Below are positions 1 through 44,060 of a stretch of 44,060 nt of DNA, in pieces. The stretch's first letter is position 1; each line of letters starts with the position of its first letter. The stretch covers positions 1 through 44,060 of the forward strand of contig JAURHD010000020.1 of assembly GCA_030833445.1 (NCBI GenBank). The letters run 5' to 3'. The DNA is from Cephaloticoccus sp. Its GTDB lineage: Bacteria; Verrucomicrobiota; Verrucomicrobiia; Opitutales; Opitutaceae. Both the position numbers and the translations under genes were made by a program. The notes below the pieces were generated by a model, which worked only from the letters and a program-made list of their open reading frames with translations, did not search any database and was not told the origin of the DNA.

Positions 1-384
1 GTCACGGGAGCGGCAGACTTCGAGCGGGGCGCTCACATGGATCATCGAGACACTTTGCGCACCGAGGATGTCCGTGACGAGCTGGCGGTGGCTTTCGAGC
101 GGAGTGATGAAGGAGGCCACCACGCAAAGCCCAGAGGCGGTGCCGAGTTTGGCCGCCTCGGCGGCGCGCCGGAGATTCTCTGTCCGGTCGTTGTCGGAGA
201 AACCCAGTCCGCGGCACAACCCGGCGCGAAGGGCATCCCCGTCCAGCGCCAGCACGGCGATGCCGCGGGTCCGCAGGTCGTCGATCAAGGCGGCGGCGAG
301 CGTGGACTTGCCCGCGCCGGAGAGGCCGAACAGCCAGAAGATGTGTCCGGTGGGGCCGGCGGGCGGGGAAAATTCAGAGGACAT
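1..384 (-). CDS. cysC: Adenylylsulfate (APS) kinase, CysC family, 3' part cut by window edge
   Basis: The first 128 residues are visible, starting at an ATG at 384, with no stop before base 1. APS kinases are usually about 200 aa, so about 70 residues are missing. The P-loop GLSGAGKST is at residues 20-28, followed by DGD at 48-50, the family segment FSDNDRTENLRR at 62-73, and APLEVCRSRD near the cut. These match the ATP- and APS-binding parts of CysC, which phosphorylates APS to PAPS in the cytoplasm. The start overlaps the end of the upstream polysaccharide export permease by 11 bp, so the two are probably translationally coupled. PAPS made here may feed sulfation of an exported glycan (inference). 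It could also be the kinase domain of a longer fusion that continues off the window. The local DNA is very GC-rich. Confidence 0.88.
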   Translation of the reverse strand, partial: MSSEFSPPAGPTGHIFWLFGLSGAGKSTLAAALIDDLRTRGIAVLALDGDALRAGLCRGLGFSDNDRTENLRRAAEAAKLGTASGLCVVASFITPLESHRQLVTDILGAQSVSMIHVSAPLEVCRSRD

Positions 385-1186
385 CGGCGAAGGCGGGTTT
401 CATCCGCTTGAAGGCGAGGTGGCCAAGGATGCAGACCAGCAGCCCACAGGCGTAGACGTAGGCCAGATGGTGGTAATTGAGCGGCCGGCCCCAGAGCGCG
501 GCGTCGCGCGTGAGCTCGATGGCCAGGAGCACGGGATTGAAACGAAGGAATGCCCAAGCTTCCGGCGGGATCTTCGCGGCCGAATAAAACACCGCACTGG
601 AAAACATGAGCGCCAGGGTCAGAAACTGCATGATTTGCCCAACATCCCGGAAAAATACGCCAATGGCGGAAAAAAACCAGCTGACCCCGAACAGCAGCAG
701 AATGACCGGCAGCAAAACCACCGGCAGCCAGAGCGCGGTGAGGCTCAGCCCCGGGCCCAGGGCAAGGATGCCAATCAGTACGAGAGCGAGGCTGATCAGC
801 ATGTGGAAGAGGGCCCCCAGCACGCTGGCCGCCGGCAGGATCTCCAGCGGGAAGACCACTTTTTTAACGAAATTGGGGTTGCCCACGATGAGCGCCGGGG
901 CCCCACCGAGCACCTCCGCCACAAAGTGAAACACGGTGAGGCCGAAGAATATCCCCAGCCCGTAGTCCACCGGCGTCTCATCGGGCAACACGCCGAAGCT
1001 CCCGCCAAAAATATAACCGAAAACCAAAACGTAGAGCCCCAACATCAATAATGGGCTGAGAAATGACCAGATCAGGCCCAGGTGGCTGCCTTTGTGGCGC
1101 AATTCCACATTCCGCAGCGTGAACTGCCAGAGAAGTTCACGGCTTTTCCATAGATCAGGAACAAATAGAAAGATACGATACAGCAT
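374..1186 (-). CDS. ABC-2 type polysaccharide export permease (Wzm/TagG-like)
   Basis: This 270-aa inner-membrane protein has about six hydrophobic helices. Its N-terminus (LWQFTLRNVELRHKGS, then LGLIWSFLSPLLML) is the classic signature of Wzm/KpsM/TagG permeases, which move O-antigen, capsule or related glycans across the inner membrane together with a Wzt-type ATPase. No ATPase is visible; it may lie beyond base 1. The ATG at 1186 has AAGGGA about 10 nt upstream, one of the better Shine-Dalgarno matches in the window. The end overlaps the APS kinase start by 11 bp, suggesting a surface-glycan operon that continues left. Function at family level is confident; the exported glycan is unknown. 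Confidence 0.88.
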   Translation of the reverse strand: MLYRIFLFVPDLWKSRELLWQFTLRNVELRHKGSHLGLIWSFLSPLLMLGLYVLVFGYIFGGSFGVLPDETPVDYGLGIFFGLTVFHFVAEVLGGAPALIVGNPNFVKKVVFPLEILPAASVLGALFHMLISLALVLIGILALGPGLSLTALWLPVVLLPVILLLFGVSWFFSAIGVFFRDVGQIMQFLTLALMFSSAVFYSAAKIPPEAWAFLRFNPVLLAIELTRDAALWGRPLNYHHLAYVYACGLLVCILGHLAFKRMKPAFADVL

Positions 1187-1427
1187 TATTGAGAAGGTCC
1201 CTTAAGCACGTCGAACTTATGCAAGTAAAGGATTTTGGGTATCCGCGTTATTGCGGCAATCCCCTTATAACTTGGGGTTAGACGCACAAGGGGTATGAGC
1301 ATGCCTGAATCAAGGTCTCCACAAATTCCCCTTTGATTGACGAAATGTTGGTAACCATCCCATCCATTGGACAAGAATTAACTGTTGCAATCATCAGGGC
1401 AATCGAAGGGTTTTCATTCCAGCTTAT
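1187..1427. other. Divergent intergenic region between glycan export and efflux operons
   Basis: This 241-bp gap separates the minus-strand Wzm gene from the plus-strand TolC-like gene, so it should hold promoters for both directions. It is clearly more AT-rich than the DNA to its left. I could not find a convincing -35/-10 pair on either strand. A 62-codon minus-strand frame ending in TAATG at the wzm start is present but resembles nothing I know. Confidence 0.5.
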
Positions 1428-2774
1428 ATGAACTTATTGCTCCGTAAAAGAATCCTTGGACTAATCGCCACCTTGGCACTGGGCTTGGGCCAAGGTAGGG
1501 CTGTCGCAACCCCTCAGTTGCCCGAAGACGTATTTCCCGAGCTTAAACAGATCCTGGCTGAAGCAGCCAACCGATCACCACGTATGGTAGCCCAAGACCT
1601 CAACCTATTAATTGCCGATGGTGATCTGATCCAAGCAAAGTCAGGTATGCTTCCCAGACTCGGAGGTTACTACCAAAAATCCAAAACCAAAGATATACGG
1701 GAGGATGTGGCTGGCACACTCGATTCCAATAAGACCTACTATAGTGTCTCACTCAGCCAGCCAATTTTTCACTGGGGGGCGCTGCGGAACAACGCCAAGG
1801 CGGGAGAGATTCGTCGGTTGATTGCCGATGAAAATTACGGTGAGGCCTACCGGGTTCTGGCGCAGGAAATTCGGGCGAATTATCTGGGGTTGATTATGTT
1901 AAAGGTTGGAGTTCGCGTTTCGACGTTCAATCGAAAGCTCTCCGAGGAGAAACTGGCGGTTGAGGAGGAGCGGTTGCAGAAAAAAGTAATTTCGGAAGGA
2001 GCCATATTTCAAACTCGCATCGATGCCGAACAGGCACGTCTGGCGGTTGATACCGCCGAATGGTATTTTCTCAATGCCAAGCAGGATTTTGCCCTGCTGA
2101 CCGGACAGCCCCAGTTGTCCGACGCTCAAATCCCCGATGGTATACCTGGGCTGATTGAATCCAATTCTGCGATTGAACGGATGTTGGCCGGATTTCTTGC
2201 CCAAGGTGAGCCGGATACGACTAGAGCCCGGATACTGCGTCAACAGATCAGGATAGATGATTTGAACTATAAAACCCAAAAGACCGGACTGCGTCCCAAA
2301 TTGAATTTGGTGCTTGGCCTGAGCCAGGATGAACAAAGCTACACCACCAACTTGGCCCAAAAGTATGCATTGCAATCGCAATATGCCGGACTCCAAGTCA
2401 GCTGGAATATTTTTGACGGTTTTGCGACCCGCGGTGCCGTGAAGAGTGCCTTGGCCAGTAAGCGACTTGACGAACGCGTTTATCGCGATTTCACCGCTCG
2501 TTTGGCTCAAGACGCCCGTAAAGCATCGAAAGCCGTAGAACTGGCCCAGCGCCAGTTGGCCATCAGTGAGCGTCTGCTTGATAATGCGGGTAACTTTCTG
2601 AGTTACACGAAGGATGATTTCAAACGAGGGCAGGCTTCTGAGACCGCGGTGAACAATGCTCAGGCCAATTACAATTCCTTGGAGAACACGGCTAATGCTG
2701 CCCGCCGCGACTACTTGCTGCGGGTTTCGGAATTTCTGTCACTTATTGAGGAAGATGGTGTCAGCAAAAACTGA
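1428..2774 (+). CDS. TolC-family outer-membrane efflux protein
   Basis: The 448-aa product has an N-terminal signal peptide (basic MNLLLRKR, hydrophobic core, likely cleavage near RAVA/TPQ at about residue 27). A repeated alpha-helical architecture follows, with long coiled-coil stretches and YSVSLSQPIFHWGAL and LQVSWNIFDGF segments. These are the beta-barrel hairpins typical of the two TolC repeats. Length and layout fit the outer-membrane factor family that forms a trimeric channel. It is the first of four co-oriented genes (adaptor, permease and ATPase follow with gaps of 23, 36 and -4 bp), so it is probably the exit duct of that exporter. No good Shine-Dalgarno sequence precedes the ATG; GAAGGG lies 17 nt away, which is too far. 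Confidence 0.9.
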   Translation: MNLLLRKRILGLIATLALGLGQGRAVATPQLPEDVFPELKQILAEAANRSPRMVAQDLNLLIADGDLIQAKSGMLPRLGGYYQKSKTKDIREDVAGTLDSNKTYYSVSLSQPIFHWGALRNNAKAGEIRRLIADENYGEAYRVLAQEIRANYLGLIMLKVGVRVSTFNRKLSEEKLAVEEERLQKKVISEGAIFQTRIDAEQARLAVDTAEWYFLNAKQDFALLTGQPQLSDAQIPDGIPGLIESNSAIERMLAGFLAQGEPDTTRARILRQQIRIDDLNYKTQKTGLRPKLNLVLGLSQDEQSYTTNLAQKYALQSQYAGLQVSWNIFDGFATRGAVKSALASKRLDERVYRDFTARLAQDARKASKAVELAQRQLAISERLLDNAGNFLSYTKDDFKRGQASETAVNNAQANYNSLENTANAARRDYLLRVSEFLSLIEEDGVSKN

Positions 2775-2797
2775 TTACACTAATTTGATATGATTTT

Positions 2798-3919
2798 ATG
2801 AGTTTCGGTAAAAAACTTTTGAGCTTTGTCATAGTCGTTACCGTCTTGGTAGTGGCCTACATTTACATCTCACGACCCACGGCGTTGGTCGCAGAGGTGA
2901 CCAGTGGTCGGGCGATCAAAGCAGTGCCCGGCAGTGTAGTGGTCCAAGCCGAGTTTGAGATGGAGCTTAAAAGCGAGGTGGCTGGCCGAGTGGTGAAAAG
3001 TGATTTGGATCCAGGTAAGACGGTGCATGCGGGCGACGTGCTCTGTCAGTTGGATACGGGAGATCTCGAACTGGACATCGAAAGAATCACCAACGAGTAT
3101 GAAACAGCCAAGAAGCGTATCGCGGTGGGTTCGTCGATTGCGCTGGAATTAGCCAATGCGCAGGACGATCTGAAAAACTACGAGCAACTGTTCCGTTCAG
3201 GAAATTTTCCAGAATCCGAGTTGGTTAAAAAACGACGTGGAGTGCAGCAGATCGAACAGAAGTATGCATTGGAGAAGGTGAACAATGCCCAGTTGCTCGA
3301 AGGTTTCGAAAACGACTTGCGAGTCAAACGGCGACAGTTGGAGAAGATGACCATTACCGCCCCTTTTGACGGCAAAGTATCCATGGTCTATGCCCGTCCT
3401 GGTGACCTGATCGGTGGCAATGCACCGATTGCCATATTGATTTCCACCAGTCGCACGGTTGAGGCCAAGATCAGCGAGGAGAACTTTGCCGATCTAAAAG
3501 TAGGGCAGGCCGCGTCCGTTAGATTCTTACCCTATGGAGCCTGGCTCTACGACGCGACCTTGGTCAAGATCCTCCCCACGGCGGATCCGGTTACCCAGCG
3601 CTATATCGTTCATCTGGAAGTTAAGATTGACCACGAGAAACTGGTCCCCGGAATCACAGGTGAGGTCACTATTGTGGTTGGCGAGCGTGATGCGAAGGCG
3701 AAGATTCCGCGTCGGGCCCTCTTTGGGAACTATGTTTACGTGGTCGAGGATGGCCGCGTTCATCTGCGCAATGTCGAGACGGGTTATGTCGACATGATTT
3801 CTGTCGAAATTCTCAAAGGCCTTTCCCCGGGTCAACAGGTCGTCATCGACCAACTGGATCGCTTTCGGGAAGGAGACCGCGTCAGGCCTGTCTTGGTTGA
3901 GCGCGGTGATAAAAAATAA
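2798..3919 (+). CDS. HlyD/MacA-like periplasmic adaptor of an ABC exporter
   Basis: This 373-aa membrane-fusion protein has an N-terminal anchor helix at about residues 5-24. Next come the first half of a lipoyl-like domain (VAGRVVKSDLDPGKTVHAGD), a coiled-coil hairpin at about 90-180, the second lipoyl half (ITAPFDGKVSMVYARPGD), and a C-terminal beta-barrel and membrane-proximal domain. It bridges an inner-membrane transporter to a TolC channel across the periplasm. The order TolC, adaptor, permease, ATPase identifies it as part of a MacAB/DevBCA-like tripartite system. Substrate cannot be read from the sequence. Confidence 0.9.
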   Translation: MSFGKKLLSFVIVVTVLVVAYIYISRPTALVAEVTSGRAIKAVPGSVVVQAEFEMELKSEVAGRVVKSDLDPGKTVHAGDVLCQLDTGDLELDIERITNEYETAKKRIAVGSSIALELANAQDDLKNYEQLFRSGNFPESELVKKRRGVQQIEQKYALEKVNNAQLLEGFENDLRVKRRQLEKMTITAPFDGKVSMVYARPGDLIGGNAPIAILISTSRTVEAKISEENFADLKVGQAASVRFLPYGAWLYDATLVKILPTADPVTQRYIVHLEVKIDHEKLVPGITGEVTIVVGERDAKAKIPRRALFGNYVYVVEDGRVHLRNVETGYVDMISVEILKGLSPGQQVVIDQLDRFREGDRVRPVLVERGDKK

Positions 3920-3955
3920 TCAGATTCGTCCGTTCTAACGCGAATCACTGTTCCT

Positions 3956-5200
3956 ATGTCGCCCAATCTGCGCATCGCCTACCGCTTTCTGACCGCCAAA
4001 AAGCGGGCGATGCTGATGAGTCTGTCCTGCATCGTGCTGGGCGTCGGACTCTTTATTGTCACTCAGGCCACCACCAAGGGTTTCGAGGAGTTTTTCATTC
4101 GCACAATTCTTGGCACCAAAGGGGCTATCACCATTGAGGATGAAATTCAGGACACGATACGTAGTATGGATGTGGGCGGCTACAATTCCGGCTTTCAGAT
4201 CCAGCAAAAGGAAGGCCGCAAGTTCATCCAAGGTATCCAAGAGCCCAAGCTTTTGATTGATGCCCTCAAGCAGTTTCCCAACGTGCTCGCCGTATCGGAA
4301 GTGCTTTACGGTTCGGTCACCATTCGCAGCTCATTCAAGGATGAATCCGTCAAAGTTTACGGTATAAATCTTGAGGATCATCTGAGGGTTTCTCAACTGG
4401 GTAACCAGATCGTGCGCGGTGACCTTGAGGTCTTTCGCACGACTCCCACTGGGGCCATTCTTGGTTTAGAGATGGCCAAACGCTTGATGCTTGATGTTGG
4501 GGATTCCTTTACGCTTGAGGCGACCGGTCAGCTTCGCCGTTACCGGGTGATTGCGCTCTATGAAACGGGTGTAAGTGATATCGATAAATATTGGGTTTAT
4601 CTTAACATCGGCGAAGCCCGATCCCTCTTGCATAAGCCCACCGGGGCTTCGTTCCTGCAGGTAAACCTCATTGATAATAATCGTGCGCCGGCAGATGCCG
4701 ATCGCATCAGTGAAGTTCTCCATCACGGTGCGAAATCGTGGCAGGAACGTGAGAAGTCATGGCTGGAGGCATTCGGGGCACTGCGCTATTCCTCGGCCAT
4801 CACCGTATCTGTTTTCACCCTGATCGCCGGTCTGGCGATGTTCAATACCTTGGCCATGATCGTAATGGAGAAAACCAAGGAAATCGCGATTTTGCGGTCG
4901 ATGGGTTACACCCGTGAGGATATCTCGCGGATTTTTCTCTGGCAGGCAGTCCTGGTGCTGGGGGTTGGCTGCGTGATCGGCATGGGGTTTGGCGCACTGG
5001 TGACCTATGGCGTTTCCCAAATTCGTCTTTCTATTACAGGTATTTTTAAAACAGAGACCTTCGTAGTTTCATGGGATGGTTGGCATTATGTAGCCGCAGT
5101 GGCGACCGCGATTGTCATGGTTATGGTGGCCAGCTTGGTGCCGGCACGTCGTGCAGCCAAACTTGAACCGGGCGATGTCATACGAGGAACAGCCCAATGA
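3956..5200 (+). CDS. MacB/LolE-like ABC transporter permease (FtsX domain)
   Basis: The protein has 414 aa. One N-terminal transmembrane helix at about 20-40 is followed by a large periplasmic domain of about 230 residues. Three C-terminal helices carry the FtsX-type signature (KTKEIAILRSMGYTREDI) and the closing segment ARRAAKLEPGDVIRG. This is the MacB/LolCE topology (type VII ABC, mechanotransmission), which drives periplasmic or lipid-associated substrates outward rather than pumping from the cytosol. The ATPase is on a separate gene, as in LolCD(E) and DevBCA, not fused as in MacB. The stop overlaps the ATPase start in ATGA. Confidence 0.9.
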   Translation: MSPNLRIAYRFLTAKKRAMLMSLSCIVLGVGLFIVTQATTKGFEEFFIRTILGTKGAITIEDEIQDTIRSMDVGGYNSGFQIQQKEGRKFIQGIQEPKLLIDALKQFPNVLAVSEVLYGSVTIRSSFKDESVKVYGINLEDHLRVSQLGNQIVRGDLEVFRTTPTGAILGLEMAKRLMLDVGDSFTLEATGQLRRYRVIALYETGVSDIDKYWVYLNIGEARSLLHKPTGASFLQVNLIDNNRAPADADRISEVLHHGAKSWQEREKSWLEAFGALRYSSAITVSVFTLIAGLAMFNTLAMIVMEKTKEIAILRSMGYTREDISRIFLWQAVLVLGVGCVIGMGFGALVTYGVSQIRLSITGIFKTETFVVSWDGWHYVAAVATAIVMVMVASLVPARRAAKLEPGDVIRGTAQ

Positions 5201-5883
5201 GTATGTCTTCCGAAATTGCCCTGAATTGCAGCAACATCCACCGTTACCTTGGGCAGGGAGATGGACGCGTGCATGTGCTGAAGGGAGTGTCGTTTGAAGC
5301 GCATCGAGGCCAAGTCTATGCGATTGTCGGTCCTTCGGGTTGTGGTAAGAGCACCTTGCTATATCTACTTGGATTACTTGATCGGCAGGATGAAGGCGAG
5401 ATTACCATCAACGGCAAACTAATGTCCCAGAGCAGTGATGCCGAGCGCACCGCGGCCCGTGGTGAAAATATTGGTTTTGTCTTTCAGTTTCACTTCCTGA
5501 TGCAGGAATTCTCCGCTTTGGATAATGTCATGATGCCAATGCGCAAACTCGGTAAACTTACACCGGAGCAAATGGAAAACCGCGCTCGGGAATTGTTGGG
5601 AGAAGTGGGGTTGGGCGAGAAAGCACATCGATTGGGCACTCAATTGTCCGGTGGCGAACAGCAGCGTGTGGCCGTTGCCCGTGCCTTGGCCAATCAGCCG
5701 AGCATTATTCTCGCTGATGAGCCGACAGGTAACCTTGATGTGAAAAATTCGACGATGGTCTTCGATCTGCTGACCCGGTTGGCCAAGGACAACGGTCAGG
5801 CGGTTATCTTGGTAACCCATAATCCAGATATTGCGAATCGCTGTGACACCGTAAGACCGATGCGGGATGGAATTTTTATCTGA
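5197..5883 (+). CDS. LolD/MacB-type ABC transporter ATP-binding protein
   Basis: A 228-aa nucleotide-binding subunit with every core motif: Walker A GPSGCGKST at 45-53, Q-loop at Q97, signature LSGGEQQR at 150-157, Walker B IILADEP at 170-176, D-loop GNLD and H-loop His208. The compact length and spacing match the LolD/MacB/FtsE subgroup. It is translationally coupled to the permease through a 4-bp ATGA overlap. It should power the tripartite exporter encoded immediately upstream. A second Met two codons in is a possible alternative start. Confidence 0.93.
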   Translation: MSMSSEIALNCSNIHRYLGQGDGRVHVLKGVSFEAHRGQVYAIVGPSGCGKSTLLYLLGLLDRQDEGEITINGKLMSQSSDAERTAARGENIGFVFQFHFLMQEFSALDNVMMPMRKLGKLTPEQMENRARELLGEVGLGEKAHRLGTQLSGGEQQRVAVARALANQPSIILADEPTGNLDVKNSTMVFDLLTRLAKDNGQAVILVTHNPDIANRCDTVRPMRDGIFI

Positions 5884-5928
5884 TCGACGTGGATGGCGGC
5901 GGGTTGAAACAGTTGTGTCTCGCCAGCC

Positions 5929-6447
5929 TTGCATGAGGCAGCTACTTCACGGGCAGCCATGAAGGAAGTCGTCAAGAACCAGCCCGTATGTGTCCGACCA
6001 GTGCGGTCCATGCGTTGGTGGCAATGGCCGATGGTCCGTCTGGTCGGGTTGGTCGTGGCGCTCTTGTTGATCGGCGAACAATTTCCCTTCTCCTACTTTC
6101 CCATGTATTCGTCGTTCGATCCAACGACTGATTATTACTACGTGGCAGACGAGGCCGGTGAACCATACGCCTGTGTGCAGATATTCGGGACTTCCACTGC
6201 GAACGTGAAGAAAATGTATCGTGCCCGTTTACGCGAAATGGTGGCCCTTCGTGATGCGGTTGAGGATGAAGCCACTCTGCGCGAACGTCGGACTGCGGGG
6301 GAGGCAACCATCGCCTACCTGCGTGGACTTGGCGCGAACGCCGGAGCGGCAGTTCCTGCGGAATCGGTTACCCTCATGCGCGTTATTCTGGAACGTTCAG
6401 ATACGGGCGAGATAACCAAACGTGAACTTCCCGTGGCGTCAGGTTGA
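5929..6447 (+). CDS. Hypothetical single-pass membrane protein (FPFSYFPMYSSF motif)
   Basis: I do not recognise a named family. The 172-aa product has a basic, Trp-containing start, one transmembrane helix at about residues 36-53, the striking aromatic motif FPFSYFPMYSSF just outside it, and a soluble, partly helical tail rich in Arg/Glu. The ATG at 5959 (starting MKEVV) is an equally plausible start; neither has a clear ribosome site. The stop abuts the next gene's ATG (TGAATG), so the two are almost certainly co-translated and probably act as partners. It sits 45 bp after the exporter ATPase with no terminator between, so it may belong to the same transcript. Confidence 0.75.
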   Translation: MHEAATSRAAMKEVVKNQPVCVRPVRSMRWWQWPMVRLVGLVVALLLIGEQFPFSYFPMYSSFDPTTDYYYVADEAGEPYACVQIFGTSTANVKKMYRARLREMVALRDAVEDEATLRERRTAGEATIAYLRGLGANAGAAVPAESVTLMRVILERSDTGEITKRELPVASG

Positions 6448-7350
6448 ATGAAGGCCTTCTTCGAAAAATGCCGCGGCGGTGGCATTGCGTTTCAAGGCTG
6501 GGAGCTCGTCATCATGCGCGCAGCGTTCAGTTGGCTGCTTTGGCGTAGTTTACCGACCGACATACCCTATGGTCACCAGCCCGTGCCCAATGGTCTGGGT
6601 AGCTTGCTCGACCTGACATTTTTGGCTGATACCGGGTTGTTCGCATATCTGCGAATCATCTATGGCGGGGCACTGGTTTTGTTCACCGCCGGGTGGGTGC
6701 CATTTATCTCCCTCGGATACGCCGCAGTCCTGATAACCATGGCGGGAGGATTGGAAAACTCCCAAGGCGCTATTGGTCACCATTTACAGCTGGTCTGCAT
6801 GGTAGCATTGAGCCAATGGGCGGCTTACCTGAGTCTATTGAGGCGGGGAGAGGTGGTCTGGTTGCCACCCTCGCATGAGTCTCATCAGCGGGCGACCAAT
6901 TGGGCGATACTCGTGATCGTCGCCTCCTATGTGACCTCGGCCTGTGTAAAGTTGATCGCCTCGGGTGGGTTGTGGGTGATCCAGTTGCCCGATATATCAC
7001 TGCAGCTCATCAAAACCCATGCCAACGTCTATTACGACACGTTGATTCCACAGTCGGGATGGATCGCCACCCAGTTACCGCACTTTATTGCGGCGCATCC
7101 TAACTTGACCCGATTGTTTTTTGCCCCCGGCTTACTATTGGAATTGTTCGCATTTCTGGCACTGTTTGGCCGGCGGCAGGCAATGCTATTTGGGCTGGGT
7201 TTGCTCAGCATGCATCTCTTGGTGCGATGGGTGATGAATTTGAGCTTTGGCGCACACGAGTGGCTCTTGGTGATCTATCTGGTTAATGTCCCTTATTTTG
7301 CCTGGTTGGGTATTAAGCGACTATTAGTTGCCCACGCTGAACCACAATAG
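6448..7350 (+). CDS. Polytopic membrane protein, possibly HTTM-like
   Basis: A 300-aa integral membrane protein with about seven hydrophobic helices. The first helix contains IMRAAFSWLLWRSLP. The C-terminal half has His-containing helices (SMHLLVRWVMNLSFGAHEW) that recall HTTM proteins, the membrane domain related to vitamin K-dependent carboxylase; this is a weak resemblance, not a firm assignment. It starts directly on the stop of the preceding small membrane protein, which points to a two-component membrane unit. After it the plus-strand DNA has no gene until 7499 and no convincing terminator. Function unknown. Confidence 0.72.
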   Translation: MKAFFEKCRGGGIAFQGWELVIMRAAFSWLLWRSLPTDIPYGHQPVPNGLGSLLDLTFLADTGLFAYLRIIYGGALVLFTAGWVPFISLGYAAVLITMAGGLENSQGAIGHHLQLVCMVALSQWAAYLSLLRRGEVVWLPPSHESHQRATNWAILVIVASYVTSACVKLIASGGLWVIQLPDISLQLIKTHANVYYDTLIPQSGWIATQLPHFIAAHPNLTRLFFAPGLLLELFAFLALFGRRQAMLFGLGLLSMHLLVRWVMNLSFGAHEWLLVIYLVNVPYFAWLGIKRLLVAHAEPQ

Positions 7351-7498
7351 TTACGAAATTGAGATAAGAAATGGCTTAGGCTGCTGCCGCTGATGCTAAT
7401 GATTTAACCAATTTCAAAAACTCGTTGGAAATTTTGGTTTACTTTGGAATTTACGCCGGGTTCGCTCCTTAGCTGATTTTGGAAAACTACTACGACCT

Positions 7499-7684
7499 GT
7501 GAGCCAAGACTTATCGCGAAAACATTTTTTTGCCAAATTAACCGGAATTTTTGCCGCTTTTAGCATCGTGCCCAAGCTGCTCGCCAAGCCGCAACCTGCG
7601 CGCGTGAGCACGCCCGCAACGATCCCTTCCATCAAACTGCATGCGGACACGCGCGCGGTTTCCCGTCGTGAGTCCACAGTCTAA
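7499..7684 (+). CDS. Small leader-like protein with Tat-like N-terminus, before actA
   Basis: The 61-codon frame begins at GTG; the open frame extends upstream to 7403 but contains no ATG. The N-terminus SRKHFFAKLTG, followed by the hydrophobic stretch IFAAFSIVP and then KLLAKP, looks like a twin-arginine type signal with Arg-Lys in place of Arg-Arg. The C-terminus is polar and basic (DTRAVSRRESTV). It ends 26 bp before actA on the same strand. Small genes of this general look may accompany complex III clusters in related bacteria, but I cannot verify that here. It could be an exported microprotein or a membrane-tethered accessory of the respiratory complex. The Shine-Dalgarno sequence is weak. 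Confidence 0.5.
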   Translation: MSQDLSRKHFFAKLTGIFAAFSIVPKLLAKPQPARVSTPATIPSIKLHADTRAVSRRESTV

Positions 7685-7710
7685 ACCAGACTTCCGGAGA
7701 TTTTAGGCCC

Positions 7711-8367
7711 ATGTCCAAACTGTTTCCCAAAGCGGCTAACAAACTGCCCCTCCAAATAGTCATTTTTCTATTTGTGCTCGGTGGCATTGCGACAGCCGGA
7801 GTGAGCTATTACATGACTCCGAGTTACACTCGAGTCGGTTATGCCCCGGTTCAACCCGTGCCCTTTAGTCATGCCATCCATGCCGGTCAGCTGGGTATCG
7901 ATTGCCGTTATTGCCATGTGGGTGTGGATAAAGGACCTGCCTCGACGGTGCCAGCTGCCCAGACCTGCATGAACTGTCATAATCAGGTCAAGGTGGACAG
8001 CCCGTTACTCGCGGTTGTTCGCGAAAGCTATGAAACGGGTAATCCAGTGCCTTGGGTGAAAATCCACCAAGTGCCGGATTACGCCTATTTCAATCACTCT
8101 GCTCACGTTAACCGCGGTGTCAGTTGCGTCGAATGCCATGGTCGCGTCGACGAAATGGACACCGTGACGCATATGAAACCTCTTAGCATGGGCTTTTGCT
8201 TGGATTGCCATCGCAATCCCGAGCAGGTGGTTCGTCCGCTCGACAAGGTTACCGATCTCGGCTGGAAACACCCAGAAGGGACCGAAGGCCAATTGCGCGA
8301 CGGAGCCAAATTTGTCCACGACTGGAATATCAAGCCACCGCAAAGCTGCTCAGGCTGTCATCGATGA
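7711..8367 (+). CDS. actA: Alternative complex III subunit ActA, pentaheme cytochrome c
   Basis: A 218-aa protein with an N-terminal membrane anchor (about residues 13-34) and five CXXCH heme c sites: CRYCH, CMNCH, CVECH, CLDCH and CSGCH at the very C-terminus. Five hemes, this size and the position ahead of actB are diagnostic of ActA. ActA is the periplasmic electron wire of alternative complex III, which oxidises menaquinol/quinol and reduces periplasmic electron carriers. Additional histidines (for example FSHAIHAG and FNHSAHV) are likely distal heme ligands. GGAG lies 12 nt before the ATG. Its stop overlaps the actB start (ATGA at 8364-8367). Confidence 0.95.
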   Translation: MSKLFPKAANKLPLQIVIFLFVLGGIATAGVSYYMTPSYTRVGYAPVQPVPFSHAIHAGQLGIDCRYCHVGVDKGPASTVPAAQTCMNCHNQVKVDSPLLAVVRESYETGNPVPWVKIHQVPDYAYFNHSAHVNRGVSCVECHGRVDEMDTVTHMKPLSMGFCLDCHRNPEQVVRPLDKVTDLGWKHPEGTEGQLRDGAKFVHDWNIKPPQSCSGCHR

Positions 8368-11300
8368 AACGCAAATTTCACCATCCCGCTCCCTCTGAAA
8401 CCGAGCTGAAGCACGGCCCCAAGTATTGGCGCAGTCTTGACGAGTTGGCGTCCACGCCGGGCTTCAAGGCTCGTTTGGCGCAGGAGTTCCCGGAAGGGGC
8501 TTCCTCCATTGAAGGGGTTGATCGCCGTCAGTTCATGAAGGTCATGGCCGCATCTTTCGCGCTCGGCGGAGTGGGCTTGGCTGGTTGCCGCCGTCCAGAG
8601 GCTAATATTTTGCCCTATGGCAAGTCGGTCGAGGGAGTGATTCCCGGACTGCCGTTGTATTTCGCCACGGCCATGCCGATTCGCAAAACAGCGATTCCGT
8701 TGCTGGCAGAAACTCATCAGGGCCGGCCCACCAAGCTGGAAGGCAATCCGTCCTATACCCCCCATGGTGGCGCGAGTTCATTGCATGCCCAGGCTTCGGT
8801 GTTGGATCTGTATGATCCAGATCGGGCGACCGCCCATACCCAAGATGGGGCCAAACTCACCTCGGCCGCGGTCAACGACCTCTTGGCCAAGTTGGGCAGT
8901 GATTACAGTTCAACGGGTGGGGCAGGACTTGCCTTCCTGGCTGAAGAATCTGCTTCTCCAACGCGCGCTCGTCTGGTTGCCAAACTGCGGTCGAAGTTCC
9001 CGTCCGCTATCTGGGCCGAATATGAGCCCCTGCAGGACGAACCACCCTTGGCTGCGGCACAGGCTGCGTTTGGCAAGGATGTGAAGCCGCTTTACCGTTT
9101 CGCCAAGGCCAAGCGGATCGTTTCCATTGATGCTGATTTCCTCCACGCGGAAAGCGGCAGTCTGTATTTTGCCCGGGAATTTGCCAAGGCGCGTAAGGTC
9201 ATCAAAAGCGATGACCCGATGAACCGCCTGTATGCGGTCGAGAGCACTTTCACTCTGACCGGTTCCATGGCCGATCACCGTCTGCGTCTGGCCAGCAGCC
9301 ACATGCTGGCCTTTGCTGCCGCCTTGGCGAACAATGTAATGGGTTCATCGCCTCTGGATGTATTGTCCCAGGGGTTGGATTTCCCTCGTCAGACTGAGTG
9401 GTTGGAAGCCTGCGCCGAAGATCTGCGCAATCATAAGGGCGAATGCTTGGTGGTTGCCGGTTCGCATCAGCCACCGGCGGTTCATGCCATCGCCTATGCG
9501 CTGAATTCTTACCTCGGTAATATCGGTCTCACCGTTGATTTTGTAGCCGTCGAGTCTTCACCAGCCGCTTCCATTACTGACTTGGCCAAAGCGGTCAAAG
9601 TTGGCGCCGTCAAATCTCTCGTGGTTCTCGGTGGTAACCCCGCTTACAATGCACCGGCGGAATTGGATTGGGCTGCACTTCAAAAATCGGTTTCGAGCGT
9701 AATTCGTTACGGTTATTATGTCGACGAGACCTCGGCCGCCGCTGGCACCCACTTGGCTGCGGCTCATTATTTGGAAGCTTGGGGCGATGCCCGCACGGTT
9801 GACGGCACTATCGTGCCGGTTCAACCGATGATTTTGCCGCTGTTCGGCGGCTTGACCGAGATTGAAGTTTTGTCCCGCATCCTCGGTGAGGAAAATACCG
9901 ATCCGTATTCGCTCGTGCATGCGACCATCGGCAAATTGACCGGTGGCGACGAAACCGCGTTCCAGAAATTCCTCCACGACGGCTTGCTGGCGGACACCAC
10001 TTATCCCGTGGTCAAGGTCAGCTTCGATATGAATGGAACGGGCCCTCTGTTCAAGAGTGCTCCCGCCCCGGCTGCCCTGTCGCGCAGCAACTTGGAAGTT
10101 CGTTTTGCCACTGACCACAAGATGGACGACGGCCGGTTCATCAACAACGGCTGGCTGCAAGAATGTCCTGATCCGATCAGCAAGATCACTTGGGATAATG
10201 CCATTTTCGTCAGTCCTCGCTTGGCCAAGGAATTGGATATTTTGCCAAAGGATTCACTGATCCAAGTCGCCCGCATTGGGTTGGCGGATTCGGATCGGGG
10301 TGTCGAAATGGCACCGGTCGGTGAAGTTACCATCAATGGCCGCACCGTGCGTGGCCCGATTCACATCCAGCCGGGTCTTTCGAACTACACCATCGTGCTG
10401 CCACTTGGCTACGGTCATGCGGTGACGGGACGGGTGGGTGAGGGCTCTGGCTTCAACGCCTATTCGATCCGCACCTCAACCACCCAAGCTTTTGCCACTG
10501 GGGCAAGTCTCACCCTGACCGGTGAACGGGTTAAGTTGGCCAACACGCAAGAACACTGGTCGATGGAAGGCCGCGACTTGGTGCGCGAAGCCAATCTTGA
10601 CGAAGTGCAGGATCCGCATGGTGCGGGACTTGCCTTTGTGAATGCCATTGGTCTTGAGGCACACAGCCCGCCGATCTACGGCGAAGAAGGGGAGAAGATG
10701 ACCCTGGCTGAAAAAGCCACCCTGACGCCGCGCGGAAATTCCCTTTACGAAAGTCCGGACTACAAGGGCCTCCATCAATGGGGCATGAGTATCGATCTGA
10801 ATACCTGTATTGGTTGCAATGCCTGTATCGTCGCCTGTCAGGCGGAGAACAACATTCCGATCGTCGGCAAGGATCAGACCTTGCGTGGTCGTTCAATGCA
10901 TTGGATTCGTCTGGACCGTTATTATTCGGATGGCAAAGCCGACGGGCGCGCGATGGCAGATCTGTTCGGTGGTGAACCGAGTGGCAATCGGGACATTCCT
11001 GAAGATCCGCAAGTATCCCTTCAACCGGTGGCCTGCATGCAGTGTGAATTGGCCCCCTGTGAAACGGTTTGCCCGGTGAATGCTACCGTGCATGACGACG
11101 AAGGCCTCAATGTCATGGCCTACAACCGTTGCATCGGCACTCGTTACTGTGCGAACAACTGCCCTTACAAGGTCCGGCGCTTTAACTATTTTGACTGGAA
11201 CCAGCGCGAACTCGACAAGCTGTATCTCGGGCCACTCGGTCCGCAGGGCATGCCCGAGTTGGTCAAGATGGTAAAAAATCCCGAAGTCACGGTGCGCATG

Positions 11301-11768
11301 CGCGGCGTGATGGAAAAGTGCACGTATTGCGTGCAACGCATCGAAAACGGCAAGATCCAGCACAAGGTCAAAATGGCCAAGGCCGGACGTCCGGGCGATG
11401 TCGTGGTTCCAGATGGTGAAATCAAGAGTGCTTGCCAACAGGCTTGCCCGGTCGACGCGATTGATTTCGGCAATATTCTCGATCCCGAGAGCGCCGTCTC
11501 GAAAGCCAAGGCGCGCGAGCATGATTACGCCTTGCTGGGTTATCTGAATATCCGTCCCCGCACCACTTACCTCGGCAAGTTACGCAATCCGAATCCCCAT
11601 ATGCCGGATTATGATAAGATGCCGTTCAGCCGCATTGAAAACGCCAACAAGAATCACCCACCGGCCGCTCACGGCGAAGAACACGGGGCCGAAGAATCAA
11701 AGCACGGTCATGAAGAGACCGGTCATACTTCTGTGAAAACCAATACGCGCATTGGAGGGTTGAGCTAA
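8364..11768 (+). CDS. actB: Alternative complex III subunit ActB, iron-sulfur and molybdopterin-fold protein
   Basis: Starting at the ATG that overlaps the actA stop gives 1134 aa. A twin-arginine signal [17 protein letters not shown] lies at about residues 53-69, the usual internal place for ActB. The N-terminal two thirds resemble molybdopterin oxidoreductases, a domain known to lack the cofactor in this family. The C-terminal third, from about residue 814, is NrfC-like. I count fifteen clustered cysteines (groups [44 protein letters not shown]). That equals the requirement of three 4Fe-4S and one 3Fe-4S centre reported for alternative complex III. It passes quinol electrons toward ActA and ActE. 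The His/Glu-rich C-terminal tail is probably disordered. Confidence 0.95.
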
Positions 11769-13198
11769 TGGCCCATACCGCTGATTCAACGCATCCCACC
11801 CCGGCGATTTTAGCCGAGGTCAAACCGGCAATCCTGCCACGGGCCGAACTGGTTGAGCACAATCGTGACTTCTCGTGGATTACCGAAAAGATCTGCGGCA
11901 TCATTGAGGGCAAGACTCCGACGTGGTGGTGGTGGTGCTTCGGCGTCGCCTGTTTTGTGGCGTCATTCACCGTGATTGGTATCGCTTATCTGGTAGCAAC
12001 CGGTGTTGGCGTCTGGGGTCATCGCAATCCGGTCAACTGGGGTTGGCCGATCGTAAATTTCGTTTTCTGGATCGGTATCGGTCACGCCGGCACCTTGATC
12101 TCGGCAATTCTCTGCCTCTTGCGTCAAAAATGGCGCACATCGATCAATCGGGCGGCGGAAGCCATGACGATCTTCGCGGTGGTTTGTGCTGCGATCTTCC
12201 CGGTCTTCCACGTCGGCCGCGTCTGGTATGCGTGGTTTCTGTTCCCTATTCCCAACTACAACCAAATCTGGCAGAACTTCCGTTCGCCTTTGGAGTGGGA
12301 CGTATTCGCGGTATCAACCTACGGAACAGTCTCGGTTCTTTTCTGGTATGTCGGCATGATTCCAGATTTAGCGGTCTTGCGTGACCGTTTTTACAACGCG
12401 GGTAACAAGTTGCGTTCGTCGCTCTATGGATTCTTTGCCATGGGCTGGCGCGGTTCGAACCGCCACTGGAGCAATTACGAGATGGCTTATCTCATCCTCG
12501 CTGGTGTCGCCACCCCGCTGGTGCTCTCGGTGCACACGATCGTGTCGTTCGACTTTGCGGTCTCTCTGATTCCCGGCTGGCACACCACGATTTTCCCGCC
12601 GTATTTCGTCGCTGGCGCGATCTTCTCCGGATTCGGCATGGTGTTGACTCTCATGCTGCCACTGCGGGCGATCTACAAGATGGAGGATCTGATCACGCAG
12701 TATCACATCGACTGCATGTGTAAGATCACTTTGGCGACTGGCACGATGGTTGGATACGCCTATGCGATGGAATTCTTCATCGCTTGGTATGGCGCCAATC
12801 CCTATGAGGGTTTTGCGTTTATCAACCGTGCATTCGGTCCGTTTGCTTGGTCCTACTGGATCATGATTTCGTGCAATGTAATCACTCCCCAGTTCTTCTG
12901 GTTTAAGAAAGTTCGTCAGAACACCACCATGGTCTGGGTGCTGTCGATCTTCGTTAACGTGGGCATGTGGTTCGAACGTTTCGTGATCATCTGCACCTCG
13001 CTGACCCGTGATTTCCTGCCTTCCAGCTGGGCTTATTTCAGCCCCTCCATCGTGGATATCTTCACCTTCTTCGGCACGTTCGGAGTATTCTCGGTGCTGT
13101 TCCTGCTCTTCATCCGATTCCTGCCGGTCATGCCAATGGCCGAAATCAAGGCGGTCACCCCGGGGGCCGATCCACATGCAGGCCACGCTCACCATTAA
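11768..13198 (+). CDS. actC: Alternative complex III subunit ActC, NrfD-family quinol-binding membrane protein
   Basis: A 476-aa polytopic protein with about ten transmembrane helices. Typical segments are [15 protein letters not shown] and [10 protein letters not shown], where the conserved His and Asp/Glu positions line the quinol site in NrfD/ActC proteins. The start shares a base with the actB stop (TAATG). ActC carries the main quinol-oxidising site near the 3Fe-4S cluster of ActB and is proposed to take part in proton movement. The C-terminal tail is short and ends HAGHAHH. Neighbouring genes in canonical act order leave little doubt. Confidence 0.95.
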
Positions 13199-13210
13199 TT
13201 TATCACGCCA

Positions 13211-13744
13211 ATGTCTGCACAACCATACGGCCTGATCGCCACCTTTAACACTGCCGCTGATATCTATCATGCGGCGGAGCAGGTGCGTGATGCCGGTTAT
13301 AAGAACTGGGATTGTATTACACCTTGCCCGGTGCACGGCTTGGATGGGGCGATGGGTTTGCGTCGTTCGATCGTGCCACGGATTTCGCTGCTCGGCGGTA
13401 TCACCGGTTTCTGCACCGGCATGTCGCTGATTTTCTACACCGATGCTTATGATTATCCCCTGATCGTCGGCGGTAAGCCTTTCTTCAGCCCAATGTTTGC
13501 CTTTCCGGTATCCTACGAGCTGACGATTTTGTTTACGGCGTTTGCGACCATCATCGGAATGTTTCTACTGAACGGTTTGCCAAGGCATAATCATCCGGTG
13601 CTCGCTTATGAGCACATTGCCCGCGGCATGGACGATAAATTCTTTGTCGTGATTGAAGCCCGTGACCCACGATTCAACCTCGCCAACACCAAGGCCCTCC
13701 TCGAGCAGGCGGGTGGTGCGGACATCAAGGAGCTGGAAGCCTGA
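13211..13744 (+). CDS. actD: Alternative complex III subunit ActD (DUF3341)
   Basis: A 177-aa protein with an N-terminal soluble alpha/beta part (YGLIATFNTAADIYHAAEQV) and two transmembrane helices, about residues 57-77 and 96-118. A short C-terminal soluble region contains FFVVIEARDPRF. This matches the DUF3341 family, the ActD subunit that sits on the inner side of the complex and stabilises ActB/ActC. The segment with CITPCPVHGLDGAMGL before the first helix is typical. It begins 12 bp after actC without a visible ribosome site. Confidence 0.92.
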   Translation: MSAQPYGLIATFNTAADIYHAAEQVRDAGYKNWDCITPCPVHGLDGAMGLRRSIVPRISLLGGITGFCTGMSLIFYTDAYDYPLIVGGKPFFSPMFAFPVSYELTILFTAFATIIGMFLLNGLPRHNHPVLAYEHIARGMDDKFFVVIEARDPRFNLANTKALLEQAGGADIKELEA

Positions 13745-13746
13745 TC

Positions 13747-14400
13747 ATGCGCAACGTTTACCTAACCACCGCGTTACTCGTCGTCCTCGCCATTTCGGTG
13801 CTGGGCTTGCGCGGCACCAAATTTACGCACGCGCCCATGGATGTATTTCCTGAATGGGCGTTTCCCGGCATGAAGCGGCAGCCCAAATACAAGCCTCAGG
13901 CGGCGAGTAAATTTTTCGCCGATGGCCGCGCCGATCGTCCTCTGCCGGCTGGAGTAGTGGCAGCGAACTTTGGACCGCTGGGCCAGGATTTTTCTTCTGA
14001 TGCGCATTTCACCAGTGGCACACAAGCAGGCGGAACGTTCGCCAAAGGTTTTCCTGCCTCAGTGGAGGTTGACCTGAAATTTTTGGAGCATGGCAAGGAT
14101 CGCTACACCATTTATTGTGCACCCTGCCACGGAGCTTTGGGTGACGGTAACGGTATCACCAAGCAATATGGCATGGGCGCTACTCCGACCTATCACGATG
14201 ATCGCATTCGGAACATGCCTGAGGGTGAAATCCTGAACACCATTATCCACGGCAAGGGCAATATGCTCTCTTATGCCGACAAACTAACCCCGGACGATCG
14301 CTGGGCGGTAATCGCCTATGTCCGCGCCCTGCAACGCGCCCAAAACGGATCCACGGCCGACGTTCCAATGGCCCACAAATCGGAGCTTGGCATTAAATGA
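13747..14400 (+). CDS. actE: Alternative complex III subunit ActE, monoheme cytochrome c
   Basis: A 217-aa protein with an N-terminal hydrophobic anchor (residues 4-21). The family segment FADGRADRPLPAGVVA follows, then one CXXCH (CAPCH) starting near residue 124, with a Met (GNMLSYADKL) placed to be the sixth ligand. ActE is the membrane-tethered monoheme subunit that accepts electrons from ActA. Many ActE proteins are lipoproteins; here no lipobox cysteine is seen, so the anchor helix probably remains uncleaved. It starts 2 bp after actD and overlaps actF in ATGA. Confidence 0.93.
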   Translation: MRNVYLTTALLVVLAISVLGLRGTKFTHAPMDVFPEWAFPGMKRQPKYKPQAASKFFADGRADRPLPAGVVAANFGPLGQDFSSDAHFTSGTQAGGTFAKGFPASVEVDLKFLEHGKDRYTIYCAPCHGALGDGNGITKQYGMGATPTYHDDRIRNMPEGEILNTIIHGKGNMLSYADKLTPDDRWAVIAYVRALQRAQNGSTADVPMAHKSELGIK

Positions 14401-15623
14401 GCAACGCTGCTGACACTACTGCATCCCAAGCCAGCAAGGCCCTTTATATCGGCTTGGCCGGTATCGTGGTCACCGCCTTGGGAATCTTTGTCTCCGGTCT
14501 CCAAACCATCGCCATGTCATGGCTGGTTGGCGTGAGCTACTGGACAGCCATTGCCATAGGCATGCTGCTGTTGATATTGATCCACCATATTTTTGACGCC
14601 TCTTGGTCGGTCATCCTGCGCCGCCAGTATGAACACGGAATTACCGCCTTCAAATGGCTGGCTTTGCTCTTTGTTCCGTTGTTGGTGGCTTCTTGGGTAG
14701 CTCCTCATGACCTGATTTGGCCATGGATGAACTTGGGCCATGAAATTCATGGCGGTCACACGGTAGGTCATGATGTGCTCTATCTGAAGAAATCCAGTTT
14801 CCTAAATTTGAATATGTTCACGGGCATGACCGTTGCCTTCTTTGGGATCTGGATCTGGTTGTCGTCACGCCTGCGCAAAGCGTCCTTCACTCAGGATCTC
14901 GATGGTAACGCCGGGTGGACCACAATGAACCGCAAAACAGCCGCCTTCGGTATTCCCTTGGTGGCGCTCTCCCTGACCGGCGCGGCGATCTACTGGATCA
15001 AGAGTCTCGAATACCACTGGTTCTCCACGATGTATGGGGTTTGGTTCTTCGCGAACTGTGTCCGCGGTGCCCTTTGTATCGGGGTAATAATCACGCTGTG
15101 GCTCTACAATCGCGGAGACTACAAGGGTATCCTCAACAAGAACCATATGCACAGTATCGGTCAGCTGATGCTGGCGTTTACCGTGTTCTGGGCTTACGTG
15201 ACCTTTTCCCAATATTTCCTGATCTGGAACGCCAACGTTCCGGAAGAAACCTTCTGGTATAATCTGCGTGAATACGGGGACTGGTGGTGGGTCGGCATGG
15301 TGATCCTGTTTGGCCACTTCTTCATCCCGTTTTTTGCCCTGCTGTCCTACCGATTTAAGGTTACGCATCATATCATTCGTCGAATCGCCTACTGGATTCT
15401 GACGATCATCCTGATCGATATCTGCTACAATGTGCTGCCGGCCATCAAGGATGCGCATGGTAATCCCGAACCGTTTCTTTCCATACAGTTGCTCTGGACG
15501 ATTACATCCGTGGTCGGAGTAGGCGGTATTTGTGCCTGGGCTTACCTGAAAAGTTTTCCATCCACGAAACTCATTCCTATCCGCGATCCCCGTATTCGCG
15601 AATGCCTGACCCATCATGAGTAA
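14397..15623 (+). CDS. actF: Alternative complex III subunit ActF, NrfD-family membrane protein
   Basis: A 408-aa polytopic protein with about ten helices, a paralogue of ActC in the NrfD/PsrC superfamily. Recognisable features are IHHIFDASWSVILRRQYEH in the second helix and loop, and the amphipathic segment with HEIHGGHTVGHDVLYLKKSS. ActF pairs with ActC in the membrane core of alternative complex III. The start overlaps the actE stop (ATGA), and its own stop overlaps the next small gene by 8 bp (ATGAGTAA), so production of the six subunits and the small protein is tightly coupled. Confidence 0.95.
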   Translation: MSNAADTTASQASKALYIGLAGIVVTALGIFVSGLQTIAMSWLVGVSYWTAIAIGMLLLILIHHIFDASWSVILRRQYEHGITAFKWLALLFVPLLVASWVAPHDLIWPWMNLGHEIHGGHTVGHDVLYLKKSSFLNLNMFTGMTVAFFGIWIWLSSRLRKASFTQDLDGNAGWTTMNRKTAAFGIPLVALSLTGAAIYWIKSLEYHWFSTMYGVWFFANCVRGALCIGVIITLWLYNRGDYKGILNKNHMHSIGQLMLAFTVFWAYVTFSQYFLIWNANVPEETFWYNLREYGDWWWVGMVILFGHFFIPFFALLSYRFKVTHHIIRRIAYWILTIILIDICYNVLPAIKDAHGNPEPFLSIQLLWTITSVVGVGGICAWAYLKSFPSTKLIPIRDPRIRECLTHHE

Positions 15624-15915
15624 TTCACCCTCTGTTCGTCCTGCATCACTGGTCTCTATCCTGGCGATCCTGTGCTGCCTCGCGTTGTTTCTGCTCTTGG
15701 TTTACATCGCCTACCTGCCAAACCAGACCGGACCTTATACGGGTGACGGTATTCGCACGCCGGCTGAGCGTAAGGAAAGACTTGCCGAACTCCGCGCCAA
15801 TGAGGCCAAGCACGCCCACAGCTATGCTTGGATAGATCAACAGGGTGGGGTTGTGCAGTTGCCGATTGACCGTGCAATGGAACTGACAGTGCAGCGCTAC
15901 CATTCAAAGAATTAA
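15616..15915 (+). CDS. Small single-pass membrane protein of the respiratory cluster
   Basis: A 99-aa protein with one transmembrane helix at about residues 10-31. A short charged linker (TPAERKERLAELRANEAKHAH) leads to a conserved-looking C-terminus containing YAWIDQQGGVVQLPIDRAME. That last motif resembles short periplasmic tails I associate with proteins encoded beside complex III and cytochrome oxidase genes, but I cannot name a family. Its ATG lies inside the end of actF. Placement between complex III and the CcoN-like gene suggests an assembly factor or bridging subunit (inference). Confidence 0.78.
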   Translation: MSNSPSVRPASLVSILAILCCLALFLLLVYIAYLPNQTGPYTGDGIRTPAERKERLAELRANEAKHAHSYAWIDQQGGVVQLPIDRAMELTVQRYHSKN

Positions 15916-15935
15916 ACGGACATCGCCACTAAGAA

Positions 15936-17354
15936 ATGACCACCGTCTCGACCAGCTCTGTGTCCACTGAAGTCAGCGATATTGATCGTTCGGCGCACTG
16001 TTCACTATCTTTTCTCATCGCTTCCTCACTGGCTTGGTTGGTGATTGGCGGCGTGCTTTCGCTGATCAACCTGATCCAGCTGCATACCCCGGCGTTCCTG
16101 GCCGATTGTGCTTGGTTGACCTATGGGCACACCCAAGCCCTGCAAGAGACTGCCCTGATTTACGGTTGGGCCGTCAATGGTGGCTTGGCTGTCGGCCTAT
16201 GGTTTTTGGCGCGCCTTGGTGGTGCACCCTTGCGTGGAGGTAACTATATCAGCATTGGAGCGGTATTTTGGAATCTGGGTCTGACCGCGGCATTGGTCGG
16301 TATCGCCTGCGGCGAAATGACTTCATTTTCACTGCTGCAATTACCCCGTTTTATCCAACCGTTGATGTTGGTGGCATTTGGAGCCATGGCGGCTCCGGGG
16401 GTGCTGGCATGGACCGGCCGCCGCAAGGAAGCGACCTATGCAACCCAATGGTATGTCGTGGGTGCCCTGTTTCTCTTTCCATGGTTTTTCTCGGTTGCTC
16501 AAGTAATGCTGCTTTTCGTTCCGGTGCGAGGCGTGCTGCAAACCGTCCTCGCTTCATGGTATGCGCAGAATGTTTACAGTCTGTTGCTGGCTCCATTGGC
16601 GGTGGCGGTTCTGTATTATCTGCTTCCTAAGATTAAGGGGAAAGTTATCCCGAGTTACGATTTCGCGATCTACGGATTCTGGTCGTTGCTGTTGTTTGGA
16701 ACCTGGATGGCTGGACGCACTTTGGTTGGTGGTCCGGTTCCAGCGTGGATTCCGACCATGGCGATAGTCGCCAGCTCACTGGTCCTTTTTCATCACATCA
16801 TCCTGTTCGTAAATCTACGGGAAGTTTTTAGTCCGGCTGGAAGTTTGGCGCTCAAATTTGCGGGTTTCGGGTTTGCCGCGTATCTGATCAACGGGGTGGT
16901 GGATGCTTTCTTTTCGTCCCGGGTGCTGGCCGCGGTCACTCAATTTACCTATTTCCAAACTGCGCAACACCAGCTTGTCCTGGCGGCCTTCTCCCTGAGC
17001 ATTTTCGCGGCCATCTACTACTTGGCGCCACGAATTGTTGGGGCGGCTTGGCCATCGAGTAGTTTGGCCCGGGCTCACTACATGGCCTCGATCATCGGAT
17101 TTACCGTCCTCATTTGCGCCTTGGCAATTGCGGGCTGGCGGCAGGGTGTGGCGCTGAACAATCCGGAACTCAATTTCACGGCTATTGCCGGTATCACTCG
17201 TCCTTGGCTGCTGGTTGCGACCGCTGCGCAGGGCCTACTGGTCGTGGGCAATCTGGCCCTGGGGATCCATTTCGTTCGACTGATGTTGACCAAATCCACT
17301 GCTGAATCCTTGGCCAAATTTAATCAACCGTCCGCCTTGGAGGCTTCTTCATGA
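15936..17354 (+). CDS. CcoN-like (cbb3 oxidase subunit I fold) protein lacking cofactor ligands
   Basis: The 472-aa protein has about twelve transmembrane helices and the same length and spacing as CcoN. Recognisable segments are WLTYG at 60-64, SWYAQN at 207-212, YDFAIYGFWSLLL at 241-253, and QHQ at 344-346 followed by YYLAPRIV. Against the canonical CcoN pattern as I recall it, the heme b ligands are Q70 and Q346, the heme b3 ligand is Q344, the CuB ligands are Q211, R261 and T262, and the active-site Tyr is G255. I checked these codons directly. It should therefore bind neither heme nor copper and cannot reduce oxygen. H65, H286, H287 and H345 exist but do not fall in ligand positions. It overlaps the CcoO-like gene (ATGA). 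Automated annotation will probably name it a cbb3 oxidase subunit I; that function is doubtful. Confidence 0.9.
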   Translation: MTTVSTSSVSTEVSDIDRSAHCSLSFLIASSLAWLVIGGVLSLINLIQLHTPAFLADCAWLTYGHTQALQETALIYGWAVNGGLAVGLWFLARLGGAPLRGGNYISIGAVFWNLGLTAALVGIACGEMTSFSLLQLPRFIQPLMLVAFGAMAAPGVLAWTGRRKEATYATQWYVVGALFLFPWFFSVAQVMLLFVPVRGVLQTVLASWYAQNVYSLLLAPLAVAVLYYLLPKIKGKVIPSYDFAIYGFWSLLLFGTWMAGRTLVGGPVPAWIPTMAIVASSLVLFHHIILFVNLREVFSPAGSLALKFAGFGFAAYLINGVVDAFFSSRVLAAVTQFTYFQTAQHQLVLAAFSLSIFAAIYYLAPRIVGAAWPSSSLARAHYMASIIGFTVLICALAIAGWRQGVALNNPELNFTAIAGITRPWLLVATAAQGLLVVGNLALGIHFVRLMLTKSTAESLAKFNQPSALEASS

Positions 17355-17986
17355 AAAACGGTTTTCTATTCTTTTTCGGCCTGTTTTTTGTGCTCGCCTT
17401 GTCATGGGCCGGCCTCGTGCTCGGCACCCAGGCGCAAATGGGTGACCTCAGTCCGCACTATGACGATCTGGAAGGGAAATCATTCCCTGAGCGCGCCAGT
17501 GGTCTGGCATCGCGGGGCCAATTGGTTTATCAAGACTTAGGTTGTGCTGCCTGCCATACGCAACAGGTTCGGCGTCCGGAATACGGATCAGACAAAGAGC
17601 GCAACTGGGGCAGCCGTCAGAGTGTCGCTCGTGATTATGTACAACAAGCACGACCACTTTTGGGCAGTAGTCGCATTGGTCCTGATTTGGCCAACTTTGG
17701 AATGCGGGCGAAGGAAGACGGTGTCGATGCGGCCAGTCTCCTGGTCAGCCTCTATAATGGCAGTGAAGGTATGCCTGCTTATCGTTTCCTCTTCGAAGAG
17801 CGTAAGATTATCGGCGAAAGCAGTCCAAAGGGCCTGCAGGGTGTGGCTGCACCGGGTTATGAACTTGTCCCAACTGAACGTGCCGAAACCTTGGTTGCCT
17901 ATCTGCTAAGTTTAAAACAGACCTATGAATTTTCTGAGGCTCGTCCATTTGAGCCGGTCCATGCCAATGAAGGAGCACACGAATGA
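17351..17986 (+). CDS. CcoO-like membrane-anchored monoheme cytochrome c
   Basis: A 211-aa protein with an N-terminal helix (about 4-24) and a periplasmic cytochrome domain. The heme site CAACHTQQVRRPEYG starts near residue 65, and SRIGPDLANFGMR and GMPAYRF (axial Met) follow, all hallmarks of CcoO. Unlike its CcoN-like partner upstream it keeps a complete heme c site, so it can still carry electrons. It is coupled at both ends by ATGA overlaps. In a normal cbb3 oxidase CcoO feeds electrons into CcoN; here it more likely relays between ActA/ActE, the next cytochrome and a separate oxidase. Confidence 0.9.
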   Translation: MKNGFLFFFGLFFVLALSWAGLVLGTQAQMGDLSPHYDDLEGKSFPERASGLASRGQLVYQDLGCAACHTQQVRRPEYGSDKERNWGSRQSVARDYVQQARPLLGSSRIGPDLANFGMRAKEDGVDAASLLVSLYNGSEGMPAYRFLFEERKIIGESSPKGLQGVAAPGYELVPTERAETLVAYLLSLKQTYEFSEARPFEPVHANEGAHE

Positions 17987-18651
17987 GTGCTGAAATGCCC
18001 AATGATCCGCGCCTTGAACAGGCCGCCGCAACTGACGAAAGCCTGATATCGGCCCATGAAAAGGCTGCTGCCGGTGAGCCGGACACGCATGCGCATTACC
18101 GTTTGCTTCCACTCGCACTACTGTTCGTCTTTAGCGGCCTGATCTTTTTTGGCGGCACTTATTTGAATCGTTACTCGGGTCATTTCCATTCGGAGATATT
18201 TGACGAACGCCAAATGCCCGGCGGTGGAGCCGAAGCTGCCGTGGTGCAAATAGATCCCGTGGTTTTGGGGCGTAAGCAATATGCTTTGGCCTGCATCACC
18301 TGCCACCAAGCCAACGGTCAAGGCGTGCCCAACGTCTACCCGCCACTGGTGGGTTCTGAATGGGTTAATGGTTCGGAAGAGCGCGTTATCAGCATTTTGC
18401 TGCATGGCTTGAAGGGACCGATCACGGTTGAAGGTAAGACCTATAATGCGGCAGTGATGCCGGCATTCGGTCAGGTTCCAGGCGGTGGCTACAACTGGAG
18501 CGATGAAAAGATTGCTGCCGTGTTGACCTACGTGCGCCAAGAGTGGGGTAATACTGGAGGCCCCATTGCGGTGGCCAAAGTCACCGAATTACGCAATAAA
18601 GAGGCGAACCGCAAAGAATGGACCGAAGCAGAGCTGCTGCAATTGCCCTGA
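17983..18651 (+). CDS. Membrane-anchored monoheme cytochrome c
   Basis: A 222-aa protein with a cytoplasmic N-terminal segment, one transmembrane helix at about residues 45-63 and a periplasmic class I cytochrome c domain. The domain has CITCH near residue 104, YPPLVGSEWVNG, and an axial Met in AVMPAFG. It occupies the place of CcoP in a cbb3 operon but has only one heme and a different layout, closer to cytochrome c subunits linked to caa3 oxidases. It is the last gene of the respiratory operon and is followed by a strong terminator. Probable role: handing electrons from complex III to a terminal oxidase. Confidence 0.9.
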   Translation: MSAEMPNDPRLEQAAATDESLISAHEKAAAGEPDTHAHYRLLPLALLFVFSGLIFFGGTYLNRYSGHFHSEIFDERQMPGGGAEAAVVQIDPVVLGRKQYALACITCHQANGQGVPNVYPPLVGSEWVNGSEERVISILLHGLKGPITVEGKTYNAAVMPAFGQVPGGGYNWSDEKIAAVLTYVRQEWGNTGGPIAVAKVTELRNKEANRKEWTEAELLQLP

Positions 18652-18672
18652 TTCGCCTATGTTAAATTTTCC

Positions 18673-18704
18673 AAGGTCGCACCCGTTGAGGTGCGGCCTT
18701 TTTT
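18673..18704 (+). terminator. Rho-independent terminator of the act/cco-like operon
   Basis: An 11-bp stem (AAGGTCGCACC paired with GGTGCGGCCTT, one G-T wobble) closes a 6-nt loop and runs straight into six T residues. It lies 21 bp after the last cytochrome stop and 17 bp before the end of the convergent hldD gene. The reverse strand lacks a good T-run, so it mainly serves the plus strand. Confidence 0.9.
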
Positions 18705-18720
18705 ATGGGCGGGTATCTGC

Positions 18721-19719
18721 TTACTCGCCCAATTTCTTGTCAGGAACCAGTGCCGACTGCACGTAATCACGCACTGAATCAATCAGGGGTGTCATGGGTC
18801 GCGTATACCCGGTGCTTCGTAACTTCGAGATATTTGCCTGGGTGAAATACTGGTATTTGCCCTGCAGGACCTCCGGCATCTCGATGAACTCAATCTCCGG
18901 TTCACGATCCAAGGCCTTGAAGATGGCTTTGGTGAGAGTCAGCCAGGTATTGGCCTCGCCCGATCCAAGATTGTATAGCCCATGCGCGGGAAGTCCGCCT
19001 TCAGCAAAGTGGAGAGTCATTTCGATCGCATCCTTCACGTAGAGGAAATCGCGCATCTGCTCACCATCTTTGTAGTCCGGATGGTAGCTCTTGAAGAGAC
19101 CGACCTTTCCCGTGCTTTGGATTTGTTGGTAGGCCTTGTTCACCAGTGAACGCATATCGCCTTTATGATCCTCGTTGGGGCCGAAAACGTTGAAATACTT
19201 GACCCCTACAATCCGATCCAGCCATCCATGTTGTTGCGCGTGCAAATCAAACAGATGTTTGGAATACCCATACATGTTCAAGGGCCGTAGTCTGTTTAAG
19301 TCCTCATCCCGGTCATCCATGCCCAGTGCACCATCACCATAAGTGGCGGCGGAGGAGGCATAGACGAAGCGCGTGTCATGCTCCAATGCCCACAGCGCGA
19401 GCTCCTTGGTATAGGCAAAATTATTATCTATCAGGTAGGAGGCATTGCGTTCCGTGGTAGCCGAACAAGCTCCTAGGTGAAAAGCGGCGGAAAATTTACC
19501 GAAGCAGGAACCCTTGGTCGCCAGTCGGGTGCGGAATTCGCCGGCCTCGACATAGTCGTCAAATTTCAGCGGGACCAGGTTGCGCCATTTCTCGTCCTGC
19601 CCCAGATAATCCGTGACCACTATGTTGGTGTAACCACGCTGATTGAGGGCCCAGATCAGGGCGCTGCCGATGAAGCCAGCACCACCTGTAACCAAAATAC
19701 GTCCGTTCAATGCATTCAT
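18721..19719 (-). CDS. hldD: ADP-L-glycero-D-manno-heptose 6-epimerase
   Basis: A 332-aa short-chain dehydrogenase/epimerase with the NADP-binding GGAGFIGSAL near residue 12, YLIDNNFAYTKEL, the catalytic YGYSKHLFD (Tyr and Lys) and VKYFNVFGPNE. The opening NGRILVTGGAGFIGS and TDYLGQDEKWRNL are typical of HldD (RfaD/GmhD). It makes ADP-L-glycero-D-manno-heptose for the inner core of lipopolysaccharide, so the organism should build heptose-containing LPS or a related surface glycan. It is the last gene of a minus-strand run and overlaps proC by ATGA. Confidence 0.92.
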   Translation of the reverse strand: MNALNGRILVTGGAGFIGSALIWALNQRGYTNIVVTDYLGQDEKWRNLVPLKFDDYVEAGEFRTRLATKGSCFGKFSAAFHLGACSATTERNASYLIDNNFAYTKELALWALEHDTRFVYASSAATYGDGALGMDDRDEDLNRLRPLNMYGYSKHLFDLHAQQHGWLDRIVGVKYFNVFGPNEDHKGDMRSLVNKAYQQIQSTGKVGLFKSYHPDYKDGEQMRDFLYVKDAIEMTLHFAEGGLPAHGLYNLGSGEANTWLTLTKAIFKALDREPEIEFIEMPEVLQGKYQYFTQANISKLRSTGYTRPMTPLIDSVRDYVQSALVPDKKLGE

Positions 19720-20522
19720 GAATCCTTTGATAGCTCACTGGCCCGAGCTTTGGCTGCAAGCACGGTATTTAGGATCAAACCCCGAAAGTCGGCGGCCTTC
19801 AGGCAATTCAAACCGGCAAACGTGGTGCCATTGGGCGAAGTAACCTGATCACGCAATAGATTTGGGTCTTGGTTGGTGCGGGCGAGTAGGCGGGACGAGC
19901 CCAATAAAGTTTCCGTGACCAAGGTGTGTGCTACATCCGTTGGTAGACCGGCAGCTTCAGCTGCGGCTTGCATGGCGGCGGCATACTCAAAGACAAAACC
20001 CGCTCCGCTGGCACTGACTGCGGTGACAGCGTCAAGATGTTGCTCCTCGAGTTCTATTGCCCGGCCGAGTGCGCTTAGGAGACCATCAACCGAGGTTCGG
20101 TCAGCGTCTGATAATTTTGCATACGCGCACCAACCCGTGATACCGGCCCCAATACGACTCGCTGTGTTTGGCATGGTGCGAACCAAATTACGGGACTGGG
20201 GAAATACCCGGTGCAGACTTGCCAGCGTTTTACCGGATAATACCGAGATGATCAGCTTATCTCTGAAGAGTTCGGCCAATTCCGTATCCGTGCGGGGTAA
20301 ATGCTGCGGCTTGTAGGCCACGACGAGAATATCACAGGCTGCGGCAAGTTCACGGAGGTTGGCCGATTGCGCTATCCCGGTGCGGGTAGCCAATTTTTGG
20401 GCCGATTGTCCGCTGGCGGAAAAGCAGCTGAGCTCTGATGGTTGGGCGAGCTGTTTGGCAAGTATGCCTTCGACCATGGCTGAGGCCATGTTACCCGCCC
20501 CAAGAAATGCCACTTTAGTCAT
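19716..20522 (-). CDS. proC: Pyrroline-5-carboxylate reductase
   Basis: A 268-aa protein with the Rossmann start KVAFLGAGNMASAMVEG, the middle motif VRTMPNTASRIGAG and the C-terminal dimerisation region (LVTETLLGSSRLL, SPNGTTFAGL). These match ProC, which reduces pyrroline-5-carboxylate to proline with NAD(P)H in the cytoplasm. It overlaps the upstream receiver-kinase gene by 8 bp and hldD by 4 bp, an operon arrangement with no evident metabolic link. Confidence 0.95.
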   Translation of the reverse strand: MTKVAFLGAGNMASAMVEGILAKQLAQPSELSCFSASGQSAQKLATRTGIAQSANLRELAAACDILVVAYKPQHLPRTDTELAELFRDKLIISVLSGKTLASLHRVFPQSRNLVRTMPNTASRIGAGITGWCAYAKLSDADRTSVDGLLSALGRAIELEEQHLDAVTAVSASGAGFVFEYAAAMQAAAEAAGLPTDVAHTLVTETLLGSSRLLARTNQDPNLLRDQVTSPNGTTFAGLNCLKAADFRGLILNTVLAAKARASELSKDS

Positions 20523-21651
20523 CGTGCATCACTTCCCGTCTTACTCTCTTTTCAAGCAGATGATCGAGTATTGTTTGGGTTCCACCACCCGGGCGATCAC
20601 TTATAGTCACCTCACCGCCGAGATTGCGTAATGCGTGGCGGGCTACGGTTAATCCCATACCTACCCCCACGGTATTTTTTGAACTGATGAATGGTTCGAA
20701 AATATGATCGCGAATTTCCGGATCCAATCCTCGGCCCTGATCGCCCACGATGATCTGCACTAATTTGCCATCCTTCGGTTTTTCGATCAAAGCGGTATTG
20801 ATCCAGATCGGACGAGGTTCGCCCGGTCGGGTGTCGTAGCTTTCCCAGGCATTCATCAACACTTTGGCCAGGACTTCCTCGAAGATCTCGATGTTACTGT
20901 CGATGGCCAGCTCGCCCAGCGGGTTGGTCACCGTGATCGGGGCGGTGATACGGTATTCGGTTTGAAACCGTTGGATGCCGCCATCGATCAAGGTTTGCAG
21001 GCTAGTCTTTGAGAGGGGTGGACGAATTTTTACCACCAACGAACTGAGCTGCTTGATGATGGAAACGATGCGCTCGACCGCATCCTCGACGTGCTGGGCA
21101 TTCTTTTTTACCTGCTCTGGCTTGTCGTAATACGCTTTCACCAATTCCAGATATCCAATGACCACCCCGAGCAGGTTGTTCAGATTATGGGCAATACCTT
21201 GGGTGACTGCGCCGATGGTCGCCGCGCGGCGTGCCTCGACCAGGCGGCGTTGCAGGTCGACCATTTCCCGGTTGATCGTCACGAAACGAAGCTGGGTCTG
21301 CACCCGGGCCAGGGTTTCATCCAAATCAATCGGTTTGGTGATGTAGTCGACCGCGCCTACCCCCAGTCCCTCCAGCTTGCCTTCCTTGGAGGTGCGGGCC
21401 GTGATGAAGATTACAGGTATTGAGCGAGTATCCTCATTGGCTTGGAGTCGCTGACAGACCTCGATACCGTCCATATCGGGCATCATGACATCCAGCAAAA
21501 TCAAGTCGGGCTTGTTGGCCGCGACTGATTGCAGGGCCTCCATTCCATTGTAAGCCGCAGTGACTTGGATACCTTCCCGCTCAAGTTTGCGTTTGAGCAA
21601 CTGCACATTGATCGGTTGGTCATCAACCACCAGAATGTTGGGCGCGGACAT
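20515..21651 (-). CDS. Receiver-first sensor histidine kinase (REC-HATPase)
   Basis: The 378-aa cytoplasmic protein has an N-terminal response-regulator receiver domain (NILVVDDQPINVQLL, phospho-acceptor Asp in LILLDVMMPDMDG near residue 54, Lys in ITKP) at about 4-120. A short coiled linker follows, then an NtrB-like kinase core with the H-box QGIAHNLNNLLG near 155 and a HATPase domain with GDQGRGLDP and GVGMGLTVARHALRN. No sensor or transmembrane region is seen. This order lets an upstream kinase phosphorylate the receiver and so tune the kinase. Its partner regulator is not encoded nearby. Confidence 0.9.
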   Translation of the reverse strand: MSAPNILVVDDQPINVQLLKRKLEREGIQVTAAYNGMEALQSVAANKPDLILLDVMMPDMDGIEVCQRLQANEDTRSIPVIFITARTSKEGKLEGLGVGAVDYITKPIDLDETLARVQTQLRFVTINREMVDLQRRLVEARRAATIGAVTQGIAHNLNNLLGVVIGYLELVKAYYDKPEQVKKNAQHVEDAVERIVSIIKQLSSLVVKIRPPLSKTSLQTLIDGGIQRFQTEYRITAPITVTNPLGELAIDSNIEIFEEVLAKVLMNAWESYDTRPGEPRPIWINTALIEKPKDGKLVQIIVGDQGRGLDPEIRDHIFEPFISSKNTVGVGMGLTVARHALRNLGGEVTISDRPGGGTQTILDHLLEKRVRREVMHDD

Positions 21652-21708
21652 TGGCTGGGAGAGAAATGCAGGGCAGGGACGGACGCAATCCTGCTTTATG
21701 GTTTGCGA

Positions 21709-22584
21709 CTACTTCACTTCGCGCTGTCGGTAGGCCTTCACCGTGTTACTCATTAACATGGCCACGGTCATAGGGCCAACCCCACCCGGAACTGGGGTGA
21801 TTTTATCCGCGATGGTGGAGACTTCCGCAAAGGCACAATCACCGACCAAGCGATAACCACTTTTGCGGCTTTCATCCGGCACCCGGTTGATTCCGACATC
21901 AATGACAACCGCACCGGGTTTGATCATGTCCTGCTTTACGAATTCAGGCCGGCCGATGGCTGCAATCACGACATCTGCTTGCCGGGTGATCTCGGCGAGA
22001 TTGCTGGTGCCTGAGTGGCAGATTGTTACCGTGCCATTGGCCCCCGCCTTTTTCTGCAGGGCGAGCAATGCGACGGGCTTTCCGACCAGTAGACTGCGAC
22101 CGATGACGACCACGTGTTTTCCTTTCAGATCAACACCACTGCGGGCCAGCAGTGCCATGATACCTGCGGGGGTGCAGGAGACAAAACCGGTATCGTCATC
22201 CTGGGCTACTTTGCCCAGATTCATCGTGCCAAGACCATCGACATCTTTCTCTGGCGCGATGGCACGGAAAACGAGTAATTCGTCAATGTGCTTGGGCATG
22301 GGTGACTGAATCAAAATACCGTCAACGCTTTCATCGGCATTGAGATCGGCCACTTGCCGAATTAAGTCGGTTTGAGAAATTGTAATCGGCGGTAAGATAA
22401 TCCGGCTGGTGATCCCGATTTCAGCGGCCGTTTTTTCTTTTTTGCGCACGTATGAAACCGAGGCGGGATCTTCCCCAACCCTGACCAGCGCAATGCACGG
22501 CTTGCGACCCGTGATGCCGGTGACTTCGGCCTTGAGTTCGGCAATGATGGTGGAAGCGATCTGGTTTCCGTCGATTAATTCCAT
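21709..22584 (-). CDS. folD: Bifunctional methylenetetrahydrofolate dehydrogenase/cyclohydrolase
   Basis: A 291-aa protein with the folate-site Tyr-Lys pair in [32 protein letters not shown], the NADP-site [25 protein letters not shown] and the closing [14 protein letters not shown]. All are FolD signatures. It interconverts 5,10-methylene-, methenyl- and 10-formyl-tetrahydrofolate for purine and formyl-Met synthesis. It is second to none in clarity here, and lies between the SH3-type protein and the receiver-kinase with gaps of 46 and 57 bp. Confidence 0.96.
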
Positions 22585-22630
22585 GATTTTGGTCAGGCGT
22601 AATAGAGAGGTAAGAGGTAGTTTTTCCGAT

Positions 22631-23455
22631 TTACTTCAAACGCAGGTTTTCAACCTCGATAACGATATTTTTGCCGTCAGTCATCGCCTTGGGGCTGCCG
22701 TAGACCACGACCTCGTGTTCCGCGAAACTCTCGAGCTGATCGGTCAGCAAGAGTTTTGAGATATCCAGATAGGCATAGCGCACCCCGGCATTGTCGTTGA
22801 GTTGCCAGTCGTAGGGGCGTCGGGGGGTGAAGGGTCGGCGGGTGGAAACAAACTGTCCTTGAAACAGGCGAGGGAGGTTACTGGTGCCGGAACTGCTGGC
22901 AGTTGTCGTAGCTGGATTGTTGGCGCTGCTGGTGGCGTAGGCTGGAGCAGGTGGAGGCATATTATTAGCAGGTTTTGTCTGCGCCGCTGGCACATCTACC
23001 AGGGTAGGCCCACTGGTTTGGGCACTGGCAGTTGTGCTGCCTGACTTGATGTAACCGATCACACTTTTATCCAAACTGATCTGGGTCCACTTGCCATGGA
23101 GTCCGGTAATAATGGTTTTGTCGCCCAGTTCCATCGTCGTTATGACACCTGATGACAACGAAGGCTGGAGGTGAATCGCGGCACCGGTCTTCACGTGCAG
23201 ACCCTTGTCGATGTCCTTGTTCTGCACATAAGCCTCAAATGGGCCGGGAACTTTGACGGCGGTCCAGTTTGCTACGGCAGCGGACATCACGTTGAGCATC
23301 ACTACTTCTGGTTCAGTGCCGGCGCTCAGGACAGTGACAACCGCTGCATTGGCGTTGGGCTGCGTGTGCACGGCAGTTGGTGCGCTCAGAGGGGCGGCGT
23401 GGGCCGTGAGACACATGGCCAGAAAGCCGAGGATGATATGGACGGTTTTGCTCAT
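22631..23455 (-). CDS. Exported SH3-like domain protein, function unknown
   Basis: The 274-aa product begins with a signal peptide ([20 protein letters not shown], cleavage after about residue 20). Two bacterial SH3-like beta repeats follow, about residues 24-80 and 85-140 (the second includes [19 protein letters not shown]). A low-complexity Pro/Ala/Thr/Ser linker spans about 140-195, and a C-terminal domain ends [11 protein letters not shown] and contains [20 protein letters not shown]3-like domains often bind peptidoglycan, so a periplasmic, wall-associated role is likely. The C-terminal part is not one I recognise. It lies 18 bp after the pseudouridine synthase in the same run. Confidence 0.78.
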
Positions 23456-23473
23456 GAGATTTGGTTTTAGGGA

Positions 23474-24241
23474 TTACCGATCGGCGGTTTCCACGTGGGG
23501 ACGAGGGACCTTGAATAATAGTGAGATTTCTTTCGTAGAAAGTTGTTTCATCGCACGCAACGGGATTCCCTTTAATCTGAATGATCCGATTTGATAACGG
23601 CGCAGTCGCTTTACGTCATGCCGCAGGGCAATGAACAATTGCCGGATCTCACGTTTTTTACCGTGGTGCATGTGCACATCGAGGCTAGTCGAAGTCTTGG
23701 CGGGACTCGGATTGACTAGCGCGGCCCGTTCCACTTTCAGACGTTCGCCTTCAATGGTCACTCCCTTCAGTAATTGAGGAAGCCGTGCAGCCGGGTAGGG
23801 CTGCTTGAGCACCACGTGGTAACGTTTCACGACCGTGTTGGAGGGATGCATCAAGCGATTGGCGAGTTCACCATCGGTGGTCAATATCACCAAACCTTCG
23901 CTGTCCTTATCAAGACGCCCGGCGCAAAAGAAACGGTAACGGGCAAATTCACGCGGTAGCAGGTCGAAAATCGTTTCTGGATTGTGTGGATCATCATTGG
24001 AACAGACCAAACCGCGAGGCTTGTGCATGGCCAGTGTCAGACGCGGTTGGCTGATGGGGCGGACCGCCTTGCCATTGACGGTCACCTTGTCCTCTCCTGG
24101 GCTGATTTTCTGTCCGATCACGGCCTGCTTGCTGTTTACCCATACTTCACCCTCCGCGATAAGAGTTTCCGCGGCTCGACGGGAGCAGATGCCGGCATCG
24201 GCCAAATATTTTTGCAGTCGTATGGGCTCGGGAGTGTTCAT
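23474..24241 (-). CDS. RsuA/RluB-family 16S/23S rRNA pseudouridine synthase
   Basis: Starting at the ATG at 24241 (GGAG 4 nt upstream) the protein has 255 aa. An S4 RNA-binding domain (IRLQKYLADAGICSRRAAE) spans about residues 5-60. A pseudouridine synthase domain follows, with the catalytic Asp in AGRLDKDSEGLVILTTDG, then MHHGKKREIRQLF. This is the RsuA/RluB/RluE/RluF group that modifies rRNA. Which base is modified cannot be decided from the sequence; RluB-like is the best guess. It heads the six-gene minus-strand run ending with hldD and is divergent from the CysJ-like gene. Confidence 0.92.
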   Translation of the reverse strand: MNTPEPIRLQKYLADAGICSRRAAETLIAEGEVWVNSKQAVIGQKISPGEDKVTVNGKAVRPISQPRLTLAMHKPRGLVCSNDDPHNPETIFDLLPREFARYRFFCAGRLDKDSEGLVILTTDGELANRLMHPSNTVVKRYHVVLKQPYPAARLPQLLKGVTIEGERLKVERAALVNPSPAKTSTSLDVHMHHGKKREIRQLFIALRHDVKRLRRYQIGSFRLKGIPLRAMKQLSTKEISLLFKVPRPHVETADR

Positions 24242-24245
24242 GGGA

Positions 24246-24249
24246 CTCC
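24246..24249 (-). promoter_or_regulatory. Shine-Dalgarno site fixing the pseudouridine synthase start
   Basis: GGAG on the minus strand lies 4 nt before the ATG at 24241. It supports this start over an in-frame ATG 48 bp further upstream, and the S4 domain begins a few residues after the chosen Met. Confidence 0.6.
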
Positions 24250-24346
24250 GCAGTTGGCGGTAAATATTGACCGGGGGCAAGCCCCGCATCTAAGACGCAA
24301 CAAAGGCTTGCGCGAATCTTCGGCCGAGCCCTTCATCCGCACAATC

Positions 24347-25516
24347 ATGTCAGACGAATCTGTCACTGCACAATTCACCAAGGATAATCCATTTCCGGCC
24401 CGAATTACGGAAAATCGAGTATTGAACAAACCGGGTTCCTCGAAGGAAACCCGCCATTTTGTGGTTAATCTTACCGGCAGCGGCCTGAGCTATAAGGCAG
24501 GCGATTCATTGGGGGTATTTGCGCAAAATCGCCCGGAGGAAGTAGCTGCGTTGCTGGACGCCATAGGTGCGTCTGGCGATGAGTTCGTTTCACCGACCAT
24601 GCTTCGTTTGGCCGAGCCAATCACCCTCCGTGAGGCCCTTACCGAGCGTCTGGCATTGGCCAGCCCAACGACCAAGATCGTCAAGACACTCGCGGAGAAA
24701 GCCACCGATCCGGCTGAGCAAGCCAAATTGAATGGATTGCTTGAACCGGAAGCCAAGGAAGTGCTCACTACTTTTTTGTATAATCGGGAGTATATCGACC
24801 TGTTGACGGAATTCCCGAGCGCAAAACTGAGCGCGCAGGAATTGGTGGATCACATGCGCAAGTTGATGCCGCGACTCTACTCCATCGCCTCATCCCCCAA
24901 AGTTTATCCACAGGAGATTCATTTAACCGTGGCGATTGTCCGATACGAAACGAATCACCGTGAACGGGTGGGGGTCTGCACGACATTCATGTCTGACCGG
25001 ACGACGGTGAATGCCACTCCCGTGCCCGTGTTTGTTTCCAGTTCGCACTTCGGTCCGCCCGAAGACGGTTCGATTGACTGTATCATGGTAGGACCTGGCA
25101 CTGGGATCGCTCCGTTTCGTGCGTTTGTGCAGGATCGGGTGGCGGACGGCGCGTCCGGCCGCAATTGGGTTTTCTTTGGCGATCAGAAAAAAGGCACCGA
25201 CTACCTCTATGAAGAGGAATGGACCGACTATGTTGCGAAAGGGCAGGTCCAGCGGCTCGATCTCGCCTGGTCACGCGACCAATTGACGAAGATTTACGTG
25301 CAGGATCGTATGCGCGAAAATGCGTCTGAGCTTTGGGCTTGGCTGAAGGCCGGTGCGCATTTCTATGTTTGCGGAGATGCCAAACGGATGGCCAAAGATG
25401 TCGATGCGGTCCTGCATGAAATCATTGCCGAGGAAGGCGGGATGGACAGTGCCGCGGCGACGGACTACATCAAGCAGCTCAAAAAGGATAAACGCTATCA
25501 GCGTGACGTCTATTAA
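24347..25516 (+). CDS. CysJ-like sulfite reductase flavoprotein lacking the FMN domain
   Basis: From the ATG at 24347 the protein has 389 aa. It covers the FAD- and NADPH-binding part of CysJ/cytochrome P450 reductase: FAD motif RLYSIASSPK, ERVGVCTTFM, NADPH motif GPGTGIAPFRAF, FYVCGDAKRMAKDV, and the C-terminal RYQRDVY that is typical of CysJ. E. coli CysJ is about 600 aa and starts with a flavodoxin domain that is absent here. The protein must therefore pass electrons to a separate flavodoxin, ferredoxin or directly to a reductase partner. No CysI is next to it; fabG follows after 15 bp. Confidence 0.9.
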   Translation: MSDESVTAQFTKDNPFPARITENRVLNKPGSSKETRHFVVNLTGSGLSYKAGDSLGVFAQNRPEEVAALLDAIGASGDEFVSPTMLRLAEPITLREALTERLALASPTTKIVKTLAEKATDPAEQAKLNGLLEPEAKEVLTTFLYNREYIDLLTEFPSAKLSAQELVDHMRKLMPRLYSIASSPKVYPQEIHLTVAIVRYETNHRERVGVCTTFMSDRTTVNATPVPVFVSSSHFGPPEDGSIDCIMVGPGTGIAPFRAFVQDRVADGASGRNWVFFGDQKKGTDYLYEEEWTDYVAKGQVQRLDLAWSRDQLTKIYVQDRMRENASELWAWLKAGAHFYVCGDAKRMAKDVDAVLHEIIAEEGGMDSAAATDYIKQLKKDKRYQRDVY

Positions 25517-25531
25517 CCCCCGAACAATCCC

Positions 25532-26284
25532 ATGAGTTATACATTTAACAATCGCACCGCACTTGTGACGGGTGCCGGTCGCGGCATTGGCCGGGCCATT
25601 GCTGAAACGTTGGCCAAGCACGGGGCCACCGTGATCTGTGTCTCCAAATCAGCCGAATCCTGCGGCGGCGTCGCCGATGCCATTGTTGCATCTGGCGGCA
25701 AGGCCAAGGCGCTGGCCGTGGATGTGGCAGATGGCGCCGCCATCGCTCAAGCGGCCGAAACTCTACTCGGCGAATTCACCAATATAGATATTTTGGTCAA
25801 TAACGCCGGAATTACCCGGGATGGTCTACTGTTTCGAATGAGCGATGCGGATTGGAACGATGTCATCAGCACCAATCTCTCCAGCTGTTTCCATTGGTGT
25901 AAGCACTTGGCCCGACCGATGACCCGGGCCCGCTGGGGCCGTATTATCAATATAGCCTCAGTCAGCGGTATCATGGGCAATGCTGGCCAAGCCAACTATT
26001 CAGCCGCCAAAGCAGGGATGATTGGTCTGACCAAGACCCTGGCGAGGGAGTTCGCATCCCGCAGTGTTACAGTTAACGCGGTAGCCCCCGGTTTCATCAA
26101 GACCGACATGACGAGTGAGTTTGTAAATAATACCGATGTATCCGCGAAGATTTTGGAGGCGGTTCCACTCAAACGATTTGGAGAATCAGCGGACATTGCC
26201 AATATGACGGCTTACCTCGCTTCGGAGGAAGCTGGCTACATTACCGGGCAAGTTTTTACCGTTGACGGCGGGATGGCGATGTGA
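25532..26284 (+). CDS. fabG: 3-oxoacyl-ACP reductase
   Basis: A 250-aa short-chain dehydrogenase with the NADP site TGAGRGIG at 13-20, NNAG at 90-93, catalytic Ser143, Tyr156 and Lys160 (YSAAK), Asn115, and the C-terminal [20 protein letters not shown]. The motif spacing (13 and 4 residues) is exactly that of FabG. It reduces 3-oxoacyl-ACP in fatty acid elongation. It lies between the CysJ-like gene and acpP, 28 bp before the latter, in a fabG-acpP-fabF order common in bacteria. Confidence 0.95.
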
Positions 26285-26312
26285 AGCCTGCTACTCACGT
26301 AATATCCACCAC

Positions 26313-26576
26313 ATGGCTGACCAAAAAACCATCGAACAACGCGTTAAGGAAATCATCGTTAACCAGCTTAACGTGAACGAGGAGCAAATTACGCCTACGG
26401 CATCGTTTCTCGATGACCTGGGGGCTGATTCGCTTGATACTGTCGAGCTGATCATGGCTTTTGAGGAGGAGTTCAAGGACGAGATCAAGGGTGAGATTCC
26501 CGAATCCGATGCCGAAAAACTTCAGACGGTTGGCCAAGTGACCGACTACATCAAGGCTAAGGCCGGAGCGCAGTAA
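26313..26576 (+). CDS. acpP: Acyl carrier protein
   Basis: An 87-aa acidic four-helix protein with [14 protein letters not shown]; Ser40 is the phosphopantetheine attachment site. Start chosen at the ATG at 26313, which gives the usual ACP N-terminus (residues [11 protein letters not shown]). It carries growing acyl chains for FabG, FabF and lipid synthesis. The 5' side has no Shine-Dalgarno sequence. It is followed by a terminator-like hairpin that separates it from fabF. Confidence 0.97.
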
Positions 26577-26591
26577 ACCCGCACACTTTCT

Positions 26592-26640
26592 AGCGTTCTA
26601 CCGCTTTCCATGATGGAAATTGCCGGTAGGACGCTTTTTT
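26592..26640 (+). terminator. Terminator hairpin between acpP and fabF
   Basis: A 12-bp outer stem (AGCGTTCTACCG with CGGTAGGACGCT, one wobble) encloses a second 6-bp stem (TTTCCA/TGGAAA) and ends in six T residues. It lies 15 bp after the acpP stop and ends 35 bp before fabF, so it either terminates most transcripts or lets a fraction read through. Confidence 0.85.
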
Positions 26641-26675
26641 GTTTTTAAGCGGAATTTACTTTCTGCAACCTCATC

Positions 26676-27923
26676 ATGGAAGTTCAACCAAACCGTCGGG
26701 TAGTCATTACGGGCCTAGGGGTCGTCGCCTCAATTGGTCATAACGCCCATGATTTTTGGGCCTCCTTGCTGGCAGGAAAATCAGGCATCAACCGGATCAC
26801 GCATTTTGATCCGAGTGATTATGGCAGCCAGATAGGTGCTGAGGTGTTGGACTGGGATGCGGCAGCTCATATGGACCCCAAGGATGCCCGTCGGAACGAC
26901 CGGTATACCCAATTCGGTTTTGTAGCCGCCAAACAAGCGGTCCAAGACGCCAAGCTGGATGTATCCCATGAGAATGGTGACCGGGTTGGAGTTATGATTG
27001 GGTCGGGTATCGGCGGGATGCACACTTACGAGACGCAACTGCGAGTGTTGGATGAACGAGGTCCGCGCAAAGTATCCCCATTTACTATTCCTGCCCTGAT
27101 CGGAAATATGTGTGCGGGGTTGGTTGCGATTGCATATGGGGCCCGTGGTCCGAATTTTGGGTTGGTTTCCGCCTGCGCAACTGGAGCCCATGCTATTGGT
27201 GAAGCCGCCCATGCCATCCGTCGTGGTGATGCCGACGTAATGATCGCCGGCGGCAGTGAAGCGGCCATCACGCCCTTTGCCTATGCCAGCTTTTGTGCCA
27301 TGAAGGCGATGAGCACCCGTAATGACACACCGCAGACCGCCAGTCGTCCTTTTGAATTGAAACGCAACGGCTTTGTGATGGGTGAGGGCGCGGGTATTTT
27401 GGTGTTGGAATCCATGGAGCACGCCCAGGCCCGGGGTGCCCGGATCTATTGCGAATTAACCGGGTATGCTGCTACTTGCGACGCGTTTCATATTACCCAA
27501 CCAGACCCTGAAGGTAAGGGGCTGTCCCTGGCGATGAACCGGGCTCTGGCCAGCAGTGGCCTGCAGGCCGCCGACATCGATTATATCAACGCTCACGGGA
27601 CCTCTACCCCTTACAATGACAAGTATGAAACCCTCGCGATCAAGAAGGTGCTGGGTGACCATGCTTACCAGATTCCTGTCAGCTCCACCAAGTCGATGAC
27701 CGGCCACCTGCTGGGGGCCGCCGGCGGTATTGAGTCAGTGATTTGCGTCAAAACGATTGAGAGCGGCATGATTGCCCCCACCATTAATCTGGTGGAACCG
27801 GATCCCGATTGTGACCTGAATTTTGTGCCCAACACAGCCATCCAAAAATCGGTGCGCACTGTGCTGAGTAACAATCTGGGCTTCGGCGGCCAGAATGCCT
27901 CTTTGATTTTCCGGGCGCTTTGA
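26676..27923 (+). CDS. fabF: 3-oxoacyl-ACP synthase II
   Basis: A 415-aa condensing enzyme. The catalytic triad is clear: Cys167 in SACATGAHAIGEA, His307 in NAHGTSTPYND, His344 in TGHLLGAAGG, with Lys339 before it. The N-terminus RRVVITGLGVVA is standard. It elongates acyl-ACP with malonyl-ACP in fatty acid synthesis. It needs its own promoter or readthrough of the terminator just upstream; no strong promoter is obvious in the 35 bp between. It converges with the hybrid kinase gene, with a gap of 35 bp. Confidence 0.96.
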   Translation: MEVQPNRRVVITGLGVVASIGHNAHDFWASLLAGKSGINRITHFDPSDYGSQIGAEVLDWDAAAHMDPKDARRNDRYTQFGFVAAKQAVQDAKLDVSHENGDRVGVMIGSGIGGMHTYETQLRVLDERGPRKVSPFTIPALIGNMCAGLVAIAYGARGPNFGLVSACATGAHAIGEAAHAIRRGDADVMIAGGSEAAITPFAYASFCAMKAMSTRNDTPQTASRPFELKRNGFVMGEGAGILVLESMEHAQARGARIYCELTGYAATCDAFHITQPDPEGKGLSLAMNRALASSGLQAADIDYINAHGTSTPYNDKYETLAIKKVLGDHAYQIPVSSTKSMTGHLLGAAGGIESVICVKTIESGMIAPTINLVEPDPDCDLNFVPNTAIQKSVRTVLSNNLGFGGQNASLIFRAL

Positions 27924-27958
27924 ACGATGCGTTCGAATGGGAACGCACTATATCACCA

Positions 27959-29785
27959 TCAGGATGCCGATTCCGACGCAGGACTTACCCACCGATTCAA
28001 GCAATTGAACAATTCCTCCTGCCGGATCGGTTTGGTCAGAAAATCATCCATGCCTGCCGCCAGACAGGCTTCGCGATCCTGATTCATGGCATTGGCCGTC
28101 AGTGCGATGATCGGTAATGCCTTGCCCGCTAGCTCACTCCGGATTTGACGGGTGGCTTCAAAGCCATCCATCCCGGGCATCTGGCAATCCATTAACACTG
28201 CGTCCCAAGAACCATCCACGGCAGACCTGACGACCGCTTCACCGTTGCTCACGATGGAGCAAGTCACACCGATGCGCTTTAGCATGAGTTGGATGACGCG
28301 TTGATTAACCGCATCGTCTTCGGCGACCAGAATATTGGCTTGGAGTGTTTGGTTCGGCTTCACGGGTAACTGTTGAATGATCGGAATAACACCAAGGGCC
28401 AACTTAAACTCGATTTCAAATTGGAAAGTTGTCCCGCGCAGCCGATCGCTGCTGAGGTTTATATGTCCGCCCATGCGGTTTACCAGCCCCTGCGATATTG
28501 CGAGACCCAAGCCGCTGCCCCCGAATTTGCGCGTCGTTGAACTGTCCCCTTGAGTGAATACTTGGAAAAGTTTGGCTTGAGTGGATGGGTCGATGCCAAT
28601 GCCCGTGTCATGAATACTGAATTGGAGCGTAGTCGAGGTTTGGTCTAAGGCTACAACCGCCATGGACAAGTCGACCTGACCGCGTTCGGTAAATTTGATC
28701 GCATTGCCGGTGAGGTTGAGCAGCACCTGTTTCAAGCGAGCCGGATCCCCATCGACCCTGATGTTGGGACCTGGGGGAAGAATTAGATTCAGGCTCAACT
28801 TTTTTTCCACGGCCCGGGGCTGAAGCAGTGCGACTACTTCCCGCATGGCGACCGCGGGTTCAAAGGGGATGCATTCGAATTCCAGCTTGCCACTCTCCAC
28901 TTTGGAGAAATCCAAAATGTCATTCAGGAGTCTCAATAAGGTGTCGGCGGAGCCGGTGGCGATGTCCACTTGGGAGATTTGCTCGGCATCTAATTTCGAA
29001 TCCCGCAGGATCTGCAACATACCGATGATGCCGTTCATCGGGGTGCGAATCTCATGACTGATGGTGGCGAGAAAGTCTCCTTTGATCCGATTGGAGTCTT
29101 CCGCCCGTTCCTTGGCTTCCTTCAAGAGGCAGACAAAATCCTCATTTTCATAAACCAGCTGATACTGCCGAATCAGATCAGTGTGGTGTAATTCGGCTGT
29201 TTTATACAGGAATATGGAGTAGGTGAGGGTAACACCAGACAACAACCAGCCGCTTTCGCCGGCGATGAAAAACAGCACCCCGGCGGGGATCATGGTAATC
29301 GCGACGTAGAGATTGTAACTTAGTGGCACCGGGGCAAGTGAACGCGCCGCTCCGGCGTTCATGCCGGCGAGTATCATGATGAGCAACAGGCTGGAAAAGA
29401 AGCTGTCCTTGGAAAAGAAATTCCATCCGGCCCAGCCCCAAAGAGCGCCCGCCATGACCACTCCGATAATAAAATAAGTGCGCCAACGCGGCAACTCGGT
29501 TTGCGTCGGATTTCGCCGGACAAATGCGCCATTTAGCCCCAGGCGAACCAGTGAAATCGCAATGATCAGGCTATACCAACCCAACTTCAGCGGCCAACTG
29601 ACCAGTGGTCCAACTCCCACAAAGAGGATGGTTGCCAATACAAAATTTGAAAACAGGCCGAAACCGGCCGACCGATATAACAGCCGCGTCATTTGCGCAT
29701 CCACGCGGGCGGTAATTTCCGCGCTCACTTTGACTGGGTTTTCAGCCGGTTGACGGCATAAGCACGCGGACAGGGGATAAGCCAT
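27959..29785 (-). CDS. Hybrid sensor histidine kinase with C-terminal receiver
   Basis: Start placed at the ATG at 29785 (608 aa), because the further upstream ATG at 29866 lies inside the rpmB terminator. A GTG about 19 codons further in is another option. About six transmembrane helices at roughly 35-190 form a membrane sensor without a large periplasmic domain. A HisKA domain follows ([16 protein letters not shown], phospho-His), then HATPase_c ([37 protein letters not shown]) and a receiver domain ([12 protein letters not shown], Asp in [18 protein letters not shown]). No Hpt domain is present, so phosphotransfer to a regulator elsewhere is expected. Signal unknown. Confidence 0.9.
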
Positions 29786-29827
29786 ATGACCGGGAATAGT
29801 CACATTGTGCAAGGTGATCCCGGCCCA

Positions 29828-29858
29828 AAGAAAAACCCGCAGAAATGAATCTGCGGGT
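29828..29858 (-). terminator. Rho-independent terminator after rpmB
   Basis: On the minus strand a perfect 9-bp stem (ACCCGCAGA/TCTGCGGGT) with a 6-nt loop is followed by TTTTCTTT. It lies 28 bp after the rpmB stop and decides that the hybrid kinase must start further downstream. Confidence 0.92.
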
Positions 29859-29885
29859 CGTATCAAACGAAAATGTAAACGGTAA

Positions 29886-30116
29886 TCAGGCCTTTTGGAC
29901 CAAACCGGCTTTGATAGCCTTCACCGAGACCAGCATGCGCTTGGTGCCGCCGTTAGGCAGCTTCACGCGGATGCGTTGAAGGTTGGGACGAAACTTACGT
30001 GACGTAATGCTGGTCACGTGCGTGCCGATGCCGCCGCTCTTTTTGCTCTGTCCCTTGCGATTAATGGAGCTACCCATGGTAGGGCGCTTACCGGTGATTG
30101 CACAAATTCTTGCCAT
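29886..30116 (-). CDS. rpmB: 50S ribosomal protein L28
   Basis: A 76-aa basic protein starting [20 protein letters not shown] and ending with the [15 protein letters not shown] helix, the standard L28 pattern. It belongs to the large ribosomal subunit. Residue 5 (Cys) is single and no CxxC zinc pair is present, so this is the zinc-independent form. It lies 71 bp after the MidA-like gene and is followed by its own terminator; rpmG is not adjacent. Confidence 0.96.
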
Positions 30117-30187
30117 GATTTCAGTGGTTAAAGGTTAATTACTAGTGGTTTGCCGACCCTTGAAGCAAGGGGATTTTCAATTATCTT

Positions 30188-31189
30188 TCAATTGGGTCGA
30201 CGACGGCTGTGCAGCACTTGAAATTTTTGCCCAAGATTCCCCGGGTGAAGCAGTTGCATAATCGACTGCTTTCGCCGGCTCAAATGCGCCGCGTCGGTTT
30301 TGGCAATTTTTTCAAGTAATTGATTCGCGTGGTGAATGAGAAAGGCTTCTTGGGATTCAAGCTGTGGAGGCTCAAACCCACATTTTCCCAAGGCATCGGC
30401 TAACCAGTCCCAGCATACATGACACGTGATATCCTGTTCGCCAGGTCTCGCCAGTAATTCGTTGGTCTGCATGTGACGAAAATAAGCTCTGGCGGTGCCC
30501 TGAGGGGTATGTTGGATCAATTCCGCATAAGATTTCCCGTAATCTGCCGCGATAAACAATCCGTCCCAGGGTTGCTGGCAGAATTCCTCAAGTAGGGCGA
30601 CCGCTGCGCTTGGAGCATCAAACCGGTAACCCTCAGGTGCAATGTCCGGGAGAAAATCCGGAATGGGTTCAACGTGAAATTCCACTTCGTGAAAATTTCC
30701 GGCACGAAGTTGCACCCCTATTTCATGCCAGATACCGCCACGACTGACGAAGCGGCGAAATGGCTGGGCGTCAAAGAGCTCATTCGAGAATACGACACAG
30801 GAACCGCTGATTGTGGGGATCTCGCCCACACGAATAGTCCGGGTATGGGCAAAGCCATGGTCGACTCCCTCGAGGATACCACCCCCGGGCTCGGCGCCAA
30901 TTTCGACAAAAGTCATTTCGGCCACGGCGGCTGGACTGAGAATTTGGGTGGCGGCATTGGCAATCAGCTCCCCGAAAATTGCACCTGATGTGGACGCGGT
31001 ATAAAAATCCGTACCCTGACCATAACCCACGCGGGCTTTGGCCTGACGGTAATACCCGACTTGCTCGTCATATAGGGCGAGATCCATGAACTGTGCAAAG
31101 TCCATCATCTGTTCACCACCGGCCAAAGCTTGGAAGCGGGCGACGAATGTCGGGGAGGGCGGTTCAGGCTGGTTGGTTGACGATCCCAT
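30188..31189 (-). CDS. MidA/NDUFAF7-family SAM-dependent methyltransferase
   Basis: A 333-aa protein with MMDFAQFMDLALYDEQVGYY near residue 28, the first-domain signature of COG1565. TDFYTASTSGAIFGELIA, the SAM-binding EIGAEPGGGILEG, and SNELFDAQPFRRF follow. The mitochondrial relative methylates an Arg of complex I; the bacterial substrate is unknown. The SAM loop is EIGAEPGGG where many relatives read ExGAGxG, a small deviation. The start is only 16 bp from the divergent protease start. The preceding DNA is entirely coding on the other strand. Confidence 0.88.
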   Translation of the reverse strand: MGSSTNQPEPPSPTFVARFQALAGGEQMMDFAQFMDLALYDEQVGYYRQAKARVGYGQGTDFYTASTSGAIFGELIANAATQILSPAAVAEMTFVEIGAEPGGGILEGVDHGFAHTRTIRVGEIPTISGSCVVFSNELFDAQPFRRFVSRGGIWHEIGVQLRAGNFHEVEFHVEPIPDFLPDIAPEGYRFDAPSAAVALLEEFCQQPWDGLFIAADYGKSYAELIQHTPQGTARAYFRHMQTNELLARPGEQDITCHVCWDWLADALGKCGFEPPQLESQEAFLIHHANQLLEKIAKTDAAHLSRRKQSIMQLLHPGNLGQKFQVLHSRRRPN

Positions 31190-31205
31190 TTACAAAGCGA
31201 AGCAG

Positions 31206-32525
31206 ATGGACACAGTCCGGCCTATGCTCAAACGCTTTCTCACGCTGGCAATCGGTGCCGCCTTGGGGTTGTTACTTGCCGCAGTATCGCTGCGGGTGGC
31301 GGCAGCGTGGGGATTTCTGCCGAATCGCGAATTGAATCGCTCGGCGGACTACGTCAGCGATGTGCTCAAAATAGTGCACGAAAACTATGTTGAAGCTGGT
31401 GAGGTGGGCTATGATCTACTGGCCCGCAAAGCCATCCACGGAGTGGTGGAATCACTGGATCCGCATTCAGAATTTTTGGAGGCAGATCAATTTGGAAATT
31501 TTGAGGATGACCTGGATGGTGACTTTTGCGGGATCGGAGTGCAGGTCGAAATTCGTAACGAACGGATCGTCGTGATTGCCCCGATAGCTGGCTCGCCGGC
31601 TGAGCGGGTGGGCATACTAAGAGGCGATGAGATCATTAAAGTGGACGGTCAAATCCTGGGCCCAAAATCACCCGTGGATGATGCCATCAGGCGGTTGCGC
31701 GGCAAACCAAACACCAAGGTTGTCGTGGAGGTTCGTCGACCCAGCAGCAACAAGCTCATGGAAATGACTCTCGTTCGGAAAGTAATCGAGGTTGATAGTG
31801 TCCGTGAGGTTCAATTGCTCGCCGGCAATATTGGGTATGTTCAGTTGGCTGATTTTTCCGCTCATACGGGAGAGCAATTTCTCACCGCCTTGGGGAGTTT
31901 ATTGCAACAAGGTGCCGAATCCCTGATTCTCGATTTACGCAACAACCCGGGCGGATTGCTCGAGTCTGCCGTGGAAGTGGCTGAGCCGTTTTTCAATGAA
32001 GACGAACTGGTGGTCTATACCCAAGGTCGTCGGCCCGAGGATCGTGAAGATTTGCTTTCCCAAATGCATGGACCGCCGGTGCAAATGCCGATAGCGGTGC
32101 TAATCAATGCCGGCACGGCGAGTGCGGCAGAAATTGTCACCGGCGCGCTCAAGGATACCCGCCGGGCGGTCATAGTCGGTGAGCGTTCATTCGGCAAAGG
32201 GTCCGTGCAGACCATATTCAAACTTCGTAACGGGGAGGGGATGCGGATCACCACGGCTCGTTACTTCACGCCCAGTGGGGTCAGTATCCACGGCAAGGGC
32301 ATTGCCCCGCAAATTGAGGTGATCATGAGCCCGGAGGAGGATAGCAAACTGCGCCTGCAAAAGGTCCGTGGTGATGTGACCGACCCGGTTGAGTTCAAGG
32401 AGCGCTTTGGCTTCACTCCCATTTTGGATCGGCAATTGATCACGGCCATGGATGCATTGAAGGGTGTTATGCTAATAAATAATCGTTCCGGATCCGTGAA
32501 AACTAAAGCAGCTGACGGCCCATGA
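31206..32525 (+). CDS. S41-family C-terminal processing protease (CtpA/Prc-like)
   Basis: From the ATG at 31206 the protein has 439 aa (a second ATG at 31224 is possible). It has an N-terminal signal or anchor helix (LTLAIGAALGLLLAAVSL), the N-terminal S41 domain (VSDVLKIVHENYVE, GVVESLDPHSEFLE), a PDZ domain at about 95-180 (IAPIAGSPAERVGILRGDEI) and the protease core. The core has DLRNNPGGLL, the catalytic Ser in NAGTASAAEIVTGAL and the Lys in GERSFGKGSVQ. These periplasmic proteases trim C-termini of envelope proteins. The end overlaps tsaD by ATGA. No Shine-Dalgarno sequence beyond a weak GAAG. Confidence 0.93.
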   Translation: MDTVRPMLKRFLTLAIGAALGLLLAAVSLRVAAAWGFLPNRELNRSADYVSDVLKIVHENYVEAGEVGYDLLARKAIHGVVESLDPHSEFLEADQFGNFEDDLDGDFCGIGVQVEIRNERIVVIAPIAGSPAERVGILRGDEIIKVDGQILGPKSPVDDAIRRLRGKPNTKVVVEVRRPSSNKLMEMTLVRKVIEVDSVREVQLLAGNIGYVQLADFSAHTGEQFLTALGSLLQQGAESLILDLRNNPGGLLESAVEVAEPFFNEDELVVYTQGRRPEDREDLLSQMHGPPVQMPIAVLINAGTASAAEIVTGALKDTRRAVIVGERSFGKGSVQTIFKLRNGEGMRITTARYFTPSGVSIHGKGIAPQIEVIMSPEEDSKLRLQKVRGDVTDPVEFKERFGFTPILDRQLITAMDALKGVMLINNRSGSVKTKAADGP

Positions 32526-33565
32526 TACTGGCATTGGAAAGTTCCTGTGATGAAACCGCGGTGGCAATCTTCAATCCCGCTGTCGGGATGGTGGGTGAGT
32601 GGATTCATAGTCAGATCGCCCTGCATGAAAAACATGGTGGGGTTGTCCCGGATTTGGCCACCCGGGAACATTTGCGCAAATTTCCCGTCTTGCTGGCCCA
32701 AGCACGGGATGAATTTGGATTTGCTGGCATTACTCGGGTTGCTGTAACGCAGGGACCTGGTTTGGCAGCTTGTCTGGCGATTGGCGTTGCCTCGGCCAAG
32801 GCCCTCGCCACGGCGCTGAAAGTGCCTGTCGTGGGCATTAATCATCTTAGAGCGCATGCCTTTTCACCTTTCATCTCGTTGCACGCAGAATCCCCGGAAG
32901 ACTTTGATGCCGCCTTGGAAAAATTATTACCCCATTTGGCGTTGATTGTATCCGGTGGGAATACCCTGTTGATCGAGATCGATCGGAACCGCCGGATCCG
33001 GGTGATTTCCACCACCCGGGATGATGCGGCGGGAGAAGCCTTGGACAAAGGAGCCAAACTTCTTGGATTGGGATACCCGGGGGGGCCTTTCGTGGAACGG
33101 CTGGCTCGCACGGGCAATGCCGAAGCCTACGATTTTCCGCGAGGCATGGGGCGCCGTGATAATCTCGACTTCAGCTTCTCGGGCTTGAAAACGAGTCTAC
33201 GTTATCAGTTGGAGAAGATGTCGGAAGCTGAGGTTGCGGCGAAACTGCCGGATCTGTGCGCCAGTTATCAGCAGGCGGTTATCGATGCCCTGATGCGCAA
33301 ATTGAAGTTTGCAGCTGAACAGCAGGATTACGCCAGCATGGGACTTTCCGGTGGAGTCGCAAACAATGGGCTCCTGCGCACATCCATTACCCGACTGGCA
33401 AACCAACAGCGTATTCCTGTTTTACTGGCCGCTCCTCGTCATACGGGGGACAATGCCGGTATGATTGCATTTGCTGCCTGGATTGATCGCACTGGTGTGG
33501 ATGTGACCAGTGGCATGGGACTGGAAATCAATCCGGATGCCACTCCGGGCAACGGGACTGATTAA
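32522..33565 (+). CDS. tsaD: tRNA N6-adenosine threonylcarbamoyltransferase
   Basis: A 347-aa ASKHA-fold protein: start ILALESSCDETAVAIF, the PDLATREHL helix, metal-binding His pair in NHLRAH (canonical HLEGH, both His kept), SGGNTLL, DDAAGEALDKGAKLLGLGYPGG, FSFSGLKTSL and SGGVANNGLL. With TsaB, TsaE and TsaC, which are not in this window, it makes t6A37 in ANN-decoding tRNAs. It is coupled to the S41 protease by ATGA, and its stop is 5 bp from the end of the convergent rpoN gene. Confidence 0.96.
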   Translation: MILALESSCDETAVAIFNPAVGMVGEWIHSQIALHEKHGGVVPDLATREHLRKFPVLLAQARDEFGFAGITRVAVTQGPGLAACLAIGVASAKALATALKVPVVGINHLRAHAFSPFISLHAESPEDFDAALEKLLPHLALIVSGGNTLLIEIDRNRRIRVISTTRDDAAGEALDKGAKLLGLGYPGGPFVERLARTGNAEAYDFPRGMGRRDNLDFSFSGLKTSLRYQLEKMSEAEVAAKLPDLCASYQQAVIDALMRKLKFAAEQQDYASMGLSGGVANNGLLRTSITRLANQQRIPVLLAAPRHTGDNAGMIAFAAWIDRTGVDVTSGMGLEINPDATPGNGTD

Positions 33566-33570
33566 TGGTT

Positions 33571-35040
33571 TCAAGTATAATCCCGGCGCAGGTTACTAGG
33601 GAGAATCCCAAGTTCTTCGCGGTATTTGGCCACGGTGCGGCGTGCGATATTTAGTCCCTTGTCCTGCAATTTGCCGACCAGAGCCTGATCACTCAGTGGC
33701 GAGGATTTGTCTTCAACCGTGATCAAATCCGCAATGAGCTCCTTTACGCTGGTATTTGATACCGCATCGCCGCTTTCGGCCTGATATCCGGTGGTGAAGA
33801 AGTATTTGAATTCGAAAACCCCGTGCGGGGTCTTGATGTATTTGTTGGCAATGGCCCGGCTCACGGTGGTTTCGTGCACGCCAACAATATCAGCCACCTG
33901 CGTCATCGTCAGCGGCTTCAAGCGTGACACTCCTTGTTCGAAGAAATCCATCTGCGCTTTCAATATCTCCCTGGTGATTCGTTCGATCGTGCGTTGCCGC
34001 TGCTCGATGGAATCAATCAGGAATTTTCCCGAACGCATGCGCTCACGCAGATAATCCCGTTCCGATTTCGAAAGCGTGCCTTTGGCGATCATTTCCCGGT
34101 AGGTATTGGAAATCCGCAGGCGGGGGATGTAGTCACTGTTGAGGACAATCTTCCATTCGTCGTCGTCTTTGAACACGGTTACGTCGGGCTCGACCACACG
34201 GTTGGTATCTTCACTGAATTTTCGACCGGGTGCGGGATCCAATTTTCCAATTTCTTCGATGGCCAATTGGATGTCGTCGGGATTTGCCCCCAATTTTCTC
34301 GCCAGTTCGGGGATTCGTCTCCGGGCCAGAAGGGGAAAATGATCACGGACAATACGGGCCGCCAATGAGCTGCCTCTGTCTTTGCTGTTAAGCTGCGCCA
34401 GGAGGCATTCCTCAAGGGACTCACTACCGATTCCAGGTGGATCGAATGTGCGCAGGGCTTGGAGGGCTTCCTGAATCGCGGCCAAGCACAAACCGGATTG
34501 GAGGGCGGCATCTGCCGGGTTCTGGGTGAGGAAACCGCGTTCATCAATGCTTCCGATCAAATGGCGCAGTGCTTCCAATGTTTCATCGGGCAGGTCGGCC
34601 ATTTCGGCCTGCTGCATCAGGTGTTCCTGTAAGGAAGGCACACTCACCAGTGAGTCCATGGAGTGCTGGCGTTTTTCTGCATCCTCAGTGGTGAAAGGCT
34701 GGGTGCCGCCCGCTTGGTTCATGTAATCCCGCCAATCTTCATCCAACTTGCCCAATATTTCGAATTCCTTGGAAAAATCCAATTCATCCCTACTGCCTTC
34801 ATTCTGATCGGTGCTTTCGTCGTTATCCCTTTCATTCTCTGCTTTTTCCTGATCCAGGCTGACCCCATCCGATGGCAATTCCTCCAACGTAGGATTACTC
34901 TGTAGCTCTTCCTGGATCTCCGAACGCAGGTCCATGGCGGCGACCTGCAGAATCTTCAGCGATTGCCGCAGTTGCGGAGCCAGGACGAGTGACTGCGTCT
35001 GCCTTTGGCGTAGGTCGTGGCTATATCCAGGCCCGCTCAT
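33571..35040 (-). CDS. rpoN: RNA polymerase sigma-54 factor
   Basis: Start taken at the ATG at 35040 (489 aa); a TTG two codons earlier is less likely. Region I (TQSLVLAPQLRQSLKILQ) binds activators and core. The acidic region II (about 55-105, rich in Glu/Asp) follows. The core-binding domain, the helix-turn-helix TMTQVADIVGVHETTVSRAI and the RpoN box ARRTVAKYRE at 466-475 are all present. Sigma-54 reads -24/-12 promoters with enhancer-binding activators. It lies 30 bp downstream of a Ser/Thr kinase gene on the same strand, probably one transcript. Confidence 0.97.
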   Translation of the reverse strand: MSGPGYSHDLRQRQTQSLVLAPQLRQSLKILQVAAMDLRSEIQEELQSNPTLEELPSDGVSLDQEKAENERDNDESTDQNEGSRDELDFSKEFEILGKLDEDWRDYMNQAGGTQPFTTEDAEKRQHSMDSLVSVPSLQEHLMQQAEMADLPDETLEALRHLIGSIDERGFLTQNPADAALQSGLCLAAIQEALQALRTFDPPGIGSESLEECLLAQLNSKDRGSSLAARIVRDHFPLLARRRIPELARKLGANPDDIQLAIEEIGKLDPAPGRKFSEDTNRVVEPDVTVFKDDDEWKIVLNSDYIPRLRISNTYREMIAKGTLSKSERDYLRERMRSGKFLIDSIEQRQRTIERITREILKAQMDFFEQGVSRLKPLTMTQVADIVGVHETTVSRAIANKYIKTPHGVFEFKYFFTTGYQAESGDAVSNTSVKELIADLITVEDKSSPLSDQALVGKLQDKGLNIARRTVAKYREELGILPSNLRRDYT

Positions 35041-35070
35041 GCGCAAAATACCGAATTGAGTTGTGCATGC

Positions 35071-36045
35071 TCAGGGGTTGGAGCTGTAGATGGGTGGACG
35101 GGAGCCGGTATCATGAAAGTCAAAAAGCTCCTTCAGATAAGCTCCCAATTTCTCAATCGTGGGGCCGTAACGATCGCTGTAGAGATAGACTTCGAGATCC
35201 GTCAGCATCTCGTAGGCGCTTTGATAACGTTTGTCCCGGTCGCGTTGGAGGGCTTTCTGGATGATCGCATCCAACGGGGCGTCGATTTCTGCGCGCAGTG
35301 TCCCAAATTTGGGTATGGGCATTGTCTGGATGTTGCGCCGCGACTGACTGCGATCCATGGCGCGAAATATATTTTTCCCCAGCAGCAACTCTGTCAGCAC
35401 AATGCCGAGAGGGAATAAATCAGCCCGTGCATCGGTGACAGCATAACTGGCCTGCTCGGGGGAGAGATATTCATCCTTACCTGCGATCACCTTGCCTTCT
35501 TCGTTATACATCAGGTCCAAAGCCTTCGCGATGCCGAAGTCGGTCAGCTTAACATCGCCTTCGTAGGCCATCAGGATATTTTTGGGACCAATATCGCGAT
35601 GAACGATGTAGAGATGGCGGCCTTCCCGGTCGCATTTCTGGTGCGCATAGGCCAAGCCACGCGCCACGCGGGAAACAATAAACACCGCCAGCTCGACCGG
35701 TATTGGGCGGCCCAAGGCTTGGTGCCGCTCGATGAATTGTTCGAGATTCACCCCGCGCACGAACTCCATCACCATGAAATATTGTCCGCCCATCTTACCC
35801 AGATGGTAGGTCTGCACGATACTGGTATGGATGAGATCCGCGACCAGTCGTGCCTCGCCAATGAAGTTTTTCTGAAATTCCGGGATGGCCGAGTATTCTT
35901 CCCTGATCAGTTTTACGGCGACGGTTTTGCGGAAATTACCTGCACCCAATTGCGCTGCTTCATAGACCAGCCCCATACCGCCTTCGGCCAGTTTGCGCAC
36001 CATCTCGTAATTGATCTCGGTGAAGAGTTGTTTCAGTGAACTCAC
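35071..36045 (-). CDS. Hanks-type Ser/Thr protein kinase
   Basis: The 324-aa cytoplasmic kinase has a Gly-rich loop [12 protein letters not shown] at 19-30, Lys45 in VAVKLI, Glu64 of helix C, the catalytic loop HRDIGPKN at 149-156, DFG at 169-171 and YLSPEQ in place of APE at 193-198. The catalytic loop Lys (HRDxKPxN) is Gly here; HRDxS/GPxN variants are seen in active bacterial kinases, so it is probably functional. No transmembrane helix, PASTA or other sensor domain follows; the C-terminus ends soon after the kinase fold. It sits directly upstream of rpoN. Confidence 0.92.
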
Positions 36046-36133
36046 GCCGCGAGCAAAGGAGTGGAACTATCCACTGGCAAGTAATCTGTCACCCATCCGG
36101 CCCGATTCCTGCTGTGCTACGCCCAAGGCTGGT

Positions 36134-36161
36134 TTGACAGGGGCTAAATCCGGGCTACTTT
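36134..36161 (+). promoter_or_regulatory. Candidate sigma-70 promoter of the iscA-like gene, possibly leaderless
   Basis: A perfect -35 box TTGACA at 36134-36139, a 16-nt spacer and TACTTT at 36156-36161 (3 of 6 matches to TATAAT). Transcription would begin about 7 nt later, at the ATG at 36168 itself. No Shine-Dalgarno sequence precedes that ATG, which fits a leaderless message. Confidence 0.45.
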
Positions 36162-36167
36162 CCGTTT

Positions 36168-36485
36168 ATGATCACTCTCACCGCAAGGGCGGCTGCCCAA
36201 ATCCGGGCCATGCAAAAAGAAGCTAGCGTTGAGGACAAACCACTGCGCGTGTTGGTCGAGTCGGGTGGTTGTTCAGGATTTCAATACGGCATGTCGTTTG
36301 ATGCGCCGAAAGCCGAGGACACGCGGCTGGAGAGTGAGGGAATCCAGATCGTGATGGATGCTCCCAGTCTGGCCTACATGCAGGGTAGCCGGATCGACTT
36401 TGATGACGGGCTTCAGGGCAAGGGGTTTGAAATTCAAAACCCCAATGCTCAAAGCACCTGCGGCTGCGGTAAGTCCTTCAATTAA
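36168..36485 (+). CDS. A-type iron-sulfur carrier (IscA/ErpA/HesB family)
   Basis: A 105-aa protein with start MITLTARAAAQIRAM and the three cluster cysteines: one in SGGCSGFQYG near residue 35 and two in CGCGKSF at the C-terminus. Length and spacing match IscA/ErpA. It delivers Fe-S clusters to apo-enzymes; the Fe-S rich ActB in this window is one plausible client. No other isc or suf gene is adjacent. Its stop is 5 bp from the end of the convergent menaquinone methyltransferase. Confidence 0.93.
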   Translation: MITLTARAAAQIRAMQKEASVEDKPLRVLVESGGCSGFQYGMSFDAPKAEDTRLESEGIQIVMDAPSLAYMQGSRIDFDDGLQGKGFEIQNPNAQSTCGCGKSFN

Positions 36486-36490
36486 GCAGA

Positions 36491-37192
36491 TCAGGCGGTC
36501 GCTTGGTGTAACGCCACGATCCCGAAGGTCATTCCCTTGGAGTGAACAGCTTTAAAGCCGGCCGTGAGTATTTCCTGGGCCAAGTCCGCCCGGTTGGGAA
36601 ATTGTTCGATACTCTCGTTTAAATATACGTAGGCGGCTTTGTCCTTGGTTACCCAGCCGGCAATAACCGGGAGAATTTTCCGCAGGTAAAACATATAAAT
36701 CGGCCTGAACCAGCGCTGGGGTTGGGAAAATTCCAAAACATACAGCTGGCCACCCGGGCGAAGCACCCGTCGCATCTCCCTCAAACATTGGCCTCGGTCG
36801 GCCATATTCCTTAAGCCAAAGGATATCGTCACGGCGTCAAAATGACTATCTGCGAGCGGAAGGTCCATCCCATCGCCTTGTTGAAAGCCCAGCCGTAAGT
36901 GGCTTTCTGGGTATGTGGCCTGCTGTTTTATCACGGCCTCGTCTAACATGGGTTGGCAGAAATCCATGCCTGTTATGGATTTAGCTGATTTCACTGTTTG
37001 GCTTAGTGCAAATGCGACATCACCGCTTCCGGTGGCCAAATCGAGAATATCGCCCGGCTCGGAACGGTTGACAGCTTTCACCAAGGTCCGCCTCCACCAC
37101 AAATCCACGCCACAACTCAACAGTCGATTAGCCAGGTCATATCGTCCAGCGATACGGGCAAACATTGAGTTGACGGCATTAGGGTCTGGCAT
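36491..37192 (-). CDS. ubiE: Demethylmenaquinone/ubiquinone C-methyltransferase
   Basis: A 233-aa class I methyltransferase: VNSMFARIAGRYDLANRLLS at the start, SAM motif ILDLATGSGDVAFAL, ISFGLRNMADRGQCLREMRR, LYVLEFSQPQ and the C-terminal KGMTFGIVALHQA. This is the UbiE/MenG pattern. In an organism with alternative complex III, which is mostly fed by menaquinol, MenG activity is the likelier role. It stands alone on the minus strand between the iscA-like and HU-like genes. Confidence 0.93.
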   Translation of the reverse strand: MPDPNAVNSMFARIAGRYDLANRLLSCGVDLWWRRTLVKAVNRSEPGDILDLATGSGDVAFALSQTVKSAKSITGMDFCQPMLDEAVIKQQATYPESHLRLGFQQGDGMDLPLADSHFDAVTISFGLRNMADRGQCLREMRRVLRPGGQLYVLEFSQPQRWFRPIYMFYLRKILPVIAGWVTKDKAAYVYLNESIEQFPNRADLAQEILTAGFKAVHSKGMTFGIVALHQATA

Positions 37193-37251
37193 GGTGCAGG
37201 GTAAAAGGAGGCTTTTTCACGTCTTTTTCAATGACATCCGAGTCATATTCA

Positions 37252-37281
37252 TTGACGCAATCATGGAACTGCTAGTAGTTT
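37252..37281 (+). promoter_or_regulatory. Weak candidate promoter of the HU/IHF-like gene
   Basis: TTGACG (5 of 6) at 37252-37257 followed after 18 nt by TAGTTT (3 of 6) at 37276-37281. The distance to the ATG at 37324 gives a leader of about 35 nt that includes a good Shine-Dalgarno sequence. Confidence 0.3.
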
Positions 37282-37311
37282 AGGAAGTCTCTTACCGGTT
37301 GTAATAAGCGA

Positions 37312-37316
37312 AAGGA
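37312..37316 (+). promoter_or_regulatory. Shine-Dalgarno AAGGA of the HU/IHF-like gene
   Basis: AAGGA sits 7 nt before the ATG at 37324. It is one of very few strong ribosome sites in the window, consistent with high expression of a nucleoid protein. Confidence 0.7.
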
Positions 37317-37323
37317 AAATATC

Positions 37324-37668
37324 ATGTCCAACAATCTGACGAAGCGAGAAATCGTCCTCGAAATTTACAAGAAGACCGGCTTTCCCCAAAAGCAAGTGGT
37401 CGATACGGTTCAATTGACCCTCGATATCATACAGAAGGCCTTGGCCGCTGGGCGTAATGTCGAGTTGCGCAATTTTGGTGTGCTTGAGGTCCAAGTGCGC
37501 AAATCACGCATCGGCCGCAATCCGAACAAACCCGAGGCCGAAGTGGTTATCCCGCAACGGGCCGTGGTGAAATTCAAGTCTGGCAAAATTCTCAAGCAAC
37601 AGCTCAAGAAGATCGACCTCGCAACCCTGTCCGCGCCGAGCGCCGCAGAGCCATCTGAGGATATTTGA
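37324..37668 (+). CDS. HU/IHF-family DNA-binding protein
   Basis: A 114-aa protein with the HU fold: KREIVLEIYKKTGFPQKQV, AAGRNVELRNFGVLEV and the DNA-intercalating beta-arm RIGRNPNKPEAEVVIP, ending KSGKILKQQL. The arm reads NKPEAE where HU usually has xTGExI. A C-terminal acidic/Ala tail of about 15 residues exceeds the usual 90-95 aa. Monocistronic between a weak promoter and a strong terminator. It packages or bends DNA; HU versus IHF identity is not decided. Confidence 0.93.
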   Translation: MSNNLTKREIVLEIYKKTGFPQKQVVDTVQLTLDIIQKALAAGRNVELRNFGVLEVQVRKSRIGRNPNKPEAEVVIPQRAVVKFKSGKILKQQLKKIDLATLSAPSAAEPSEDI

Positions 37669-37692
37669 TTAAAATTTGTATTCAATGAGGCG

Positions 37693-37718
37693 AGGCCGGG
37701 ACTATTCCCGGCCTTTTT
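37693..37718 (+). terminator. Rho-independent terminator after the HU/IHF-like gene
   Basis: A perfect 9-bp stem AGGCCGGGA/TCCCGGCCT with a 4-nt loop and a run of five T residues, 24 bp after the stop codon. Confidence 0.93.
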
Positions 37719-37740
37719 ATTGCCTAAAATTTAGAGTGGC

Positions 37741-37760
37741 GCGGGTCTGGATCGACCCGC
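37741..37760 (+). repeat. Inverted repeat in the short leader before hisS
   Basis: GCGGGTC and GACCCGC form a perfect 7-bp stem around a 6-nt loop, ending 15 bp before the hisS ATG. There is no T-run, so it is not a classic terminator, and no Shine-Dalgarno sequence between it and the ATG. It may be a leader structure or operator, or chance. Confidence 0.5.
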
Positions 37761-37775
37761 AATTTCCCAATTTCC

Positions 37776-39086
37776 ATGGCCACCTTTCAGTCATTGCCCG
37801 GTTTCCGGGATTTCTATCCGGACGACCTCTCCCGTCGTAATTACATCTTTCGTCTCTGGCGGCAGACAGCCTCGGCTTTTGGGTTCTCCGAATACGATGC
37901 CCCGGTGCTTGAACCGCTCGACCTCTACAAGGCGAAGTCGGGGGATGAAATCGAGGCGCAGCTATTCAGTTTCACAGACAAGGGGGGGCGGGAAGTGGCT
38001 TTGCGTCCGGAAATGACACCCACGGTTTGCCGGCTGGTCGGCGCCAAGGCGAACGCGCTGAAGCGTCCGATCAAATGGTTTAGCATCGCCGAATTTTACC
38101 GTTACGAGCGGATGCAAAAAGGGCGGGGCCGTTGTTTCAATCAACTCAACGCGGATATCTTCGGTGAACCGGGACCGGAAGCCGAATTAGAATTGCTCGC
38201 ACTGTTGGTGCAGAGCCTGTGCAGTTTTGGTCTCACGTCAGAGGACTTCTATGTCCGTTTGAGTGATCGCAATCTGTGGTTTTTCTATTTGGAAGCCCTG
38301 GGTCTGGACGAAGCTAGAATCCGGGGTGTGCTCGGGGCGGTCGATCGCTATGAGAAATACGGCGAGGACGCATTCAAGGGCTACACCGAGCAGTATGGTG
38401 CACTGGATCCCGAGCTGAAAGCGAAGGTTATCGGATTCCTGCAAATCAAGTCATTGGCGGCCCTGGAAGAAACCCTCGCCACCATGACGGATGATAAAAT
38501 TACCGCACGTTTGGCTGACTGGCGGTCATTGTTGGGCAGCTTGGATGCGATGGGCCTTTCGCAATTCATCCAGGTTGATTTTGGCGTAGTGCGTGGCTTG
38601 GCCTATTATACCGGATTTGTTTTCGAAGCCTTTGATCGCAAGGGCGAGCTACGGGCCATTGCCGGCGGCGGCCGTTATGATGATCTGGTGGCAAAGCTCG
38701 GTGGTCCCGATTTGCCGGCGGTTGGTTTTGCGATCGGGGATATGACCTTTGCGCTGTTGCTGGAACAGCGCGGACTCATGCCGGCCATGGTCCAAACCGT
38801 GGACGTGTATTGTGTGATTGGTGGCCCGGCAGAACGGACGGCGGCATTTGCAGCCATCCAGTCGTTACGTGCGTCCGGATTCCGGGTGGAATACCCACTC
38901 AAGGACGTGGCCTTTGGTAAGCAATTCAAAGCCGCGAGTGAAGCAGGCGCGCGACTGGCCCTGATTTACGGCAGTGACGAACTGGCCAAAGGCGTCGTGA
39001 AACTACGTGATATGAACGATCGTTCAGAGCGTGAAGTGCCAATTGCCGAGATTGTGTCCGCGGTTCGTGACACTCTCAGCGGCTAA
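37776..39086 (+). CDS. hisS: Histidyl-tRNA synthetase
   Basis: A 436-aa class II synthetase: motif 1 region GFRDFYPDDLSRRNYIF, motif 2 FYRYERMQKGRGRCFNQLNAD, the His-specific VVRGLAYYTGFVFE and AGGGRYDDL, motif 3 AVGFAIGDMTF, and an anticodon-binding domain in the last 100 residues. The His-A motif is usually RGLDYY; here the Asp is Ala (RGLAYY), though the catalytic Arg is kept. It charges tRNA-His. The stop overlaps the convergent cdd stop by 4 bp. Confidence 0.95.
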   Translation: MATFQSLPGFRDFYPDDLSRRNYIFRLWRQTASAFGFSEYDAPVLEPLDLYKAKSGDEIEAQLFSFTDKGGREVALRPEMTPTVCRLVGAKANALKRPIKWFSIAEFYRYERMQKGRGRCFNQLNADIFGEPGPEAELELLALLVQSLCSFGLTSEDFYVRLSDRNLWFFYLEALGLDEARIRGVLGAVDRYEKYGEDAFKGYTEQYGALDPELKAKVIGFLQIKSLAALEETLATMTDDKITARLADWRSLLGSLDAMGLSQFIQVDFGVVRGLAYYTGFVFEAFDRKGELRAIAGGGRYDDLVAKLGGPDLPAVGFAIGDMTFALLLEQRGLMPAMVQTVDVYCVIGGPAERTAAFAAIQSLRASGFRVEYPLKDVAFGKQFKAASEAGARLALIYGSDELAKGVVKLRDMNDRSEREVPIAEIVSAVRDTLSG

Positions 39087-39502
39087 CTTTCTAGATCACT
39101 CGGACCAAACGCCTGCGGGAGTAATTCCGTGATGACGCAGTCAAGTTTGTCTCGGCCCTTACAGGTGGAAATAACGCGTGCTGCCGGTCCAAATTCGTAG
39201 ATAACCTGACGACAGGCTCCACAGGGTGCGGTGGGCTTGGGTGTCGGGGTGTAAACCGCCACGCAAGCTAATCGCAGCGGTTTTTCCATGCTGGCGACGG
39301 CATTGAATATGGCGGTTCGTTCCGCGCAGTTGCAAAGACCGTATGAAGCGTTCTCCACATTACAGCCTGTGTATATCTTACCACTTTGAGTAAGAATTGC
39401 GGCACCGACCTTGAATTTGGAATAGGGGGCGTAGGCCTTTGTTGACGCTTGTTTGGCCGCTGCAGACAGTTTTGCCAACTGGGCGGATGTCGGTGTTTTC
39501 AC
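39083..39502 (-). CDS. cdd: Cytidine deaminase
   Basis: A 139-aa homotetrameric-type deaminase with [14 protein letters not shown], the catalytic Cys/Glu motif [13 protein letters not shown] (zinc Cys and proton-shuttle Glu) and the second zinc site [12 protein letters not shown]. It converts cytidine and deoxycytidine to uridine forms for pyrimidine salvage. It is the last gene of the ogt-tdh-kbl-cdd run and overlaps kbl by ATGA and hisS tail to tail. Confidence 0.95.
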
Positions 39503-40689
39503 AGGCCAAGTTCCTGTTTTACCTCGGTGAACTTCTCAATCGCAAAGGTGAGGTCTTCCTTGCTGTGCGCAGCCGATACTTGCGTGCGGATTCGTGCGGT
39601 GCCTTGTGGCACTACGGGATAAAAGAAACCAACGACATAAACTCCCTTTTCCAGCATCCGGTTGGCGAATTTCTGGGATAGGGCGGCGTCGCCTAACATC
39701 ACTGGCACAATTGGATGGGTTCCCGGTTTGATCGTCAGTCCTGCTTGGGTCAGACCCTCCCGGAAGAATCGCGTATTGTCCTCGAGCTGGTCGCGGAGCT
39801 CGGTTGAGCGACTTAGCAGTTCCAAACACTTGATGGAGGCGGCGGCGATGGTAGGTGCCACCGTATTGGAAAACAAGTAAGGGCGGGAACGCTGACGTAA
39901 CAGATCGATGATGGATTTGCGTCCGCTCGTATAGCCACCACTGGCGCCACCGAGCGCCTTGCCGAGTGTGCCGGTGATGATGTCGACGCGATCCATCACC
40001 CCGCAATGTTCGTGAGTGCCGCGTCCGGTCTTGCCCATGAAACCCACGGCGTGGCTGTCATCGACCATCACCAATGCACCATACTTGTCTGCCAGATCGC
40101 AGATCCCTTGCAGATTGGCGATAAAGCCATCCATGGAAAACACCCCGTCGGTGGCGATGAGTTTAAAGCGGGCTTGCTTGGACTCCGCCTCTTTCAACTT
40201 TGCTTCGAGGTCTTCGAGATTGTTGTTTTTGTAGCGATAGCGCTTAGCCTTGCAGAGGCGCACGCCGTCGATAATCGAGGCATGATTGAGCTCATCGGAA
40301 ATGACGGCATCCTCCGGACCGAGCAGGGTTTCGAATAGACCGCCATTGGCGTCGAAGCACGACGTGTAAAGGATCGTATCCTCCATGCCCAGAAAGCGGG
40401 AAAGCGCTGCCTCGAGATCCTTGTGCAACTGCTGCGTGCCGCAGATAAAACGCACTGATGCGAGACCGTAGCCCCAGCGATCCAGCGATTCGCGGGCGGC
40501 TGTTATCAACTCGGGATTATCCGCCAATCCGAGGTAATTGTTGGCGCACATGTTCAGCACCTTTTGCCCACTGGCCACTGCGATATGCGCAGTTTGATGC
40601 GTGGTGATGATTCGTTCGCGCTTGTAGAGGCCAGCCGATTCAATGTCGGCGAGAGTTTTGTCCAAGTGGGTCTGAAATTCGGGCGTCAT
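39499..40689 (-). CDS. kbl: Glycine C-acetyltransferase (2-amino-3-ketobutyrate CoA ligase)
   Basis: A 396-aa PLP enzyme of the alpha-oxoamine synthase family: [49 protein letters not shown] and the PLP lysine in [15 protein letters not shown]. It splits 2-amino-3-oxobutyrate with CoA into glycine and acetyl-CoA, the second step of threonine catabolism. It lies 4 bp after tdh, the enzyme that makes its substrate, which confirms Kbl over BioF or HemA. Confidence 0.95.
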
Positions 40690-40693
40690 ATGG

Positions 40694-41734
40694 TTAGTCC
40701 CATTTCAGCACGATTTTACCGCTTTTGCCCGAACGCATCAAATCAAAGGCCTCTTGGAATTCCGTATAGTGAAACCGGTGGGTGATCACGGGTGAGATAT
40801 CCAGGCCACTTTGGATCATCGAAGTCATCTTATACCAGGTTTCATACATTTCCCGGCCGTAAATGCCCTTGATCGTGAGCATATTGAAAACGACCTTGTT
40901 CCAATCGACCGCCGCTGATGCCGGCATGATGCCCAGCAGCGCAATGCGCCCGCCGTGGGCCATGTTGTCGATCATGTCATTGAGGGCCCGTGGATTGCCG
41001 GACATCTCCAAGCCGATATCAAAGCCTTCGCGCATCCCGATGCTCTTTTGCACGTCGGGCAGTTTTTCCTTGGACACATCGACCGTGCGCGTCGCGCCCA
41101 TCCGGGTGGCGAGAGCCAGGCGATCTGGATTCACGTCGGTCACGACAATTTTACGCGCACCACAGTGCTTGGCGATGGCCACGGCCATGCAACCGATGGG
41201 TCCCGCCCCGGTGATGAGCACGTCTTCACCCACGAGATCATATTGCAAAGCCGTATGGGTCGCGTTACCGAGGGGGTCGAAACAGGAAAGGATGTCGAGG
41301 GGGATGGCGGGATCGACGTGCACGGCATTGCTGGCCGGGATGCACAGGTATTCTGCAAAGGCACCGTCACGGTTTACACCTACGCCTTTGGTGTCTTTGC
41401 AGAGATGGCGGCGACCGGCGAGACAGTTGCGACACACGCCGCACACGATGTGGCCTTCGCCGTCGACGAGATCGCCCTTTTTGTAGCCCTGCACATTGGC
41501 CCCAACTTCTTCGATCGTGCCGACAAACTCATGTCCGACTACCATCGGTGGCTTGATGGTCTGTTCTGCCCAGGAATCCCAGTTGTAGATGTGAACGTCC
41601 GTGCCGCAAATTGAGGTCTGTTTGATTTTGATCAGGACATCATTGATGCCCGGTTTGGGCACCGGCACCTCTGTCATTTGCAGTCCTTCTCCGGGACTCA
41701 ATTTAGCAATGGCTTGCATGGTTCTATCGGGCAT
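40694..41734 (-). CDS. tdh: L-threonine 3-dehydrogenase
   Basis: A 346-aa zinc alcohol dehydrogenase-type enzyme: catalytic zinc site [13 protein letters not shown] and [12 protein letters not shown], structural zinc cysteines [15 protein letters not shown], Rossmann motif GAGPIGCMA and [13 protein letters not shown]. It oxidises threonine to 2-amino-3-oxobutyrate with NAD. Paired with kbl it forms the tdh-kbl threonine-to-glycine pathway. It lies 83 bp downstream of ogt; I see no terminator in that gap. Confidence 0.95.
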
Positions 41735-41817
41735 GGGTCAGAGTGTGTGTGAGTCGGACCTAGAAACAACTCCTAAGCCGATTTGGTGTCCGTTCTAAGC
41801 CCCGTTAATGTCCCGGT

Positions 41818-42321
41818 TCACTCGGCGAATAGTTGCGCGCCTTCCAAGGCCAGCAACCGCAATTTGGTTTTGATTCCGCCCGCTCCGGAAAAGCCGGTCA
41901 TTTTCCCGTCCGCCGCAACGACTCGATGACAGGGCACCAACAGTGGCCAGGGATTGGCTCCGAGCGCCACTCCTACCGCTCGACTGGCTCCGGGCGGGTG
42001 CCCGATATGGCGTGCAATATCGCCATAACTACAGGTGGAACCAGCTTTGATCGTCAGGGTTTGCCGGTAAACTTGGCGTTGAAAGTCTCCGACTTCGGCA
42101 AAGGCGTAGGGCAGGGTCGTGAAGTCTTGAAATATTCCACCCAAGTGAGCGTGCACCCGGTCAATGATGGCCGCGACCCATGGTTCCGGAGTGACACTGG
42201 GCGGCAGCTTGCCACCGACAAAAGTAAAACCGGTGATTGCTGCTCCTGACCAACTTATCCCCATGGGGCCGACTGTTGTATCAAAATGGGTGGCGGGCAT
42301 GGAAATCGTTAGGGTTTGCAT
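41818..42321 (-). CDS. ogt: Methylated-DNA--protein-cysteine methyltransferase
   Basis: From the ATG at 42321 the protein has 167 aa. The N-terminal ribonuclease-like fold (THFDTTVGPMGISW) is followed by the DNA-binding domain FQRQVYRQTLTIKAGSTCSY, GASRAVGVALGANP and the acceptor cysteine motif PCHRVVAADGKMTGFSG. It takes alkyl groups from O6-alkylguanine in a single-turnover reaction. Longer upstream frames would overlap the divergent dGTPase-like gene and are rejected. The start is 36 bp from that gene's start. Confidence 0.93.
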   Translation of the reverse strand: MQTLTISMPATHFDTTVGPMGISWSGAAITGFTFVGGKLPPSVTPEPWVAAIIDRVHAHLGGIFQDFTTLPYAFAEVGDFQRQVYRQTLTIKAGSTCSYGDIARHIGHPPGASRAVGVALGANPWPLLVPCHRVVAADGKMTGFSGAGGIKTKLRLLALEGAQLFAE

Positions 42322-42357
42322 CCCAGCCAACCTCCCATTGCTCTCAAAATCAACCTT

Positions 42358-43626
42358 ATGGAAAACCGGTTTTACAATGCGTTCGATGCCGAATCGTTTG
42401 GCGGCCCGCGCAAGGCGGATTACCGCAGCCCGTTCCAGACTGACCGCGACCGCATCATCCATGCGCATGCCTTCCGCAAACTCCAATCGAAGACGCAGGT
42501 TTTCCTTTCGGGGGAGTATGATTTTTACCGCACCCGGCTGACTCATTCCATCGAGGTATCCCAGATCGGCCGTTCCATCTGCCAATTCTTACGCACCCAG
42601 GGCGGACCGATGCAGCCGGATTTTCATATTGATAGTGATCTGGTTGAGGCCAGCTGTCTGGCCCATGATCTGGGCCATCCTCCCTTCGGTCATTCCGGTG
42701 AACGCACCCTCCAAGAGTTGATGATCAAGTGGGGTGGATTCGAGGGCAATGCCCAGACCCTGCATCTGCTGACGGCGACCATCTTTCAAAACGAATCGGG
42801 TGTTCGCGGCATGCGTCCTACCCGGGCGTTATTGGATGGGGTGCTGAAATACAAAAAACTATTCACCGAATACACCAAGCCACCGTCCAATCACTTCATC
42901 TACGATTCGCAGTTGCCGGTCCGTGAATTTGTTTTTGGGAATAAACCGATCCCCAAAAACCTGCACAAAGACGAAGCACTCAACGAATTCAAGAGCATCG
43001 AATGCCAGATCATGGATTGGGCCGATGACGCAGCCTATTCACTCAACGATATTGTGGATGGGGTGAAGGCGGGATTCCTTACCGCGGACAGCGTGGAGGA
43101 ATGGGCGGAGGGTCAGGCCATCGGACCTGAGGAACAGCAACATCTTGATCGACTCTTCAATGCGATGAAAACCGATCGGATGGAGGGTATCTTCGGCGCC
43201 AGGATCGGTGGATTCATTCAAGCCTGCCGCTTGCGTGAACGGAAAAATTTCATGTCAACGCAGACCAACCGCTATCGGTTTGAACTGGTAGTGGCTGATA
43301 CCGCCCTGCGTGAAGCCCTGTTCTTCAAGACCATGGCAAATGATATCATTTTCGAAAGTCCCCAACTGCAACAAATGGAGCATAAGGCCAGGCGAGTGCT
43401 CTTCGATTTGTGGGGTTCCATTTGGAGCAATTACGTCGATAAGGGTGCGCGTGTAATCAACATCCTTCCCGCCCAAACCGGTCGGCTGATCGATGCGGCA
43501 AAAACGCGGCCCGAAAAGGCCCGAAGGATTTGTGATTACCTCTGTGGTCTGACGGACGGCACAATCGTGCTTACCTACCGCCGGTTGTTTGATCCCGAAT
43601 TCGGTTCGATCCACGATCTTAGCTGA
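42358..43626 (+). CDS. dgt: Deoxyguanosinetriphosphate triphosphohydrolase-like HD protein
   Basis: From the ATG at 42358 the product has 422 aa. HAFRKLQSKTQVF, the first metal His in TRLTHSIEVSQIGR, the HD motif CLAHDLGHPPFGHSGE, LEMM-less downstream region and DWADDAAYSLNDIVDG with a further metal Asp form the dGTPase/HD fold. It hydrolyses dNTPs (classically dGTP) to nucleoside and triphosphate. The family also has regulatory and antiviral members, so exact substrate is open. It converges with another HD phosphohydrolase, overlapping by 8 bp. Confidence 0.92.
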   Translation: MENRFYNAFDAESFGGPRKADYRSPFQTDRDRIIHAHAFRKLQSKTQVFLSGEYDFYRTRLTHSIEVSQIGRSICQFLRTQGGPMQPDFHIDSDLVEASCLAHDLGHPPFGHSGERTLQELMIKWGGFEGNAQTLHLLTATIFQNESGVRGMRPTRALLDGVLKYKKLFTEYTKPPSNHFIYDSQLPVREFVFGNKPIPKNLHKDEALNEFKSIECQIMDWADDAAYSLNDIVDGVKAGFLTADSVEEWAEGQAIGPEEQQHLDRLFNAMKTDRMEGIFGARIGGFIQACRLRERKNFMSTQTNRYRFELVVADTALREALFFKTMANDIIFESPQLQQMEHKARRVLFDLWGSIWSNYVDKGARVINILPAQTGRLIDAAKTRPEKARRICDYLCGLTDGTIVLTYRRLFDPEFGSIHDLS

Positions 43627-44060
43627 CCTGAGAACTTGGCGTTGGTGGCAGGTGGCCCTTGGCAACTGCTTCATCGATCATTTTCAGGGCGTATTCCCAC
43701 AAAAGTGGCGAACCTTTGGCGATGTGGGCATTCCGCGCGACGACCCGATCGTGGGTGATCCCGTGTTTGCGCCAAGCATGTCCCTCCGTAAGGCAGTTCA
43801 ATAACATGGGGTGGAACCGGTCGCAGGCCGCAGCGAATTTGGCTTCGGGGGTTACCTGAGCCTCAAATTCATCCCACAACGAGCGAAAATCTGCGGTTTG
43901 ATCTTTGGGCAAAAGACCGAATATCCGTTCAGCGGCCTTGGCCTCGCGTTCATGCTGATAGACCATCAGCTTCGTGTCGTAGGCGAAGGTATCGCCCGCA
44001 TCGATCTCAACCAGATCGTGAATCAGGACCATTTTGAGCACCCGCAGCACATCCAAGGGT
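43619..44060 (-). CDS. HD-domain nucleotide phosphohydrolase (YfbR/HDDC2-like), 5' part cut
   Basis: The last 147 residues are visible; the reading frame is open to the right edge so the true start is outside. LRVLKMVLIHDLVEIDAGDTF carries the HD pair, and later AACDRFHPMLLN gives another metal Asp. This pattern belongs to HDDC2/YfbR 5'-deoxynucleotidase-like proteins, which dephosphorylate dNMPs. Missing: about 50 N-terminal residues including the first metal His. It overlaps the dGTPase-like gene tail to tail, so two dNTP/dNMP enzymes sit face to face. Confidence 0.85.
   Translation of the reverse strand, partial: PLDVLRVLKMVLIHDLVEIDAGDTFAYDTKLMVYQHEREAKAAERIFGLLPKDQTADFRSLWDEFEAQVTPEAKFAAACDRFHPMLLNCLTEGHAWRKHGITHDRVVARNAHIAKGSPLLWEYALKMIDEAVAKGHLPPTPSSQVS

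Follow-up and report, generated by a model that had tools for sequence, protein, structure and literature searches.

A CcoN homologue without haem or copper ligands in the alternative complex III operon of Verrucomicrobiota, a putative pseudo-oxidase scaffold

The window analysed here, a stretch of 44,060 nucleotides from a Cephaloticoccus sp. genome (contig JAURHD010000020.1, assembly GCA_030833445.1), encodes a CcoN-like protein, designated ccoN*, at the end of an alternative complex III (ACIII) operon. Sequence evidence establishes this protein as a relative of ACIII-linked CcoN proteins that retain all their ligands. The same evidence establishes that it has itself lost every ligand of haem b, haem b3, and CuB together with the active-site tyrosine, and that selection keeps it in a fixed operon. 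Judged from sequence, ccoN* has almost certainly lost oxidase catalysis. We consider it probable, as an inference rather than a demonstrated fact, that ccoN* is a pseudo-oxidase scaffold that keeps two monohaem cytochromes attached to ACIII, where they would relay electrons. Such a scaffold or relay role is likely, although protein data are lacking.

Subunit I of haem-copper oxidases is usually seen as the catalytic core of aerobic respiration, and its presence is taken to indicate O2 reduction. In the present case, numerous genomes of one bacterial family, along with further families of the same class, retain a subunit I devoid of metal ligands, and the enzyme function has been lost at least three separate times. 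The phenomenon is real, widespread, and unusual.

Fold, active-site positions, and operon of ccoN*

The gene occupies an uninterrupted open reading frame of 472 amino acids (positions 15936–17354, forward strand). Its product matches the Pfam COX1 family at 5.6e-31. Because this match clears the cut-off, automatic annotation is likely to credit genomes carrying the dead gene with an extra oxidase. The match to the ccoN model TIGR00780 (2.6e-19) reaches 69.5 bits and stays below the equivalog cut-off of 583, as does an intact family member, L022, with 235 bits. A sequence search among solved structures returned five relatives of CcoN length, either cbb3-type or plainly named cytochrome-c oxidase chains, of which 9g6b (4.6e-7) and 3mk7 (2e-6) were nearest. 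An AlphaFold2 model computed from 20 family members reached a pLDDT of 88.7 and a pTM of 0.90, and it displays the CcoN subunit I fold with 12 long helices. The top PDB match of this model is the CcoN chain 3mk7_D (Z 48.1, rmsd 2.0, 444 residues aligned), and the five best matches are exclusively cbb3 entries. Weaker matches were NO reductase, at Z 41.1 and 39.4, and the A-type oxidases, at about 34. The model and its Z score corroborate the view of the first-pass annotation that fold and 472-residue length are those of CcoN.

The active-site positions were read from an alignment with intact family members and with 10 true CcoN proteins of related genomes, which uniformly read HHYHHHH at the seven ligand and active-site columns of the active enzyme. 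At these columns ccoN* carries Q70, Q211, G255, R261, T262, Q344, and Q346. None of the six histidine ligands of haem b, haem b3, and CuB is present, and Gly255 (codon 16698–16700) occupies the position of the active-site tyrosine. Q70 (16143–16145) replaces the histidine of low-spin haem b, Q211 (16566–16568) the first CuB histidine, and R261-T262 (16716–16721) the CuB His-His pair, while Q344-H345-Q346 (16965–16973) covers the haem b3 and haem b sites and the residue between them; all these codons lie on the forward strand. The placement of Q344 and Q346 is ungapped and anchored on the invariant F337-T338, with a one-residue deletion only after both. All seven assignments agree with those made earlier by hand. 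The label of a cofactor-free relic, attached to the protein at that stage, fits the loss of every known ligand of haem b, haem b3, and copper, with the reservation that no protein was examined.

Remaining histidines were considered as ligands and rejected. H65 lies outside the ligand columns, and site 65 is arginine in 27 of 30 family members. H345 is likewise outside and belongs to a very variable column of its clade (98th entropy percentile). H286 and H287 fall outside the ligand columns as well, in the next long helix, and proline occupies position 286 (codon 16791–16793, forward strand) in 45/45 intact proteins. Ligand geometry at any of these four residues would have refuted the original proposal, and none of them stands in a ligand column.

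The surrounding genes follow the order actABCDEF-orf99-ccoN-ccoO-ccoP, all on the forward strand, and the ACIII-ccoN operon occurs through the window's class of Verrucomicrobiota. The window contains the six act genes in order: actA (7711–8367), whose product has five CxxCH haem c motifs; actB (8364–11768), with ActB relatives in the PDB (best E 9.6e-252); actC (11768–13198), of the NrfD family; actD (13211–13744; PF11821, 2.4e-63); actE (13747–14400), with one CxxCH; and actF (14397–15623), which matches PDB entry 6f0k_F at 4.5e-51. Downstream of ccoN* lie a ccoO-like gene (17351–17986; FixO, CAACH) and a ccoP-like gene (17983–18651; CITCH, methionine in VMPAFG), and both products are monohaem cytochromes c. 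Since ccoN-ccoO, ccoO-ccoP, and actE-actF each overlap by four bases, these genes are probably translated together.

In most loci the gap between actF and ccoN holds orf99 (15616–15915 in the window, forward strand), a 99-codon frame for a small protein without any Pfam family above cut-off. It may be a local ActG- or CcoQ-like part, but this is a guess. Seven other loci (L194, L195, L196, L203, L205, L050, and L251) have an extra CcoP-like gene at this place, with one CxxCH in that of L251; it probably supplies an additional haem c within the same operon.

The window's genome (2.9 Mb, 97.75% complete) has one further COX1 gene, located on another contig. It is of the A-type (caa3-type), and its subunit II contains a CuA motif and a CxxCH. 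Neither cytochrome bd nor a bc1-type cytochrome b was found in this genome, and ACIII together with the caa3-type oxidase would form its aerobic chain. CcoS was not found either, which is a weak test given that the model spans only 44 positions and matched 2 of 14 control genomes.

Distribution, losses, and selection

Matches to ccoN* at E ≤0.001 occur in 239 of 252 genomes of the same taxonomic family, where weak matches represent other CcoN types. At E ≤1e-60, 122 of 387 genomes drawn from the phylum gave a match, ordinary CcoN included. From 237 loci, 184 distinct proteins were taken, including three intact ones without adjacent act genes (L209, L225, and L226). All seven residues are retained in 45 proteins, six in 1, two in 8, one in 104, and none in 26. 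No protein retains three to five, which suggests that ligands vanish quickly once catalysis has been lost. Proteins with two or fewer of the seven residues, termed ligand-poor, account for 138 of the 184. Sampling was uneven, as the 80 named loci are the best 80 of 386 confirmed matches, and the share of dead forms represents no natural frequency. ActF, ccoO, and ccoP all adjoin ccoN in 129/138 ligand-poor and 37/45 intact loci and also in the six-residue locus, whereas the complete set of six act genes was observed in 38 loci. The neighbour counts derive from stretches of greatly differing length, and many misses coincide with the end of a contig or stretch. States nearly identical to that of the window, QQSRHQQ and QQARHQQ, were assigned by coordinate match to cultured Cephaloticoccus primus and C. 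capnophilus (L008 and L010). The dead form is therefore present in cultured strains.

Several other members of the wider family were encountered. L236, the six-residue protein (HHYSHHH), has serine at the first histidine of the CuB pair and otherwise resembles intact members; it represents either a loss at its initial stage or an error in the sequence. A further CcoN type with open frames of 550–634 aa occurs in a few genomes of the same family (the intact L036 and matches in G015 and G136), and distinct frames of about 780 aa are probably CcoN-CcoO fusions. Genome G021 has a second copy of the ccoN family (C1:3327703-3329130) inside an open frame of 999 aa. Two loci from genomes outside the window's class, L266 (8665-10642) and L267 (9275-11258), each contain an intact CcoN-CcoO pair, upstream of which a protein with seven CxxCH motifs is encoded. 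No complete act operon was found in either, and they possibly encode a different CcoN-containing complex.

The number of losses was inferred from an IQ-TREE tree built without the seven ligand columns from 70 representatives and 5 CcoN rows. Parsimony on this tree requires at least three changes between the intact and ligand-poor states, and a single ligand-poor clade, with its 60 rows forced together, was rejected (delta lnL 62.6, p-AU 0.0057). One ligand-poor group comprises 8 rows from other members of the class that retain H70 (L190 to L207). Another is nested in an intact group of the same order (L187, L029, L045, L048, and L206), and the third, with 47 rows, includes the window. Because intact CcoN proteins lie outside these groups, loss is the natural direction of change. 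Several deep forks have bootstrap values of only 81–84%, L200 sits on a long branch, and the CcoN row L036 is separate from the other four. A quick tree had given four or five losses, a count reduced here to the parsimony minimum of three.

Selection was assessed by a simple counting method in our own script, with pairs that share proteins. Close ligand-poor ccoN pairs gave a median dN/dS of 0.107 (range 0.041–0.153; 38 pairs, 39 proteins), compared with 0.074 for intact pairs (10 pairs). No internal stops were found among the matches listed. At an ActF distance of 0.3–0.4, the median CcoN distance was 0.53 for not-intact pairs (2129 pairs) versus 0.26 for intact ones (25 pairs), with corresponding values of 0.49 and 0.37 for CcoO and of 0.52 and 0.47 for CcoP. 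The larger CcoN divergence of not-intact pairs recurs in all four ActF bins. At equal ActF divergence, ligand-poor ccoN shows about double the divergence of intact ccoN, and relative to ActF itself the former diverges more and the latter less. This comparison covered 127 of the 184 loci (16 intact, 111 not), again with shared proteins among pairs. The lowest ActF bin held only 2 intact pairs, and CcoP was reversed there (0.51 intact, 0.44 not). Because the CcoN gap exceeds those of CcoO and CcoP in ActF-matched pairs, constraint is relaxed above all in CcoN, yet it is far from gone. With its catalytic residues lost and its gene under purifying selection, ccoN* qualifies as a pseudoenzyme.

Constraint at the former active site was examined in the 92-protein clade of the window, which was taken from a tree built without the ligand columns and positions 71 and 286. 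FastTree support at this node is low (0.133), whereas its 26 representatives receive 100/100 in IQ-TREE. R261 and H286 are present in 92/92 members, Q211 and G255 in 88 each, E71 in 86, and Q346 in 80–88. R261, H286, Q211, G255, and E71 differ from the residues of intact proteins. The second CuB position is still histidine in 82/92, and Thr262 is peculiar to the window. Sites 70 (mainly Q, A, or R) and 344 are unconstrained, and the new residues at the other old-site positions are constrained.

These data qualify the first-pass annotation, which had seen an orderly exchange of histidine for glutamine. Order is evident in the fixation or near-fixation of Q211, G255, and R261, and Q346 is largely conserved too; the glutamines at 70 and 344 do not share this constraint. 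The exchange is moreover typical of the window's clade only, as other ligand-poor lineages filled the sites with A, F, S, W, and others. The accompanying judgement, that an intact frame coupled to its neighbours does not reflect random decay, is upheld by conserved gene order and a dN/dS near 0.1. Nor is the gene a recent one-off mutant, the ligand-poor pattern being clade-wide. Conserved gene order, dN/dS, the clade-wide pattern, and a confident fold together make a non-catalytic CcoN homologue, selected and coupled to its neighbours, well supported.

Haem c partners and competing readings

The haem c motifs of the neighbouring cytochromes are nearly invariant regardless of the state of CcoN. 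CxxCH is present in CcoO at 139/139 loci short of the full seven residues, among them L236, and at 44/44 intact loci. For CcoP the counts are 132/134 and 39/39, with the two misses being frames of 95 and 107 aa without a haem domain. A methionine downstream of the CcoP motif, probably the axial ligand, is found in 129/130 and 38/38, respectively. Every ligand-poor genome checked (31/31) has another COX1-family gene. The ACIII-linked CcoN is the sole COX1 match in 2 of 28 intact genomes, and the intact form is for this reason very likely a working oxidase. This tally omits 13 of 72 genomes for which no ccoN sequence was retrieved.

Among 20 long stretches, seven carry a co-directional CoxA gene after ccoP (L250-L254, L257, and L259); six are ligand-poor, and L254 is intact. 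The stretches were partly chosen for a known COX1 nearby, and the proportion is no frequency. Loci with an A-type oxidase gene directly after ccoP come from four families other than the window's, and in the window's own clade no cox gene was found near ccoN in 48 loci for which over 5 kb of downstream sequence was available. In L256, ccoP is followed by a CoxB-like gene, without CoxA in the stretch. In the alignment, eight genome CoxA proteins (the seven above and L255) retain their histidines, and nine CoxB proteins retain the CuA-type motif and lack CxxCH. In CoxA-adjacent loci, the two Cco haems would be the obvious donors to CuA. A profile comparison between intact family members and their own CoxA gave a probability of 2.7% and was not counted as evidence.

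In the proposed mechanism, ccoN* would be unable to reduce O2 and would bind neither haem b nor copper, and its 12-helix body would anchor CcoO and CcoP to the membrane domain of ACIII. Electrons would pass from quinol through ActB/ActA/ActE to the haem c groups of CcoO/CcoP and from there to soluble cytochrome c or to a separate A-type oxidase. The terminal oxidase would be the caa3 enzyme on another contig in the window's genome. The four other families would use the A-type oxidase whose gene comes right after ccoP and whose CuA subunit lacks a haem c. On this view, at least three lineages would have converted an ACIII-cbb3 oxidase into an electron bus. Binding of ccoN* to CcoO/CcoP or to ACIII is inferred from gene order and homology to cbb3, without an assembly structure or biochemistry, and the evidence for association with ACIII is gene linkage only. 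The intact CcoN of L254 speaks against the relay reading, since CoxA adjacency evidently does not require ligand loss; the 48 loci of the window's clade without a cox gene and the lone CoxB-like gene of L256 also count against it. The near-invariance of R261, H286, Q211, G255, and E71, for its part, exceeds the needs of a mere frame; residues conserved to this degree at or near the old site would leave room for a second, unidentified role in the window's clade.

One candidate for such a function is a replacement site, in which R261, Q211, H286, E71, and often H262 would form a polar pocket where the active site used to be, with a quinone, a metal, or the head group of a lipid as its ligand. 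The clade counts and the departure of R261, H286, Q211, G255, and E71 from intact proteins are compatible with it. We nonetheless consider it rather unlikely. Unrelated residues in other ligand-poor lineages make a common new pocket function improbable beyond the clade. Histidine reaches at least 95% conservation only at H286 and H381, of which H381 is common to intact proteins, and H262 is missing in the window. The same scarcity bears on the idea that haem b and copper are still bound through other residues and that O2 or NO is reduced. The intact haem-copper oxidase fold is all that recommends this idea, and no histidine pair substitutes for H70/H346 or H211/H261/H262, so that we give it very little credence. 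Another possibility is a channel for protons or ions that contains no cofactor and is driven by the neighbouring ACIII, in the manner proposed for ActC/ActF. It would draw on several conserved polar residues in the window's clade and on the cofactor-free membrane subunits of ACIII that the consulted part of PMC5928083 describes as proposed proton conductors. It remains improbable, as the sites vary between ligand-poor lineages.

A purely structural alternative is that ccoN* stabilises ACIII or a neighbouring membrane protein outside electron flow. The greater divergence of ligand-poor ccoN, and the smaller divergence of intact ccoN, relative to ActF would suit an assembly factor, and a proposal of this kind for a ligand-less COX1-like protein of Acetobacter offers a precedent, as far as the portion of PMC10715153 available to us goes. 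We hold it to be unlikely, given that the haem motifs of CcoO and CcoP are near-invariant in ligand-poor loci, although a pure stability role would not need them. Decay of a pseudogene, a recent mutation, or an assembly error could be suspected from the loss of all ligands and from the roughly doubled protein divergence at equal ActF divergence. The dN/dS range over 38 pairs, the lack of internal stops among the matches listed, and the related states in two cultured Cephaloticoccus contradict this suspicion, which the selection test and the clade-wide pattern rule out.

The scaffold that carries two monohaem cytochromes on ACIII remains the reading we favour. Its broader form, namely that Verrucomicrobiota repeatedly turned an ACIII-bound cbb3 oxidase into a dedicated, oxidase-dead electron bus in which a metal-free CcoN* serves as an adaptor that joins ACIII with the CcoO/CcoP haems and, in several families, with a separate A-type oxidase in a single supercomplex, is a tentative generalisation that we would neither assert nor dismiss. 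If true, it would describe a respiratory complex whose core catalytic subunit turned structural. Intact and dead forms within the same operon provide a natural series for studying the non-catalytic role of an oxidase frame and also the way in which electrons leave ACIII.

Relation to known systems

CcoP of cbb3 oxidases is normally dihaem, and the CcoP beside ccoN* differs in having one haem c motif, not two. In other respects the system resembles the C-family oxidases, for example that of Pseudomonas stutzeri (3mk7), in its fold over 444 residues and in the CcoO and CcoP relatives that follow. It departs from their CcoN in the replacement of seven residues, in a score far under the NCBI ccoN cut-off, and in its location in an ACIII operon. 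No report of a ligand-less ACIII-linked CcoN was found in the open-access literature; subscription papers on ACIII clusters were not covered, and prior notice cannot be excluded.

The nearest parallel to the protein itself is the COX1-like protein of Acetobacter, which, according to work cited in PMC10715153, is retained without any metal-cofactor-binding residues. That protein is also a ligand-less COX1 relative kept by its hosts; it is, however, clustered with ctaB in alphaproteobacteria, and the sections of the article available to us mention no link to ACIII or CcoO/CcoP.

Parallels to the operon come from other bacteria. In Methylacidiphilum, ACIII genes are co-located with cbb3-type oxidase genes in a genome without bc1 (PMC6688271), both points of agreement with the system described here. 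The accessible text describes that cbb3 enzyme as complex IV and does not discuss its ligand state. For Verruconatronum, the portion of PMC13274419 at hand lists a caa3 oxidase under the gene numbers that directly follow act. Rhodothermus marinus and Flavobacterium johnsoniae form ACIII-caa3/aa3 supercomplexes (PMC5928083). Their partner is an active oxidase, and the consulted part of that source mentions no CcoN-like protein. As in the Verrucomicrobiota loci, oxidase genes lie downstream of act. Haem c groups provide a relay to the oxidase, as is inferred for ccoN*-type operons, and in these supercomplexes the oxidase is reported, within the same extract, to be physically joined to ACIII.
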